Source of the DNA: an uncultured Chitinophagaceae bacterium
GTDB taxonomy: Bacteria > Bacteroidota > Bacteroidia > Chitinophagales > Chitinophagaceae
Direction: 5' to 3'
NCBI GenBank assembly: GCA_937981995.1
Contig: CALJNC010000018.1
Coordinates: 1 to 64,000, forward strand
DNA: 64,000 nucleotides
The notes below the pieces were generated by a model, which ran no database searches, was not told the DNA's origin, and was given only the letters and a program-made list of their open reading frames with translations. Position numbers and translations under genes: made by a program. Positions 1-64,000 of the stretch are shown in pieces; the first letter of the stretch is position 1; every line of letters begins with the position of its first letter.

Positions 1-975
1 GGAGGTATTAATACTTCTGACAACGTTATAGAATTTACTGCATTACAAACAGGTCAACCCTGGGCAGGATTTGAAAGTTTGCACGGAGGAGGCATAGGCA
101 CTTTTACTTTAGATAGCACAAATAGTGTAATTAAAGTAATGGTATATAAATCTGTTATCAGTGATGTAGGTGTAAAGCTAGTTACGCCAACCTCGGCTTC
201 AACAGGCGAACTAAAAGTGGCTAATACAGTAATTAACCAATGGGAAGAACTGACTTTTGACTTTACAAGTCAAATTGGCCATCCTGCAATGACAGGTATT
301 GACCAAATCGTTATTTTCCCTGATTTCAATTTGGGTGGTAGAACATCTAATACTATATCGTATATCGATAATATTATTATGGGCAACCCTGTTCCTCCAA
401 TTAATGTCACTTTTGAAGTACAGAATACAGATTCTATTCCTGTATATGTATTTGGAGATTGGAACAATTGGAGCAACTTCCCGGGAACACCCATGACGTT
501 AAATTCATCAACAGGCAGATATGAAACTACATTGCAACTACCTTCAAACTCAGCTATTGAATATCAATTTGTAAATGGAACATCAACCAAAGAAATATTA
601 AATCCAACATGGACTTGTACTAATGGAAATGCGCAGTTTACAAATCGCTTAACCAACCTTGGAAATTCGGATACTTCATTATGCAATATTTGGCAGAGTT
701 GTAATACTTGCAGCCCATTGAGTATTTCTAGCACCAACTATGATCCATCCATATTACTTCTTGGTAAAGACTTTTTTAGATTAAAGAATTCTTTTGAAAC
801 TAGTGTAGATCAAGTTGAAATTTATGATGTAACCGGAAGAATAGTTTACAATTCAAACGGGGCAATTCGTACAAATGAAAATATATCGATTCAATTAAAT
901 GAGAATATAATTTACCTAGTAAGGGTATCTTCAAAAGAAAGAATACAATACTTTAAAACAACCATTATTCAATAA
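1..975 (+). CDS. Secreted protein, 5'-truncated by window edge; CBM/starch-binding-like segment and T9SS C-terminal sorting domain
   Basis: Frame of ORF 79..975 stays open to base 1 (GGINTSDNVIEFTALQTGQPW...). Segment VYVFGDWNNWSNFPGTPMTLNSSTGRYETTLQLP resembles beta-sandwich carbohydrate-binding folds. C-term VEIYDVTGRIVYNSNG...IYLVRVSSKERIQYFKTTIIQ is T9SS type-A-like. Confidence 0.7.
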   Translation, partial: GGINTSDNVIEFTALQTGQPWAGFESLHGGGIGTFTLDSTNSVIKVMVYKSVISDVGVKLVTPTSASTGELKVANTVINQWEELTFDFTSQIGHPAMTGIDQIVIFPDFNLGGRTSNTISYIDNIIMGNPVPPINVTFEVQNTDSIPVYVFGDWNNWSNFPGTPMTLNSSTGRYETTLQLPSNSAIEYQFVNGTSTKEILNPTWTCTNGNAQFTNRLTNLGNSDTSLCNIWQSCNTCSPLSISSTNYDPSILLLGKDFFRLKNSFETSVDQVEIYDVTGRIVYNSNGAIRTNENISIQLNENIIYLVRVSSKERIQYFKTTIIQ

Positions 976-993
976 ACTCTAAATAAAAAAAAC

Positions 994-2100
994 ATGAAAA
1001 AAACTTTACAAAAATTATTACTTAGCATTTGCTTGATTGCATTTATAAATGCTGCGCAAGCACAAACAACTGTTACGGCTCCAGGAGCTGGAACTTGGCT
1101 AGGATACATGAATGTATTTGACGCGGCAGGCTCTACTTATCTTTGGGGTTCTGGTTGGGGCGTTAACGATTTAAAAACTACCATAGGTGCAAGTACTGTT
1201 ACGCTACAACCAAATTTTAATAATTATAATGCAACAGACCCTTACTGGTCTAATGGTCCTATTGGAAACAAAACCCTAGAGGCACTCAGCTATTCTGAAA
1301 GTACGGCGCTCCTTAATCAAACTGTAACCTTTAATGGAAACGTTTTAAGCAATACGTTAAGTTCAGCTTATGCTAGCACAATATTTGTAAAAGCGTTAGA
1401 TCCTGCTTTAGGCTATGCAGCGGTAGTAAATCAATTTATTACAACACCTGCAAGTGGACCTTTTTCAGTAGCAGCGGTCATCCCAAATACTCCAGGTTTA
1501 ATTGTACAATGGGGCTTTACAGTGAATGGCTTAAACGCTAACCCTGCTGCAGAAACTTCATTAGGTAACATTGTAATTGGACCTGCATCTCCTACCCCAT
1601 TAAGTTTAATCAATTTTGAAGCAGCTCATAATAATTCATCTGTGGACCTAAACTGGACCACCGTTGATGAAGTGAACGTAAAAGAATTTGAAGTTCAAAA
1701 AAGTACAGATGGTTCAAAATTTGAAACATTTAGTACCATTTCGGCAAAAAATAAATTGCGTAATAGCTATGAAACTATTGATATGAATGTTTTGCATGAT
1801 ACTTACTACAGATTAAAAATGATTGATAATGATGAAACATTTACCTACTCACAAATCCAAAAAGTTATTCTGCCTGAAACTGCTAACTTGATAATTTACC
1901 CGAATCCCGCTACTGATGCTATCACAATAAGTGGTGTACGCATGAATGCCTTACAAGGAGCTAAAATATATAGCATAAACGGTAGTTTAATGACAAAGCT
2001 TAAACTCACAAGCCCTACATTGGATATTAGCTCCTACCCTATTGGAGTTTATTACATAAAATTACAAACTGGTCAACAAATCAGTTTTACAAAAAAATAA
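994..2100 (+). CDS. Secreted T9SS-sorted protein of a laminarin-type glycan locus, unknown function
   Basis: Signal peptide MKKTLQKLLLSICLIAFINAAQAQ; C-term LIIYPNPATDAITISG...YPIGVYYIKLQTGQQISFTKK typical T9SS type A; precedes GH16 gene. Confidence 0.7.
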   Translation: MKKTLQKLLLSICLIAFINAAQAQTTVTAPGAGTWLGYMNVFDAAGSTYLWGSGWGVNDLKTTIGASTVTLQPNFNNYNATDPYWSNGPIGNKTLEALSYSESTALLNQTVTFNGNVLSNTLSSAYASTIFVKALDPALGYAAVVNQFITTPASGPFSVAAVIPNTPGLIVQWGFTVNGLNANPAAETSLGNIVIGPASPTPLSLINFEAAHNNSSVDLNWTTVDEVNVKEFEVQKSTDGSKFETFSTISAKNKLRNSYETIDMNVLHDTYYRLKMIDNDETFTYSQIQKVILPETANLIIYPNPATDAITISGVRMNALQGAKIYSINGSLMTKLKLTSPTLDISSYPIGVYYIKLQTGQQISFTKK

Positions 2101-2119
2101 AAATTTCATTCTTGTTTTA

Positions 2120-2156
2120 AACGCCTAGCATCAATTTACAGCTAGGCGTTTTTTCT
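2120..2156 (+). terminator. Rho-independent terminator
   Basis: AACGCCTAGC (2120-2129) / GCTAGGCGTT (2141-2150) followed by T-run. Confidence 0.75.
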
Positions 2157-2183
2157 TCTTTCAAAGCCTTAACTTTATAAAGC

Positions 2184-3245
2184 ATGCAACAACTAAAAAA
2201 AATAACAACAATTTTAATTATTATTTCTTCTCTTAGCCTTCAAACCCAAGCGCAATTTTGGAATTTAGTTTGGGCCGATGAGTTTAGTGGAAACAGCATC
2301 AACACAAATAACTGGACCATGGAATTGGGAACGGGCAGCAATGGTTGGGGCAATAATGAGTTACAGTTTTATACTGCTCGTACGCAAAACGCACAAATCA
2401 TAAATGGACAATTAGCCATAATAGCAAAAGCTGAAAATTATGCTGGTCGAAATTATACCTCTGCACGAATGATTACACAAAACAAACAAAGCTTTACATA
2501 TGGAAAAATTGAAGCACGAATAAAAATACCAAAAGGCCAAGGCGTGTGGCCCGCTTTTTGGATGTTGGGTTCAAACTTTAGTACGGTAGGATGGCCCAAT
2601 TGTGGTGAGATAGATATTATGGAGCATGTAAACACCAATGAAAAAATTCATGGAACGATACACTGGGATGCCGGCGGATATGCTACCTATGGTGGTGATA
2701 CTACCATAAATAATGTAAGTCAATTTCACACCTATGCGGTTGAATGGGATGCCAATAAAATACGATGGTTTGTAGATGGCGTTAAATATCATGCGGCGGA
2801 CATTACAAATAACATCAATAGTACTGATGAATTTCATAACCCGTTTTTCTTAATTCTTAATATGGCAATTGGTGGAAATTGGCCAGGAAGTCCTAGTGCA
2901 AATTTTACAGCAGATACTTTATTTGTTGATTATGTAAGAGTGTATGAGGATAGTCAATTTCCTTCTGCAAGTAGCGATATAGAAAATCTCTTTGCAGTAG
3001 ATGTATATCCTAATCCTGTAATGCAAAACCAACAGGTCAATTTAGAAATCAAAGAAACAGGTAATTATCAAATTACGTTGTTTGACCAATTAGGTAGAGT
3101 AAATTTTACAACGGAAAAAGAAATTACAAATAGTAATGCTAGCCAAGAACAAATTTCAACTTCTAGCTTGGCTAATGGATTGTATTTCCTTCAAATTCAA
3201 AATGAAAAAGGAACGCAAACTAAAAAAATAATGATAGGCAATTAG
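2184..3245 (+). CDS. Glycoside hydrolase family 16 (laminarinase-like beta-glucanase), T9SS-sorted
   Basis: GH16 catalytic motif GEIDIMEH, LVWADEFSG N-term, WPAFWMLG; T9SS tail VDVYPNPVMQNQQVNLEI...LANGLYFLQIQNEKGTQTKKIMIGN. Confidence 0.92.
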   Translation: MQQLKKITTILIIISSLSLQTQAQFWNLVWADEFSGNSINTNNWTMELGTGSNGWGNNELQFYTARTQNAQIINGQLAIIAKAENYAGRNYTSARMITQNKQSFTYGKIEARIKIPKGQGVWPAFWMLGSNFSTVGWPNCGEIDIMEHVNTNEKIHGTIHWDAGGYATYGGDTTINNVSQFHTYAVEWDANKIRWFVDGVKYHAADITNNINSTDEFHNPFFLILNMAIGGNWPGSPSANFTADTLFVDYVRVYEDSQFPSASSDIENLFAVDVYPNPVMQNQQVNLEIKETGNYQITLFDQLGRVNFTTEKEITNSNASQEQISTSSLANGLYFLQIQNEKGTQTKKIMIGN

Positions 3246-3898
3246 TACAACCAACGCTTAATAAAATTGGCGTCTTGGCTAATAAAACCCACCACTTTAT
3301 ACTTAGAATAATAAAGCACGCCACTTGAGCGTGCTTTTTCTTTTACTACTTTTCCCGTACCCGCCACTGAAGAATGAATAAACCATAACTCCTTGCCATC
3401 ATTATACAAAAAGCCGGTATGATTATCTAAACCAATAACAGACAAGCCTTTACCCTTGGCTTTTACTTTTTCGATAAAAGCAGTAAATGAATTGGCAGAG
3501 TAATTTACCTTCTTCTTGGTCAAAGAGTTAATCATTGTCTCAGATGCGCATTGTGCCATTTTTACTCGGTTAATTTTTACTCCTGCATCTCTCAGTACGG
3601 TAGTTACAAAATACCCACAAGCTATTTTTCCTTTTCCGGGTGTTTGTGTAATGCCATTATAATCCCAAGGGGTGCCTAGCCAGAAGGGTACAATTTCTTT
3701 GTCAATATAAGTTGCAAATGCCTCCCCTGATTTCTTAATAGTCATAGTACAACAGGATTTTTTTAGATTCGTCACTTTTGATTTAGCCTGTACATAGGTA
3801 TTTACGGGTTTGCTATTTATAATTGAACTTCGCTCAGCGGCTTTGCTTGCACCTACATAAAATAACAAGCAGCTTAAAGGGATGAATATACTTTTCAT
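3242..3898 (-). CDS. Putative secreted NlpC/P60-like cysteine peptidase/amidase
   Basis: N-term signal peptide; GTPWDYNGITQTPGKGKIACGYFVTTVLRDAGVKI with candidate catalytic Cys and downstream DNHTGFLYND His; fold call is tentative. Confidence 0.5.
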   Translation of the reverse strand: MKSIFIPLSCLLFYVGASKAAERSSIINSKPVNTYVQAKSKVTNLKKSCCTMTIKKSGEAFATYIDKEIVPFWLGTPWDYNGITQTPGKGKIACGYFVTTVLRDAGVKINRVKMAQCASETMINSLTKKKVNYSANSFTAFIEKVKAKGKGLSVIGLDNHTGFLYNDGKELWFIHSSVAGTGKVVKEKARSSGVLYYSKYKVVGFISQDANFIKRWLY

Positions 3899-4211
3899 AC
3901 AAGCTATGATGAAACTGTAAAAAGTATTACATAAGTTAAAAAGTTAAAAGATTCAAGTATTTGTTGATGAACACGAAGAACGATTCAGAGCGAATAGCTA
4001 ACATCTGAATCTCCTTTTGATGCGAAATGGAGCTATTTGTTAAAATTGTTACTTTTTTTAAAAAATGACATTTTTCTACTAACCTCTAAGTATCTCTTGG
4101 CGTCTTAAGCTTACAAATAAATTTGCTTTTGCAAAAAAGTAAACCAATCAGCTTGACATCATAAGTGATAAATTATACTTCGTAAATAAGGTAAATTTTG
4201 TTTGAACATCT

Positions 4212-4256
4212 ATGAATAAAGCCCCCAGCTCATTCATTCGCTATAATATCGAATGA
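4212..4256 (+). CDS. Candidate 14-aa leader peptide MNKAPSSFIRYNIE upstream of carB (speculative)
   Basis: ATG AAT AAA GCC CCC AGC TCA TTC ATT CGC TAT AAT ATC GAA TGA; stop codon lies in the 3' arm of the 4225-4264 hairpin. Confidence 0.25.
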   Translation: MNKAPSSFIRYNIE

Positions 4257-4272
4257 ATAGCTGGTTTTTTTT
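4225..4272 (+). terminator. Strong hairpin plus T8 with no annotated upstream + strand gene
   Basis: CCAGCT(c)ATTCATTCG ... CGAATGAATAGCTGG, ~15 bp stem with one bulge, then TTTTTTTT. Confidence 0.75.
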
Positions 4273-4355
4273 GTTCAAATTGGATTTAGCTTACATAGGT
4301 TCTTTTATGTGGATTACTTCCAATAACTTACCCAATAAGAAATCCTTCCTTCCCT

Positions 4356-4363
4356 TACATTTG
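4356..4363 (+). promoter_or_regulatory. Candidate Bacteroidota -7 box (TACATTTG) upstream of carB
   Basis: Matches the described Bacteroidota -7 consensus TAnnTTTG; no convincing -33 TTG identified. Confidence 0.35.
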
Positions 4364-4436
4364 CACCGAATCCCGAAGGACGGGAGACATTTTTTAACCT
4401 CTCGCCACGCCTCAGCGTGGTCGGGATAAAAAAAAA

Positions 4437-7283
4437 ATGCCTAAAGACAACTCCATTAAACACGTATTGATTATCGGCTCTGGACCTATTATTATTGGTC
4501 AGGCTTGTGAATTTGACTACTCAGGTACCCAGGCTTCGCGCTCCTTGCGAGAAGAAGGTGTAAAAGTGACCTTGATTAATAGTAATCCTGCCACGATTAT
4601 GACCGACCCCATGATGGCAGATAAGGTTTATCTTTTACCGCTTGAGGTAGAAAGCATCAAGCAAATTTTAGAAGAAAACGAGGATATTGATGCTGTTCTC
4701 TCTACCATGGGCGGACAAACAGCTTTGAATCTTGCCAAAGAAGTGGATGAACTTGGAATATGGGAAGAGCATAACATTCGTATGATAGGAGTGGATATGG
4801 CAGCTATTGACAAGGCGGAGGACCGTGAAAAATTCCGTCAGTGGATGTTGCAAATGGGCTTTAATGTAGCTACGGCCAAAACGGCTAACTCCTTCCTAGA
4901 AGGAAAAGAATTTGCACAAGAAATTGGTTTTCCTTTAGTTATTCGTCCTTCTTACACACTGGGTGGCTACGGTGGCGGCTTTGTAATGAGCAAAGACAAA
5001 CTAGACGATGCCCTTAAAGCTGGATTAAATGCCTCGCCTATTTCTGAGGTATTAGTAGAGCAAGCCGTTTTGGGTTGGAAAGAATATGAGCTAGAGCTTT
5101 TGCGGGATAGTGCAGATAATGTTTGCATTATTTGTACCGTAGAAAATTTAGATCCTATGGGGGTGCACACCGGTGATAGTATTACGGTAGCACCTGCTAT
5201 GACTTTGAGTGATACTTGTTTCCAAGAAATGAGAAACATCGCCATTGATATGATGCGCAAACTCGGAAATTTTGCCGGTGGATGTAATATTCAGTTTGCG
5301 GTAAATCCAGAAACGGAAGAAATCATAGTCATTGAGATTAATCCGCGGGTAAGTCGTTCTTCTGCACTGGCGAGTAAAGCGACTGGTTATCCGATTGCGA
5401 AAATTGCAGCGAAATTAGCTTTAGGTTTTCAGTTGGATGAACTAAAAAATCAAATTACAAAAACTACCTCGGCTTTCTTTGAGCCGACTTTGGATTATGT
5501 CATTGTAAAAATACCACGTTGGAATTTTGATAAATTTAAAGGCGCAAAAGACACTTTAGGTTTACAAATGAAAGCGGTAGGAGAGGTTATGGCCATTGGT
5601 CGTTCGTTTACTGAGGCGATTCAAAAAGCTTGTCAAAGTTTAGAGAATAATGCAGTGGGCTTAGGTTACTACGGTAAAAGCCTCATGAAAAGCGAAGAGC
5701 TTTTAGAGTATCTACAAAAACCAAAATGGGATCGAATCTTTCGTATTAAAGATGCCATTATGGCGGGCATTAGTTTGCGCTCTATTTCTAAAGCGAGCCA
5801 CGGTATTGATATGTGGTTCTTAGAGCAAATCAAAGTGATTTGTGAGATCGAAAAGCAAATTGCAGAATATAAGTTTGACACCATACCTGAAGATTTAATC
5901 TGGACGGCGAAGGAAAATGGATTTAGCGATGAGCAGATGGTGCGCATCATGAATCAGCGTAAGAAAGAAGATGAATTTTACGAGCGCCGTAAAGCCATGG
6001 GTATCCAACGCGTATTTAAAATGGTGGATACCTGTGCGGCTGAGTTTAAATCAGAAACACCTTACTTCTACTCTACCTACGAAAGACCTTCTGCAGGGAA
6101 TGTGTTGACGAGCAACGAAAGTATCGTTACGGATAAAAAGAAAATTATTGTACTCGGTTCTGGACCCAATCGTATTGGTCAAGGGATCGAATTTGATTAC
6201 TGCTGTGTGCACGGTTTGCACGCTATTAAAGAATGTGGTTACGAAGCCATTATGATAAACTGTAATCCCGAAACGGTGAGTACAGATTTTGATATGGCAG
6301 ATAAGCTTTACTTTGAGCCTGTATTCTGGGAGCACCTCTGGGAAATTATTGAGCACGAAAAACCCGAAGGTGTGATCGTACAACTCGGCGGACAAACGGC
6401 ATTGAAACTAGCCAAGCGTTTAACCGAGCGTGGTATAAAAATTATAGGAACTTCATTTGAAAATTTAGATTTAGCAGAAGACCGCGGTCGTTTTTCTGAT
6501 GAATTAAAAAGATTAGAAATTCCATATCCTGAATATGGCACCGCACGCGATGTAGACGAAGCCGTGAAGGTGGCGAACGAAGTGGGTTATCCTGTACTCG
6601 TGCGTCCTTCTTATGTATTGGGCGGACAGCGCATGCGTATTGTACTTAATGATGAAGAACTAGAATCCGCGGTGGTGAGTTTATTAAAACACATACCGGA
6701 TAATGTTATTTTGATTGATCACTTCTTAGATCGTTGTCAAGAAGCGGAGGTTGATGCCATTTATGATGGAGATGATATTCATATCATGGGTGTGATGGAA
6801 CATATTGAGCCAGCGGGTATTCACTCGGGTGATTCCAATGCAGTACTACCTGCTTTTAATCTCACGCCTTTAGTGGTAACTACTATGGAGCATTACGCCA
6901 AAAAAATTGCAGAGGCTTTAAATATTAAAGGACTCATCAATATTCAGTTTGCGATTAAAGATGGCAATGTATATGTAATTGAAGCCAACCCTCGTGCTTC
7001 ACGTACTACACCCTTTATTGCAAAAGCATACGGCATACCCTACTTGAATGTGGCTACTAAAGTGATGCTAGGAGAAGCGAAATTAAAAGACTACACTTTT
7101 GAGAAAAAGCTGGACGGTTTTGCGATTAAAGAACCGGTATTCTCGTTTAATAAATTCCCGAATGTAGATAAGCAACTCGGTCCTGAAATGAAAAGTACGG
7201 GTGAGGCCATTCGCTTTATTAAAGATTTGACGGATCCTTACTTTAGGAAATTGTATAAGGAGCGGTCTATGTATTTGAGTTAG
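4437..7283 (+). CDS. carB: Carbamoyl-phosphate synthase large subunit
   Basis: Two ATP-grasp halves: IIGSGPIIIGQACEFDYSGTQASRSL and VLGSGPNRIGQGIEFDYCCVH; full-length ~948 aa. Confidence 0.97.
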   Translation: MPKDNSIKHVLIIGSGPIIIGQACEFDYSGTQASRSLREEGVKVTLINSNPATIMTDPMMADKVYLLPLEVESIKQILEENEDIDAVLSTMGGQTALNLAKEVDELGIWEEHNIRMIGVDMAAIDKAEDREKFRQWMLQMGFNVATAKTANSFLEGKEFAQEIGFPLVIRPSYTLGGYGGGFVMSKDKLDDALKAGLNASPISEVLVEQAVLGWKEYELELLRDSADNVCIICTVENLDPMGVHTGDSITVAPAMTLSDTCFQEMRNIAIDMMRKLGNFAGGCNIQFAVNPETEEIIVIEINPRVSRSSALASKATGYPIAKIAAKLALGFQLDELKNQITKTTSAFFEPTLDYVIVKIPRWNFDKFKGAKDTLGLQMKAVGEVMAIGRSFTEAIQKACQSLENNAVGLGYYGKSLMKSEELLEYLQKPKWDRIFRIKDAIMAGISLRSISKASHGIDMWFLEQIKVICEIEKQIAEYKFDTIPEDLIWTAKENGFSDEQMVRIMNQRKKEDEFYERRKAMGIQRVFKMVDTCAAEFKSETPYFYSTYERPSAGNVLTSNESIVTDKKKIIVLGSGPNRIGQGIEFDYCCVHGLHAIKECGYEAIMINCNPETVSTDFDMADKLYFEPVFWEHLWEIIEHEKPEGVIVQLGGQTALKLAKRLTERGIKIIGTSFENLDLAEDRGRFSDELKRLEIPYPEYGTARDVDEAVKVANEVGYPVLVRPSYVLGGQRMRIVLNDEELESAVVSLLKHIPDNVILIDHFLDRCQEAEVDAIYDGDDIHIMGVMEHIEPAGIHSGDSNAVLPAFNLTPLVVTTMEHYAKKIAEALNIKGLINIQFAIKDGNVYVIEANPRASRTTPFIAKAYGIPYLNVATKVMLGEAKLKDYTFEKKLDGFAIKEPVFSFNKFPNVDKQLGPEMKSTGEAIRFIKDLTDPYFRKLYKERSMYLS

Positions 7284-7314
7284 CAGAAACCTTCTATGTT
7301 TGTCGAAATGCTCG

Positions 7315-7362
7315 AAACCTTCCATGTTTATTGCCCTCGTGGACTATAAACATGGAAGGTTT
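7315..7362. repeat. REP-like hairpin, copy 1 (17-bp perfect stem, 14-nt loop)
   Basis: AAACCTTCCATGTTTAT (7315-7331) / ATAAACATGGAAGGTTT (7346-7362); preceded by partial copy AAACCTTCTATGTTTG. Confidence 0.85.
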
Positions 7363-7371
7363 TTTTATCGT

Positions 7372-7977
7372 CTAACTTTTATATTTAAACTGATTATGAA
7401 CTTCATCAAATCCATCCATCCCTCCAAATAATTCTAACACCTGAGGAGCATTTACGAAATCATCTTGTCGATTATGTTTGATAGAATTGTATGAACTTAA
7501 ATCCCATTCAGATAACTCATGAACAAAACCGTGATGTATAGGATTTTTATGAACATAAAATATAGCGGAAGTTACATCAGAACTCTTCTTTAATTCCACA
7601 CGTTTAATAGCTCTTATAAACAATCCACCTTTTCGTTTATAATATTTATTGTAAGATTTTACATAAGAGTTAAGCAGACTGCCACATGATTGCAAAGAGT
7701 TCTTATGAAAAGTTTCGGGCGTAAGTTCTTTCTTAATCTGAAACTGTTCTAAAATTTCGTTTGTCTTATTTAGTGAATTAGAACGAACAACAAAATGAAA
7801 ATGATTAGGCAGTAAACAGTAGGCGTAAATTGTAAAATAGGGTTCCCAGTATTTTTTTATTTTCTTTAGAAAGAAGTTATAATTTTCTGTACTTCGAAAT
7901 AAATCTTCATCGCCCACTGCTCTATCAAAAATATGATAGAAGGTACCAGGTTTAAAGTCATCATTGTATTTCGACAT
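7372..7977 (-). mobile_element. REP-associated tyrosine transposase (RAYT; Y1 HUH transposase family)
   Basis: GTFYHIFDRAVGDEDLFRS...YAYCLLPNHFHFVVRS (HUH motif HFH), SYVKSYNKYYKRKGGLFIRAIKRVEL, YVHKNPIHHGFV: hallmark RAYT/TnpA-REP motifs. Confidence 0.92.
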
Positions 7978-8013
7978 TTATTAAAGATAAGTGCTCTCCA
8001 TGTTCTCGCGAAA

Positions 8014-8061
8014 AAACCCTCCATGTTTATGGCACTCGAGTACTATAAACATGGAGGGTTT
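8014..8061. repeat. REP-like hairpin, copy 2 (17-bp perfect stem, 14-nt loop)
   Basis: AAACCCTCCATGTTTAT (8014-8030) / ATAAACATGGAGGGTTT (8045-8061), same architecture as copy 1. Confidence 0.85.
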
Positions 8062-8064
8062 CGT

Positions 8065-8124
8065 TTGATAGATCTATACTTCCGTAAATTGTATAAAGAT
8101 CGCTCGATGTATTTGAGTAGGTAA
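8065..8124 (+). pseudogene. Duplicate/remnant of carB 3' end (LIDLYFRKLYKDRSMYLSR*)
   Basis: Aligns to carB 7227-7280 (LTDPYFRKLYKERSMYLS); by hand count ~43/54 nt identical, most differing codons synonymous. Confidence 0.85.
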
Positions 8125-8130
8125 TTTATT

Positions 8131-8150
8131 GGTCGGCGAGGACACCGACC
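8131..8150. repeat. Short palindrome GGTCGG-cgaggaca-CCGACC
   Basis: 6-bp perfect arms immediately after carB remnant stop. Confidence 0.6.
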
Positions 8151-8221
8151 AAAGCACGAATGAAATATGGCTAGCTAGCCATACACGGAATAGAAGTTTG
8201 AATATTCCCTGATAAGAAACT

Positions 8222-8248
8222 AGGCGTAGAATGTATCTACGCCTTCTT
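8222..8248 (+). terminator. Hairpin terminator candidate
   Basis: GGCGTAGA (8223-8230) / TCTACGCC (8236-8243) followed by T-rich sequence. Confidence 0.55.
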
Positions 8249-8319
8249 ATTTAAAAAGATATTGAGGTATAGTTGCAAACTACACCTAGAAGAATTATAG
8301 TTCTTGTTCTGGGATAGCA

Positions 8320-8739
8320 TTATTGTGTTGAGAAATCTATAACTTCGATGGTGATTGTTCGTTCCGTTTGAGTATCCTGATCTATAGCAGTCCCTTCACT
8401 TATTCCATTGATTCGGTTGCCTATGTTAGTAAATTCATCTTTGTAAGGATTGTTCGGGTTGTAAGTAGCTTCCCATGACACTCCATTAACTAATATGATG
8501 AAATCTTCTACATCTCCATTAGTACCATCATCATCGAAATACAATTCAATAATACAATCTGATCCGTTGGCAGCATTTAATATAAAACCATCTGAATATG
8601 ATTCCGCACTAGTTTTATCAAACTTGTATTTCTTAGTTCCAAGTTCAACTTTGATTTGACCTTTTTCGCTTGCCATTTTCGTACAGCTACTAACAGATAG
8701 CGTTGTTAGTACTATGATGAGTATGAAAAATTTCTTCAT
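8320..8739 (-). CDS. Hypothetical lipoprotein
   Basis: MKKFFILIIVLTTLSVSSC lipobox; no recognised domain. Confidence 0.7.
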   Translation of the reverse strand: MKKFFILIIVLTTLSVSSCTKMASEKGQIKVELGTKKYKFDKTSAESYSDGFILNAANGSDCIIELYFDDDGTNGDVEDFIILVNGVSWEATYNPNNPYKDEFTNIGNRINGISEGTAIDQDTQTERTITIEVIDFSTQ

Positions 8740-8954
8740 TCTTGATTATTTTAGAAAGAAACTCAAATGGTTCTTAGGTAACCTGAAGAACTTCAAGTTG
8801 CTACATTTGTTCAAAAATAAATAATTCTTTCGCCTTTATTGGTGTTTTCACCAACAAACAAAGTGATAAAAACTGTTGGTCACTCGCCTTTCGTCCCCAC
8901 CGAGTGTTCTAAGGTTTGACCCGTCCTAAAATAAGATTGATTTTAAATTCTTCC

Positions 8955-8994
8955 CCTCCGTGTCTCCCTTTGCGAAGCATTGAAGACACGGAGG
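8955..8994. repeat. Inverted repeat CCTCCGTGTCT...AGACACGGAGG
   Basis: 11-bp perfect arms, 18-nt spacer, in a ~500 bp gene-free region. Confidence 0.6.
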
Positions 8995-9239
8995 CAACAC
9001 AACACACAAGCCGTAGAGTCAAGTTTCGCTAAGCCTGTCTGCCGATAGGCATGCTCAACTGAGACATCTGCGGAGATTAACATGATTTGCCTTTGTCGGT
9101 GTTCTAGCAGTTTGCCAACTTCAGTGTTGTAGGGGCAACAAAAAATCCCTTAGCTTATGCTTGTTAGAAGAAATTTCAATTTAACATTTCTTTTGACCAT
9201 CCAACTAACAATGCTCCTTCGCAACTCGTTATAGTTGGT

Positions 9240-9725
9240 ATGAAAATATTAAAATTAGGAATTGTACTACTTATAACGCTTGCGTTTACCTCATGCCGTG
9301 ACACCTGTAAAAAACTTGGAGATACTTTTGACGCAGTAAGCTTTCAAAATGTAACACTTAATACAGACGGAGACATGGAAGTTGTCTTGCTTGTACAAAG
9401 CTTAGATGCTCTACCAGCGAATTATTATGAGGAGTTCACGATACAAGAAAACGACGATAATGAGTTGACGGCAAAGTCTGTCTTCGGTAACAAAGATTCT
9501 ATCGGACTTATCTTATCTACAGATAATATAAATCAAGGGGAGACCAAGTCTATTGACTTACAATTGGAATATGGAGACCGTCAGAACTATACCTCTTGTA
9601 AGCACCCAGGGCAAAGCGATTCTTGGATTCTGAAGTTAGAGGCAGATATAGAACAAACAACTTCTAATACCTTTGAGCTTAAAAATTTAAGTTGGGATGA
9701 AATTCATATAGCTGGAGCTCTTTAA
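9240..9725 (+). CDS. Hypothetical lipoprotein
   Basis: MKILKLGIVLLITLAFTSC lipobox. Confidence 0.7.
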   Translation: MKILKLGIVLLITLAFTSCRDTCKKLGDTFDAVSFQNVTLNTDGDMEVVLLVQSLDALPANYYEEFTIQENDDNELTAKSVFGNKDSIGLILSTDNINQGETKSIDLQLEYGDRQNYTSCKHPGQSDSWILKLEADIEQTTSNTFELKNLSWDEIHIAGAL

Positions 9726-9750
9726 AGCATACTTTATAATAGACAATAAC

Positions 9751-9785
9751 GTCGAGTCTCTGGCATAAGACTCGACATTTTTTAT
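9751..9785 (+). terminator. Rho-independent terminator
   Basis: GTCGAGTCT (9751-9759) / AGACTCGAC (9768-9776) then T-run. Confidence 0.75.
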
Positions 9786-9868
9786 TTGCGAGACCTACAA
9801 TTTAGACTTCTACTGAGAAAAAGGAAATTCTTCATAAAGTCGACGAAGACACAACTATCTTTACAGCA

Positions 9869-11647
9869 ATGAAAAGAAACTTTATTGTACTCCTTATGGT
9901 TTTTACTTTTTCCAGTGCACTTCAGGCACAAATTACTGAGCAATGGGGACCTGATGGTTTTGTAAAAATTGAAAATGGTCAGGGAGGACTTTCGGAGCCA
10001 TTAGATCCCGGCGACCGTTTTAGCAGAGATCATGATCAAGCAGGAGATATTAATGGAGATGGGGTAATAGACTTAGTAATCGGTGCGCGTTCGGATGACG
10101 ACGGAGCAACTGATGCAGGTGCTGTGTATATACTTTTTATGAATAGTATTGGCACAGTACAAAGCAGTCAAAAAATTTCTGCCTTAGCAGGAAACTTTAC
10201 CGACACATTGGCTGCAGGTGATTTTTTTGGTTATGGTGTAGCCGGTATAGGAGATTATGATGGAGATAATATTCCGGATATTGCAGCCACCGCAAGTGGT
10301 AGAATCTATATTATTCATTTAGATGCGACGGGGAAGGTAAAAAGCCTCGTAAGAAATAATGGCATTAATTCACAAGGCTTATCTGCCATTGGTGATTTAA
10401 ATAATGATGGTAGAATAGATTTAGTAGCATGTCAGCCAACTTCAAATGCCGGTGGTACAAGAAGAGGAGCAATTCAAATATTGTTCTTTAACAATAATTC
10501 GCAACTTATGAATGCGAACACCGTTACCATAAGTTCTACCCAAGGAGGTTTTGGTACGGGGCTGCAAAATGATGATAATTTTGGAGGCCGAGAAGTAGCC
10601 ATGCTCGGCGATATAGATAATGATGGCACCAAAGAATTAGCTGTTGGTGCTTTTAAATCTGATGGAGGCAAAGGCGCTATTTGGATTTTGTCCTTAAGCA
10701 ATACAAATTATAATGTAGTTTCTAAACTGAAAATAACGGAAGGTATAAATGGTTTTCATGATACGCTTACCCTAGGTGGAAATACCAACGGAACGAACGG
10801 CGCGCACTTCGGTCATGCCCTTTGTAAAGTAGGAGACTTAAATGGTGATGGCATTCCTGATTTAATGACAGGAGCCAATCAACAAAGCGAAGGTTGGGGT
10901 TATATATTATATCTCAATGCTGATAAAACCGTTAAGACCTATACCAGAATAAATAATACAGATGGTGGTTTTGGTTTGGTGTTAGATCCTTTGGAGCGTT
11001 TTTCTCGTTCTATTTCTTTTGTTGGAGACTTACGAGGCGACGGAACTATTGCGGTAAACTATGGTGGCGGAGCAGGCGGCACAGGTACTTTGTATCTATT
11101 GTTCCTAAAGCCCTGTGACTTTGATCAGCAAGCCGGTTTTAATCATTGGAGTGGTGGCAATACCTTATTCTCTAATTGGAGTCATGCCAATCAGATGCTT
11201 ACTAGTGATTCATTGACTTTTGAGCAATGCACCTTTAAAGCTTTTGAAACGGATGCGGCCTACATGACTTATAATTTTAATGATGGTAGATGCATATGTA
11301 AAGATTCAAATGCAACTTTAACGGTGAGTAGTGAAATGAGTACAGCTTATATTAATAGATGTTATAGTGCCTATGAGCCAACGAGTGCAACTAATATAAG
11401 CCTTGCCAATAAAATTTCGGTTTACCCTAATCCAGCTACTAATGAAGTTATCATAACAAGCTCCGAAACAAACTTCACGATCAACGATAAAGTTGAATTA
11501 TATTCTATGGTAGGTAAAAAGCTCATGACATCTAGAATACTTTCTAGCAAAACAAGCGTAGATATTTCAAACTTAGCGAGTGGAGCTTATCTATTAGTAA
11601 CTCATATTCAAGGAGGAAGTCAATCTGTAAAAGTTGTAAAAGACTAA
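9869..11647 (+). CDS. FG-GAP (integrin-alpha-like) repeat protein, T9SS-sorted
   Basis: Repeated GDINGDGVIDLVIGA, GDYDGDNIPDIA, GDLNNDGRIDLVA; T9SS tail ISVYPNPATNEVIITS... Confidence 0.9.
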   Translation: MKRNFIVLLMVFTFSSALQAQITEQWGPDGFVKIENGQGGLSEPLDPGDRFSRDHDQAGDINGDGVIDLVIGARSDDDGATDAGAVYILFMNSIGTVQSSQKISALAGNFTDTLAAGDFFGYGVAGIGDYDGDNIPDIAATASGRIYIIHLDATGKVKSLVRNNGINSQGLSAIGDLNNDGRIDLVACQPTSNAGGTRRGAIQILFFNNNSQLMNANTVTISSTQGGFGTGLQNDDNFGGREVAMLGDIDNDGTKELAVGAFKSDGGKGAIWILSLSNTNYNVVSKLKITEGINGFHDTLTLGGNTNGTNGAHFGHALCKVGDLNGDGIPDLMTGANQQSEGWGYILYLNADKTVKTYTRINNTDGGFGLVLDPLERFSRSISFVGDLRGDGTIAVNYGGGAGGTGTLYLLFLKPCDFDQQAGFNHWSGGNTLFSNWSHANQMLTSDSLTFEQCTFKAFETDAAYMTYNFNDGRCICKDSNATLTVSSEMSTAYINRCYSAYEPTSATNISLANKISVYPNPATNEVIITSSETNFTINDKVELYSMVGKKLMTSRILSSKTSVDISNLASGAYLLVTHIQGGSQSVKVVKD

Positions 11648-11686
11648 TAAATACAAAAGGTCAAGTTTTATTAATCGAATTTAATT

Positions 11687-12217
11687 CTACCATTCCCACT
11701 CTAAATCTTTTCTTGGGCAAAATCCTATTTCGTTCATTTTATCCAAAAATTGTTCGTGGTTTGATACTTGCCTTTTAGGAATTATTATTTTATTGGAAGT
11801 CTTTAATCTAATATAAAAATATTCTCGAGTCTCAATGAGTTCTTCAATATTCGTAGTATACAATTTGGCTTCACCAGTGTCATCATAATTAAAAATATAA
11901 TCATCATGTATTTCGATATGCGTATCCTTGCCAAAAACCGAACTCAATTTTTCCGTTACATACTTTTGATAATGTTCTGTATTACTTTTTTTAATCCCCG
12001 TCTTTAAATACCAAATAAGATAGGTACCTAACATAATAAAAGATACTGCCCCCGCTACAACGTCTTTAGAGCCGATTAAAAGTGTAAAAACGATAATTGA
12101 AAACAAGGCATACCCAACAATTCTAATGCGCTGTTTTTTGCGTAGGGGCGAATAAGACCAATCATATAAATAAGATTGGACATAATCACGTTCTTCAAAT
12201 GAAAGGGTCAGTTTCAT
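11687..12217 (-). CDS. YcxB-like family membrane protein
   Basis: Two TM segments and C-terminal KLYTTNIEELIETREYFYIRLKTSNKIIIPKRQVSNHEQF typical of YcxB-like domain. Confidence 0.6.
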   Translation of the reverse strand: MKLTLSFEERDYVQSYLYDWSYSPLRKKQRIRIVGYALFSIIVFTLLIGSKDVVAGAVSFIMLGTYLIWYLKTGIKKSNTEHYQKYVTEKLSSVFGKDTHIEIHDDYIFNYDDTGEAKLYTTNIEELIETREYFYIRLKTSNKIIIPKRQVSNHEQFLDKMNEIGFCPRKDLEWEW

Positions 12218-12327
12218 AAATCGAATTTACTATATCTCATGTAATACCATGATTTCAATTGAGGATAAATTAATTACACATTGCATTTGTATATTTAATT
12301 TTCGTCTACAATTAAAGATTACATATT

Positions 12328-12786
12328 ATGAACAAGGTAGCAGTATTAGTAAAAATAAGAGAGACCATTTTAAGTACCATCAGCGACTTGAGTATTGAGA
12401 AGCTAAACGAAATACCCCAAGGTTTTAATAATAATATAGTTTGGAATTTTGGCAATGTGCTGGTTAGTCAGCAGGGTGTATTATATCGTCGTACGGGCCT
12501 TGATGTAACTATAGAAGAAAAATATTTTCAACTTTATAAAGCAGGCACCAAGCCCGAACAAAAAATATCGGCCGATGAATTTAAAACCTTGCAAGACCTT
12601 TTTAAGGAGCAAACAAAATTTATGGTTGAAGACTTTAAAGCAGAAAAATTTAAAGACTACAACGCTTGGCAACATAAAACTACGGGTATTGAAATTGATA
12701 CTGTAGATACAGCCATACAGTTTTTAACTTTCCATGAATCTTTACACCTTGGATATATTATGGCCTTAAAAAAGGCAGTATCATAA
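12328..12786 (+). CDS. DinB superfamily protein
   Basis: Helical DinB-like; WNFGNVLVSQQGVLY and FHESLHLGYIMALKKAV metal-binding His pattern. Confidence 0.75.
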   Translation: MNKVAVLVKIRETILSTISDLSIEKLNEIPQGFNNNIVWNFGNVLVSQQGVLYRRTGLDVTIEEKYFQLYKAGTKPEQKISADEFKTLQDLFKEQTKFMVEDFKAEKFKDYNAWQHKTTGIEIDTVDTAIQFLTFHESLHLGYIMALKKAVS

Positions 12787-12868
12787 TTTAAAAGAATTCT
12801 TTCTCTGATTTTATTTTATTTTATACTTAGCAGAAAGTAAATCAGTTTCGCTATACGACGAAAGATTT

Positions 12869-13456
12869 TTAAGCAGTCTGCTTATTGAGCAAGGTCATAA
12901 ACTCCGCTTGTATACTTGCTGCTCTATCCTTAGCGTACAACTTATGCACCTCTTCGGCATAAGGCAATCCAGCTTTTTTTAGTTCTACTACTTTGTCTTG
13001 CATTTTTTTTGGACGAGGCCCCCAAGAAAAAAGCACTTCGTTGTTCTCATCTATTGCAATAAGTTTAGGAATCGATCGTCCTCCATTGGTTAGGTATTCA
13101 TCAATGATGTCCAAGTTTTCATCCCGCAGGATTACTTCTAATTGGATATTCTCATTTAGTTCTGCCATTTTGTTTAATACCGGCAAATTTTGAGCAGCAT
13201 CTCCGCACCAACCTTCATTGAGTACAAGCCATTTTTGTTTAGAAGTATTTTGCAATAAATCCTTTAAGTCATCGGTAAGCTTAGTGGTTCTGTCCCAACG
13301 ATTCATGCGCACTATATTCATTTTAGTATAGTCAATCATAGCTTCAGATTGATCTTCACCTGTTGTCTTACCATCAGCCATTAGCTTATCAAGCATTTCA
13401 CGGTAAGCAGTATAACTATATGTACTACGATCTTCTAATTTGTATTTGAATTGCAT
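12869..13456 (-). CDS. Thioredoxin-family protein
   Basis: NEGWCGDAAQNLPVLNKMAE motif, IPKLIAIDENNEVLFSWGPRP; start likely MQFKYKLEDRS at 13456. Confidence 0.75.
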   Translation of the reverse strand: MQFKYKLEDRSTYSYTAYREMLDKLMADGKTTGEDQSEAMIDYTKMNIVRMNRWDRTTKLTDDLKDLLQNTSKQKWLVLNEGWCGDAAQNLPVLNKMAELNENIQLEVILRDENLDIIDEYLTNGGRSIPKLIAIDENNEVLFSWGPRPKKMQDKVVELKKAGLPYAEEVHKLYAKDRAASIQAEFMTLLNKQTA

Positions 13457-13592
13457 ATTTATTAAACGTAAAAGTATTCTTATACTTACATGCATACAAA
13501 TTTATAAGGTAGCGCATTTAAAAGTTCGATTCTGAATATAGGAGCTTTATAGTATTTAATGAATATCTTTCTTTCTCAAAACAACCCATTTT

Positions 13593-14189
13593 ATGCAACA
13601 CATCCAATTCCCAGTTCAATTTACATTTAAAGTTTCTTCAATGGCTAATGACTTTACGGCTACTGACTTCTCAGGTAAAACAATTGCCTATGTACGTCAA
13701 AAGATGTTTAAGTTAAAAGAGGATATTGAGCTATTCAATGACGAATCTAAAACGAAAGTAAATTATAGGATAAAGGCCGATCGTTGGTTAGACTTCTCAG
13801 CAGCCTATGCGTTTTTTGATGCCAACAATACGGAACTTGGAAAAATTGCAAGAAAAGGCTGGCGTAGTATTTGGAAAGCATCATATGAAATCATTGATCA
13901 ACATGGCAATCAGCAATACACTATTACAGAAAAAAATGCTTGGGTTAAAGTTTGGGATTCTATTTTAGGGGAAATTCCGATACTTGGAATGTTTACAGGC
14001 TATTTGTTTAACCCCACTTATATTTTAGCTGATTTAAAGGATCAGCCTATTGTTCAATTAAAAAAGCAACCGTCATTTTTTGGAAAAGAATTTGAGGTGA
14101 GCTTACTCGGTCAAATAGATGAAGACGATGATGATCGAATAGTTTTGGGCTTAATGATGATGATACTCCTTGAGCGCAGACGCGGATAA
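13593..14189 (+). CDS. Conserved hypothetical protein, possibly LURP/tubby-C-like fold
   Basis: Intact ORF; FKVSSMANDFTATDFSGKTIAYVRQKMFKLKEDIELF pattern; fold call tentative. Confidence 0.5.
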   Translation: MQHIQFPVQFTFKVSSMANDFTATDFSGKTIAYVRQKMFKLKEDIELFNDESKTKVNYRIKADRWLDFSAAYAFFDANNTELGKIARKGWRSIWKASYEIIDQHGNQQYTITEKNAWVKVWDSILGEIPILGMFTGYLFNPTYILADLKDQPIVQLKKQPSFFGKEFEVSLLGQIDEDDDDRIVLGLMMMILLERRRG

Positions 14190-14238
14190 TTGCAAGAAGT
14201 ATCACAAGAATGCAATAAAATCATCTTACTTTTAAAAT

Positions 14239-14649
14239 ATGAAATGGCTAGCAATTTTACTTCTTTTTGTTTCTTGTAATACAATAAAATCATCACGCAT
14301 GACTCCTCCAGTATCCATTCATGATATTTATGTTTTAGAATCTTGTAAAGGTGAGAGTGTAAAAGATAAGTTGGATCGACAAGCAACCCTTGAAATTAAT
14401 CTTACTAAAATGGCAATAATGGGAATTGATGGCTGTAATCAATTCGGCGGAAAGATAAGTCATCATAATGCTTCCAAGGGCGAACTTCATTTTAGCGAAA
14501 TAATGGCTACTGAAATGTACTGCGATGAAATGAGTAATCAAGTTGGTAATGTATTACACAACGTAAAAAAATACACAAGAAAAGACATGATTCTGCAATT
14601 ACTTAATGAGCAGAATGAGGTGCTTCTTACTTATAAAAAAGTAGATTAA
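14239..14649 (+). CDS. META-domain (HslJ-like) lipoprotein
   Basis: Lipobox LLLFVSC; DGCNQFGGKI..LHFSEIMATEMYC matches META pattern. Confidence 0.75.
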   Translation: MKWLAILLLFVSCNTIKSSRMTPPVSIHDIYVLESCKGESVKDKLDRQATLEINLTKMAIMGIDGCNQFGGKISHHNASKGELHFSEIMATEMYCDEMSNQVGNVLHNVKKYTRKDMILQLLNEQNEVLLTYKKVD

Positions 14650-14773
14650 TTAATCTTACCATTCTGCTTTCCTAAAGTCAATTTAGCTGGAGCAAATAGA
14701 TAAAGTATTTTATCCTGAATATCCTAATTGCTTTTTTCAGCTGGACATAGCACCCTAATAAATGGCAAATAAT

Positions 14774-16063
14774 TTACCTAAGTAGTTCCTTTGGGTTAAT
14801 AAGGCGTCCACGTATAATAGTTGTACGTATTGTGCTAATGTTATCTATGTTTTCCAATGGATTTTTATCAAGTAGAATTAAATCTGCAAATTTTCCTTCT
14901 TCTACAGTTCCCCAATTCGCTTCTTCTTTAAAAAACGCAGCGGCATTGCGCGTAGCAGATTTTAGAATCGTATAATTATCTATACCTACATTGCTCCAGT
15001 CTTTCATTTCTTCCCAGATATTATAACCTACAGCTTGGTAAGGACCATCAGCATCGCTACCTACGAGTAAGGGACATTCATACTCATAAAGAAGTTTTAG
15101 CACCTTTACTTTTTTTTCATATACAGGCAACCGATTTTGACGAACTTCTAATGCATGTTGCTCCCCGCCCGCTTCATCTATTTGTCTTGTATACGCCTCG
15201 GGCCAATCCCCCGTAATCTTTTTTGATAAGGATTTATTGGTCAACCTATTTTTTACCTCATTAGGGTATTGCACATGATATTTCATGATAGCCCAATCCA
15301 ATGTGGGGCAATTGTAAACTCCTTTTTCTTTAGTCAGCTCAATGGCATTTATCAATCGACTTTCATTTTTTATAGAAGTATAACCACCTAAATGTTCAAT
15401 GCTGCGTAGTTCGCTTTGTAAGACTTTCTCTATTTCTACAAAATTCCATCTTTTATCTTTTACATAGCGCGGGTAATGACCGCATACAATCATGCCCTGT
15501 TTCTTAGCAGAAGCCATTAATTTATCATATAAATCTTCACTTGCTATACTGTACAATTTTATAAAATCTAGACCCTGTTTTTTAACTGAAGTCAAAATAC
15601 TGTCCATTTGCATTGCACTTGCCTTCTTCAAACTTCTTTTAATTAAATGACTGTAATGCATTATGGGGGCAATACGACTCTTATCATTGGCTAAGTCATT
15701 TTTGAGCGCTACCTGAGAATATTTATTATTCATTACCCTAATATGGGTTACCCCTGCCGCTACGCTACTTTCTAATAAGTGATTTATTTCTTCATTCTCA
15801 TTGCCTGGCAAATGCACATGCATATCTGCTAAACCTGGCATTAAATACTGACCTTCAGCATCTATAATTTTAGCAGCAGATCTTTTAATGCTTCTTAAGG
15901 ACCCAATTTTTTCAATCTTCCCGCTTTTGATAAGCACACTTTTTCTTTTGACTTTCTGATCCGTAGTCATTGAAATGATGTTTACGTTTTTAATGATAAC
16001 ATCCTGTGCCTGAATAAGCCAAAAGGAGCGAAGTAGTAAAACGGTTAGTAAAAGATGTTTCAT
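14774..16063 (-). CDS. Amidohydrolase family protein (secreted)
   Basis: GLADMHVHLP, HYPRYVK, ATRNAAAFFKEEANWGTVEEGKFADLILLDKNPLENI. Confidence 0.9.
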   Translation of the reverse strand: MKHLLLTVLLLRSFWLIQAQDVIIKNVNIISMTTDQKVKRKSVLIKSGKIEKIGSLRSIKRSAAKIIDAEGQYLMPGLADMHVHLPGNENEEINHLLESSVAAGVTHIRVMNNKYSQVALKNDLANDKSRIAPIMHYSHLIKRSLKKASAMQMDSILTSVKKQGLDFIKLYSIASEDLYDKLMASAKKQGMIVCGHYPRYVKDKRWNFVEIEKVLQSELRSIEHLGGYTSIKNESRLINAIELTKEKGVYNCPTLDWAIMKYHVQYPNEVKNRLTNKSLSKKITGDWPEAYTRQIDEAGGEQHALEVRQNRLPVYEKKVKVLKLLYEYECPLLVGSDADGPYQAVGYNIWEEMKDWSNVGIDNYTILKSATRNAAAFFKEEANWGTVEEGKFADLILLDKNPLENIDNISTIRTTIIRGRLINPKELLR

Positions 16064-16367
16064 AAAAAGTATGGTTTATTTTTTCAAGTTATTACTTCAA
16101 ATTATCTAGTGAAAATAGTCATAGAAATTTTAACGGACAGCAAGCTTTGTATCTTCATAGAATTTGCGGAAGCTCCGAAACTCCAAACAAAAAGTAGGAA
16201 GCGCATTTATAGCCAATCTGCCATGCCCAAAGCGTAGAGTACCAGTTCGAATCTGGTAAGAGATACTTAGAAATACATTTAGATACACCACTCATCCCAC
16301 TTCTAAAACCATTCGTAATTATAGCATTCATTATACACAAAAGCACATCTATCTTTACTCAAAACAA

Positions 16368-16688
16368 ATGAACATGATTATAACAACCACAGAAACCATC
16401 CCTAATAAAACAACCGCTGAAATACTTGGTGTAGCAAGAGGCAGCACGGTAAGAGCGCGTAATATTGGACGCGATATTTTTGCCGGCCTTAAAAATATTG
16501 TGGGTGGCGAAATAAGCGAGTACACTAAGTTACAAGCCGATAGTCGTGAGCAAGCTATGCAGCGTATGGTACAAGACGCACAAAGTATGGGGGCCGATGC
16601 TGTAATCAATGTACGCCTTACTACATCAATGGTTATGCAAGGTTGTTCTGAAATATTGGCTTATGGTACAGCCGTAAAACTTGCATAA
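16368..16688 (+). CDS. YbjQ family (UPF0145) protein
   Basis: ILGVARGSTVRARNIGRDIFAGLKNIVGGEISEYTKL...GADAVINVRLTTS; likely start M at 16374. Confidence 0.92.
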   Translation: MNMIITTTETIPNKTTAEILGVARGSTVRARNIGRDIFAGLKNIVGGEISEYTKLQADSREQAMQRMVQDAQSMGADAVINVRLTTSMVMQGCSEILAYGTAVKLA

Positions 16689-16689
16689 A

Positions 16690-16824
16690 ATGAATAGTAT
16701 CGTAGCGGGAATTGTAGCAGTTGAAGGCGTTCTATTTTTAGCAGTTGTAGGGATCTTAATCTATTTGATTGTAAGACGTATTGAAGCTAAGGGAAATGAA
16801 ACCTTTGAAAAACGAGACAACTAA
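16690..16824 (+). CDS. Small (44 aa) single-TM protein
   Basis: ATG at 16690: MNSIVAGIVAVEGVLFLAVVGILIYLIVRRIEAKGNETFEKRDN*, immediately after the YbjQ stop; not in supplied ORF list (too short). Confidence 0.5.
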   Translation: MNSIVAGIVAVEGVLFLAVVGILIYLIVRRIEAKGNETFEKRDN

Positions 16825-16828
16825 AAAG

Positions 16829-17833
16829 TTATTTATAAAGTTTAAGAAGCGCTTGCGCATCTTCCCTTAATTCTTTAGCTAAGCTTTTTGGTTGTAATAC
16901 TTTTACTTGCGAACCATACCCTTTTATTCTTTCAGTCAACTCATAATTAATTACTACCTCTACTGATATTGTAAACTCATTTTTATTTTGAGCTACTACT
17001 TCTTGCGAATGATGTAATGGCTGCGATAAAAGATAGTTACTTTGATGCGGCGCAAATTGCAAAACTATTTTTTGTGGCTTATCATCCGTCTTTGAAATCC
17101 CAATGGTAGCATCAAAGTATGCCTTGTTATTTATACTGGCTTCATCAAATGTTTTATTCATTTTAATTACGTCATTCATTCTATCAAAAGAAAACGTAAG
17201 CGTCTTAGGTGCCTTTGTTGGGTGAATATCTTTGGCAATCAAATACAAACGCGCTTTATACTCCCTTATAAAATATGGGTGTATTGTATGACGTTTTTCA
17301 TCTTTACCAAAGGGTTGATATTTCAAAACAACCTCTCTTCGTTCTCGGATTGATTCTACTAGGAGAGGCATAAATTCTATGCCCTTATAACTATTTGGTC
17401 GATCTAAAATAAATACTTCTTTACCTAGCTCTTCATTATTTATATTTTGCTTTACGCTAGCGGCAATTTTGGTTATGGCATCTTCAAAAACTTTAATGGC
17501 TGGTATATCCTTAAACTGTTCCAAGATGGTAATGGCAAATTCTAAACCTTTTAAATCATCAGCTGATACTGGCATTTGAGTAATTGAATAACCATCCTCA
17601 GTGTAAACATAACCTCTTGCATAACGATCAAACTCTATGGGTGCATCAAAACCTAAATTTGAGTCATACCGCATAGCATAAATGTCTTTTTGTATACTAG
17701 ATACCGAAATAGACATATCTAATTTTTCACTAACATATTCTACTAAATCGTCCAAGCTAGGCGCCGGAAGTGACTTATTTGTTAATCGCAGGTCTATAAT
17801 CCGGTATCGGGCGTATGCATTCTTGTTTTTCAT
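16829..17833 (-). CDS. WYL-domain transcriptional regulator
   Basis: RREVVLKYQPFGKDEKRHTIHPYFIREYKARLYLIAKD characteristic WYL region. Confidence 0.9.
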   Translation of the reverse strand: MKNKNAYARYRIIDLRLTNKSLPAPSLDDLVEYVSEKLDMSISVSSIQKDIYAMRYDSNLGFDAPIEFDRYARGYVYTEDGYSITQMPVSADDLKGLEFAITILEQFKDIPAIKVFEDAITKIAASVKQNINNEELGKEVFILDRPNSYKGIEFMPLLVESIRERREVVLKYQPFGKDEKRHTIHPYFIREYKARLYLIAKDIHPTKAPKTLTFSFDRMNDVIKMNKTFDEASINNKAYFDATIGISKTDDKPQKIVLQFAPHQSNYLLSQPLHHSQEVVAQNKNEFTISVEVVINYELTERIKGYGSQVKVLQPKSLAKELREDAQALLKLYK

Positions 17834-18032
17834 GTGTGTTGCGTATTTAAATGTCTGTGAATTGTCAAATTATACTTAATGCTTTAACGAAATAGGTACT
17901 TACTACGTCTATTATATAGAAGTATAAAAATCACCCTATGAAGTAAAAGCGAATATAAAGAAATTTATTTACTACGTAAACATATTACGTACCGAATTCA
18001 AACCTTTGTATTCAGATTAAAAAAAGAGCATT

Positions 18033-18614
18033 ATGACTAGAACATTTATTCCAAAGAAAGAAGAAATACAAGCATTGCAAATCACGCAAATCATTTTTGA
18101 CGATAGTGATTTGGTAAGCTTAAAAGCACGTGTGAGAAACAATAATCAAATACAAGAAATGGATTTATTACTTTCTTTTGTGCAGTTTAATGATATGCTT
18201 CGTTTTACGGGTAGCGTTGGCGAGGATTTACAATTAGAGATTAGCGATAAACTTGATAGTAATGATAAAAACTTATACGTAATAGATTTACATGATAAAA
18301 ATGTAGTGTTTACTACCGTGAAGCTAAATGTGAGTTTACTAACTGAGGAAGATGAAAATACATATGTAGTCGATGATTTAAATCCTCTTTCATTTTTGCA
18401 ACAAGCAAAAAACCTTAAAAAGAATATTAGAGATTTTGAAATGGGAAAACTAGAGCAAAACAAAATGCTCAAAAGCGAGTTATTACGCATTGCAAAAATG
18501 TATAGATACTATAAAGGTTTACTTACACTAAATATTAATGAGCTCGAAGCGCGTAAACACGCTGGCCTTGAGAACGATAAATTATTTCAATTAGCTTTTA
18601 TAGCTAATCATTAA
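18033..18614 (+). CDS. Hypothetical protein
   Basis: Intact 193-aa ORF divergent from WYL regulator; no recognised domain. Confidence 0.6.
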   Translation: MTRTFIPKKEEIQALQITQIIFDDSDLVSLKARVRNNNQIQEMDLLLSFVQFNDMLRFTGSVGEDLQLEISDKLDSNDKNLYVIDLHDKNVVFTTVKLNVSLLTEEDENTYVVDDLNPLSFLQQAKNLKKNIRDFEMGKLEQNKMLKSELLRIAKMYRYYKGLLTLNINELEARKHAGLENDKLFQLAFIANH

Positions 18615-18648
18615 GATCTATTCATATTTCGTTTTATGAATTTTGAGT

Positions 18649-18683
18649 AAAGTGCGTCCCGTATATCGGGACGCACTTTTTTT
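18649..18683 (+). terminator. Rho-independent terminator
   Basis: AAAGTGCGTCCCG-tatat-CGGGACGCACTTT with T-run. Confidence 0.85.
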
Positions 18684-18699
18684 ACTTTGAAACTGTTTT

Positions 18700-19581
18700 A
18701 TGGATTTTACGCTACGGACGCATCTTATATGTATGAGCCGATATGTATTACACCAAAACAGTACAATCAATATTGATGCAAGAGATTATCAAATTCTTTT
18801 TTTATCATCCTTTCTTTTCTTAGGGATTTTTACGCTTGGTTGGGATACAGACTTACTCAAATACTCTCTCCTAATTGGATCATGTTTATCATTACAATAT
18901 GCGGCACGCATAATTTTTGACTTAAAGTTAAGCTCGCTTAAAAGCGCTATGATTACATCTCTTGGACTTTGTATACTTGTACAAGCAAGTCATTGGTATT
19001 GGTATCTTCTCATAGCTTTTATTGCCATAGGTGGCAAATTCATTCTTCGTTACGAAGGCAAGCACTATATTAACCCAGCAAACTTTGGTATTATAGCCAC
19101 TATACTACTGACCGATCAAGTATGGATATCTCCTGGCCAATGGGGCAATCTTGCTATTTTATTTTTTATTATAGGCTGCCTAGGTTTTATAGTTACTTAT
19201 AAAGTAAATCGTTTGGACTTGTCAATTGTTTTCTTAATGAGTTTTCTAATTTTAGAATTCTCCTATCAAGTTCTTTATTTACAATGGCCATTGGATCACT
19301 TAATTCAAGGTTTTACGAATGGTGGTTTCCTACTTTTTACATTTTTTATGATTACGGATCCTGTTTCTACACCTGCCCATAAAACCATGCGTAAGTTTTG
19401 GGCATTAGGTATTGCTATCTTGGCCTTTATAATCAAGGAATTTTATTACGTTCCCTCAGCTCCATTTTGGGCACTTTTCTACCTCGCATTTACTACGCCC
19501 TTATTGACATATTTATTTCCTGCCAAAATATTTTTATGGAAAAACACAACGCAAAACATCACACTAAAAACAAATAATTAA
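18700..19581 (+). CDS. NqrB/RnfD-like membrane protein
   Basis: Polytopic; INPANFGIIATILL and NGGFLLFTFFMITDPVSTPAHKTMRKFWALGIAI resemble NqrB/RnfD; likely start at MSRYVLHQN or upstream. Confidence 0.75.
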   Translation: MDFTLRTHLICMSRYVLHQNSTINIDARDYQILFLSSFLFLGIFTLGWDTDLLKYSLLIGSCLSLQYAARIIFDLKLSSLKSAMITSLGLCILVQASHWYWYLLIAFIAIGGKFILRYEGKHYINPANFGIIATILLTDQVWISPGQWGNLAILFFIIGCLGFIVTYKVNRLDLSIVFLMSFLILEFSYQVLYLQWPLDHLIQGFTNGGFLLFTFFMITDPVSTPAHKTMRKFWALGIAILAFIIKEFYYVPSAPFWALFYLAFTTPLLTYLFPAKIFLWKNTTQNITLKTNN

Positions 19582-19591
19582 AATATAAATC

Positions 19592-21022
19592 ATGAACAAG
19601 ATAAAAATAATAATCCCAATCATACTGCTTTCATTATTCTTTGTAACAGATTCATTTGCATTTTGTGGCTTTTATGTAGCTAAGGCCGATGCCAAAATTT
19701 TTAATAAAGCCTCACAGGTAATCATAGCGCGCGATGGAAACAAAACAGTTATAACTATGAGCAATGATTTCCAAGGAAATGTAAAAGACTTTGCTCTGGT
19801 TGTACCCGTACCTCAAGTTTTACAAGAAAAAAACATACGAGTTGTGGATAGAAACATTTTTGATAAACTAGATGCATACTCCGCACCACGCTTAGTGGAG
19901 TATCATGATCCTGCTCCCTGCAACATTTATCCATCAACGGCTAAAAGAAAAATGAGTATTGCTGGCGGCCGTGCTGATATGGTAGTAGAAATGGAGGCTA
20001 CTAAGGAAGAGTCAGATGCTGACTTAGGCGTAACGATACAAGCTAAATACAATGTGGGAGAATATGACATACTCATACTAAATGCAACACAGAGTAACGG
20101 ACTAAAAAAATGGCTTACTCAAAATGGCTATAAAATTCCCAGAAACGCCGAAGAAGTATTAGACCCTTACATAAAAAGTGACATGAAATTTTTTGTGGCA
20201 AAAGTCAACTTAAAAAAACAAGAACAAAACGGATACACCAATTTACGCCCTTTACAAATCACCATGAACTCTCCTAAGTTTATGCTGCCTATAAGATTAG
20301 GCATGGCCAATGGAAAAGGAAATCAAGATTTAATAATCTATACCCTTACCAAAAAAGGCCGGGTAGAATGCACAAACTATCGTACAATAAAAATGCCAAC
20401 AGGAATGGACATGCCAACTTTTATTAAGAATGACTTTGGAAATTTCTATTCTGATTTATTTAAAAAACGTTGGGAACGAAACCGTGGCAAAGCCGTTTAT
20501 CTTGAATATAGCTGGGATATAAGCCCACGCAATTTTGTAAAGTGCGATCCGTGCGTAAGCCCCGCTCCAAACTTTAGCGATATGCAACGTGCTGGTGCCT
20601 GGTGGGTAGAAGGAAGCCAAAACGAGAACGTTCACTTTACAAGACTACATGTACGTTATAACAGAAGAAAGTTTTCGCAAGATTTAGTATTTCAAACTAC
20701 ACCTAATAAAACAAATTTTCAGGCACGCTATGTATTACGTCATCCTTACCAAGGAGATGTAAGTTGTAGCCAAGGTCAAAATTATGTACACACCTTAATA
20801 GACAGAAGAGAAAAAGAACTTGATAATTTAGAGTACTACACCGGTTGGGATAGCTACAACTATAATAATTATATAAGCGATTGGGAAGATAAGATTGAGC
20901 GTAAAAAATATAAGAAAGGAAGCGCAAACCCATTTGGAGAAAACCCTTGGGCAGTAATTTTATTTTTACTATTGAATGCAAGCGTTGTAATATCCGTACT
21001 AAAATTAAAAAGGATAAAATAA
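19592..21022 (+). CDS. DUF2330 domain-containing protein
   Basis: FCGFYVAKADAKIFNKASQVIIARDGNKTVITMSNDFQGNVKDFALVVPVPQVL; C-terminal TM anchor. Confidence 0.88.
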   Translation: MNKIKIIIPIILLSLFFVTDSFAFCGFYVAKADAKIFNKASQVIIARDGNKTVITMSNDFQGNVKDFALVVPVPQVLQEKNIRVVDRNIFDKLDAYSAPRLVEYHDPAPCNIYPSTAKRKMSIAGGRADMVVEMEATKEESDADLGVTIQAKYNVGEYDILILNATQSNGLKKWLTQNGYKIPRNAEEVLDPYIKSDMKFFVAKVNLKKQEQNGYTNLRPLQITMNSPKFMLPIRLGMANGKGNQDLIIYTLTKKGRVECTNYRTIKMPTGMDMPTFIKNDFGNFYSDLFKKRWERNRGKAVYLEYSWDISPRNFVKCDPCVSPAPNFSDMQRAGAWWVEGSQNENVHFTRLHVRYNRRKFSQDLVFQTTPNKTNFQARYVLRHPYQGDVSCSQGQNYVHTLIDRREKELDNLEYYTGWDSYNYNNYISDWEDKIERKKYKKGSANPFGENPWAVILFLLLNASVVISVLKLKRIK

Positions 21023-21030
21023 ACAGATAC

Positions 21031-21063
21031 AAAAAGGGATTGCAAGATGCAATCCCTTTTCTA
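21031..21063. terminator. Bidirectional terminator between convergent genes
   Basis: AAAAGGGATTGC-aaga-TGCAATCCCTTTT. Confidence 0.8.
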
Positions 21064-21077
21064 AATAAAAATTGTTT

Positions 21078-21770
21078 TTATAATCCGCTAATACATATTC
21101 CTACGGAAAAAGGAGTAACCCCCTGTGGTCCATTACCGGCACGGAACAAAGTGTTTAAACCATACTGGCCATACACTGAGAAATTACCATAGCCTGCACG
21201 TAGCGTGCCGCTTACACGATACGTTTCTATAAAACGGCGTGTACTTACTTTCTCACGTATTGGTTTGTTATTAAACTCTCTTACACTTTTAGTATGTGCA
21301 TTTATCAAAGCACCCACTTTCATTCCAATAGCCGCCTTAAAACCTTTATTCCTATTTTGCTTATTAGAAAAATAACGTAACTCCAAAGGAGCTTCTAAAT
21401 AAGTTAAACTGTACTTATAACGCTTAAATTCACCATCATCATCTACAAATTGTATTTGAGTAATCGAATCGCCTATTATAATTTCTTTATCTTTAAAAGA
21501 CATATTGCTACTAGCTACACCCGCTCCAGCCGCAAAGCTAAAATGTGAGGTTTTTATAGGAAAATCATAGCATAGATAAGCATTCATACTTCTACTAATG
21601 CCACCAAGGCCAATACTATCCGGAGCTCCACTCCAGCCATCATAGCCCACTTGAAACATAAAATAATCCTTTGAAGGCTTGCTATAGGCTGCGTCTGAAA
21701 CATTTTGAGCTGTTGCCCCTAAACTTACAAAACACAATACTGTAAAAATCGCTCTTTTAAGCATACTCAT
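21078..21770 (-). CDS. Outer-membrane beta-barrel-like protein
   Basis: Signal peptide MLKRAIFTVLCFVSLGATAQ and alternating amphipathic strands, C-terminal VGICISGL. Confidence 0.6.
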   Translation of the reverse strand: MSMLKRAIFTVLCFVSLGATAQNVSDAAYSKPSKDYFMFQVGYDGWSGAPDSIGLGGISRSMNAYLCYDFPIKTSHFSFAAGAGVASSNMSFKDKEIIIGDSITQIQFVDDDGEFKRYKYSLTYLEAPLELRYFSNKQNRNKGFKAAIGMKVGALINAHTKSVREFNNKPIREKVSTRRFIETYRVSGTLRAGYGNFSVYGQYGLNTLFRAGNGPQGVTPFSVGICISGL

Positions 21771-21883
21771 AATTAAGGCGCAAATATAGTAGTTCGTACA
21801 CTTAAAAGCACGTTAAATCGTCTATCAAGTATTCATGCCGTTTATACAATTCTATTGAGATATAAGCTTGGCTTCTCTTATTT

Positions 21884-22942
21884 TTGATATTCGTGAGACC
21901 TAACAGTAAATATTGGCTACTGCAAATCGTTGGTTGGAGCTTATTCGCCCTGCTAAATATATATATATCGTTTTTTGAGCCACGCGATTCTCATATTATT
22001 ACTATTACTGTAAATGTTCTACTTGTAACAGGCGGTATCGTACTCACTCACTTTTTCAGAAAATTATTAATTCACAAGCGATGGCTTGACTTAGATACTA
22101 CTCAATTAGTTACCCGAGTTTTAGCTACCAATATTGGCTTGGCTTTTCTCTTTTGCGCATGGCAGTATTTACTTTTAAATATATTTTTTTCTGAGCAAGA
22201 AAATATTACATCCTTACGCCATATTGCCCGTCCGTTTATGGCGGCTTATCTAATACTTTTAGGATGGTCTTTAATTTATTTTACCTGGTCATATATTGAA
22301 AGTAATCGTTCGAGAATAATAAGTCAACTTCAAATGCAAAATGATATGCAAGAGTTAGAGTTAAAAAGTATGCGCTCCAACTTGCAACCGCATTTTATAT
22401 TCAACTCATTAAACAGCATACGTGCTTTAGTAAAAGAAGACCCCGATGCCGCTCGCGTAGCAGTAACCAAGCTTTCAAAAATTTTACGTACTTCTATAAG
22501 TACAAAGGATAACAGTATATCTCTAGATGAAGAATTAAAACTCGTCGAGAATTACCTTCACCTAGAAAAAATAAGATTTGAAGAACGACTGCAATATAAC
22601 TTTCATATTGAACCTAAAACAAGAGCAATGCTTGTACCGCCCATGCTTATTCAAAACATGGTAGAAAATGCTGTAAAGCATGGTATTAGTATATTAGAGA
22701 AAGGTGGCACAATTTGGATGCGCTCAGAAGTTGAGGGAGATTTTATAAAAATTTCAATAAAAAATGAAGGCCATATTAACGAAGAAAATAAAATGAAAGG
22801 CACAGGTTTTGGAATGAGCTCCTCTCAAAAAAGATTAAACCACCTTTACCCCAACTCGCCCGAAATAGTAATGAAAGAACTAGACGAGCACGTAATTATA
22901 GAGATTTACATCCCCAATAAAATAAAACCATATGAAAATTAG
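21884..22942 (+). CDS. LytS/YehU-type sensor histidine kinase
   Basis: SNLQPHFIFNSLNSIRALV (His_kinase domain), PPMLIQNMVENAVKHGI; TTG start in the supplied ORF. Confidence 0.92.
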   Translation: MIFVRPNSKYWLLQIVGWSLFALLNIYISFFEPRDSHIITITVNVLLVTGGIVLTHFFRKLLIHKRWLDLDTTQLVTRVLATNIGLAFLFCAWQYLLLNIFFSEQENITSLRHIARPFMAAYLILLGWSLIYFTWSYIESNRSRIISQLQMQNDMQELELKSMRSNLQPHFIFNSLNSIRALVKEDPDAARVAVTKLSKILRTSISTKDNSISLDEELKLVENYLHLEKIRFEERLQYNFHIEPKTRAMLVPPMLIQNMVENAVKHGISILEKGGTIWMRSEVEGDFIKISIKNEGHINEENKMKGTGFGMSSSQKRLNHLYPNSPEIVMKELDEHVIIEIYIPNKIKPYEN

Positions 22943-23660
22943 AACCATACTTGTAGAAGACGAACGATTAGCCCGTAAAGAATTACGTGGCATGTTAGAA
23001 GCATTCCCACAAATTGAAATAATTGATGAAGCTTCAAATGTTGCTGAAGGCATTACAAAAATTGATGAACAAAAACCTGATCTAATTTTTTTAGACATCA
23101 ATATGCCTGCTAATAAAACAGGTTTTGATTTATTAGAGGTTTTGGACCATATGCCCAAAGTTATATTTTGTACTGCGCATGATGAGTATGCCATAAAAGC
23201 ATTTGAAGTAAACGCACTAGACTATTTACTAAAACCTATAGAAGAGGATCGGCTAAAAGAAGCAATAGAGAAATTAGAACTTGCCTTAAGTGCTACCAAA
23301 GAAGAAAAAGAAATAGACAAAAAATTGGGCGCTAGGGATAAAGTATTTGTAAAAGACGGCGAACGATGTTGGTTTGTAAAAATTGGCGATGTGCGTATTT
23401 TTGAAAATGCAGGAAACTATAGCAAGGTAGTTTTTGATAAATACCGTCCCTTAATATTGAAGTCGCTAAACGCACTTGAGGAAAGGCTAGATGATACTCT
23501 ATTTTTTAGAGCCAACCGCCGGCAAATTATTAATATAAATAGCATAGCTAGTATACATCCTCATTTTAATGGTGGGCTTAAAGTTATACTTACGTGCGGA
23601 GAGGAGATAGAAGTCTCCAGAAGACAGGCAAGCAAATTCAAGGAAAAAATGACGTTGTAA
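22932..23660 (+). CDS. LytTR-family response regulator
   Basis: REC domain VEDERLARKELRGML..DLIFLDINMP; LytTR VFVKDGERCWFVKIGDVRIFENAGNYSKVVF; 11-bp overlap with kinase. Confidence 0.95.
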   Translation: MKIRTILVEDERLARKELRGMLEAFPQIEIIDEASNVAEGITKIDEQKPDLIFLDINMPANKTGFDLLEVLDHMPKVIFCTAHDEYAIKAFEVNALDYLLKPIEEDRLKEAIEKLELALSATKEEKEIDKKLGARDKVFVKDGERCWFVKIGDVRIFENAGNYSKVVFDKYRPLILKSLNALEERLDDTLFFRANRRQIININSIASIHPHFNGGLKVILTCGEEIEVSRRQASKFKEKMTL

Positions 23661-23741
23661 AGCTTGTAAAACAACGATTTAACCAAAAAGAAAAATTTTT
23701 TTTATATCATTGTAACTCATTAAAAAAATTAAATAAACATT

Positions 23742-24230
23742 ATGGGACTTTTTTCATTTATAAAAGACGCAGGAAAAAAAATATTTGGCTCAAAAGAAGA
23801 GCAAGCTGTTGAGAATCCAAACATTACTGACGAACAAGTTGTAACCAATCAAAAAGATGCACTTACAAATTTTGTAAACTCTCACGGATTAAACGTTGAC
23901 AATTTTGATATGCAGTTTCACCCTGGAATTAAAATTGTAATGAATGGAGATGCTGCAACAAAAGCAGATTTTGAAAAAGCAAGTTTAATAGCTGGTAATA
24001 TTGCTGGAGTAGCGGAAGTTGATAACCAAATGACAATTGGTGGAGACGCCGAGGTAGGTGATAGTCAATTGCATACAGTAGAGAAAGGTGATACCCTTTG
24101 GGCAATAGCAACTAAATTTTACAATGATGGTAATAAATACCACTCTATAGTAGAAGCAAATCAGCCAATGATAAAAGATGCTGATGAAATTTATCCGGGT
24201 CAAGTATTACGTATACCTGCTTTGGCATAA
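23742..24230 (+). CDS. BON + LysM domain protein (Kbp/YgaU-like)
   Basis: GLFSFIKDAGKKIFG, BON-like region, LysM HTVEKGDTLWAIATKFYNDGNKYHSIVEANQPMIKDADEIYPGQVLRIP. Confidence 0.93.
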   Translation: MGLFSFIKDAGKKIFGSKEEQAVENPNITDEQVVTNQKDALTNFVNSHGLNVDNFDMQFHPGIKIVMNGDAATKADFEKASLIAGNIAGVAEVDNQMTIGGDAEVGDSQLHTVEKGDTLWAIATKFYNDGNKYHSIVEANQPMIKDADEIYPGQVLRIPALA

Positions 24231-24252
24231 AATATACAATTATAACTATTGA

Positions 24253-24284
24253 AAAACCACTCGCATTGGCGGGTGGTTTTTTAT
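24253..24284 (+). terminator. Rho-independent terminator
   Basis: AACCACTCGCattgGCGGGTGGTTTTTT hairpin with T-run. Confidence 0.75.
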
Positions 24285-24364
24285 TTTAAATAGGTATTTT
24301 GACTACCAATTCTAAATAATCTAACTATAGTTGTATATACAACTATAGGTGTTAACTTTGCTCT

Positions 24365-24790
24365 ATGCCAAAAGAAGCATTTCCATTACTAGAAAGTTGT
24401 AATCCTAAAAACTGTATTGTTTCTATGACAATGAAAATCAACAGACTGATGAATAAGATTTTTAGAAAACACTTAGAAGGTATAGATATAACATTAAGTC
24501 AATTGGGTATGATGTTTTTAATAAGTAAAAAAGAAGTGATAGAACAACATCAAATTGGCGAAATATTAATCCTGGAGAAATCTACAGTCACTAGAAATTT
24601 AAAACGTTTGATTGATGGAGGTTTTCTATTAAAAAAAATAGACCGAAAAATTTATGTTACTACTAAAGGCAAACGACTAGTAGAAAAAGCAATTCCAAAA
24701 TGGGATAATGCTATGAGCGAAGCACGAGAAATTATAAAACAAAATGGAGTAGAAGCAATTAACCACTTACTTAATAAACTAAACACCTAA
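24365..24790 (+). CDS. MarR-family transcriptional regulator
   Basis: HQIGEILILEKSTVTRNLKRLIDGGFLLKKIDRKIYVTTKGKRLVEKA. Confidence 0.9.
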   Translation: MPKEAFPLLESCNPKNCIVSMTMKINRLMNKIFRKHLEGIDITLSQLGMMFLISKKEVIEQHQIGEILILEKSTVTRNLKRLIDGGFLLKKIDRKIYVTTKGKRLVEKAIPKWDNAMSEAREIIKQNGVEAINHLLNKLNT

Positions 24791-24794
24791 AAAT

Positions 24795-25481
24795 ATGGAA
24801 ACAACAACTTTAACTGCCTTTGCTTTTGTAATAATTACAATAACCACAGCACTCCTTTTTTATTTAGCATCGCATAAAAATAAAAAAGCATTAACTGTAA
24901 TTATGATTTATATGTTAGCGCAAGGGCTCCTTTCCTACTTTGGTTTTTATAACACACATCCGGTAAACCCTCTAAAAATTCCAGTAGTAATAGCGCCATC
25001 CTTTGTTCTTTTGTTTTACATATTACTTTCATCACGAGGCAAAAAGTTTATTGAAACTTTAAATCTTAAAACGCTTACTTTATTACATACCATACGTATT
25101 CCGGTTGAGCTAGTACTTTTTTTATTGTATACCCAAAAAGCAATACCTGAGATAATGACCTTTGCCGGCAGAAACTTTGACATCCTGGCTGGTATTACAG
25201 CACCTATGGTTTACTATCTAGCTTTTGTAAAAAATAAAATTGGGCCAAAGGCTCTGCTTGTTTGGAATGTTATTTCATTGGGTCTTTTAATTAATATAAT
25301 TATCCATGCCGTATTATCTATGGAACTACCTATTCAACAATTTGGCTTTGACCAACCAAATAAAGCCATACTAACGTTTCCATACAATTGGCTAGCTACG
25401 ATTGTAGTTCCCATAGTATTTTTCTCGCATTGCGCTACAATTCAAAGATTATTAAACATGAAAACACCTGACCCGAAATAG
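24795..25481 (+). CDS. Hypothetical multi-pass membrane protein, MarR-linked
   Basis: At least five hydrophobic segments; 4 bp after MarR gene. Confidence 0.6.
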   Translation: METTTLTAFAFVIITITTALLFYLASHKNKKALTVIMIYMLAQGLLSYFGFYNTHPVNPLKIPVVIAPSFVLLFYILLSSRGKKFIETLNLKTLTLLHTIRIPVELVLFLLYTQKAIPEIMTFAGRNFDILAGITAPMVYYLAFVKNKIGPKALLVWNVISLGLLINIIIHAVLSMELPIQQFGFDQPNKAILTFPYNWLATIVVPIVFFSHCATIQRLLNMKTPDPK

Positions 25482-25502
25482 GTTAATTATCTTTGAAGAA
25501 TA

Positions 25503-26378
25503 ATGAAAGTCTCGGGTTTCACTTTTGTACGCAATGCTGTTTTGTATGACTACCCCATCGTGGAAGCCATACAATCTATCCTCCCGCTTTGCAATGAAGT
25601 GGTGGTGGCTGTAGGAAATTCTGAAGATGCCACTTTGCAATTAATACAATCAATTCCAAGCAATAAAATAAAAATTATTGAAACCACCTGGGATGATAAT
25701 CTACGTGAAGGAGGACAGGTTCTTGCATTAGAAACAAACAAAGCTTTTAATGCCATTTCCAAAGATTCCGATTGGGCTTTTTATATTCAAGGCGATGAAG
25801 TTTTACATGAACAATACATCCCTTCCATAAAAGAAGCCATGCAAAAACATAAAAATAATCATACTGTTGATGGTTTACTATTTAACTACGAGCATTTTTA
25901 TGGCTCCTATGATTTTGTAGGTAATTCAAGTAATTGGTATCCCAAAGAAATAAGAGTAATTAGAAACAATAAGAGAATATACTCTTACAAAGACGCCCAG
26001 GGTTTTAGAAAAAACAAAAATGAAAAACTAAACGTCAAAAGTATAGATGCCTATATTTATCATTATGGCTGGGTAAAAGATCCAAAGGCTATGCAAGCGA
26101 AACAAAAAACGTTTCAACAATTATGGCATAGCGATAAAGAGGCAGAAAAAAGAGTAGGGAATGACATAAACTACCAGTACGAAAAAAACCTACAGTCTTT
26201 AAACAAGTTTACGGGCACACACCCACGTGTAATGCAAAATAGAATTGAACGATTGAATTGGGACTTTACTTATAATCCAAAGCAGCACAATTTGGATTTG
26301 AAAGAGCAACTTAAAATATTATGCAATAAGTACTTAGGCTTAAATTTTAATTATCGCAATTATAAAATAATTCCTTAA
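25503..26378 (+). CDS. Glycosyltransferase family 2-like protein
   Basis: VRNAVLYDYPIVEAIQSILPLCNEVVVAVGNSEDATLQLI, DWAFYIQGDEVLHEQYI. Confidence 0.8.
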   Translation: MKVSGFTFVRNAVLYDYPIVEAIQSILPLCNEVVVAVGNSEDATLQLIQSIPSNKIKIIETTWDDNLREGGQVLALETNKAFNAISKDSDWAFYIQGDEVLHEQYIPSIKEAMQKHKNNHTVDGLLFNYEHFYGSYDFVGNSSNWYPKEIRVIRNNKRIYSYKDAQGFRKNKNEKLNVKSIDAYIYHYGWVKDPKAMQAKQKTFQQLWHSDKEAEKRVGNDINYQYEKNLQSLNKFTGTHPRVMQNRIERLNWDFTYNPKQHNLDLKEQLKILCNKYLGLNFNYRNYKIIP

Positions 26379-26482
26379 TTAGCCTAAAATCCTCTATCAA
26401 TTTATGGTAGCTATAAATGAATAATAGCACCTTGTCCATTATATTTGTCAGTCCCGATTGTGATCGGATAAAAATTATATTT

Positions 26483-28633
26483 ATGAAAAGATTATTGATT
26501 GCCTTAATAGGCGTTATCCTTTTAACACCAGCCAAAGCTGATGAAGGAATGTGGATTCCAATGTTGATAGGACAAAATTTCCAACAAATGCAAAAACTAG
26601 GCTGGCAAGGAACAGCTGAAGATATTTATAGCGTAAATAAAAGTTCATTAAAAGACGCGATTGTGCACTTTGGAGGGGGATGTACAGCTGAGATGATTTC
26701 TGCTGATGGTTTATTAATGACTAATCATCACTGCGGCTATGGAAATATCTCATCATTAAGTACAGTAGAAAACAACTACCTAATGAATGGTTTTGTGGCT
26801 AACACAAAAGATGCTGAGCTAGCTTGTCCTGGTTTGAGTGTAAAATTTTTAGTGCGCATGGAAGATGTAACTAAGCGTGTACGCAAAAAAATTGGTGATG
26901 CTTATGGTAAAGATGTAAGTACAAGATTACGTGAAGTAACCAAGGAATTACAAAAAGAAAATAACAAGAACGATGCCTACAAAGTAGATGTGCGTAGCTA
27001 TTATGCAGGTAACAAATACTACATGCTTATATATGAAGTATATACTGATGTACGCCTAGTAGCAGCACCACCTGAGAGCTTAGGTAAGTTTGGTGGAGAT
27101 ACTGATAACTGGATGTGGCCGCGTCATACATGTGATTTTAGTATGTTCCGAGTATACTCTGATAACAATAATCGCCCGGCAAAGTATTCAAAAAACAATA
27201 GACCATACCACCCAAAACATCATTTACCTGTTTCTTTAAAAGGTGTAGAAGATGGTGACTTTTCAATGATTATGGGTTACCCAGGTCGTACAAATCGTTA
27301 TTTAACATCACATGGAATTGAATCATCTATCAATGATTACAATCCTACCATTGTAAAAATTAGAGATAAAAGACTTGCTGTAATGCGTGAAGTTATGGAT
27401 CGCAAACCAGCGGTTGATTTAAAATATGCTTCTACTTATGCTTCCGTGGCTAACTATTGGAAATACTTTATTGGTCAAACTGAGCAATTGAAAAGATTAA
27501 AAATAGAAGACCAGAAAATCAACGAAGAAGAAGAGTTTAAACGTTGGTCAAAAAAAGAAGCTCGTTATCTTAAAAATTTATTCCCTGATTATTCAGCAGC
27601 TTATGCAGGCTATAAACCTTATGTAAAACATTATTTATATTTCTATGAAGGTTTTGGATCTCCAAAACTTACACAACTTGCTTTAAGAACTTCAGGTCTT
27701 AAAAAACTAATTGAGAGCAAAGCAGATGCGGGCAAAATAACAAAAGCACTAGAAAGCCTAAAGAAAACAAGAGCTTCACTTATTGAATCAATGGACCTTG
27801 AGTTAGACCAAAATCTTTTTGCGGCCATGAACCAAATGTTTTATGAGGATGTGCCACGTGCGCAGCACCCAAGTATTTTCTCGTCTGAAGTATTTAAACG
27901 TTTTAGTACAGGAGGTACTGAAAAAACATTTAAAGATTATGCCAACTATATCTACACAAAAACGGCACTTTTAGATGACGAAGCTTTTGATAAACTAGCT
28001 ACTCCAGAAAAATTTAATGAATTATTAGAAGACCCAGTAGTTACCTATGCAATGAATGTAAATGACAATTGGAGAAAAAATTATATTGAAAATATTAGAG
28101 ATTATCGCTACGAGCGTTTTGAATTAGACCGCGCATACCAAGGCGGCTTACTTGAAAAAAATCAAGGTAAACTAATGTACCCAGATGCTAATAGTACCAT
28201 GCGTTTAAGCTACGGTACAGTAAAAAGTTATCAGCCTAAGGATGGGGTAAGTTTTTCGCATTACACCACAGCAGATGGCCTTATGGAAAAATATAAACCA
28301 GGAGATAAAGAGTTTGACCTGCAAGCAAAAATTGTAGACCTTGTACGCCGTCGAGATTTTGGCGATTATGCCAATGAAAAGGGTGAATTAGTAACCTGTT
28401 TTATTTCAAACAATGATATCACAGGCGGTAACTCAGGAAGCCCTGTGATTAACGGCAAGGGTGAATGGATAGGCGCTGCATTTGACGGAAACTGGGAAGC
28501 AATGAGTGGTGATATCGCTTTTGATAAACGATTTAAAAGAACCATAGTAGTTGATGCCCGTTACATCATGTGGGTATTAGATAAAGTACTAGGTGGTCGT
28601 CCTTTATTAGATGAAATGACAATTCGTAATTAA
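26483..28633 (+). CDS. S46 family serine peptidase (DPP7/DPP11-like)
   Basis: GGCTAEMISADGLLMTNHHCGYG and NDITGGNSGSPVINGKGEWIGAAFDGN; start at MKRLLIALIGVILL signal peptide rather than supplied 26417. Confidence 0.95.
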   Translation: MKRLLIALIGVILLTPAKADEGMWIPMLIGQNFQQMQKLGWQGTAEDIYSVNKSSLKDAIVHFGGGCTAEMISADGLLMTNHHCGYGNISSLSTVENNYLMNGFVANTKDAELACPGLSVKFLVRMEDVTKRVRKKIGDAYGKDVSTRLREVTKELQKENNKNDAYKVDVRSYYAGNKYYMLIYEVYTDVRLVAAPPESLGKFGGDTDNWMWPRHTCDFSMFRVYSDNNNRPAKYSKNNRPYHPKHHLPVSLKGVEDGDFSMIMGYPGRTNRYLTSHGIESSINDYNPTIVKIRDKRLAVMREVMDRKPAVDLKYASTYASVANYWKYFIGQTEQLKRLKIEDQKINEEEEFKRWSKKEARYLKNLFPDYSAAYAGYKPYVKHYLYFYEGFGSPKLTQLALRTSGLKKLIESKADAGKITKALESLKKTRASLIESMDLELDQNLFAAMNQMFYEDVPRAQHPSIFSSEVFKRFSTGGTEKTFKDYANYIYTKTALLDDEAFDKLATPEKFNELLEDPVVTYAMNVNDNWRKNYIENIRDYRYERFELDRAYQGGLLEKNQGKLMYPDANSTMRLSYGTVKSYQPKDGVSFSHYTTADGLMEKYKPGDKEFDLQAKIVDLVRRRDFGDYANEKGELVTCFISNNDITGGNSGSPVINGKGEWIGAAFDGNWEAMSGDIAFDKRFKRTIVVDARYIMWVLDKVLGGRPLLDEMTIRN

Positions 28634-28652
28634 GATATCACAAAATGAATTA

Positions 28653-28686
28653 CAGGGGCTGTCTATTAAGGCAGCCCTTTTTATTT
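28653..28686 (+). terminator. Rho-independent terminator
   Basis: AGGGGCTGtctattaagGCAGCCCTTTTT. Confidence 0.7.
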
Positions 28687-28715
28687 AATAGAAAAGCCAA
28701 TTATATTTACACATA

Positions 28716-30266
28716 ATGATAGCTCAAATAAAGTATTTATTATTCTTACTCGTGGTAAGCTTTCTTTTTAGCAATTGCCAAAATGAATCTATAAATCCTT
28801 TAGAAAATACAAGCGATGATAATTTTTGCGAAAGCATTCATAGAAACGATTGCATTAGCTTAAGTAAACAGTTACAAGATGTAGATTCCTTAATGAAAAC
28901 AAAAACCGGCGTTTACGTATTAGAAGATGGTGCGAATGCCATGATTACAAGAGCATGGCTAAGTGAATATGCCCAAGAAAGCATAGACATTCAGTACTTT
29001 ATTTTTTCTATGGATAATGTAGGCCTCATAGCCTGCGACTATTTGGTACGAGCAGCAGACAGAGGGGTAAAGGTACGTATACTAGTAGATGACATTATGG
29101 TAGACGCTCCCATAAGTTATGTTTTAAGCTTGGCTGCGCATAAAAATATTGAAATAAAAATTTATAACCCAGGAGTAAACCTTGGGAAAAACCTCTGGGG
29201 TAAACTAAAAAGTTTTGGTAGTGATTTTGTAAAATCAAACCAGCGAATGCACAACAAAACATTTATGGTAGATAATAAGGTTGTGATTACAGGTGGTCGA
29301 AACATTGCTGATGAATATTTTGATTATGACCACGAATATAATTTTAGAGATCGTGATATATTATTGTTAGGTGTAGGAACTCAAGCAGTCCGTAATTCGT
29401 TTGAAAAATTTTGGGAATCTAACATAAGCAAAGATGTAAAAAAAGTAGCCAAAGAAACTGACAAGCCATTTGCTGACACCATCGCATTTACTCAATTACA
29501 TCAATACGCATGTAACCCAGAAAATTTTTGGCCACAAGTACGCACCCGCATCAAAAACTTGCCATCTGTTTTTTCTGAACTCAAAAAATCGGGTGATCTT
29601 GTTTGGACAGATTCCGTCACTTTTGTGAGTGACATCCCCGGGAAAAATGATGGCAAAAAAGGCTTGTATGGTGGTGGAAAATCGACAGATAAATTAGTTG
29701 AACTCGTTTCTAAGGCAAAAACGAGCGTAGACATTCAAACGCCTTATTTAATTCCAACACAACAAAGTATAAAACTCTTTAAAGACGCAATTAATCGGGG
29801 CGTAAAAATTAGAATTCTTACTAATAGCCTAGCCTCCACGGATAATGTAGAAGCATTTAGTGGGTACCAACGCAACCGTAAAGAACTCTTAAAAACCGGT
29901 GTGCGCATATTTGAATTCAGACCAGACGCGGCAGAAAGAAGCAAAATTATGACGGGCGAGTTACAGGAGAAATTAGATTATAAACCCATTTTTGGTCTAC
30001 ATGCCAAGAGTATGATAATTGATGGAAATACAACAGTAATTGGCACTTTTAATTTGGACCCTCGTAGTGCCAATTTGAATACTGAATGTCTTGTAATCGT
30101 AAAAGATAAAAAAATAACAGCTGGCGTTTTAGCCGGAATGGAAATTGAATTCAAGGCGGAAAACTCATGGGAAACAACCTTAAAAAGTAACCCAGACAAA
30201 GAAGTAGGATATAAGAAACGAATCAAATCATTTAGCCGAAGAATCGTACCAAAGAATATTTTATAA
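28716..30266 (+). CDS. Phospholipase D family lipoprotein (cardiolipin synthase-like)
   Basis: Two HKD motifs: HNKTFMVDNKVVITGGRN and HAKSMIIDGNTTVIGTFNLDPRS; lipobox FLFSNC. Confidence 0.93.
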   Translation: MIAQIKYLLFLLVVSFLFSNCQNESINPLENTSDDNFCESIHRNDCISLSKQLQDVDSLMKTKTGVYVLEDGANAMITRAWLSEYAQESIDIQYFIFSMDNVGLIACDYLVRAADRGVKVRILVDDIMVDAPISYVLSLAAHKNIEIKIYNPGVNLGKNLWGKLKSFGSDFVKSNQRMHNKTFMVDNKVVITGGRNIADEYFDYDHEYNFRDRDILLLGVGTQAVRNSFEKFWESNISKDVKKVAKETDKPFADTIAFTQLHQYACNPENFWPQVRTRIKNLPSVFSELKKSGDLVWTDSVTFVSDIPGKNDGKKGLYGGGKSTDKLVELVSKAKTSVDIQTPYLIPTQQSIKLFKDAINRGVKIRILTNSLASTDNVEAFSGYQRNRKELLKTGVRIFEFRPDAAERSKIMTGELQEKLDYKPIFGLHAKSMIIDGNTTVIGTFNLDPRSANLNTECLVIVKDKKITAGVLAGMEIEFKAENSWETTLKSNPDKEVGYKKRIKSFSRRIVPKNIL

Positions 30267-30360
30267 CCAGAGTTCTTTTGTAAAATGAAAATGCCAATAT
30301 TATCCTAAATAGCGCGGTATAAATACAAATAATAAAATTATAACGTTAGTATAGTATAAT

Positions 30361-31257
30361 TTGAACTATATGAAAAAAACAACCCTCATTACATCTTGCA
30401 TGATCATCATATTTAATGTTACACATGCTCAAAAAATTAAGATTACGGATGTCTCAGTTTTTACGGGAGTTCACTCCTCTACTGCGGCACCCTATTCCGA
30501 AAACGATAAAAGTAATCTAAATGCCAACTTTAGTCTGCCAACTTTTATATCTGATTATAATTATATCGGTTATGATTTTAATTATATAGAAAAATATCAA
30601 ACGGGTATTCTTGCAGGATTTACAGTGGGAGATAAGCATAAAATTAGAATAGGCATAAGTGGCTCTAATAATAATATGGGTTGGCGCGGTTACAAAAACC
30701 AAAATAAGAGCTATCGTTATGATACATTAATTTCATCTCGGACAGGTCAAGAAATTTATGTTGATTCACTACACAGTAAAACATTATCATATAACCATAA
30801 AGCACAATCAATAAACTTTCATGCTGATTATTTACGAACCATAAACCCTAGAAATAAACTATCAGCTTATTTAGGGGCGGGTATAAACTTAGGAGGTTCT
30901 ATTAGTAATAAACTTATAGCTAACTACTATGAATATGGATATGTAACACCTATCCTAAATAACAGTCCTTCTTTTGGTTTCCCAAATAATCAGTCCAAGA
31001 ATGAATCTCAAATACAAACTCTTTCGGCACTTACAAATTTCAATTTACGCACACTGATAGGAATTAATTACCGTTTTTCCAATCGAACTCCAGTGTTACG
31101 AAATACTAATATTTTTGCAGAGGGAAATTTAGGCGTGGACTATATTAATACGAAAGAATCAAATTCTAAAATGGGTTTTAGTCGAGGGCTAAATGTTGGA
31201 ATACGCGTTACCTTACAGCACCCAAGGGGGCACAATAGAAACAAAAGAAGAATTTAA
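30361..31257 (+). CDS. Hypothetical outer-membrane beta-barrel-like protein
   Basis: Signal peptide (MKKTTLITSCMIIIFNVTHAQ), amphipathic strand pattern. Confidence 0.55.
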   Translation: MNYMKKTTLITSCMIIIFNVTHAQKIKITDVSVFTGVHSSTAAPYSENDKSNLNANFSLPTFISDYNYIGYDFNYIEKYQTGILAGFTVGDKHKIRIGISGSNNNMGWRGYKNQNKSYRYDTLISSRTGQEIYVDSLHSKTLSYNHKAQSINFHADYLRTINPRNKLSAYLGAGINLGGSISNKLIANYYEYGYVTPILNNSPSFGFPNNQSKNESQIQTLSALTNFNLRTLIGINYRFSNRTPVLRNTNIFAEGNLGVDYINTKESNSKMGFSRGLNVGIRVTLQHPRGHNRNKRRI

Positions 31258-31329
31258 AAGTGCATAAGTACTAAAAATTTTAACCGATAAGACTCCCTAC
31301 TTGATTGTATCTGCTACCTTTGCTTCCGT

Positions 31330-32526
31330 ATGAAAACAGCTTACATAATTGATGCAGTAAGAACGCCCGTTGGGAAATATGGCGGAACGCTAAGTTCAAT
31401 TCGTCCTGATGATTTATTAGCGATGGTCATTAAAGGAATTGTAGATCGTAACCCAAGTATTGATACTTCAAAAATTGAAGATGTAATAGCGGGTGCCGCA
31501 AATCAAGCAGGTGAAGATAATCGCGATGTTGCTCGTATGGCAGCCTTGCTCGCCGGACTTCCTGATAGTGTGGGTGGTAATACCGTAAATCGTTTGTGCG
31601 CATCAGGCTTACAAGCAATTATGGATGCGAGCCGTGCCATTATGTGTGGCGATGGCGAAATGTATTTAGCCGGTGGTGTAGAAAGCATGAGTCGTGCCCC
31701 AATGGTTTTAGCAAAAGCTACAAACGCATTTTCCCGCAATGCGGAAATTTATGATACAACTATTGGTTGGCGTTTTATAAATAAAAAACTTGCAGAAATG
31801 CACTACCCTTTTGGTATGGGCGAAACGGCGGAGAATGTTGCTGAGCGTTGGGAAATTTCTCGTGAAGAACAAGATGCCTTTGCACATAGCTCGCAAGAAA
31901 AATATGACGCAGCGCATAAAGCAAATAAATTTAAAGATGAGCTTCTTCCGGTATCAGTGCCTCAAAGAAAAAAAGAGGATATCATTTTTGATGAAGATGA
32001 ACACCCAAGACTTTCTGGTTTAGAGAAATTAGCAAGTTTAAATCCGGCATTTAAAAAAGGAGGAACTGTAACGGCCGGCAATGCAAGTGGAATAAACGAT
32101 GGTGCTGCCATGCTTTTAATAGCAAATGAAGATGCTGTAGAAAAGTATAAGCTCAAACCAATAGCCAAAATAAAAGCTATGGCCATAGCAGGAGTAGAAC
32201 CTGCTGTAATGGGTATAGGGCCGGTGCCTGCTACCAAAAAGGCCCTGGAACGAGCAGGATTAAGCGTTGAAGAGTTAGACGTAATAGAATTAAACGAAGC
32301 CTTTGCATCGCAGAGTATTGCATGCATGCGTGATTTAAAACTTGATCCTAAAAAAGTAAACATTAATGGTGGATCCATTGCTATTGGTCATCCTTTAGGA
32401 GGAAGTGGAGCCCGTATTTCTACTACTCTCTTACATGAAATGGTAAAGCAAGATGCCAAATACGGATTGGCTACTATGTGCGTTGGTGTAGGACAAGGTG
32501 CGGCTATTATTTTTGAGCGAGTTTAA
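31330..32526 (+). CDS. Acetyl-CoA C-acyltransferase (thiolase)
   Basis: NRLCASGLQAI active-site Cys, NGGSIAIGHPLGGSGAR, MCVGVGQGAA. Confidence 0.95.
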   Translation: MKTAYIIDAVRTPVGKYGGTLSSIRPDDLLAMVIKGIVDRNPSIDTSKIEDVIAGAANQAGEDNRDVARMAALLAGLPDSVGGNTVNRLCASGLQAIMDASRAIMCGDGEMYLAGGVESMSRAPMVLAKATNAFSRNAEIYDTTIGWRFINKKLAEMHYPFGMGETAENVAERWEISREEQDAFAHSSQEKYDAAHKANKFKDELLPVSVPQRKKEDIIFDEDEHPRLSGLEKLASLNPAFKKGGTVTAGNASGINDGAAMLLIANEDAVEKYKLKPIAKIKAMAIAGVEPAVMGIGPVPATKKALERAGLSVEELDVIELNEAFASQSIACMRDLKLDPKKVNINGGSIAIGHPLGGSGARISTTLLHEMVKQDAKYGLATMCVGVGQGAAIIFERV

Positions 32527-32749
32527 ATTTATTTACATATCAAAAATTGCTGCATTGTATACGCAAAGTGTACATGCCACAACTGTCATAAGCGCTGTGA
32601 ATGAAATTGAAATTTTAAATACTAGTCTTAGTAGAAAAAATTGAAAGAAGTTGGTAATACTAAACGATTAATAAACTCGTTTTATAATTAATTGGATTAT
32701 TAACTATCTTTAAGTTAATCTATTCTTGCGTCAAGTAAATCCCTAGCTT

Positions 32750-33408
32750 ATGAAACGTTTAAAAATTTTATTACTATAGCTATATTCATCTCACCAAAGG
32801 TCAATGCGCAGCTAATGGATATAATAGGTGGTGCAATTTTTTGCCCTTTTAGCGATGGCAATACGGCCGTGGGTGGTACCATACAATATCAAATGGTAGG
32901 AAATGCTACCTTATGGTCAGCAACTAATGAAGCTTGGAAAATAAGCCCTGCTGGTCCACCTGCTTATATAATGAAATGGTTTCAAAATGGAATACCCTTA
33001 GCTACAAATGTAGACTCAGTTAATGTATGTGATCCATTACCTAAATTAATTACAGCTGAGCTTACACTTACGTGCCCTAATAAAGTAATAGTTGATTCAA
33101 TTATTACAGTGCAACAAGATTACTGCTGTGATTGTTATTTCCCTAATGCATTTACGCCCAACCTTGATGGAAACAATGATGTTTTTAGAGCAATTACTCC
33201 TGCCACTGATAAAGTTAAATATGAATTACAAGTGTACAACAGTTGGGGTGCAAGAGTTTTTAGTACCAACCAAGTGGAAGGGTACTGGAATGGAAATTAC
33301 AAAGGCGAACCAGCACCAATTGGAAGCTATTATTTTCAATGTAAATTAAAATGTGAGAATAAAGAGGATGACGTTTATATTAAGGGTGATATCATGCTTA
33401 TTAGATAA
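32750..33408 (+). pseudogene. Secreted gliding-motility-associated C-terminal domain protein with frameshift in signal peptide
   Basis: ATG at 32750 reads MKRLKILLL*; one extra A in the A5 run at 32761-32765 gives MKRLKNFITIAIFISPKVNAQ-LMDIIGG... in frame with ORF 32815..33408. C-term CYFPNAFTPNLDGNNDVFRAI...YNSWGARVFSTN. Confidence 0.75.
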
Positions 33409-33500
33409 TAATCTTCCGTTTGAAATAGATTTACTAAAAAAGTCATTAGTAAAGAAACTTAGCATAAATTTGCATAACCAAATGATTATCAACACTTTAA

Positions 33501-33989
33501 ATGAGTAACCCCCAGTGCCATATCTTTAATATCGTCATATCAAAACTTGTAACAGATATGCAAAACGCATGGAATAACCGTGATATGGAAGCAATGGGAG
33601 AACTCCTTGATAAAGATATTATTGTTTACGTTGAACCTTTTACCTTAAATAAATTTTCTATTTCTCCAGAAAAAATTGAGGGTAAAGAGAATGTTTTAAA
33701 ATTTACTGAGCAACTAATAAAAAAACTGCCTCTACGATATTCGGTGGAGTATAATAAAGATACTCCTTCAAAAAATTTGACGTACCGAAAATTTTTTTAT
33801 GAAATAAAGGCTTGGGGATATTTCGAAACTTTAATATCAGAACATGGAAAATTTAAAGAATTTAAAGTAGGAGGATATGAAAATGTACGGGCTGAAAAAC
33901 TCACTACATTTTACGTACTAAAAAATATCGCAATTCATAAAGTAAAAACATTCTTAGCCAAAAAGCAACAAACTTCTTTAGCCGAATAA
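33501..33989 (+). CDS. SnoaL/NTF2-like protein
   Basis: MQNAWNNRDMEAMGELLDKDIIVYVEPF..; fold-level call. Confidence 0.6.
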   Translation: MSNPQCHIFNIVISKLVTDMQNAWNNRDMEAMGELLDKDIIVYVEPFTLNKFSISPEKIEGKENVLKFTEQLIKKLPLRYSVEYNKDTPSKNLTYRKFFYEIKAWGYFETLISEHGKFKEFKVGGYENVRAEKLTTFYVLKNIAIHKVKTFLAKKQQTSLAE

Positions 33990-34011
33990 ATGTCATAAAT
34001 TTACTTCCAAA

Positions 34012-35073
34012 TTATAAGGCATTCAATACTTTAAGTACGGCATCAATCGTTTCATCGCTTTGAGCGATATAATTTCCAATTCTAAATCCACCACGTGCTT
34101 TATGCCCCTTAAAGCCGGAAATGTTTTCACGTACAAAGTCATTAATTAACTGTTGTTCTACACCCTTATTTTTAGCATCAAATACAATATTTGTACTACT
34201 CCTATGCTCAGGCAAAATAATATTCTCAATATTTTTATTTTGATCTATTCCATGATATAAGCGCTGAGCACGAACGTTCGTTTCTTTACTTAAAAAGTCT
34301 ACACCGCCTTTTTCCTTTATCCATTCAAGCATTTTTAAACTTGCACAAATTTGAAAAATGGGTGGCGTATTATAATTTGAATTTTTATTAGCTAAATTTT
34401 TATAACTAAAAACGGCAGGGATAGTATCTTTTGCAGTATTTAAAAAATGCTCCTTTATTAAAAGCATACTTAAACCTGCGGGGCCAAAATTTTTCTGAGC
34501 ACATGCCATTACTAATTCTACTGAATCAAAATCTATTTTCCTTGAAAAAATATCGCTGCTCATATCTACAACTGTAGGAATATCTACCTTAGGAAATGCC
34601 GTAAACTGGGTACCCTGGATTGTATTGTTTGAGCAATACTGCAAATAGCTACCATCCAGCTTATTGATCTCTAATGCCGGAATGGAAGTATAATTTGTAT
34701 CTCTGCTCGAAGCTATAATTTCGGCAGCACCATACGCCTTAGCATATTCCGCGGCTTTCATACTCCAATAGCCCGTATCAATAATCTGTACTTTGCCTCG
34801 GGCATGTAAAAAATTCATGGGTATTTGAGCAAAGTGCATGCGTCCTCCACCCTGAAGAAATAAAATTTTAAAGTCATCAGGTACAGCAAGCAATTCTTTG
34901 GTCAAGGAAATTACTTTGTCCAAAATTTCTAAAAACAAATCTGTACGATGACCAATTTCTAAAATTGAAAACTCAGTTCCTTCATATGCGATTACTCCTT
35001 TGGCAATTTTATCTAAAACAGCCGGTGGGTAAACTGATGGACCTGAAGCTACATTATATTTTTTCTTTGTCAT
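34012..35073 (-). CDS. serC: Phosphoserine aminotransferase (class V aminotransferase)
   Basis: KYNVASGPSVYPPAVLDKI, FLQGGGRMHFAQIPMN, MACAQKNFGPAGLSMLLIKE (PLP Lys), HKARGGFRIGNYIAQ. Confidence 0.9.
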   Translation of the reverse strand: MTKKKYNVASGPSVYPPAVLDKIAKGVIAYEGTEFSILEIGHRTDLFLEILDKVISLTKELLAVPDDFKILFLQGGGRMHFAQIPMNFLHARGKVQIIDTGYWSMKAAEYAKAYGAAEIIASSRDTNYTSIPALEINKLDGSYLQYCSNNTIQGTQFTAFPKVDIPTVVDMSSDIFSRKIDFDSVELVMACAQKNFGPAGLSMLLIKEHFLNTAKDTIPAVFSYKNLANKNSNYNTPPIFQICASLKMLEWIKEKGGVDFLSKETNVRAQRLYHGIDQNKNIENIILPEHRSSTNIVFDAKNKGVEQQLINDFVRENISGFKGHKARGGFRIGNYIAQSDETIDAVLKVLNAL

Positions 35074-35638
35074 CTTCTTGATTAAAGCCAGTTACTCCTC
35101 CACTCACGGCAAGTTTCATTGCATCGCTTGCATCCATATTTAATTCCTGAATATTCTGCCTATCAAGAATATAATGAAAACCGCTAATGGCATACGCATG
35201 CGGCATGTACACCATCACATTACCGGGTAAATTTATTTGTGATAAATCCTCTTGCGTAATAAAACCAACGCGGTACATAATTGGGTGTTCGCTCATTTTA
35301 ACCAAAACCGGATTGGTAAATTTTCTTTTATCTCCTACAAAGCCATCAGCAAAATCTTTAACTGCAGTATACACAACTTTCAGTCCTGGAATTTTATCTA
35401 TAATTTGATCAAATAAATCAAGTATTAATCTACCAAAAAAGAAACGAGAACCTAAATAGCCAATAAGAATAAACGCAGCCACCACTATCACAAAACCTAT
35501 ACCCCGTGGCATACCAGGTATAATAGTATCTACAAAATCAAAAACGTAATACGCTAAACCAAAGGTTATCAAAAAAGGAGAAATAATGACAATCCCTTGC
35601 AAGAGGTAGCGTAGAATATTTGCCAATATAGATTTCAT
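35054..35638 (-). CDS. DUF502 family membrane protein
   Basis: RYLLQGIVIISPFLITFGLAYYVFDFVDTIIPGMPRGIG, IPGLKVVYTAVKDFAD; overlaps serC start by 20 bp. Confidence 0.9.
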   Translation of the reverse strand: MKSILANILRYLLQGIVIISPFLITFGLAYYVFDFVDTIIPGMPRGIGFVIVVAAFILIGYLGSRFFFGRLILDLFDQIIDKIPGLKVVYTAVKDFADGFVGDKRKFTNPVLVKMSEHPIMYRVGFITQEDLSQINLPGNVMVYMPHAYAISGFHYILDRQNIQELNMDASDAMKLAVSGGVTGFNQEDDKEKI

Positions 35639-35816
35639 ATGACAAAGATAGTTTTATATCTCTTGAATCAGTCTAATCTAATTGGTCCTTTACTTTTTTA
35701 AGTCAGGAACAAAGAGCATCCCCTTTGTGGCAATTATGTTTTTTAAAGGTAAAAAGTACGAAAAAAATTAATACATAAAATAATAGACATCCTTTAATCC
35801 ATCTTACATTTAAAAA

Positions 35817-36902
35817 ATGTCAGTACAGCCTCATGCTCCTTTTTCGTGCACCTATACACCGCAACTTCCTGAATTACTTCAAAAGCTTGGATGCAGCTTA
35901 GCTGTTAGCACCTATCAAGCAGGCAAAATAATTTTTCTTTCTCCCAAGGATGAAAATTCCATTATTCAACTCCCAAGAACGTTTAATAAACCAATGGGTA
36001 TTGCATTACACCCTACTAAGGATAAAATGGCCGTTGCTACAAAAGATGAAGTAATCGTATTGGCCAATTCTCAAGAGCTTGCAACACATTATCCTAAATC
36101 TCCTAATAAATATGACGCATTGTATATGCCACGCGCTACGTACCATACAGCCGGTTTGGATTTACATGATTTACACTTTGGTATATCGAATGGTCAAGAG
36201 AAATTGTATGCGGTAAACACTCTGTTCTCCTGCATAGTAAGCTTGGATGATGAAAATAGTTTTACTCCCTATTGGTCACCACCACAAATCAATCAATTAG
36301 AATCAATTGATGCCTGTCATTTAAATGGTTTGGCACTTGTAAATGGTATACCAAAGTATGCTACTAGTTTTAATCAGGGAAATACTCCACAAAGCTGGCG
36401 CGAAAATATTACAGAAACTGGAACCTTATATGACATTGAGAAAAACGAAGTCATTCTTAATAACTTAGCAATGCCCCATTCTCCTAAAATAATAAATGAT
36501 GAATTGTACTTATTACAAAGTGCAACCGGAGAATTGGTTAAAGTAAATACAGATAACAAAACTTGTGAACTCATTTATAAATTCAAAGGTTTTGTAAGAG
36601 GCATGGCTCATTACAAAGATTATTTATTTGTAGGTTTATCAAAGCTCCGTAAAAACTCATCAACTTTTGCCAAACTACCTTTTGCTAATGATGCGCAAGA
36701 GGCAGGGATGGTTGTAATTCACTTACCTACTAAAAGTCTTGTTGGTAAAATAACCTACCAAGCATCAGTGGATGAATTATACGAGATACAGGTATTAAGT
36801 AACAAATTAAGGCCGAACATCCTAAACACCTTAACACCGGACTATAAAGGTGGACTTATGACGCCTAACACAACCTTTTGGTCTAAGTTAGACAATGTAT
36901 AA
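35817..36902 (+). CDS. TIGR03032 family (DUF4915-like) protein
   Basis: LQKLGCSLAVSTYQAGKIIFLS, FNKPMGIALHP, PRATYHTAGLDLHDLHFG, CHLNGLALVNGIPKYATSF. Confidence 0.85.
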   Translation: MSVQPHAPFSCTYTPQLPELLQKLGCSLAVSTYQAGKIIFLSPKDENSIIQLPRTFNKPMGIALHPTKDKMAVATKDEVIVLANSQELATHYPKSPNKYDALYMPRATYHTAGLDLHDLHFGISNGQEKLYAVNTLFSCIVSLDDENSFTPYWSPPQINQLESIDACHLNGLALVNGIPKYATSFNQGNTPQSWRENITETGTLYDIEKNEVILNNLAMPHSPKIINDELYLLQSATGELVKVNTDNKTCELIYKFKGFVRGMAHYKDYLFVGLSKLRKNSSTFAKLPFANDAQEAGMVVIHLPTKSLVGKITYQASVDELYEIQVLSNKLRPNILNTLTPDYKGGLMTPNTTFWSKLDNV

Positions 36903-37008
36903 ATTTTTAACTTTTAGGACTAACGAAATGGTTTAAATTTACGTTTATCATAGTTCGTTTAAACCTTTCGCAGATTAATGCGTCTTAAACGACTACAAAA
37001 CTATATAC

Positions 37009-39576
37009 ATGAAATATCCCGTAAATGGAAGAAAAGAATTAAAACGGCTAGCCAAAAGACTATCCGTTTTAGTAGAAAAAGGGTTGGATAGAGAAAGCGT
37101 TCAGGTTCAACTTTTGATTGAAAAAATAAAATTCCTTTTTAGTAAAGCACGATTTAGTAAGCGATTTGTTCGTCGAGCTTTTGGAACAGCCTTAGTAATT
37201 TTAGGTTTGGGTTTTAGTCAACAACTAAGTGCACAAGCGAGTTTTGCCACTCCAGTTCAATTACCTTTTAATTTAGATAGTACAGATAACTTTGCATTTA
37301 CGGCAACAGCTGATTTAGATGGCGACGGCGATAATGACCTATTGGTGGGTGAGTACTACGGTAACCTCCAATACTTTCAAAATACCGGTACAAGCACAAG
37401 CCCATCTTTTGCAACAGCAGTCCAAAACCCTTTTGGTTTGACTGCAGGAAATGGAAATTGGGCTGAACCAAGCTTTGTAGATTTAGACAACGATGGCGAT
37501 TTAGATCTTCTTGTTTCAGAATCTCAATACAACTATACAACCTATGCGTATTCAGGAAACCTTTTGTATTTTGAAAACATAGGTTCAAGCATTGCACCTT
37601 CATTTGCAGCGCCAACAAACAGCCCATTTGGTTTACCAAATCTAACGAATGCGTTTGGACTTTGTGATTTTACTGATTTGGATAATGATGGAGATTATGA
37701 TTTAATGATGGTTGAGTATAATGCAACGAATTATACAGCGCAACTTAAATATTATCCAAATTTAGGTAGCTCAAGCCTCCCTAATTTTGGTCCGGCTCAG
37801 ACCAATCCTTTTGGATTAAGTTTACCTAGTAACACCGATATTGGATTTTTAGACTTTATGGATATTGATAATGATGGAGATCAAGATTTATTTTTGGGTA
37901 ATAGTAGTTCTTACAATTCTAATTTTCAATTTTATGACAATAATGGATCATCCTCAGTACCAAACTTTGCAGCGGGTGTAAGTAACCCATTTGGACTTAC
38001 TCCCTTAAATCAATTAAACCAATACTATAGTATTAATTCGTTATCCATTGTTGATATAGATGGAGATTCAGATTTAGATATTATAACTGGTACAGATTAT
38101 GGAGTGCTCGTATATTACGAAAATGTTTTTAATTCTACCGGACCGCTGGCCATTTCGAATATAGTATTGAGCAGCCCAACTTGCAACCCAGGAGGCGATG
38201 GATCTTTATGGGCATCAGCAAGTGGTGGAACACCCCCTATTGTATATAAAATTGGAACTGACTCAAATACTACTGGTAATTTTACAAATTTAGTTCCAGG
38301 TACCTATACGATACGTGTACGTGATAGTCTTAATACGATTATAGATAGCATAGTAACCATTAGTACACCAACTCCACCGATATTTGATACCAATAGTACT
38401 TTTGTTGGTAACGTTTCATGTAATGGCTTAAACGATGGTTTCGTTTTTGTAGGCGCTAATGGTAGCGCAAGCCCTTTAACCTATAATTTAATACCGGGAG
38501 GATCAAATAATAATGGTGGTTTTCAATCTGTAGGTGTAGGAAATTATCTTGTAGTAGTTACAGATCCTAACAATTGCTCCGATAGCTTAAATGTTACTGT
38601 TACTCAACCACCAGCAATTAATTTTGGAGTGGATAGCACAACCAATCTTACTTGTTTTGGCGCTACATCTGGAGCTCTTTACACAACCGCTACGGGTGGT
38701 AATGGAGGTTTTAATTATACTATTTCACCTATAGCTGGTATTCAAGCCAACCCAGGTGATTTTACAAACTTGCCTGCTGGTAGTTATACAATTACAGCAA
38801 CTGATTTAAATGGTTGTAGCTCAAGTGTAACTCAAACAATTACTCAACCACCAAATACCATTACTACGATAATTAGTAACCTCAATAATGTAAGTTGCTT
38901 TGGTGGTAATGACGGTAGCTTTATGGCTACATCAACAGGCTCTACAGGATTTAGTTATTCAGTAGTTCCATTAGTAGGTACGCAAGCGCCTTCAGGGACC
39001 TTTACAAACTTAACGGCCAACAATTATACTGTTACCGCAACCGATGCTATTGGATGTACAAATTCAAGTGTTGTGAATATTACACAACCTATTGCATTAA
39101 CATTGTCTATTACCAATGTGCAAGGTGCTAGCACAGGAATGAACGACGGCTCTATTACCGCACTTGCCGCAGGAGGCACGCCTGCTGTTACCTACAGTAT
39201 TTTGCCTAATGTGGGTACACAATTCCCCGCAGGAACATTTACAGGATTAGGTTTAGGTAATTACACAATTACTGCAACTGATGCAAATAATTGTACTACT
39301 ACAATTATGAGTACTGTTGGTTTTGTAACTGAATTAAGGGATCTTGAGAAACATAATATCAAAGTATATCCTAATCCAGTTGTTGATTTATTAAAACTAG
39401 AAAGTGATGTAGAAATTTCTGCATTATCCATTTTAGATATTACTGGGAAAGTAATAGAAACAATTGACAAGCCTGCTGAAAGTATTTCAATGAGAAACTT
39501 ACCTGAAGGTATTTATATTTTGAAACTTAGTTTAAAAAACGAAGGGACCGTTTATACCCGGATTACCAAACAGTAA
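37009..39576 (+). CDS. VCBS/FG-GAP + SprB-repeat protein, T9SS-sorted, with long cationic pre-signal extension
   Basis: DLDGDGDNDLLVGE repeats; SprB-type CNGLNDGFVFVGANG...; T9SS tail IKVYPNPVVDLLKLESD...TRITKQ. Confidence 0.9.
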   Translation: MKYPVNGRKELKRLAKRLSVLVEKGLDRESVQVQLLIEKIKFLFSKARFSKRFVRRAFGTALVILGLGFSQQLSAQASFATPVQLPFNLDSTDNFAFTATADLDGDGDNDLLVGEYYGNLQYFQNTGTSTSPSFATAVQNPFGLTAGNGNWAEPSFVDLDNDGDLDLLVSESQYNYTTYAYSGNLLYFENIGSSIAPSFAAPTNSPFGLPNLTNAFGLCDFTDLDNDGDYDLMMVEYNATNYTAQLKYYPNLGSSSLPNFGPAQTNPFGLSLPSNTDIGFLDFMDIDNDGDQDLFLGNSSSYNSNFQFYDNNGSSSVPNFAAGVSNPFGLTPLNQLNQYYSINSLSIVDIDGDSDLDIITGTDYGVLVYYENVFNSTGPLAISNIVLSSPTCNPGGDGSLWASASGGTPPIVYKIGTDSNTTGNFTNLVPGTYTIRVRDSLNTIIDSIVTISTPTPPIFDTNSTFVGNVSCNGLNDGFVFVGANGSASPLTYNLIPGGSNNNGGFQSVGVGNYLVVVTDPNNCSDSLNVTVTQPPAINFGVDSTTNLTCFGATSGALYTTATGGNGGFNYTISPIAGIQANPGDFTNLPAGSYTITATDLNGCSSSVTQTITQPPNTITTIISNLNNVSCFGGNDGSFMATSTGSTGFSYSVVPLVGTQAPSGTFTNLTANNYTVTATDAIGCTNSSVVNITQPIALTLSITNVQGASTGMNDGSITALAAGGTPAVTYSILPNVGTQFPAGTFTGLGLGNYTITATDANNCTTTIMSTVGFVTELRDLEKHNIKVYPNPVVDLLKLESDVEISALSILDITGKVIETIDKPAESISMRNLPEGIYILKLSLKNEGTVYTRITKQ

Positions 39577-39596
39577 AATTGTTCTTTAAAATTAGG

Positions 39597-39628
39597 AAGC
39601 GACCAGAATTATCTGGTCGTTTTTTTAC
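39597..39628 (+). terminator. Rho-independent terminator
   Basis: GCGACCAGAattaTCTGGTCGTTTTTTT. Confidence 0.8.
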
Positions 39629-39652
39629 AAAAAAAATTGTACCTTCAATAAT

Positions 39653-41971
39653 ATGAGGTATCCTCCAAAACGTTCGAAAGAGCTAAAACGCTTAGCGAAA
39701 AAATTATTTACTCTCCTTGAAAAAGGTTTAGACAGTAGAACAATTAAACTTAAAATAATCTTAGAAAGAATACAAAGTATCATTGCAAACACAAGGTTTA
39801 AAAAAAGATTTATTAAAAGAGCTCTTGGACCATCGTTACTAATTTTAAACCTTTGTTTCTCTCAAAATGTAAGAGCCCAAGCAGCGTTCACCGCTCCTGT
39901 AAGTAATCCATTTGGGCTAACGAATACAACTAATGCTAATGTAGTGTCTCACGTTGCTAGTGATATGGATAATGATGGTGATTTAGATATTTTAGTTTTA
40001 GAAGAATGGGGAAACTTTAAATATTATGAAAATATTGGTACTCCAACAGTGCCTTCTTATACAACACCTGTAACTAACCCTTTCGGTTTACAAATTTCGT
40101 TTAACAATTGGCCTTCGCTAACAATAGTTGATATTGATGGAGATGGCGATTTAGATATATTCTCATCGTCCGAGGATTTGTCTTACTTTGTACCAGAAAT
40201 TAAATACTACGAGAATATTGGTTCGGCTACTGTACCAAATTTTACAACTGCTGTTCTTAATCCCTTTGGTTTAAATCCAGCCACTTTAGCGGATTTACAA
40301 ACAGCTGATATTGATAATGATGGAGATTATGACTTCTTTAGCGTGGTGGGGAACGGTGGAAATGCACCAACAATAAGATATCAAGAAAATATTGGAACGG
40401 CTGTTTCTCCTAATTTTGGAATAGGTCAGAACAATCCTTTTGGCCTGACAGTGCCTGTTCCCTTTTGGGCCACTGGTGGTTTTATAAGCATTAAAGATTT
40501 AGACAGCGATGGTGATTTAGACCTATTATATGGACATGCCCTTTATAGTGGCAATTTTGGCTATCAGCAAAATTTAGGCACAGCGACTGTACCAAATTTT
40601 GCAGCCTCATTGCAAAATCCGTTTGGATTAATTGAAGTGAACGCAAATAATCCATTTAATAAAACCAATAATCCAGAACTAGTAGATTTTGACAACGATG
40701 GCGATTTAGATATTATCACTAGTGTATATCAAGGAGACATGGTTTATTTTGAAAATGTATTTTCGAATACAGGTCCTCTTAGCATATTTAATATTTCATT
40801 ATACTCTCCATCTTGCACTACAAATAATGGCACTGTTTTAGCAGTAGCTGGTGGTGGCGCTCCTCCAATTACTTATAAAATTGGAACAGATTCCAATACA
40901 ACTGGAGTGTTTACAAACTATGGTGCAGGAACTTACAACTTAAGAATTCGTGATAGTATGAATGTAATAATTGATTCAATTATAACTATCTCACCGCCTT
41001 CACAACCAATATGGGATTCGTTGAATAGCACAATAAATAATGTAAGTTGCAATGGCCAGAACAATGGGTTTCTCCATCTTTCCGCACTTGGCGGAACACT
41101 ACCTTATACTTTTCAATTACTTCCAGGTTTTGCAAACCCGCAAATAGGCAGTATGTATAACGGCTTAGGTCCAAACTCCTATTTAATAATTATAACAGAC
41201 GCCAATAATTGCATAGATAGCGCAAATGTTACTATTACTGAACCGCCTGCAATTAATTTTAGCATTGACAGCTCCAAGTCATCTTGTTTTGGTCTTACCA
41301 ATGGCTCAATATATACATCTACAACAGGTGGAAATGGAGGCTTCATTTATTCTATAATACCCGCCGCTGGAACCACCAATACTGGTTCTGGTGATTACCT
41401 TAATTTGCCGGCTAACAGTTATACAATCACAGCTACTGATTCAAATGGCTGCACATCTAGTGTAATGCAAACAATTACTCAAAACCCTCAAGTAAATATT
41501 TCGATTTCAAATACGCAAGGTGCAAGTTCAGGAATGAATGATGGATCAATCACTTCATTAGCTTCAGGTGGAACGCCTACTTATACTTACAGTATTGCAC
41601 CAAATATGGGTGTACAAACACCTCAAGGAACATTTACAGGTCTAGGTGTTGGCAATTATACTATTACAGCAACGGATGCAAATAATTGCACAACTACAAC
41701 TATGAGTACTGTTGGTTTTGTAACTGAAGTAAAGGATCTTGAGAAACATAATATCAAAGTATATCCTAACCCAGTAGTTGATTTATTAAAACTAGAAAGT
41801 GATATTGAAATTACTTCATTGACTGTTTTAGATATTACTGGAAAAATTGTAAAAACTATTGACAAACCTTCTGAAAGTATTTCAATGATAAACTTACCTG
41901 ATGGTATTTATATCTTGAAACTTACAATGAAAAACGAAGAGACGGTTTATACTCGTATTACGAAACAGTAA
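39653..41971 (+). CDS. Tandem paralog: VCBS/FG-GAP + SprB-repeat protein, T9SS-sorted
   Basis: Same architecture, same N-terminal extension, nearly identical T9SS tail as 37009..39576. Confidence 0.9.
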   Translation: MRYPPKRSKELKRLAKKLFTLLEKGLDSRTIKLKIILERIQSIIANTRFKKRFIKRALGPSLLILNLCFSQNVRAQAAFTAPVSNPFGLTNTTNANVVSHVASDMDNDGDLDILVLEEWGNFKYYENIGTPTVPSYTTPVTNPFGLQISFNNWPSLTIVDIDGDGDLDIFSSSEDLSYFVPEIKYYENIGSATVPNFTTAVLNPFGLNPATLADLQTADIDNDGDYDFFSVVGNGGNAPTIRYQENIGTAVSPNFGIGQNNPFGLTVPVPFWATGGFISIKDLDSDGDLDLLYGHALYSGNFGYQQNLGTATVPNFAASLQNPFGLIEVNANNPFNKTNNPELVDFDNDGDLDIITSVYQGDMVYFENVFSNTGPLSIFNISLYSPSCTTNNGTVLAVAGGGAPPITYKIGTDSNTTGVFTNYGAGTYNLRIRDSMNVIIDSIITISPPSQPIWDSLNSTINNVSCNGQNNGFLHLSALGGTLPYTFQLLPGFANPQIGSMYNGLGPNSYLIIITDANNCIDSANVTITEPPAINFSIDSSKSSCFGLTNGSIYTSTTGGNGGFIYSIIPAAGTTNTGSGDYLNLPANSYTITATDSNGCTSSVMQTITQNPQVNISISNTQGASSGMNDGSITSLASGGTPTYTYSIAPNMGVQTPQGTFTGLGVGNYTITATDANNCTTTTMSTVGFVTEVKDLEKHNIKVYPNPVVDLLKLESDIEITSLTVLDITGKIVKTIDKPSESISMINLPDGIYILKLTMKNEETVYTRITKQ

Positions 41972-41992
41972 GTTATTATAAATAAGAAAAAT

Positions 41993-42024
41993 AAAGCGAC
42001 CCGCCAAGGCGGGTCGCTTTATTT
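41993..42024. terminator. Bidirectional terminator
   Basis: AAAGCGACCCGCCaaGGCGGGTCGCTTTA between convergent genes. Confidence 0.8.
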
Positions 42025-43175
42025 TATAAAATTGGGTGACGCTTATATTCCAATGTTCGATCAAATAAGTAACGGTAGGTCCTCAATCGACGCACTTCTG
42101 CTGCTTCTAAGTTTTTGGCAAGGTTCAACATTTTAGGATTAAAATCTCCCAACCATTGCATTTCATATTTCAAATAGCGTTTGCTAGGCTGCACTACTTT
42201 AGCACACTCCACTATCATATAAGCATCAACTCCTTTGCCCTGAAACTCAGGCACTACACCATATACAACGCCTACAAAACGTTTACACACTTTACGCAAG
42301 CGCATTATTACAAATTGTATTTTTTGCCACCAACCTAACTTTCCATTAAAGTGTTTGAAGTATTGATTCAAATCTGGAATATTAATCCACATGGCTACTG
42401 GATCATTTTTATGATAAACAAACCACACAATTTTTTCATCAATAATATCTTTCATTTTAGCAAACATGAATTTGGCTTGTCGCAAATCCAATGCCTTACC
42501 ATCGCCATGTTGAGCAAATGCTTTATTATATATAGTTACAAAATCCTCGGCATATTTATCTAAGTCTTTTTTGCGAATATGACGTGCCGAAAAATCAGGA
42601 TCAGCATCATACTTAGCATGCAAATTCATAAACTTTTCGGATAGCTCCTGCTCTACTGTCATGCCTGGGCATATTTGATTAAACCAAACTTGAAAGCCAT
42701 AATTCTCAAAAAGCTCAACGTAATAAGGAGGATTATAATTCATATTATAAAGTGGCTCCTCAAAACCGCTTACCAAAAGTCCCCACCACTTATCGCGTTC
42801 ACCAAAATTTATTGGGCCATCCATGGCTTCCATACCACGATCTTTTAGCCATTCCGTGGCATTATCAAACATAAAGTTTGCAGCTTCCTGATCATTGATA
42901 CATTCAAAAAAACCTACACCCCCTGTAGGTTGTTTGTTTTTCCATTTTTTACTAGTAAAAACTGCTAGGCGACCAATAACTTTATCGTTACTATCGCGCA
43001 GCAACCAACGCTCACAATCACCAAACTTATAATACTTATTCTTCTTCTTATCAAACACATCTTCTATATCATTATCCAAGGGACGGATATAGCTTGCATC
43101 ATTTGCATAAATCTCCAGCGGAAATAAAAGCCATTCTTTTGCTTGCGCATCATTTTGTACTAGGTCAATTCGCAC
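42024..43175 (-). CDS. YghO-like/GNAT-fold conserved protein
   Basis: FLLRDSNDKVIGRLAVFTSKKWKNKQPTGGVGFFECINDQEAANFMFDNATEWLKDRGMEAMDGPINFGERDKWWGLLV. Confidence 0.75.
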   Translation of the reverse strand: MRIDLVQNDAQAKEWLLFPLEIYANDASYIRPLDNDIEDVFDKKKNKYYKFGDCERWLLRDSNDKVIGRLAVFTSKKWKNKQPTGGVGFFECINDQEAANFMFDNATEWLKDRGMEAMDGPINFGERDKWWGLLVSGFEEPLYNMNYNPPYYVELFENYGFQVWFNQICPGMTVEQELSEKFMNLHAKYDADPDFSARHIRKKDLDKYAEDFVTIYNKAFAQHGDGKALDLRQAKFMFAKMKDIIDEKIVWFVYHKNDPVAMWINIPDLNQYFKHFNGKLGWWQKIQFVIMRLRKVCKRFVGVVYGVVPEFQGKGVDAYMIVECAKVVQPSKRYLKYEMQWLGDFNPKMLNLAKNLEAAEVRRLRTYRYLFDRTLEYKRHPIL

Positions 43176-43228
43176 AGCGCAAATATATTAATTGAATGAT
43201 TAGAATGAAAGCTTTAATTTTATAGAAT

Positions 43229-43696
43229 ATGAACTTAAAATACTACCAAAAAGTAATCCTCTTCCTAGTTGTAAATTTTGCTGCCCTTGGTATTGGTGGA
43301 CTATTGCAGGACCCCGGCCCCATGGGTGATTGGTATCAAAATTTAAATAAAGCACCGTGGACTCCACCCGGTTGGGTATTTGGTGCAGCTTGGACCCTTA
43401 TAATGGTTTGCTTTTCAATTTTTATGGCAGAACTTACTAAGTATGAAATTCCTAAAAAATTGACAATTCTTTTTAGTGTTCAATTTGTACTAAACGTTAT
43501 TTGGAATCCTGTGTTTTTCTCGCATCATATGATAGCCATTGCTTTAATAATCATATCATGTTTAACGCTACTTGTAGCCTATTTCTTTTTTAACTATGCA
43601 AAGCAAATGAAATTATATGCTCTATTAATTGCGCCTTACTTTATATGGCTATGTATTGCTACTAGTTTGAATGCCTATGCTCTATTAAATAATTAA
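43229..43696 (+). CDS. TspO/MBR family protein
   Basis: WYQNLNKAPWTPPGWVFGAAWTLIMVCFSI..VLNVIWNPVFF. Confidence 0.95.
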   Translation: MNLKYYQKVILFLVVNFAALGIGGLLQDPGPMGDWYQNLNKAPWTPPGWVFGAAWTLIMVCFSIFMAELTKYEIPKKLTILFSVQFVLNVIWNPVFFSHHMIAIALIIISCLTLLVAYFFFNYAKQMKLYALLIAPYFIWLCIATSLNAYALLNN

Positions 43697-43698
43697 AT

Positions 43699-45213
43699 AT
43701 GAAACTAATTTATCATAAGCTTATTTCGATACTAACTGGAATTCTTTTAATTGCTCAAATTGGCTATTGCCAAGACCTTAGCCAAGGCCTTCAAGTTAAT
43801 GATCTTACGGCGCATCCTATGCAAGCACTAGCCAAGCCAGCCTATCTTGGTACGGCGATTGATCCATCATTTGGCACAACCATACGTCGGATTACAGATG
43901 CGGGCATGGGCAATGTAATTGTACCCATGTATAGTACAATTCAAGCTTGGAATGCTAACGAAAGTCTTATGATAGTTTATGATCAATCTACAGGTGACCA
44001 TCAATTACTAAATGGTATAAGCTATACTTTTATTCGCAGACTAACCGATGTAAACCCTAAAGATCTTGAGCAAATATTTTGGGATTTCAACAATCCCGAT
44101 TTCTTTTATTATCCTGAAAACGGAAGCAACGATTTTATAAAATACAATGTACTTACCCAAGCAAAGCAAACACTTTTTAACTTCAATACAATATCAAATT
44201 GTACTGGCAGTATCGCCATGGGAAATGATATACAAATGATGTCTTGGGATAATGATGTACTCAGTTTTCGATGTGGAAACGATAGTGCTTTTTCATACAA
44301 AATATCTACAGCAACTATCCAAAAATTTAGCATCTCTAACCTACAAAACATTGCACCAATGCCTGCGCCTAGCGGTTCTAATTTTTACCATAGCACAAAA
44401 GCTTTAGATGCAAATGGGAATGTATCATTTAACTTAAACGAAAGTTCAGGTGAGCATTCCTGCCTAGGAAAACTTACCAATGGAAACGATGCACACTTTG
44501 CTATTGCTTTTGCCCAAGGACCTCTGGGTGGTTGTATAGGAGACATTATTGCGCATGACTTAACTACAGGTAATTGCTTCCCTGTTATAAGTCAAAGTCA
44601 GGGATATAATTATCCTCAATCCGGTACGCATATCTCGGCCTTAGCCCATAAAAATTCTGAAGGTGGATGGATGGCAGCTTCCATGATGGGTTATGATAAA
44701 GATGGACAAAGTTTACTGGATCAAGAACTAGTGATTGCCAAGGCAGAACAAGGCAATATTAAAGTATGTAGGATAGGTCATCACCGAAGCGATGAAGATG
44801 ATTATGATTATTGGGGAGAACCTCACGCTGTAATTAGTCCAAGTGGAACCAGGGTCTTATATGCGTCTGATTGGAGTGGTGCTGCAGATGGTCAATCAAT
44901 TGATTGCTATGTTGTAGAGCTCCCAAGTTATTCGCAATTTGTTTTAAACAGCTTGGATATTCAGTCTAATAAAAGTTCCTTTCATGTTTATCCAAATCCT
45001 TCAAATCATTCTGTTCATGTGCAATGGGAAAATAAACTTGCACCAAATAAACTAGTAATTTATAATTCCCTGGGTAAAAAAGTAATCTCCTATTCCATTC
45101 AAAATAAAAATTCATTGCGTATCAATAAAAATGAAATTGGTAGTGGATTGTTTTATTTAAAAATGGAAGGAAGAAATAGTACATATACTACAAAGAAGTT
45201 ATGTTTTTATTAG
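43699..45213 (+). CDS. Secreted beta-propeller-like protein, T9SS-sorted
   Basis: Signal peptide; HAVISPSGTRVLYASDWSGAADGQSIDCYVVEL; tail FHVYPNPSNHSVHVQWENK...TKKLCFY. Confidence 0.7.
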   Translation: MKLIYHKLISILTGILLIAQIGYCQDLSQGLQVNDLTAHPMQALAKPAYLGTAIDPSFGTTIRRITDAGMGNVIVPMYSTIQAWNANESLMIVYDQSTGDHQLLNGISYTFIRRLTDVNPKDLEQIFWDFNNPDFFYYPENGSNDFIKYNVLTQAKQTLFNFNTISNCTGSIAMGNDIQMMSWDNDVLSFRCGNDSAFSYKISTATIQKFSISNLQNIAPMPAPSGSNFYHSTKALDANGNVSFNLNESSGEHSCLGKLTNGNDAHFAIAFAQGPLGGCIGDIIAHDLTTGNCFPVISQSQGYNYPQSGTHISALAHKNSEGGWMAASMMGYDKDGQSLLDQELVIAKAEQGNIKVCRIGHHRSDEDDYDYWGEPHAVISPSGTRVLYASDWSGAADGQSIDCYVVELPSYSQFVLNSLDIQSNKSSFHVYPNPSNHSVHVQWENKLAPNKLVIYNSLGKKVISYSIQNKNSLRINKNEIGSGLFYLKMEGRNSTYTTKKLCFY

Positions 45214-45272
45214 CATAATTAACTCTAATAGCGTCTGCTAATAGAACGTTTACGATACTTCGGTTTGATTCA

Positions 45273-45794
45273 TTGCCACTTTTTTTAAGTAATTTCACTA
45301 TTGATATGAAATACACTATTCTATTCCTTTTGTTTCCGGTATTCTTTTCTTGCAAATCAAAAAAATGTTTGGTAAAAAATGCAACACCTACAAAAGATAC
45401 GATTTACCTAGAGAATCCAAAAACGGGTGAAATGACAATGAAAATAGTTGAAAAAGTTGCCAATCCAGATGGTGATTGGAAACTTGTGAATGTGAGTAAT
45501 CAACATTCCGATGAAATGGAAAGACTTACATTATCAATAAATTCAAAGAAAAATGAATTCAATGGATATGATGGCTGTAATACATACTTTGGAAGCTTAG
45601 GTGGCAAAACGGGTACGGCAATTGGATTTAATGACCTTTCTAAAACTGAACGCGCTTGCATGGTTCCTGCTAAATATGCTAGTATCTTTTACAAACAATT
45701 GGAAATAGCAACTAGCTATGAAGCTTCAGGAAATTTTTTAATCTTGAAAGATGAAGATGGCAAAATGCTCCTACGATTTGAAAAGAAAGAGTAA
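45273..45794 (+). CDS. META-domain lipoprotein
   Basis: Start likely MKYTILFLLFPVFFSC (lipobox); YDGCNTYFGSLGGKTGTAIGFNDLSKTERAC. Confidence 0.8.
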   Translation: MPLFLSNFTIDMKYTILFLLFPVFFSCKSKKCLVKNATPTKDTIYLENPKTGEMTMKIVEKVANPDGDWKLVNVSNQHSDEMERLTLSINSKKNEFNGYDGCNTYFGSLGGKTGTAIGFNDLSKTERACMVPAKYASIFYKQLEIATSYEASGNFLILKDEDGKMLLRFEKKE

Positions 45795-45833
45795 ACAATT
45801 TGGGTTTGTCATTATCAAATGACCAAATTGGCT

Positions 45834-45898
45834 AATTATCAAATCAAAGATTTAACTTAGCCAAATGGCTGATAAAAAACTCTATCTCCTTGATGCAT
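45834..45898 (+). repeat. Direct repeat copy 1: duplicate of polA upstream region and first codons
   Basis: 65 bp matching 46492-46556 at 60/65 positions, incl. exact 46-nt TAACTTAGCCAAATGGCTGATAAAAAACTCTATCTCCTTGATGCAT. Confidence 0.95.
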
Positions 45899-46465
45899 AT
45901 ACTTAAACTTTTCTTTATATCTTTTATTTGTTTATTGCCCATTCAACTAGGTGCTCAAATAACAAACGATCAAGTTGAATTTAAAATATTGGGAAGAGAT
46001 ACCATCTATGTTGAAGATGCAATTACAGGTAAGTTGGAAAGTGAAATAGTACTTGAAAAAGGTGGGATCATTAATTTCAAAGGAGAAAAAGTATATAAAA
46101 TGACAGAGGTTAATAAACCTGCATATTTACATAATACACACTCTTCGATTCATGAAATATTAGAAAAGTATTTTAAAAATTCTTGGAGTACCTATCCTAA
46201 AAAGAAATATGAAATAATTATAAAGGATTTATTAATCTCATCATATGGACAGGTTGAACATTATAATTGTTTCATATCAAAACAAGAGCCATTTCATTAT
46301 AAAGACCATGGTGGAGGCAATTGGAATAGAAAACTTATTTCTAAAACCAAAACTGAAATAAAGGAAATATTGCTGGCTAATAAGTGGAAAGCAGCTAGAG
46401 ATAAAGCAAAAGCTGTGCATGCATACTTTGATAATCCTATCAAAATAGTAATTGAGATAAAATAA
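45893..46465 (+). CDS. Secreted hypothetical protein inserted between polA 5' duplicates
   Basis: ATG at 45893: MHILKLFFISFICLLPIQLGAQ signal peptide; the ATG lies inside the duplicated polA segment, out of polA frame. Confidence 0.7.
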   Translation: MHILKLFFISFICLLPIQLGAQITNDQVEFKILGRDTIYVEDAITGKLESEIVLEKGGIINFKGEKVYKMTEVNKPAYLHNTHSSIHEILEKYFKNSWSTYPKKKYEIIIKDLLISSYGQVEHYNCFISKQEPFHYKDHGGGNWNRKLISKTKTEIKEILLANKWKAARDKAKAVHAYFDNPIKIVIEIK

Positions 46466-46491
46466 TAAATCATCAAATCATCAAATCTTCC

Positions 46492-46556
46492 AATTATCAA
46501 ATCAATACCATAACTTAGCCAAATGGCTGATAAAAAACTCTATCTCCTTGATGCAT
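46492..46556 (+). repeat. Direct repeat copy 2: native polA 5' region
   Basis: See 45834-45898. Confidence 0.95.
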
Positions 46557-49330
46557 TTGCATTGATTTTTCGTGCATACTATGCCTTAATACGTAATCCT
46601 AGGGTAACCTCTACAGGTAAAAATACAAGTACTCAATTTGGTTTTGTAAATACATTAGTTCATTTACTCAAAACCCAAAATGCAACCCACATTGCTGTAT
46701 GCTTTGATACACCCGAAGTTGGTGTGCGCAATGAAACTTTTCCGGAGTATAAAGCAAATAGAGAGGAAGCGCCCGAGGATTTAAAACTAGCTATACCAGA
46801 CATTAAAAGATTAATTAAAGCTTTTAATATACCAATCATAGAAGCACCAGGCTATGAAGCTGATGATATTATAGGCACGCTTAGTAAAAAGGGTTCTGAT
46901 GCCGGTTATGAAGTGTATATGGTAACTTCTGATAAAGATTTAGGCCAGCTGGTAAACGATAAAGTTTTTATGTATAAGCCACCGAGCCGAGGGGGTAAGT
47001 ACGAAAAAATGGGCGAAAAAGAAGTTTGCGAAAAATGGGATATCCAAAACGTAAGCCAAGTAATTGATATGATTGCGCTCATGGGCGATGCGGTAGATAA
47101 CATTCCCGGAATAAAAGGGGTAGGTGCAAAAACTGCTGCTAAACTTTTAAAAGAATACGGCACCGTAGAAAATGTATTAGATAATGCTGAGAATATCAAA
47201 GGAAAGATGGGTGAAAAAGTAGCAGCTGGTCGTGAAGATGCTATGATAAGTAAAGAGCTTGGTACTATAATAATGGATGTGCCTTGTGAGTTTAACGAAG
47301 AAGATTATAAAATATCAGACTGGAACCGCGAGGAGCTCATTGAAATTTTTTCAGAACTAGAATTTAGAACCTTAGGACAACGCGTATTAGGTGAAGAATT
47401 TAAAGTAAAACCAAAAGAAGGTGAGCAAACTGATTTATTTGGTAATGCAGCTCCAACAAAAAGTAATAGCTCAATTACAGAAAGTGCTGAAGAAGAAATT
47501 CCTACAACTTTTAAAACTATAGAAACTGAGAAACATGATTACAAATTTGTAAACAAGGAGGCAGATATTAAAAAACTCATTGAAGAGTTAAGCACGTACA
47601 AAGAAGTTTGTTTTGACACAGAAACCTCAGGAGTTGATCCATTGCAATGTTCCTTAGTTGGTATGAGTTTTTCAGTTAAAAAAGGAAAAGCTTTTTACAT
47701 CCCTTGTCCTGCAGATGAAAAAGAATGTAAAAAATTCCTTGAGCAGTTTGCTACTCTTTTTGAGAACAAGGATATTACTTGGATAGGACAAAACTTAAAG
47801 TTTGACTATCTGGTACTTAAAAACCATGGTTATGATTTAGCCGGCAATGTGTTTGACACCATGCTGGCGCATTATGTAATTGAGCCAGAAGGCAAAAGAA
47901 GCATGGATGTATTGAGCGAGCAATTTTTACAATACTCCCCTGTGTCAATTGAAACACTGATAGGAAAAAAAGGGAAGAATCAAAAATCAATGGCTGACTT
48001 ACCACAAGAAGAAATTAGTGACTATGCAGCAGAAGATGCTGATATAACCTTGCAATTAAAAAAGAAACTGTTTCCATTATTAAAAAAGAAAGAAGTAGAA
48101 AAAGTATTTTATGAAGTAGAAAACCCACTCCTTAAGGTACTGGCTGATATGGAATTTGAAGGAATTCGTGTAGATGAAAAATTCTTGAATGAGTATAGTG
48201 TAACACTAGGTGCAGAAGCAAAACAAGCAGAAGAAAATGTTTACGAACAAGCCGGTGTGCGATTTAATCTAGCATCTCCTAAGCAATTAGGTGAAGTACT
48301 TTTTGATAAATTAAAATTGGATGAAAAAGCCAAGAAAACAAAAACAGGTCAATACAAAACTGGTGAAGACATATTAAAAAAACTAGCCGCTAAACATAAA
48401 ATTGTTGATGAGATTCTTACGTTTAGACAGCTTACCAAACTAAAAAATACCTACGTTGATACTTTGCCAAGTATGATACATCCTAAAACAGGAAGAGTAC
48501 ATACTAATTATGCGCAGGCGGTTGCCGCCACAGGCAGATTGGCTAGTAACAATCCTAACTTACAAAATATTCCAATCCGCACTGAAAAAGGACGTGAAAT
48601 AAGAAAAGCTTTTATCCCACGTGATGAAAATCATGTCTTGGTAAGTGCCGATTATTCTCAAGTAGAGCTACGAATTGTGGCGGCAATTAGTGGCGATAAA
48701 AATATGTGCGCTGCTTTTAAAGAAGGTATAGATATTCATACAGCTACTGCAGCAAAAGTATTTGACGTGAAACCAGAAGATGTTACTAAAGAGCAACGCT
48801 ATAAAGCCAAGAGTGTAAACTTTGGTATCATTTATGGGCAAGGTGCTTTTGGCTTGGCTGATAATTTAGGCATTAGCCGCACTGAGGCAAAAGAGATCAT
48901 TGATAATTATAAAAAAGAATTTGTAGGTATTACAAAGTACATGAGCGACATGGTAGAGTTTGCTCAGGAAAATGGATACGTACAAACGCTTATGGGTCGT
49001 AAACGATGGCTCAAGGATATTAACTCAGGCAATTTTACAGTACGTGGCTTTGCTGAGCGTAATGCAATTAACTCTCCTATACAAGGTACTGCAGCTGATA
49101 TGATTAAGTTAGCCATGATTCAAGTGCAGGAAAAACTGCCGAAGGACAAGTACAAAAGTAAAATGCTATTACAAGTACATGATGAATTAATTTTTGATGT
49201 ATATAAAGATGAACTAGATGAAATGAAAGATATTATTCTTTCAACTATGGAGAGCGCCATGCCTTTGCCAAATGATGTTCCTCTTGTAGCTGAGATGGGC
49301 GTTGGTGATAATTGGCTGGAGGCGCATTAA
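46523..49330 (+). CDS. polA: DNA polymerase I
   Basis: 5'-3' exonuclease N-term (AFALIFRAYYAL, YEADDIIGTL), 3'-5' exo CFDTETSGVDP, polymerase VSADYSQVELRIVAAISGD, QVHDELIFDV. Confidence 0.98.
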   Translation: MADKKLYLLDAFALIFRAYYALIRNPRVTSTGKNTSTQFGFVNTLVHLLKTQNATHIAVCFDTPEVGVRNETFPEYKANREEAPEDLKLAIPDIKRLIKAFNIPIIEAPGYEADDIIGTLSKKGSDAGYEVYMVTSDKDLGQLVNDKVFMYKPPSRGGKYEKMGEKEVCEKWDIQNVSQVIDMIALMGDAVDNIPGIKGVGAKTAAKLLKEYGTVENVLDNAENIKGKMGEKVAAGREDAMISKELGTIIMDVPCEFNEEDYKISDWNREELIEIFSELEFRTLGQRVLGEEFKVKPKEGEQTDLFGNAAPTKSNSSITESAEEEIPTTFKTIETEKHDYKFVNKEADIKKLIEELSTYKEVCFDTETSGVDPLQCSLVGMSFSVKKGKAFYIPCPADEKECKKFLEQFATLFENKDITWIGQNLKFDYLVLKNHGYDLAGNVFDTMLAHYVIEPEGKRSMDVLSEQFLQYSPVSIETLIGKKGKNQKSMADLPQEEISDYAAEDADITLQLKKKLFPLLKKKEVEKVFYEVENPLLKVLADMEFEGIRVDEKFLNEYSVTLGAEAKQAEENVYEQAGVRFNLASPKQLGEVLFDKLKLDEKAKKTKTGQYKTGEDILKKLAAKHKIVDEILTFRQLTKLKNTYVDTLPSMIHPKTGRVHTNYAQAVAATGRLASNNPNLQNIPIRTEKGREIRKAFIPRDENHVLVSADYSQVELRIVAAISGDKNMCAAFKEGIDIHTATAAKVFDVKPEDVTKEQRYKAKSVNFGIIYGQGAFGLADNLGISRTEAKEIIDNYKKEFVGITKYMSDMVEFAQENGYVQTLMGRKRWLKDINSGNFTVRGFAERNAINSPIQGTAADMIKLAMIQVQEKLPKDKYKSKMLLQVHDELIFDVYKDELDEMKDIILSTMESAMPLPNDVPLVAEMGVGDNWLEAH

Positions 49331-49755
49331 TCGATATCTCCCAATAGATAGTTTCCATTCACTTTTAAAAAAGCAAAGTATACTTTCTTAGGTTCTTTAT
49401 CACCAGTATAAAAATTCATTTCCCATACAAGCCACTCTCCTTCTGATTCTTTTTGAGATGTAAATTTTACAAACTCATATTTATAGGGAATGTATCTATC
49501 AACTATTTTTTGATGTAAGTTTTGAATTTGGTGCTTTTCATTTGGCGCTTTGTAATTACAATGATCCTTCCATTTACGGCTTTCTTCTTCCCCACGGTAA
49601 ACAACGTAATTAGCCAACTCGAATGATTTGCCCGTTTCAACTACTTCAAATATTTTCAATATTGTTTTCTTAACGTTTCGCTTGTCACATCTTTTATGCG
49701 CAAATGACTGTGTTGTAAACAATAATATGAAGGCACTGATCCAGCATAATTTCAT
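49327..49755 (-). CDS. Hypothetical secreted protein
   Basis: Start likely MKLCWISAFILLFTTQSFA; no recognised domain. Confidence 0.6.
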   Translation of the reverse strand: MKLCWISAFILLFTTQSFAHKRCDKRNVKKTILKIFEVVETGKSFELANYVVYRGEEESRKWKDHCNYKAPNEKHQIQNLHQKIVDRYIPYKYEFVKFTSQKESEGEWLVWEMNFYTGDKEPKKVYFAFLKVNGNYLLGDID

Positions 49756-49774
49756 CTTACAAAGATACAGCATC

Positions 49775-51748
49775 TTAAAAATTCCAATCAATACCTGCAG
49801 CAAACCATCTTGTAGGCATAGGCGACCCTAAGATTTCTTGATAGTTGGTATCAAAAATATTTAAGACTTTCCCAACTATATTCAACTTTCCTTTAAACGG
49901 CTTAAGCCTAATGATAGCATTGCTCACAAGATAATTTTGAGAAATCTCTCCAAACACCGCTACATTGGTTTCAGCTATGCGATGTCTAAAATTATTACTT
50001 AGAGTAATATCAAAATAATGTGTGGTATAAGCCAATAACAAATTAGCCATATGACCCGGGTGATTGCTTATGTATTTTGATGGTTCGTCATTCTCAGTCA
50101 TTGTTTTATTAAAGGTATAAGTAAGACCTAACCCTAACTTGCCTTTTTTACTAACTTTAATTCTCTTTTGAATGCTTGCTTCAATACCATAGGTAGTTGC
50201 GCTTGAAATATTCTGCGTATAAAAATATTCAGCATTAGGAACTAATTCAACATCCGTTGAAATTACATCGGAGCTCGTAAGTATGTAATCAATTAAATTA
50301 GATCCCTTCCGACCAAAAAATGATACTGAAAATAGTTTCTCCGTTTTGGTATAATAATCAAATCCAATATCAGCGGTAGTACTTTTCTCGGCTTGCAAAG
50401 TAGGATTACCCAAATTACGACCTGCCGATAATGTTGCTAGGTTATTTGAAATATAGCGCTCCGTAAAATCAGGCGCTCTATTTGCTTTGCCTATGCTTGA
50501 ACGGAAAACCATCTTTTTATTTGGACGATAAGCAATTCCTATTTGTGGCAATAGTGAGTAATCATAGTCAGTATTATACTCAGCCCGTGCACTTGCCGTA
50601 AAATTTAGCTTGGAGTTAATATCTACATTAGCACTTACAAAAGCAGCATGAGTATTATTGGTATGATTTCCCCTATCTGTACTTTCTATCCCATGAAAAA
50701 CAGATTGTAAACCAAACGCCATTTGAAGTTTTGTACCAAAAGAACGTTGCTGCTTTGCATAGGCTACTATACTACTAGTTGTATGATTATTTTTGGTGAA
50801 GAGTGGATTAAAAATAAATTCGTCATCCAAGTTCTTATAAGCAATACCTATTTGTGACTTTTGATTTTTATCAGATGTTTGCAACCCTAATTGAGTCCAT
50901 AACGTATTAATTTTTTCTACAGATTCATCATAGGTACTATTGGTATAATAATACTTCGCATTAAAATCTCTTGTGTTTAATGAAGCACGAGCAAAGAGTT
51001 TTGTTTTTTTACTCAAAAAATAATTTGCAAATAAGGAATAATTTTTAATATCAAAGTTTGTTCTGTATGTGGCATCCAAACTAGAGTCCCTTAGATTGTT
51101 AGGATTATTAAAAATCTGACCAACTGATGTTTTTACGTTTACACTTGCTCCAAAATAAAAATCTTTGTTTTTAGTCTCGAGCATAGCATCTAGTATGCCC
51201 AATTTATTTTCTCCCAATAGTAATTGGCCGTTGCTACTTATGTCTATATTTTTTCGTGAAGCAGAAGCTAAATAATTTTTAGTTTTAATATGAATCAATC
51301 CTCCCACAGCATCTGCACCATATGCACTTGCGGCAGGCCCTCTCACTACCTCAATTCGCTCAATTTCGCTTAGTGCGATAGGTAGGTACATATTGTAGTG
51401 ACCTGTAAGCGACTCATTGACGCGCACATTATCTATCAAGACCAAAACCTGACTAAATGTGCTTCCGCGCATCCCCACATCATTCTGAACTCCAAATCCA
51501 CCCCGGCCATTTATGTTTACACCTTCAATATTGGAAAGCACTTCTTCAACTGAAGATGCGGCCATTTTTTTAATCTCTTTAGCAGTAATAACGCTTACAC
51601 TTCGAGCAGATTTACTTTGATGAATGTCTAATTGACTAGGATTAACCGTTACACTTTTAAGTATCGTATTCTCTTGAGCCATCAAATGATTTTGGCTAAC
51701 AAGAATAAAAAATATTGCTAGAAAAGCTAAATTTTTATTGAACATCAT
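49775..51748 (-). CDS. TonB-dependent receptor (BtuB-like)
   Basis: Plug SVSVITAKEIKKMAASSVEEVLSNIEGVNINGRGGFGVQNDVGMRGSTFSQVLVLIDNVRVNE; barrel with aromatic C-term. Confidence 0.93.
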   Translation of the reverse strand: MMFNKNLAFLAIFFILVSQNHLMAQENTILKSVTVNPSQLDIHQSKSARSVSVITAKEIKKMAASSVEEVLSNIEGVNINGRGGFGVQNDVGMRGSTFSQVLVLIDNVRVNESLTGHYNMYLPIALSEIERIEVVRGPAASAYGADAVGGLIHIKTKNYLASASRKNIDISSNGQLLLGENKLGILDAMLETKNKDFYFGASVNVKTSVGQIFNNPNNLRDSSLDATYRTNFDIKNYSLFANYFLSKKTKLFARASLNTRDFNAKYYYTNSTYDESVEKINTLWTQLGLQTSDKNQKSQIGIAYKNLDDEFIFNPLFTKNNHTTSSIVAYAKQQRSFGTKLQMAFGLQSVFHGIESTDRGNHTNNTHAAFVSANVDINSKLNFTASARAEYNTDYDYSLLPQIGIAYRPNKKMVFRSSIGKANRAPDFTERYISNNLATLSAGRNLGNPTLQAEKSTTADIGFDYYTKTEKLFSVSFFGRKGSNLIDYILTSSDVISTDVELVPNAEYFYTQNISSATTYGIEASIQKRIKVSKKGKLGLGLTYTFNKTMTENDEPSKYISNHPGHMANLLLAYTTHYFDITLSNNFRHRIAETNVAVFGEISQNYLVSNAIIRLKPFKGKLNIVGKVLNIFDTNYQEILGSPMPTRWFAAGIDWNF

Positions 51749-51810
51749 TTTTGATTTAGCCGCCGAAATTAGCTTAGAGTATACTTACATCATTTATGAA
51801 TTAAGGAAAA

Positions 51811-53103
51811 CTAATTGATCCCTTCCTTATAGGTTGCCAATGCACGTAAACGGGCTTCTTTATGATCAACCATGGGCAATGAATACCTTGGAGTATCTAA
51901 TTCGGGAATCCACTTTTTTACATATTTGTGCTCTTTATCAAACTTATCTAATTGCGTAATAGGATTAAACACTCTAAAATAAGGTGCAGCATCACAACCT
52001 GTGCCAGCCGCCCATTGCCAGTTCCCGTTATTAGCGCTTAAATCGTAATCCAATAATTTTTGTGCAAAGTAGGCTTCACCCCATTTCCAATCAATCAATA
52101 AATGCTTTACCAAAAAACTAGCAGTAACCATACGCACTCTGTTATGCATATAACCCGATTCATTTAGCTGACGCATTCCGGCATCAACCATTGGATAACC
52201 TGTTTGACCATCGCACCATTTTTTAAATTCTGCTTTATTATTACGCCATTTAATTCCATCATACTTTGGTCTAAAATTATTATTTACTACTCTTGGAAAA
52301 TGATAAAGGATTTGCATAAAAAACTCGCGCCATATTAATTCATTTATGAAGGTTTGGTTTTTCATGCCTAAGCGTTGCATCAGCTCTCGTATTCCTATTG
52401 TACCAAAGCGCAAATGAGGGCTTAAGTAAGACGTACTATCTACTGCTGGTAGATTTCTTTCTTCGGCATAGTTTTCTAAATTATCAATTGTAAAAGGTCT
52501 TACTTTAATCTCAGATTCTGTAAAACCAATTTCTTTTAAAGTAGGAAAATCTAATGTACACTTTACAAACTTTGTAGTATCTACAGCCGCAACGTCTATC
52601 ATATAAGGTTCAAAATTGGCGTACCACTTATTTTTAAAAGGAGTGTATACCGTATACGGTAAACCATCGGCCTTGGTTATTTCATCTTTTTCAAAAATCA
52701 CTTGATCTTTATAAGTATAAAAACCAACTTCATTTTTACTTAAAAAGTCCTCAACCTCTTCGTCTCGTTTAAGTGCGTAGGGCTCATAATCTCGGTTAGT
52801 AATTACATTTTGTACATCCCAATCTTTTATAATAGAAGCCCAAACTTCCATTGGTTTGCCTAAATATATTTTTAATGAACTTCCAAGCTTCACTAATTCC
52901 TTGTGCATTGATTGCAAGGTGGTATGGATAAAACATACACGAGCATCATCATTGGGGAGTTCTTTTAAAATATCCGTATCAAAAATAAAAATTGGGAACA
53001 CAGGGTGCTTGCCTTTCAAAGCTTTTGAAAGACCTACATTATCTTGTAATCGCAGGTCTCTGCGAAACCAAAAAATGTTAACTGGTGATGTCCCTTTCAT
53101 CAC
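51811..53103 (-). CDS. Deoxyribodipyrimidine photolyase / cryptochrome family
   Basis: IFWFRRDLRLQDNVGL, FINELIWREFFMQILYHFP, MVDAGMRQLNESGYMHNRVRMVTASFLVKHLLIDWKWGEAYF. Confidence 0.95.
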   Translation of the reverse strand: MMKGTSPVNIFWFRRDLRLQDNVGLSKALKGKHPVFPIFIFDTDILKELPNDDARVCFIHTTLQSMHKELVKLGSSLKIYLGKPMEVWASIIKDWDVQNVITNRDYEPYALKRDEEVEDFLSKNEVGFYTYKDQVIFEKDEITKADGLPYTVYTPFKNKWYANFEPYMIDVAAVDTTKFVKCTLDFPTLKEIGFTESEIKVRPFTIDNLENYAEERNLPAVDSTSYLSPHLRFGTIGIRELMQRLGMKNQTFINELIWREFFMQILYHFPRVVNNNFRPKYDGIKWRNNKAEFKKWCDGQTGYPMVDAGMRQLNESGYMHNRVRMVTASFLVKHLLIDWKWGEAYFAQKLLDYDLSANNGNWQWAAGTGCDAAPYFRVFNPITQLDKFDKEHKYVKKWIPELDTPRYSLPMVDHKEARLRALATYKEGIN

Positions 53104-53124
53104 ACGAAAATAATGAATCCAATT

Positions 53125-53642
53125 TTACTTGGGATTGTTTTTCAGTTTGCTTTTAAAGCTAGTCGTTTTGACTTTTTCAATGGAAATTTTACTGGTTCTA
53201 TTCAACAATATCATCGGAGTTTTATACAAATCCAATGAGTACGTTATTAGACCATTATCGCCTTTTATAATATGAACCCACCTTGATCCTAAGGTATAAG
53301 AATAGAGCAAATTATTGCTGTCATCATATAAACTTATATCATAAAACGTTTTGCCAGCGGGTTGCTGCAATTTATAAAGCTCTACTATACTTGAATTGCT
53401 AATAAATTCTAGATAAGGCACTTCATAGCTATAGCCTGCTTTGAGAGTACTTAATCCAGCATGGAACTTATCTGTTTCAGTAATATTTCTTTTGACTATT
53501 CCTTGAGATAGCACATCTAATTTTTTATTATTTGAGACTATTGTAAAGTTAGTCTCTGCACCACCAATTTTTCAAATAAAGATTGAGAGAAACTGCTGTG
53601 TGTAATTGTTAGAAGTGCGAGTACAAAAAAAAGTCTTTTCAT
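53125..53642 (-). pseudogene. Secreted hypothetical protein with frameshift after signal peptide
   Basis: Minus-strand ATG at 53642: MKRLFFVLALLTITHSSFSQSLFEK then out of frame; adding one A to the A5 tract (T5 at 53568-53572) gives ...SLFEKIGGAETNFTIVSNNKKLDVLSQGIVKRN... continuing into ORF 53125..53514. Confidence 0.7.
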
Positions 53643-53711
53643 GATTAGGGGTTTATTTGAAATGTTTGACGTTTATTATATGGGAAAGTTAAATGGACAT
53701 TCTAAATAAAA

Positions 53712-53747
53712 CAAAAAAGGCCATGCTTTTAGCATGGCCTCATTATA
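53712..53747. terminator. Hairpin terminator
   Basis: AAGGCCATGCTttTAGCATGGCCTcatt. Confidence 0.7.
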
Positions 53748-53760
53748 TAACTAGTATTTA

Positions 53761-54144
53761 TTAGAATGGTAAAGCTTCTTCTTTTTCTTCTACTAAAGAA
53801 GCCGTGTTTTCTCTTTTACCTAATAGCAATAACTCGTTACCCTTTATCTGTGTAAAGTATTTTTTGTTGCCATCTTTATCCTCATAGTTATCATAAACTA
53901 ATTTACCTTGTACGGCGCATTGTGTTCCTTTTTTCAAATACTTCTCTGCAATCTCAGCCGTCTTACCCCAAAAAATAATATTGTGCCATTGGGTATCTGT
54001 TATTTTTTCACCTGCTTGGTTTTTATAGTTATCGCTTGTTGCCAGGCTAAACTTAGCATACTTTTTGCCATTAGCAGTTTCTTTGATTTCTGGGTCCTTA
54101 CCTAAGTGACCAATTAGTTGAACGTTGTTTTTTAAATTGTACAT
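53761..54144 (-). CDS. ssb: Single-stranded DNA-binding protein
   Basis: NNVQLIGHLGKDPEIKETANGKKYAKFSLATSD..TQWHNIIFWGKTAEIAEKYLKKG. Confidence 0.95.
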   Translation of the reverse strand: MYNLKNNVQLIGHLGKDPEIKETANGKKYAKFSLATSDNYKNQAGEKITDTQWHNIIFWGKTAEIAEKYLKKGTQCAVQGKLVYDNYEDKDGNKKYFTQIKGNELLLLGKRENTASLVEEKEEALPF

Positions 54145-54401
54145 GTTTTGTGTTTTTAAATGTTTAAATTTTTATTTATTTCAGTCGCTCGGAATTCTTG
54201 ATATCGGTTCCTCCCGTTTGACATTGTAAATGTGCGACAAGACAAAACCGTACTCGTAGGATAGTCGGTTATTTCCGATTGTAATCGTATACACACGCTT
54301 AAGTGCAGTAATTATACTATTTCTGTCATATTTACAAATACGCATACTTTTCAATAATTATTACTCGTTATGATTAAGAACCATATTTAAAACGAAATAG
54401 T

Positions 54402-55313
54402 ATGAAATTATTCCTTCCTATTCTTGCCCTTGTAGCTCTTATACAGCTAAATAGTTGCTCATCTGAGACTGTTGAATCTTCAACCCATCCCGCTATAAAA
54501 TTTAGTGCCCCATCTGCTGTTCAGTCCGCGCCAATGAAAATGAAACGTGAAGTTTATGCCGAAGCATCTGACGCCGTTGGCGAGGATTACGAAGAATATT
54601 ATGAAGAGGACGAAGATGTACTTCAATCAAAAAGTCAAGAAATAAAAAAATCAGTAAACCAGAAAATTATTAAAAACGGACGTGTTGTTTTTGAAACTGA
54701 AAGTTTAAAAGAAACTAGATCTAAGGTATTAGAACAAGCAAAAACATTCAAGGCGTATATTGCTAATGACGAAGAATATAAATCTTTAGGTAGAATAACG
54801 AATTCTATTGTACTACGGGTTCCTTCTCAACAATTTGAAAATTTGCTCCAATCTTCTACCGAAGGTGTAAAGCACTTTGATAACAAAGAAATTAGTGCCG
54901 AGGATGTTACAGAAGAATATGTAGACTTACAAGCACGCATTACCTCTAAAAAAGTATTAGAAAAACGATACTTTGAATTACTAAAAAAAGCCAAGAACGT
55001 AAAAGAGATGCTCGAGATAGAAAGTCAATTAGGCAAACTGCGAACCGATGTAGAATCTATGGAAGGTAGATTGCGATACCTTAAAAACCGTGTTTCCTAT
55101 TCAACTTTAAACATTACATTCTACGAAGAGATTCCCGAAAACAAAAAAGTGAATAAGAAATATGCCAATGGATTTAGAGATGGTTGGGACAATTTAATGG
55201 ACCTGGTAGTATCCATAATATCCTTTTGGCCATTTATCATATTCGGGTTAATTCTATTACTTATAGGTAAAAGAATATACCGTAGAAGAAAAGCAAAAAG
55301 ACTAACGGAGTAA
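54402..55313 (+). CDS. DUF4349 domain lipoprotein
   Basis: Lipobox LIQLNSC; DVTEEYVDLQARITSKKVLEKRYFELLKKAKNVKEMLEIESQLGKLRTDVESMEGRLRYLKNRVSYSTLNITFYE. Confidence 0.92.
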   Translation: MKLFLPILALVALIQLNSCSSETVESSTHPAIKFSAPSAVQSAPMKMKREVYAEASDAVGEDYEEYYEEDEDVLQSKSQEIKKSVNQKIIKNGRVVFETESLKETRSKVLEQAKTFKAYIANDEEYKSLGRITNSIVLRVPSQQFENLLQSSTEGVKHFDNKEISAEDVTEEYVDLQARITSKKVLEKRYFELLKKAKNVKEMLEIESQLGKLRTDVESMEGRLRYLKNRVSYSTLNITFYEEIPENKKVNKKYANGFRDGWDNLMDLVVSIISFWPFIIFGLILLLIGKRIYRRRKAKRLTE

Positions 55314-57326
55314 GGTTACGTTTCCTTTAAAGGAATTGCGGTAATTATTATTCCATTGGGCATCTATTACATATACAAATACGCCAGTTGCTTGGTTTTT
55401 TCCTCCATATTTACCATCCCAGCCTCGGCCGTCTAGTTTGTCTGTTTCAAAAATTAATTCTCCCCAGCGGTTAAATATTTTCATATTGAACTCTTGCAAG
55501 CCAGATGATAATAACTGACGTGGAATAAAGTAATCATTCCTACCATCGCCATTCGGCGAAAAAGAATTAGGAATATTTAAATAGCAATCTCTTTTTATCC
55601 AAATACTATCAGTAGTTGAGCAACCATTATTGGCCGCCATTGCCCAAAACCTACCAAAGGCATCAACCTCTAATGAAGGACTTGCTGTACCATCGCTCCA
55701 TTGCATAATTTGACTAGTGTTTTCTAAATTTTCTAAAACAATAGGATCAGTTAATCCAGGACAATATAAGACATCAGGACCCAAATTAACCACAGGATAT
55801 TCATCTACCTGTATGGGTACGATTATCTGAGGGTCAGGACATACAAGGTACTGACCAGAAAAAGTGACATTATACGTTCCAGGATTTTCAAATGTGTGGC
55901 GTGGATTATGAATATTTAATAAAACGTTTCCGTCATCAAAATTATAAGTAGTGCTTATTGTATGCGGCGCACTCGAATCTTTAAAAGCGACGGTTTCTCC
56001 AACGCAAATTTCGGTAGGCGTTGCGGTCATTGCTATATACGGAGTAGCCTCAACAAAAACATTGTAACTAATAGTATCTGTACAGCCCAAAACAGTATCT
56101 AGTATACTTAAGGTAATAGTATATGCTCCACCGGTAGTATAAAAATAAGAATGCAGGGCATTGTTATTAATTAAAACAGTACCATCGCCATAGTCCCAGG
56201 TATTTACTAATAAGTTAGGTGCTGGGATAGGAAAATTATTAAGGGTTGATAAGTTACTAATTACAATAGGATCTCCTATACAAACAGAGTCATCAACAAC
56301 AGTAAAATCGGCCTCTACTTCACCTTGAATAAATAAAGTGGTATCTCGGGCAAAGGTAGTATCTGTATTACAGCCACCATAAATAAGGGCTTCTACAGCA
56401 ATGCCTGGGGGAAATGGAGCCACTAATGTAACATTAGCTCCTGTATCAATTATATTACCTGTTATAACATTCCGCCAAATATACTCGGTGGTAAAAGGAT
56501 ATGGTGTACCCGCGGGTTCAAACCGCCAACTATCATTATTGGCTGTCCAAATTGTATTATTTCTTCCGGGTACGGTATAGGCAATGGTGCCATTAGCATT
56601 TTGAATACCTTCTAGTGCCAATCCACCATTCCATGTATTACAAATTGGTTTATTAGCAATATTTATATCAATAACGTTGGATAACTCATAAAGCACTATT
56701 TGTTGCGAATCAATAAGAGTATTACAGCTAAACATAGGAACAGAAGTCCAATTGATAACCATAGTACGACAAGGTGCTACACCAAAAGTATCCCAGGTGA
56801 TCGTTGCATTTCCTACACTTGGATCTGTATCATGGTAAGGTGCCATAATCGTATTATTCATTGTATTCTGTAAAGGATCCGGAGCAGTAATTATAGGAGG
56901 ACCTTGTGTAGGCCATGCGTCAAACGTACCTGCTAATGTTGTATCAAAAGAAATTCTACCATTAGAACCAATTACATAACTATTGTAAGTATTACCAAAA
57001 AAACAAAATGGGAAAGGTAATTGTACAACACCACTCCAAAAATCATCAGTGTTATTCAATACCGAATTAGTCCCTACCCAAGGTAAAGGAGTATAAGGAA
57101 TCTGACTAACGGAATATGTGTCTGTTCCATTAACCGGAAAATTTATATTGATATTCGCATTGAAGTTTACGTCTACAATTTTATTAGAATCACAAGGCAA
57201 GATAGGCGGGCTTGTGGAATTAACTACAAGGTTAGCACATGGACTTTGAGCAAGTACTCCAAAAGGCATACCGGCTACTACTCCTAAAATTAACGAAAAC
57301 AACAATCTTTTCATTCCAACTGACAT
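55302..57326 (-). CDS. PKD-domain gliding-motility-associated C-terminal domain protein
   Basis: PKD WDYGDGTVLINNNALHSYFYTTGGAYTITLSI; C-term NIPNSFSPNGDGRNDYFIPRQL..FNRWGELIFETDKLDGRGWDGKYGG. Confidence 0.92.
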   Translation of the reverse strand: MSVGMKRLLFSLILGVVAGMPFGVLAQSPCANLVVNSTSPPILPCDSNKIVDVNFNANININFPVNGTDTYSVSQIPYTPLPWVGTNSVLNNTDDFWSGVVQLPFPFCFFGNTYNSYVIGSNGRISFDTTLAGTFDAWPTQGPPIITAPDPLQNTMNNTIMAPYHDTDPSVGNATITWDTFGVAPCRTMVINWTSVPMFSCNTLIDSQQIVLYELSNVIDINIANKPICNTWNGGLALEGIQNANGTIAYTVPGRNNTIWTANNDSWRFEPAGTPYPFTTEYIWRNVITGNIIDTGANVTLVAPFPPGIAVEALIYGGCNTDTTFARDTTLFIQGEVEADFTVVDDSVCIGDPIVISNLSTLNNFPIPAPNLLVNTWDYGDGTVLINNNALHSYFYTTGGAYTITLSILDTVLGCTDTISYNVFVEATPYIAMTATPTEICVGETVAFKDSSAPHTISTTYNFDDGNVLLNIHNPRHTFENPGTYNVTFSGQYLVCPDPQIIVPIQVDEYPVVNLGPDVLYCPGLTDPIVLENLENTSQIMQWSDGTASPSLEVDAFGRFWAMAANNGCSTTDSIWIKRDCYLNIPNSFSPNGDGRNDYFIPRQLLSSGLQEFNMKIFNRWGELIFETDKLDGRGWDGKYGGKNQATGVFVYVIDAQWNNNYRNSFKGNVTLLR

Positions 57327-57390
57327 AAGCTAAACACTAAATTACATATAAAAGACGTGATAAATAGGAAATTCGTTGGTAGTAAATGGG

Positions 57391-58425
57391 TTATCCTTTT
57401 TTTGATTTGAAAATATATAAGAAATATACCAAGCTCAATAATAAACACATAGCTACTAATTGATGCAACTGTGCATTCCACTCAAAAATTCCCCAACCAT
57501 TTTTTACTGCCTTGGGTGCCGTAAGTACAGTTAATATACCAAGCAATGCTTGTACTGAAATTAAGATTATTGGCAGAAATTTTCTTTTCAATTTCCCAGA
57601 TTTATTTACTTGCCAAGTCCAATAAATCCCAAATAGTACCAACAAAAACGCCAAGGTACGATGCACAAAATGTATAGAAATGTTATGATAAAAGATATTA
57701 TGTTCTAGTACACTTTGCGGTATCAAGTCGCCATTAATTAATGGCCACGTTGAAGCAGCCTGAGCGGCCTTCTGACCTGCCATAAACGCTCCGTATATCA
57801 ATTGTATAGCTAATATTCCAATAAAAGCTATTGTTAACCCTTTCAATTTTTTGGAAGGTTTTAATTCCAAATTAGTTTTCAGATAACCCAAAGCAAACCA
57901 AAAGGTTAATGATATTAGAAACATGGCTAAATTAAAATGCATCGCCAGTTTAATATGGCTTACATATAAATCATCAGGATTGAGACCTGAGAAAACCATT
58001 AGCCAGCCTACCATAGCAAGTAATACACCTATCGCAAAGAGGATAAGTAGTTTAGGCAAATCTGATAATCTGAAATAGCCTTTCACTAAAAAATAAACAA
58101 ACGGAACAAGAAAAGCTACACTAATTAAGCGAGCCCAATTTCTATGAAACCACTCCCAGAAATAAATAAATTTAAAATCTGCTAAGGTAAAATCAGCATT
58201 CAATTGTTGAAACTGTCCAATTTTCTTATAAGCGTCAAATGCATTTTGCCAATCCATATCATTCATAGGCGGTAGCGCCCCTAAAATTGGCTCCCACTCA
58301 GTTATAGATAAACCAGATCCTGTAAGTCTTGTAATACCGCCAAGAATCACTTGAATGGTAAGCATTGCTACACCTAGCATGAGCCATTTTCCAATAACTA
58401 TTTTGCTTTCCGAAGTTGATTTCAT
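57391..58425 (-). CDS. COX15/CtaA heme A synthase family protein
   Basis: GGITRLTGSGLSITEWEPILGALPP, FKFIYFWEWFHRNWARLI, HFVHRTLAFLLV. Confidence 0.95.
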   Translation of the reverse strand: MKSTSESKIVIGKWLMLGVAMLTIQVILGGITRLTGSGLSITEWEPILGALPPMNDMDWQNAFDAYKKIGQFQQLNADFTLADFKFIYFWEWFHRNWARLISVAFLVPFVYFLVKGYFRLSDLPKLLILFAIGVLLAMVGWLMVFSGLNPDDLYVSHIKLAMHFNLAMFLISLTFWFALGYLKTNLELKPSKKLKGLTIAFIGILAIQLIYGAFMAGQKAAQAASTWPLINGDLIPQSVLEHNIFYHNISIHFVHRTLAFLLVLFGIYWTWQVNKSGKLKRKFLPIILISVQALLGILTVLTAPKAVKNGWGIFEWNAQLHQLVAMCLLLSLVYFLYIFKSKKG

Positions 58426-58526
58426 ATTGCATTACAAAGATAAAATTGGATTGGCAAGATTAAACGAGTTTAGTGGTTTAGTTTCCTATATTACGCAAGT
58501 ACTATGGTAAATTTGACAACAGTATC

Positions 58527-59099
58527 ATGCTATCTCCTTGCTATCAAAAAAAACTTTTAGAATCTGGCTGCGATGAAGCTGGTAGAGGTTGCTTGGCCGG
58601 ACCTGTTTATGCCGCAGCAGTAATATTACCCGCAGACTTTTATCACCCTTTATTAAATGATTCAAAAAAAATTAGTGAGAAAAAACGTAACATCTTACGT
58701 CCTATTATTGAACAAGAGGCAATTGCATTTGCAGTTTCAAAAGTTTCTCCAAAAATGATTGATAAAATCAATATCCTACAAGCTTCTTTTCGTGCTATGC
58801 ATTTAGCAATAAATAGACTGGAAATAACACCAGAACTTCTTTTAATTGACGGGAATCGCTTTAAATCTTATAAAAAAATTGATCACAAGTGTATTATTCA
58901 AGGTGACGATAAATATGCTAGCATTGCTGCGGCTAGTGTACTAGCTAAAACCTACCGGGATGATTATATGCATAAACTAGCTAAAAAGCACCCAGAGTAT
59001 GGCTGGGCCAGTAATAAGGGCTATGGGACTAAGGCACATAGGGCTGCAATTAGAAATTACGGTAGAACTGACTATCATAGACTGAGTTTTAGCTTCTAG
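58527..59099 (+). CDS. rnhB: Ribonuclease HII
   Basis: [63 protein letters not shown]. Confidence 0.97.
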
Positions 59100-59192
59100 T
59101 ACCTTTTTTCGTTTAACATCGCGCTTGCATTTAATTAATAGGTTATGCCAATTAAATGTTTGCTTAAGCTACTTTTGCACAAAATTTTTACT

Positions 59193-60482
59193 ATGTATCA
59201 GGATATTGTTGATAGAAAGAAAAAGATAGCAGTTGTAGGTTTAGGTTATGTAGGCTTACCTATCGCATTAGAGTTTGCCAAAACGGTAGATGTAATTGGA
59301 TTTGATATTAACGAAAAGCGCGTTGATATGATGAAAAATCGTCAGGATCCTAGTTATGAAGTGGCAGCTGAAGAATTTGACAACAGAAGCATCGAATTTA
59401 CAACTGATATTGAAAAATTAAAAGAAGCCTCTTTTTATATAGTAGCAGTACCTACACCAGTAGATGAACATAAAGTTCCAAACCTAACACCTGTTTTAAG
59501 CGCGTCTAAAACAATAGGAAACGTGCTAAGCAAGGGTGATTATGTAGTGTATGAGTCAACAGTTTACCCAGGTTGTACTGAAGAGGATTGCTTACCAATT
59601 ATTGAAGAACTTACTGGTTTAAAAAATATTATTGATTTTAAATCTGGCTATAGCCCAGAAAGAATTAACCCAGGTGATAAGGTACATACCTTAACCAATA
59701 CTGTAAAAATTGTATCAGGTTGTGATGCTGAATCACTTGAAGAAATAGCTAAAGTATATGAGATTGTAATTGATGCGGGTGTACATAAAGCTACATCAAT
59801 AAAAGTAGCCGAAGCAGCTAAGATTGTAGAAAACTCACAAAGAGATTTAAATATATCTCTAATGAATGAGCTAAGTATCATTTTTAAAGAAATGGATATT
59901 AATACATACGATGTTATTGAGGCGGCTGGTACTAAATGGAATTTCTTAAAATTCTATCCAGGTTTAGTAGGTGGTCACTGTATTGGAGTTGACCCTTATT
60001 ATCTTACTTATAAAGCTGAGCAATTAGGTGTTAAGTCTAAGGTGATTCTTTCTGGAAGAATTATTAATGATGAAATGCCTGCCTATGTTGCCAAAAAAGT
60101 AACACAGGAGATAATCAAAACAGGTGTACCAATAGCCAAAGCAAGAGTACTTGTAATGGGAACAACCTTTAAAGAAAACGTAGCTGACATCCGAAACTCA
60201 AAAGTAGTAGAGCTTATTAAGGAGCTTGAAGGATACAGTTTGCACTTAGATATTGTTGATCCTTACGCTGTGCCTGAAGAAATGGAAGAAGAGTATGGCA
60301 TTACGCTTAACGAAGAAATTGGTACTGATTATAACTTTATTATTGTTGCTGTAGGTCACAAGCAATACCGAGATCATACGGAGCAATTTTATCAAGATCG
60401 TTTAACTGATAAAGGTGTTCTCTTTGATGTTAAAGGATTGTACCGTGGAGAAATGAAGGATATTAATTATTGGAGCTTATAA
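59193..60482 (+). CDS. Nucleotide-sugar dehydrogenase (UDP-GlcNAc/GalNAc dehydrogenase type, WbpO/TviB-like)
   Basis: KIAVVGLGYVGLPIALEFAKTVDVIGFDI, YSPERINPGDKVHTL, LVGGHCIGVDPYYLTYKAEQLG; start MYQDIVDRKKK. Confidence 0.92.
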   Translation: MYQDIVDRKKKIAVVGLGYVGLPIALEFAKTVDVIGFDINEKRVDMMKNRQDPSYEVAAEEFDNRSIEFTTDIEKLKEASFYIVAVPTPVDEHKVPNLTPVLSASKTIGNVLSKGDYVVYESTVYPGCTEEDCLPIIEELTGLKNIIDFKSGYSPERINPGDKVHTLTNTVKIVSGCDAESLEEIAKVYEIVIDAGVHKATSIKVAEAAKIVENSQRDLNISLMNELSIIFKEMDINTYDVIEAAGTKWNFLKFYPGLVGGHCIGVDPYYLTYKAEQLGVKSKVILSGRIINDEMPAYVAKKVTQEIIKTGVPIAKARVLVMGTTFKENVADIRNSKVVELIKELEGYSLHLDIVDPYAVPEEMEEEYGITLNEEIGTDYNFIIVAVGHKQYRDHTEQFYQDRLTDKGVLFDVKGLYRGEMKDINYWSL

Positions 60483-61442
60483 AAAATATTTTCTGTTCTC
60501 CTTATACCATTCGAAAGAACCTTTTAGGCCATCTTGAACAGAGATGACTGGGTCGTATTTTAGAAGCTCCCGAGCTTTTGATATGTCAGCCAGGCTATGA
60601 GGGATATCTCCTACTCTATTGGGACCATGGCTCGGTTTCAGGTCAGAATCTGCTTCAGCACAGATATAATCAAAAAGTTCAAGCAATGTTGTCTTTTGAC
60701 CAAAGGCAACATTATATACCTCATTCAAAGCTTCATTACTATCCGTAAAAAGCGCTCTTATATTAGCCTGAACTACGTTATCAACGTAAGTAAAATCTCT
60801 GCTATAAGAACCATCTCCGTTAATTGTAGGAGGTTCATTATTTAAGACAGCATCCATAAATAATGGAATTACAGCTGCATAAGCTCCTTTTGGACTTTGA
60901 TGTGGTCCAAAAACATTAAAATATCTAAGTCCAATGAAGTCCATGTCATAGGTTTTACCAAATACATCGGCATATAGTTCAACAACATATTTTGTAACAG
61001 CATATGGCGAAAGTGGTTTACCAATTTTATCCTCAACTTTTGGAAGTGTTTTACTATCACCATAGGTTGAAGATGATGCAGCATAAACAATCCGATTTAC
61101 TCCTTCCTCCTTAGCAGCATTAAAAATGTTTAATGAACCAACAATATTCGTATTATTTGTAGCAATTGGATTATTAATACTGCGGGGCACAGATCCAAGA
61201 GCTGCTTGATGACTGACATGTGTAATTCCTTTCATTGCTTTTAGGCAGCTGTTGTAGTCACAGATGCTCGCCTCAACTAATTCAAACTTTTGATGGTTCT
61301 TAACTTCTTCTAAATTCTGACGATATCCTGTTTCGAAATTGTCCATTACACGAACTAATGAAACTCTCTCATCGTTTAATAACGCTCTTAAAAGATTAGA
61401 GCCAATAAAACCTGCACCGCCAGTAAGAAGAATGTTATACAT
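60477..61442 (-). CDS. NAD-dependent epimerase (WbpP/TviC-like UDP-hexosamine 4-epimerase)
   Basis: MYNILLTGGAGFIGSNLLRAL, YAASSSTYGDSKTLPKVED, SPYAVTKYVVELY; true start likely 61442. Confidence 0.9.
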   Translation of the reverse strand: MYNILLTGGAGFIGSNLLRALLNDERVSLVRVMDNFETGYRQNLEEVKNHQKFELVEASICDYNSCLKAMKGITHVSHQAALGSVPRSINNPIATNNTNIVGSLNIFNAAKEEGVNRIVYAASSSTYGDSKTLPKVEDKIGKPLSPYAVTKYVVELYADVFGKTYDMDFIGLRYFNVFGPHQSPKGAYAAVIPLFMDAVLNNEPPTINGDGSYSRDFTYVDNVVQANIRALFTDSNEALNEVYNVAFGQKTTLLELFDYICAEADSDLKPSHGPNRVGDIPHSLADISKARELLKYDPVISVQDGLKGSFEWYKENRKYFL

Positions 61443-61569
61443 GCAAACGCTAAAATACTTCATTGCTCCTTTGCACAGAGTATTTTCTAGTAGAAACTTA
61501 GATTTAATCTTTGGGTTTAACCAAGTTTTATCTAGCTTTAGCATTTAGCACTTGCTACTATTTAATTAA

Positions 61570-62382
61570 ATGAAAAACGCATTTACAATTGATTTTGAGG
61601 ATTGGTATCAAGGAATCACCATCCCAATATCTAAATGGAATCAATATGAAAAAAGAATCCATGTTGGTCATGAAAAATTGCTTAAATTATTACAAAAAAA
61701 TAAGACAAAAGCTACCTACTTCTTATTAGGAAAAGTAATTGAAGAGCACCCTGACATTATCAAAGAAATAATAGCGGAAGGCCATGAAATAGGTTGCCAT
61801 ACATATCAACACAAGGAGTTGTATAATATGACGCCTGAAACGTTTAAGGAAGAAATAACACGTTGTAAGGAGTTGATTAATGAACAGTTTAATATTGACT
61901 ACACTGGTTTTAGAGCACCATATTTTTCACTAGACGAAAGAAGCTGGTGGGCCTTAGATATTTTAAAGGAAGCAGGATTTGAATATGATTCAAGTATTTA
62001 TCCCGGTGATAATAAACGTACAGGTATTAAAGGTTTTAGAAAAGATATTCATTTTTTAGAAAATGGATTACCCGAAGTTCCTTTAAGCAATTTTAAACTA
62101 TTAAAATTTGATGTAGGCTTAGGTGGTGCTTATTTTAGAATCCTCCCCTATTTATATTTTAAACAAAAATTTAAAGCAGCTGCAAAAAATGCTCCTGTAA
62201 TATTTTATATTCATCCGTGGGAGCTTGATCCTGAACATCCTTTTTTACCTGAATTATCTAAACGAATTCGATATCCGCATTACTTCAATTTAAAACGGAC
62301 CGAGTCCAAAATTGACCGATTATTACAGCAATTTGAATTTGCACCCTTAAGTGAAATTGTTGCAAACACTCAACTTGGATAG
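61570..62382 (+). CDS. Polysaccharide deacetylase (XrtA/EPS-locus-like)
   Basis: FTIDFEDWYQG, KTKATYFLLGKVIEEHPDIIKEIIAEGHEIGCHTYQH, FRAPYFSLDERSWWALDILKEAGFEYDSSIYP. Confidence 0.93.
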   Translation: MKNAFTIDFEDWYQGITIPISKWNQYEKRIHVGHEKLLKLLQKNKTKATYFLLGKVIEEHPDIIKEIIAEGHEIGCHTYQHKELYNMTPETFKEEITRCKELINEQFNIDYTGFRAPYFSLDERSWWALDILKEAGFEYDSSIYPGDNKRTGIKGFRKDIHFLENGLPEVPLSNFKLLKFDVGLGGAYFRILPYLYFKQKFKAAAKNAPVIFYIHPWELDPEHPFLPELSKRIRYPHYFNLKRTESKIDRLLQQFEFAPLSEIVANTQLG

Positions 62383-62383
62383 T

Positions 62384-63466
62384 ATGACAGAACTAACTTT
62401 TACTCGTTTAGGGCCCAATGATATAGATGAATTATACCTCGCTATGCGCGAAATAATGATTGAAAATCAAACGCACAATGTAGATAGTTATGACAAAGCG
62501 TTTTGGAAATGGCAATATCAAGATTTGCCTGGAAAACGATCATTTGTATACGTAGGAAAAAATATAGACGGAAAAATATTAGCCTATTACCATGTACCAA
62601 TTTATATAGGTCAGGTTGACGGTAAAGATGAGCAATATGCTATGATACAGGATGTAGCGGTAAGCGCATCACTTAGAGGTCAAGGAGTATTTAAACGATT
62701 AGCCATCTATGCAAATGAAGATTTAGATAAAGAAGGAATTAATATTATTTATACTTTCCCAAACCATAAAAGCATACATACGTTTGAAAAGTACAATGCC
62801 TTCTCCCATTTAGACTCCTTACCATCTTACATTCTTCCTCTGGATAATCGAATGATGATTGGTTCAAAGTTTAGTTTGTTGGGTTTACATAAAATAATAG
62901 GTGCACCTTTTAATTTTATATTTAAAATTTTATTCCCAAGTAAAAAACAAAATGGTTTTATAGAACGTGCAAATAATTTTACCGATGAAATAACTAAGGT
63001 CTATCATGAGTTTACCGCTAATTATGCTTTCGGGATTAATAGAAGCAAAGAGTATTTAAATTGGCGTTATATAAACAAACCAAAACAGAATACCCACATC
63101 CTTACTTTAAAAACAAAGGATAATGTAATAAGCGCAACAGCTGTTTTAAAAGAAGATATAATTATGGGAATTCCAACCTTACTTCTAATGGACTTTGCTC
63201 ATACCAATAAATCTGAACATGACTTAATTCAATTATTACGAACGATTCGTTTGCGTCAAAAAGAATTGTTGGGTAAACAATTTGGATTACTATTTATAAC
63301 CAGTTGCAGTTCGTTAAATAGCCGATGGAAAAAAGCAGGCTCGTTTAAACTCCCAGAGAAACTTGTACCTCGACCATTAAATTTACTAGCTCGCAGTTCC
63401 TCCAACCTTAATGTCAATAGTAAAAGCGATTGGTTGATTACCCTATCTGATTGGGACGTACTTTAA
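62384..63466 (+). CDS. GNAT-family N-acetyltransferase of polysaccharide locus
   Basis: MIQDVAVSASLRGQGVFKRLAIYANEDLDKEGINIIYTFPN; start MTELTFTRLG at 62384. Confidence 0.8.
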   Translation: MTELTFTRLGPNDIDELYLAMREIMIENQTHNVDSYDKAFWKWQYQDLPGKRSFVYVGKNIDGKILAYYHVPIYIGQVDGKDEQYAMIQDVAVSASLRGQGVFKRLAIYANEDLDKEGINIIYTFPNHKSIHTFEKYNAFSHLDSLPSYILPLDNRMMIGSKFSLLGLHKIIGAPFNFIFKILFPSKKQNGFIERANNFTDEITKVYHEFTANYAFGINRSKEYLNWRYINKPKQNTHILTLKTKDNVISATAVLKEDIIMGIPTLLLMDFAHTNKSEHDLIQLLRTIRLRQKELLGKQFGLLFITSCSSLNSRWKKAGSFKLPEKLVPRPLNLLARSSSNLNVNSKSDWLITLSDWDVL

Positions 63467-64000
63467 AGCAAAGACCTAATTGTTTTATCCAATCCTTTTT
63501 CTAGGCTATACGGCGCTTTAAACTTTGTCTCTTCCTGAATTCTTTTATTAGAAAACTGTGTTGTGGAACAGAATTTTTTAATACGCACTGAGCTTATTTG
63601 CTGTTCTTTACCTGTAATTTTTGCTAAAATATCAAAAGCAACACCTGCTAAATAGCCTACGGGATAAGGTATAGAAAAACTATCCAACGGTCTATTACAA
63701 GAAGTAGAAATTGAATCAATTAATTCCTTTGTGCTTAAATCTGGCTTGTCTACATAATTAAACAAATGATAGCCATTGTAATCATTATCTAATAAATACT
63801 TAAAAAATGCAGCTATGTTCTCCACGTAAGACATAGATTTTTTGTTTTTGCCATTACCTACCATTTTAAAATTTCCTTTTAAAATTTGCTGTAATAAATT
63901 ATATACATTTCCTCTATTCTCCACACCAAATACTACAGTTGGTCTTACAATTACCAGCGTTCGTTCTTCAGCGTTTTCTTCATACCATTCGCGCAATATA
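63463..64000 (-). CDS. NAD-dependent epimerase/dehydratase, N-terminus cut by window edge
   Basis: IVRPTVVFGVENRGNVYNLLQQILKGNFKMVGNGKNKKSMSYVENIAAFFKYLL (extended SDR C-terminal half); frame appears to run off the right edge. Confidence 0.85.
   Translation of the reverse strand, partial: ILREWYEENAEERTLVIVRPTVVFGVENRGNVYNLLQQILKGNFKMVGNGKNKKSMSYVENIAAFFKYLLDNDYNGYHLFNYVDKPDLSTKELIDSISTSCNRPLDSFSIPYPVGYLAGVAFDILAKITGKEQQISSVRIKKFCSTTQFSNKRIQEETKFKAPYSLEKGLDKTIRSLL

Follow-up and report, generated by a model that had tools for sequence, protein, structure and literature searches.

How a gene for a secreted protein came to lie directly in front of polA, between two copies of the polA 5′ end, and to take its start codon from one of them, is the question raised by a 64,000-nt stretch of DNA from a Chitinophagaceae metagenome-assembled genome (contig CALJNC010000018.1, positions 1–64,000, hereafter the window). 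The comparisons reported here indicate that the arrangement is real and derived. It is best read as promoter capture by duplication, expression of the fused gene being a prediction from sequence.

A direct repeat of the polA 5′ end

A preliminary description of the locus had reported two 65-nt blocks, 45834–45898 and 46492–46556, matching at 60 of 65 positions and sharing an exact core of 46 nt. These coordinates and counts proved correct, and the repeat was found to extend leftwards, to 45811 and 46469. Over the full 88 nt (45811–45898 versus 46469–46556, at a constant offset of 658) the copies are 86% identical (E 5e-23). The exact core (45853–45898 and 46511–46556) has the −7 promoter box of polA at its start, includes the start codon and runs on through codon 11. 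All 12 mismatches fall within the first 42 of the 88 nt and none within the core (P = 5e-5 if mismatches were evenly spread). An exact repeat of 46 nt at such a spacing cannot have arisen by chance. It is one of the few nearby direct repeats that the window has, paralogous genes aside. No further full copy was present in the genome as a whole (2.73 Mb, 82 contigs), which gave only short leader-like matches, and a scan of a further 304 kb of it revealed no second instance of a duplicated gene start fused to a gene.

All features of the locus lie on the forward strand. Copy 1 (45811–45898) carries the duplicated polA leader and codons 1–11, and copy 2 (46469–46556), delimited by the repeat comparison, is polA's own leader with the same codons. 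As first described, polA itself is unharmed and keeps its own leader: its reading frame, 46523–49330, is intact by comparison with relatives and encodes 935 aa. The polA frame of copy 1 terminates early, as had also been noted, and reads MADKKLYLLDAYT* at 45865–45906, a putative leader peptide. The claim that the secreted-protein gene takes its start codon from duplicated polA DNA was borne out as well. The gene (45893–46465, 190 aa, with a signal peptide) begins at an out-of-frame ATG, 45893, inside copy 1, and an alternative start, TTG at 45890, is likewise within the repeat. Copy 1 is joined to the secreted-protein gene at about 45898/45899, and the truncated polA frame overlaps the start of the secreted-protein frame by 14 nt.

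It is very improbable that the repeat is an artefact of metagenome assembly. The genome is a draft, but the joint lies inside a long contig, the two copies differ at 12 positions, and the leader of copy 1 has a unique exact match of 23 nt upstream of polA in a sister species (G001); these differences and this unique match make a misassembly unlikely.

Two other repeats were noticed. A non-coding direct repeat of 117 bp, 91% identical, was located at 9854–9968 and 11985–12100 of L158 (G000:C5), 2.1 kb apart. In the window, two adjoining large genes for secreted proteins (37477–41971) have C-terminal regions that are 79% alike over 569 nt, probably owing to a tandem duplication.

Promoter geometry and the predicted leaderless start

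The regions upstream of polA were compared in L044–L123 and the window. A TAnnTTnG box was present just upstream of the polA start in 61 of 76 Chitinophagaceae loci, and the gap from box to ATG was exactly 4 nt in 55 of the 76 (box at −12 to −5); the expectation from shuffled sequences is 2.5% per locus. Published sigma-A boxes of flavobacteria occupy −12 to −5 relative to the start of transcription (PMC9723704). Together, the polA boxes and this spacing predict that transcription starts at the A of the ATG, and polA mRNA is predicted to be leaderless across Chitinophagaceae. Both copies in the window retain the geometry of the 55 loci, with the −7 box TAACTTAG placed 4 nt before the ATG, at 45853–45860 in copy 1 and at 46511–46518 for polA itself.

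Preservation of the box in copy 1 agrees with the earlier expectation that the secreted-protein gene should inherit the polA promoter. RNA polymerase at copy 1 would initiate precisely on the polA ATG, yielding a leaderless mRNA. Since copy 1 keeps the box geometry, this mRNA should begin with AUG and a 13-codon peptide, followed by the secreted-protein frame, which begins 28 nt into the predicted transcript and overlaps the end of the peptide. Ribosomes reading MADKKLYLLDAYT would terminate 11 nt beyond the secreted-protein start codon, and the secreted-protein gene might then be translated by coupling, to which the layout of overlapping frames appears suited. polA would retain its own promoter.

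Two genomes of the same genus, G001 and G002, were available for comparison. Codons 1–12 of polA (36 nt) are identical in the window (46523–46558) and in G001 (L034, 7192–7227; P 5e-4), and the leaders differ. Over the whole gene the two proteins are 80% identical and the codons of conserved residues 53% identical, synonymous sites outside the first 12 codons being nearly randomised. No other pair of the family showed an excess of identity in the first 12 codons. A constraint at the DNA level on polA codons 2–12 across the family was rejected, as pooled codon identity was 43% there versus 44% in the rest; the perfect identity between the window genome and G001 is therefore peculiar to this genus.

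Degenerate short-word repeats occur before the promoter, upstream of polA, in L050, L057, L110, L034 and the window, and in L101 between nearby genes. The words are different in each genome (for example ATCAAATC, AGTATCC, TCTTACGG, ACGTTAAA and GTTAGTTATTAG).

The gene between the copies and its relatives

The secreted-protein gene is a homologue of the C-terminal module of M56/BlaR1-type proteins. It had no match in Pfam or NCBIfam, and prediction of its structure from the single sequence was uninformative (pLDDT 35); a family profile built without it matched it at E 2e-22. A search of 299 family genomes revealed weak relatives in six other genomes; most of those that are complete are M56/BlaR1-type membrane proteins, and it is their C-terminal module that the gene matches. 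Clear members of the family are rare (about 6 of 71 relatives searched), and searches of phages and plasmids gave no match. At L149 (4717–9881), five genes in a tandem run, of the same family, encode M56/BlaR1-type proteins and, as separate secreted proteins, relatives of the C-terminal module.

The order of genes in G002 is GNAT, DoxX-like, 183-aa secreted protein, polA. The 183-aa gene is a homologue of the secreted-protein gene and matches the same M56/BlaR1-type proteins; it is on the same strand, at a similar spacing from polA, and a GNAT gene lies beyond, as in the window. In both the window genome and G002, then, the clear family member adjoins polA on its upstream side and has the same orientation. 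The order in G001 is TspO, META lipoprotein, 166-aa lipoprotein, polA; the slot before polA holds different genes, and no member of the family was found in this genome. Both genomes have one polA 5′ end each. No second polA start was seen in G001, in G002, or in the roughly 76 other loci of the family whose upstream sequence was long enough; comparison of relatives at polA had been proposed in the preliminary description, and by it the second copy is absent from about 77 other family loci, including the two same-genus genomes.

Since a homologue of so rare a family lies directly upstream of polA in G002, the secreted-protein gene is probably an old resident neighbour, the extra piece being the copy of the polA 5′ end. 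A conserved neighbourhood is the simplest explanation, so the novelty in the window would be the polA 5′ copy before the gene. A unit of about 658 bp had originally been proposed to be inserted or duplicated. The repeat, with its offset of 658, stands; the insertion of a foreign unit is not supported in the form proposed, given the homologue upstream of polA in G002, but the other genes in this slot of G001, and the unrelated genes between polA 5′ copies in a second family, leave insertion a fair probability.

Duplication at a probable resident neighbour versus insertion

With moderate confidence, we explain the locus by promoter capture through local duplication, in which a copy of the polA 5′ end became fused to the resident secreted-protein gene upstream of it. 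The gene is joined to a duplicate of the polA promoter and the donor polA is intact; a homologue lies directly upstream of polA in G002, though not in G001. In E. coli, tandem duplications have been documented to bring about promoter capture (PMC11111574). The simplest event would be a tandem duplication of about 658 bp, comprising the neighbour gene and the polA 5′ end. The order of features and the joint would then be just as observed, and the first copy of the neighbour should have ended at about 45807. With its native start lost at the joint, the downstream copy of the neighbour would now begin out of frame, at an ATG within polA codons 10/11. The other neighbour copy, upstream, would later have been replaced by, or have diverged into, a META-domain gene.

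Such a gene, encoding a META-domain lipoprotein (45306–45794; Pfam META, 1.7e-15), is found upstream of copy 1. Its position fits the first tandem unit, with an end at 45794 where about 45807 is expected, and it matches the family profile of the secreted-protein gene at E 9e-4. The N-terminal 31 or so residues (DTIYLENPKTGEMTMKIVEK) resemble that family in a short match, and among 3,381 ORFs it is the only one outside the family to have the full DTIY...TG motif (KDTIYLENPKTGEMTMKIVEK). The META gene is no more than suggestive as a trace of the first neighbour copy. Evidence against promoter capture is the lack of DNA similarity between the META gene and the secreted-protein gene outside the leader, the lack of a family member in G001, and the low GC content of the secreted-protein gene (28%, versus 35% for the window).

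The last two observations speak for a different event, the insertion of foreign DNA bringing the secreted-protein gene with a polA leader and polA 5′ end from a relative. It could have proceeded by homology on one side and an illegitimate joint on the other, or by way of a long target duplication; in either case the gene would end up with polA 5′ copies on both sides. The copies differ in their leaders and are identical in their coding part, as would be donor and recipient alleles, and G001 polA has the identical 36 nt with a different leader. In addition, polA 5′ copies in two genomes of a second family (G060 and G351) are separated by unrelated genes, and the site is uninterrupted in G039 and G352. 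However, a homologue of the gene already resides upstream of polA in G002, and no donor with such an arrangement was found in 299 family genomes, phages or plasmids. We consider insertion possible but less likely than promoter capture.

The leaders give an indication of age, which is a further point against promoter capture. A 23-nt stretch of the copy-1 leader, TCAAATCAAAGATTTAACTTAGC (45839–45861), occurs just once in the window genome, and G001 also has it once, 1.37 kb before polA; a pattern search allowing up to 3 mismatches did not reveal it elsewhere in the three genomes of the genus. The leaders adjoining polA also correspond between the window species and G001, so the two leaders may predate the split of the species, which suggests that duplication of the leader is older than that split. 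An older leader duplication with a mismatch-free core calls for gene conversion, constraint, or two polA alleles joined by recombination. An interspersed leader repeat, which would be a trivial cause, was also considered and dismissed, since neither the window genome nor G001 has the copy-1 23-mer more than once.

Recurrence in a second family of the order

Duplicates of the polA 5′ end were present in only 3 of about 350 genomes examined. G060 and G351, of a second family of the order, each have three copies when polA itself is counted. Relative to its own polA, G060 has copies of 151 nt at 95% and 56 nt at 93% identity, and G351 has 69 nt at 98.6% plus an outer remnant. The inner segment between copies, 0.9 kb long, is common to both genomes (94%), and the outer segments hold unrelated lipoprotein genes (160 aa and 130 aa). 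In G039 and G352, of the same genus, only a short gap separates polA from a divergent esterase gene; a clean empty site was seen in this second family only. These examples fit insertion better than tandem duplication. The inner copy of G351 agrees with its own polA almost throughout, and the orthologous copy of G060 follows G060 polA at the single informative site. As the inner copies track their own polA, their sequences point to homogenisation of the polA copies in G351 and G060. Beyond these two genomes, no further case was found among the matches listed in a 299-genome sample of the order at the protein level, nor any more duplicates among those listed in a class-wide pattern search, both being blind to fragments under about 20 aa.

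Recurrence at the polA 5′ end in two families, with the outer slot occupied by one gene in G060 and by a different one in G351, could be taken as the mark of a mobile element or site-specific cassette system using this end as its attachment site. However, no integrase or transposase lies near the repeat and no integrase was seen between polA copies, hairpins are absent at the joints (z 1.1 and −1.2), and so few of the genomes examined carry duplicates. Moreover, the joints are not uniform between lineages: in the window the joint follows codon 11, G351 has it further on, and in the outer copy of G060 it is at about codon 38. This variation argues against a site-specific recombinase. We regard a cassette system as quite unlikely. 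Integration specifically at codon 11, where the middle copy of G060 ends, was rejected, given that the orthologous copy of G351 is longer and the outer copy of G060 extends to codon 38 or so.

A broader proposal, which we find doubtful at present, is that the polA 5′ end is a reused fusion site in Chitinophagales: polA would serve as donor of a portable leaderless module of promoter and start codon, copied again and again ahead of genes for secreted or membrane proteins, with recombination keeping the copies alike and the intervening genes exchangeable. The predicted leaderless start of polA suggests a compact, portable expression module, and the independent second-family examples, with empty sites and differing genes in one slot, make this idea testable by comparison.

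Relation to known systems

Promoter capture by spontaneous tandem duplication has been described for Salmonella his, for the E. coli citrate transporter and by Li and Bock, as covered in a review (PMC11111574). There, as at polA, a silent or weak gene is joined to the promoter of a neighbour at the duplication joint, and the donor promoter is kept. Unlike these captures, the polA case is natural and probably old; the copied piece is a predicted leaderless promoter with 11 codons, inside which the captured gene starts out of frame. It is a natural and readable example of how a gene can acquire both promoter and start codon from a neighbouring essential housekeeping gene, here polA, without visible harm to the latter. 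The kind of event, promoter capture by duplication, is known; its recurrence at polA is the interesting part.

Insertions with long target duplication in Helicobacter pylori (Nobusato et al. 2000, as cited in PMC1643837) share with this locus a gene between long direct host repeats and the absence of a transposase. To judge from that citation, they frequently involve restriction-modification genes, whereas the gene between the polA repeats appears to be a resident neighbour. Homology-facilitated illegitimate recombination (PMC3240628) would give one homologous and one illegitimate joint, with a partial copy of the anchor gene; in contrast to it, the polA case has no known donor.

Duplicated host segments at carB and thrA

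The preliminary description had likened the polA repeat to a duplicated carB tail in the window. This parallel failed. The repeat at carB (7226–7280 and 8064–8118, in which the final 55 nt of the gene recur at 80% identity) encloses a REP-associated tyrosine transposase (7372–7977, reverse strand; NCBIfam NF047646, E 6e-14, below the curated cut-off), and the element is flanked by strong hairpins. A transposase of the same kind, scoring above the cut-off, is located at the 5′ end of thrA (aspartokinase-homoserine dehydrogenase; L046, 12925–14110), between copies of a 228-bp host segment that are 92% identical, and thrA is intact.

Since copies of the carB 3′ end and of the thrA 5′ end flank such transposases, the polA repeat might be the remains of a decayed insertion of this type. 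We judge this highly improbable, as the protein encoded in the polA segment is intact and belongs to another family, and the segment contains neither REP-like hairpins nor a transposase remnant; the earlier statement that no transposase is present near the repeat was confirmed, no transposase homology being found in the segment. The carB and thrA cases belong with the REP-associated tyrosine transposase elements (PMC6006769), and their resemblance to polA is superficial: polA has no transposase or hairpin. carB and thrA are a different class of event from polA.

Target duplication is not a known outcome of IS200/IS605-type transposition, which makes the long host duplication at carB odd. At 30 further loci with such transposases, most flanking repeats were the hairpins themselves.
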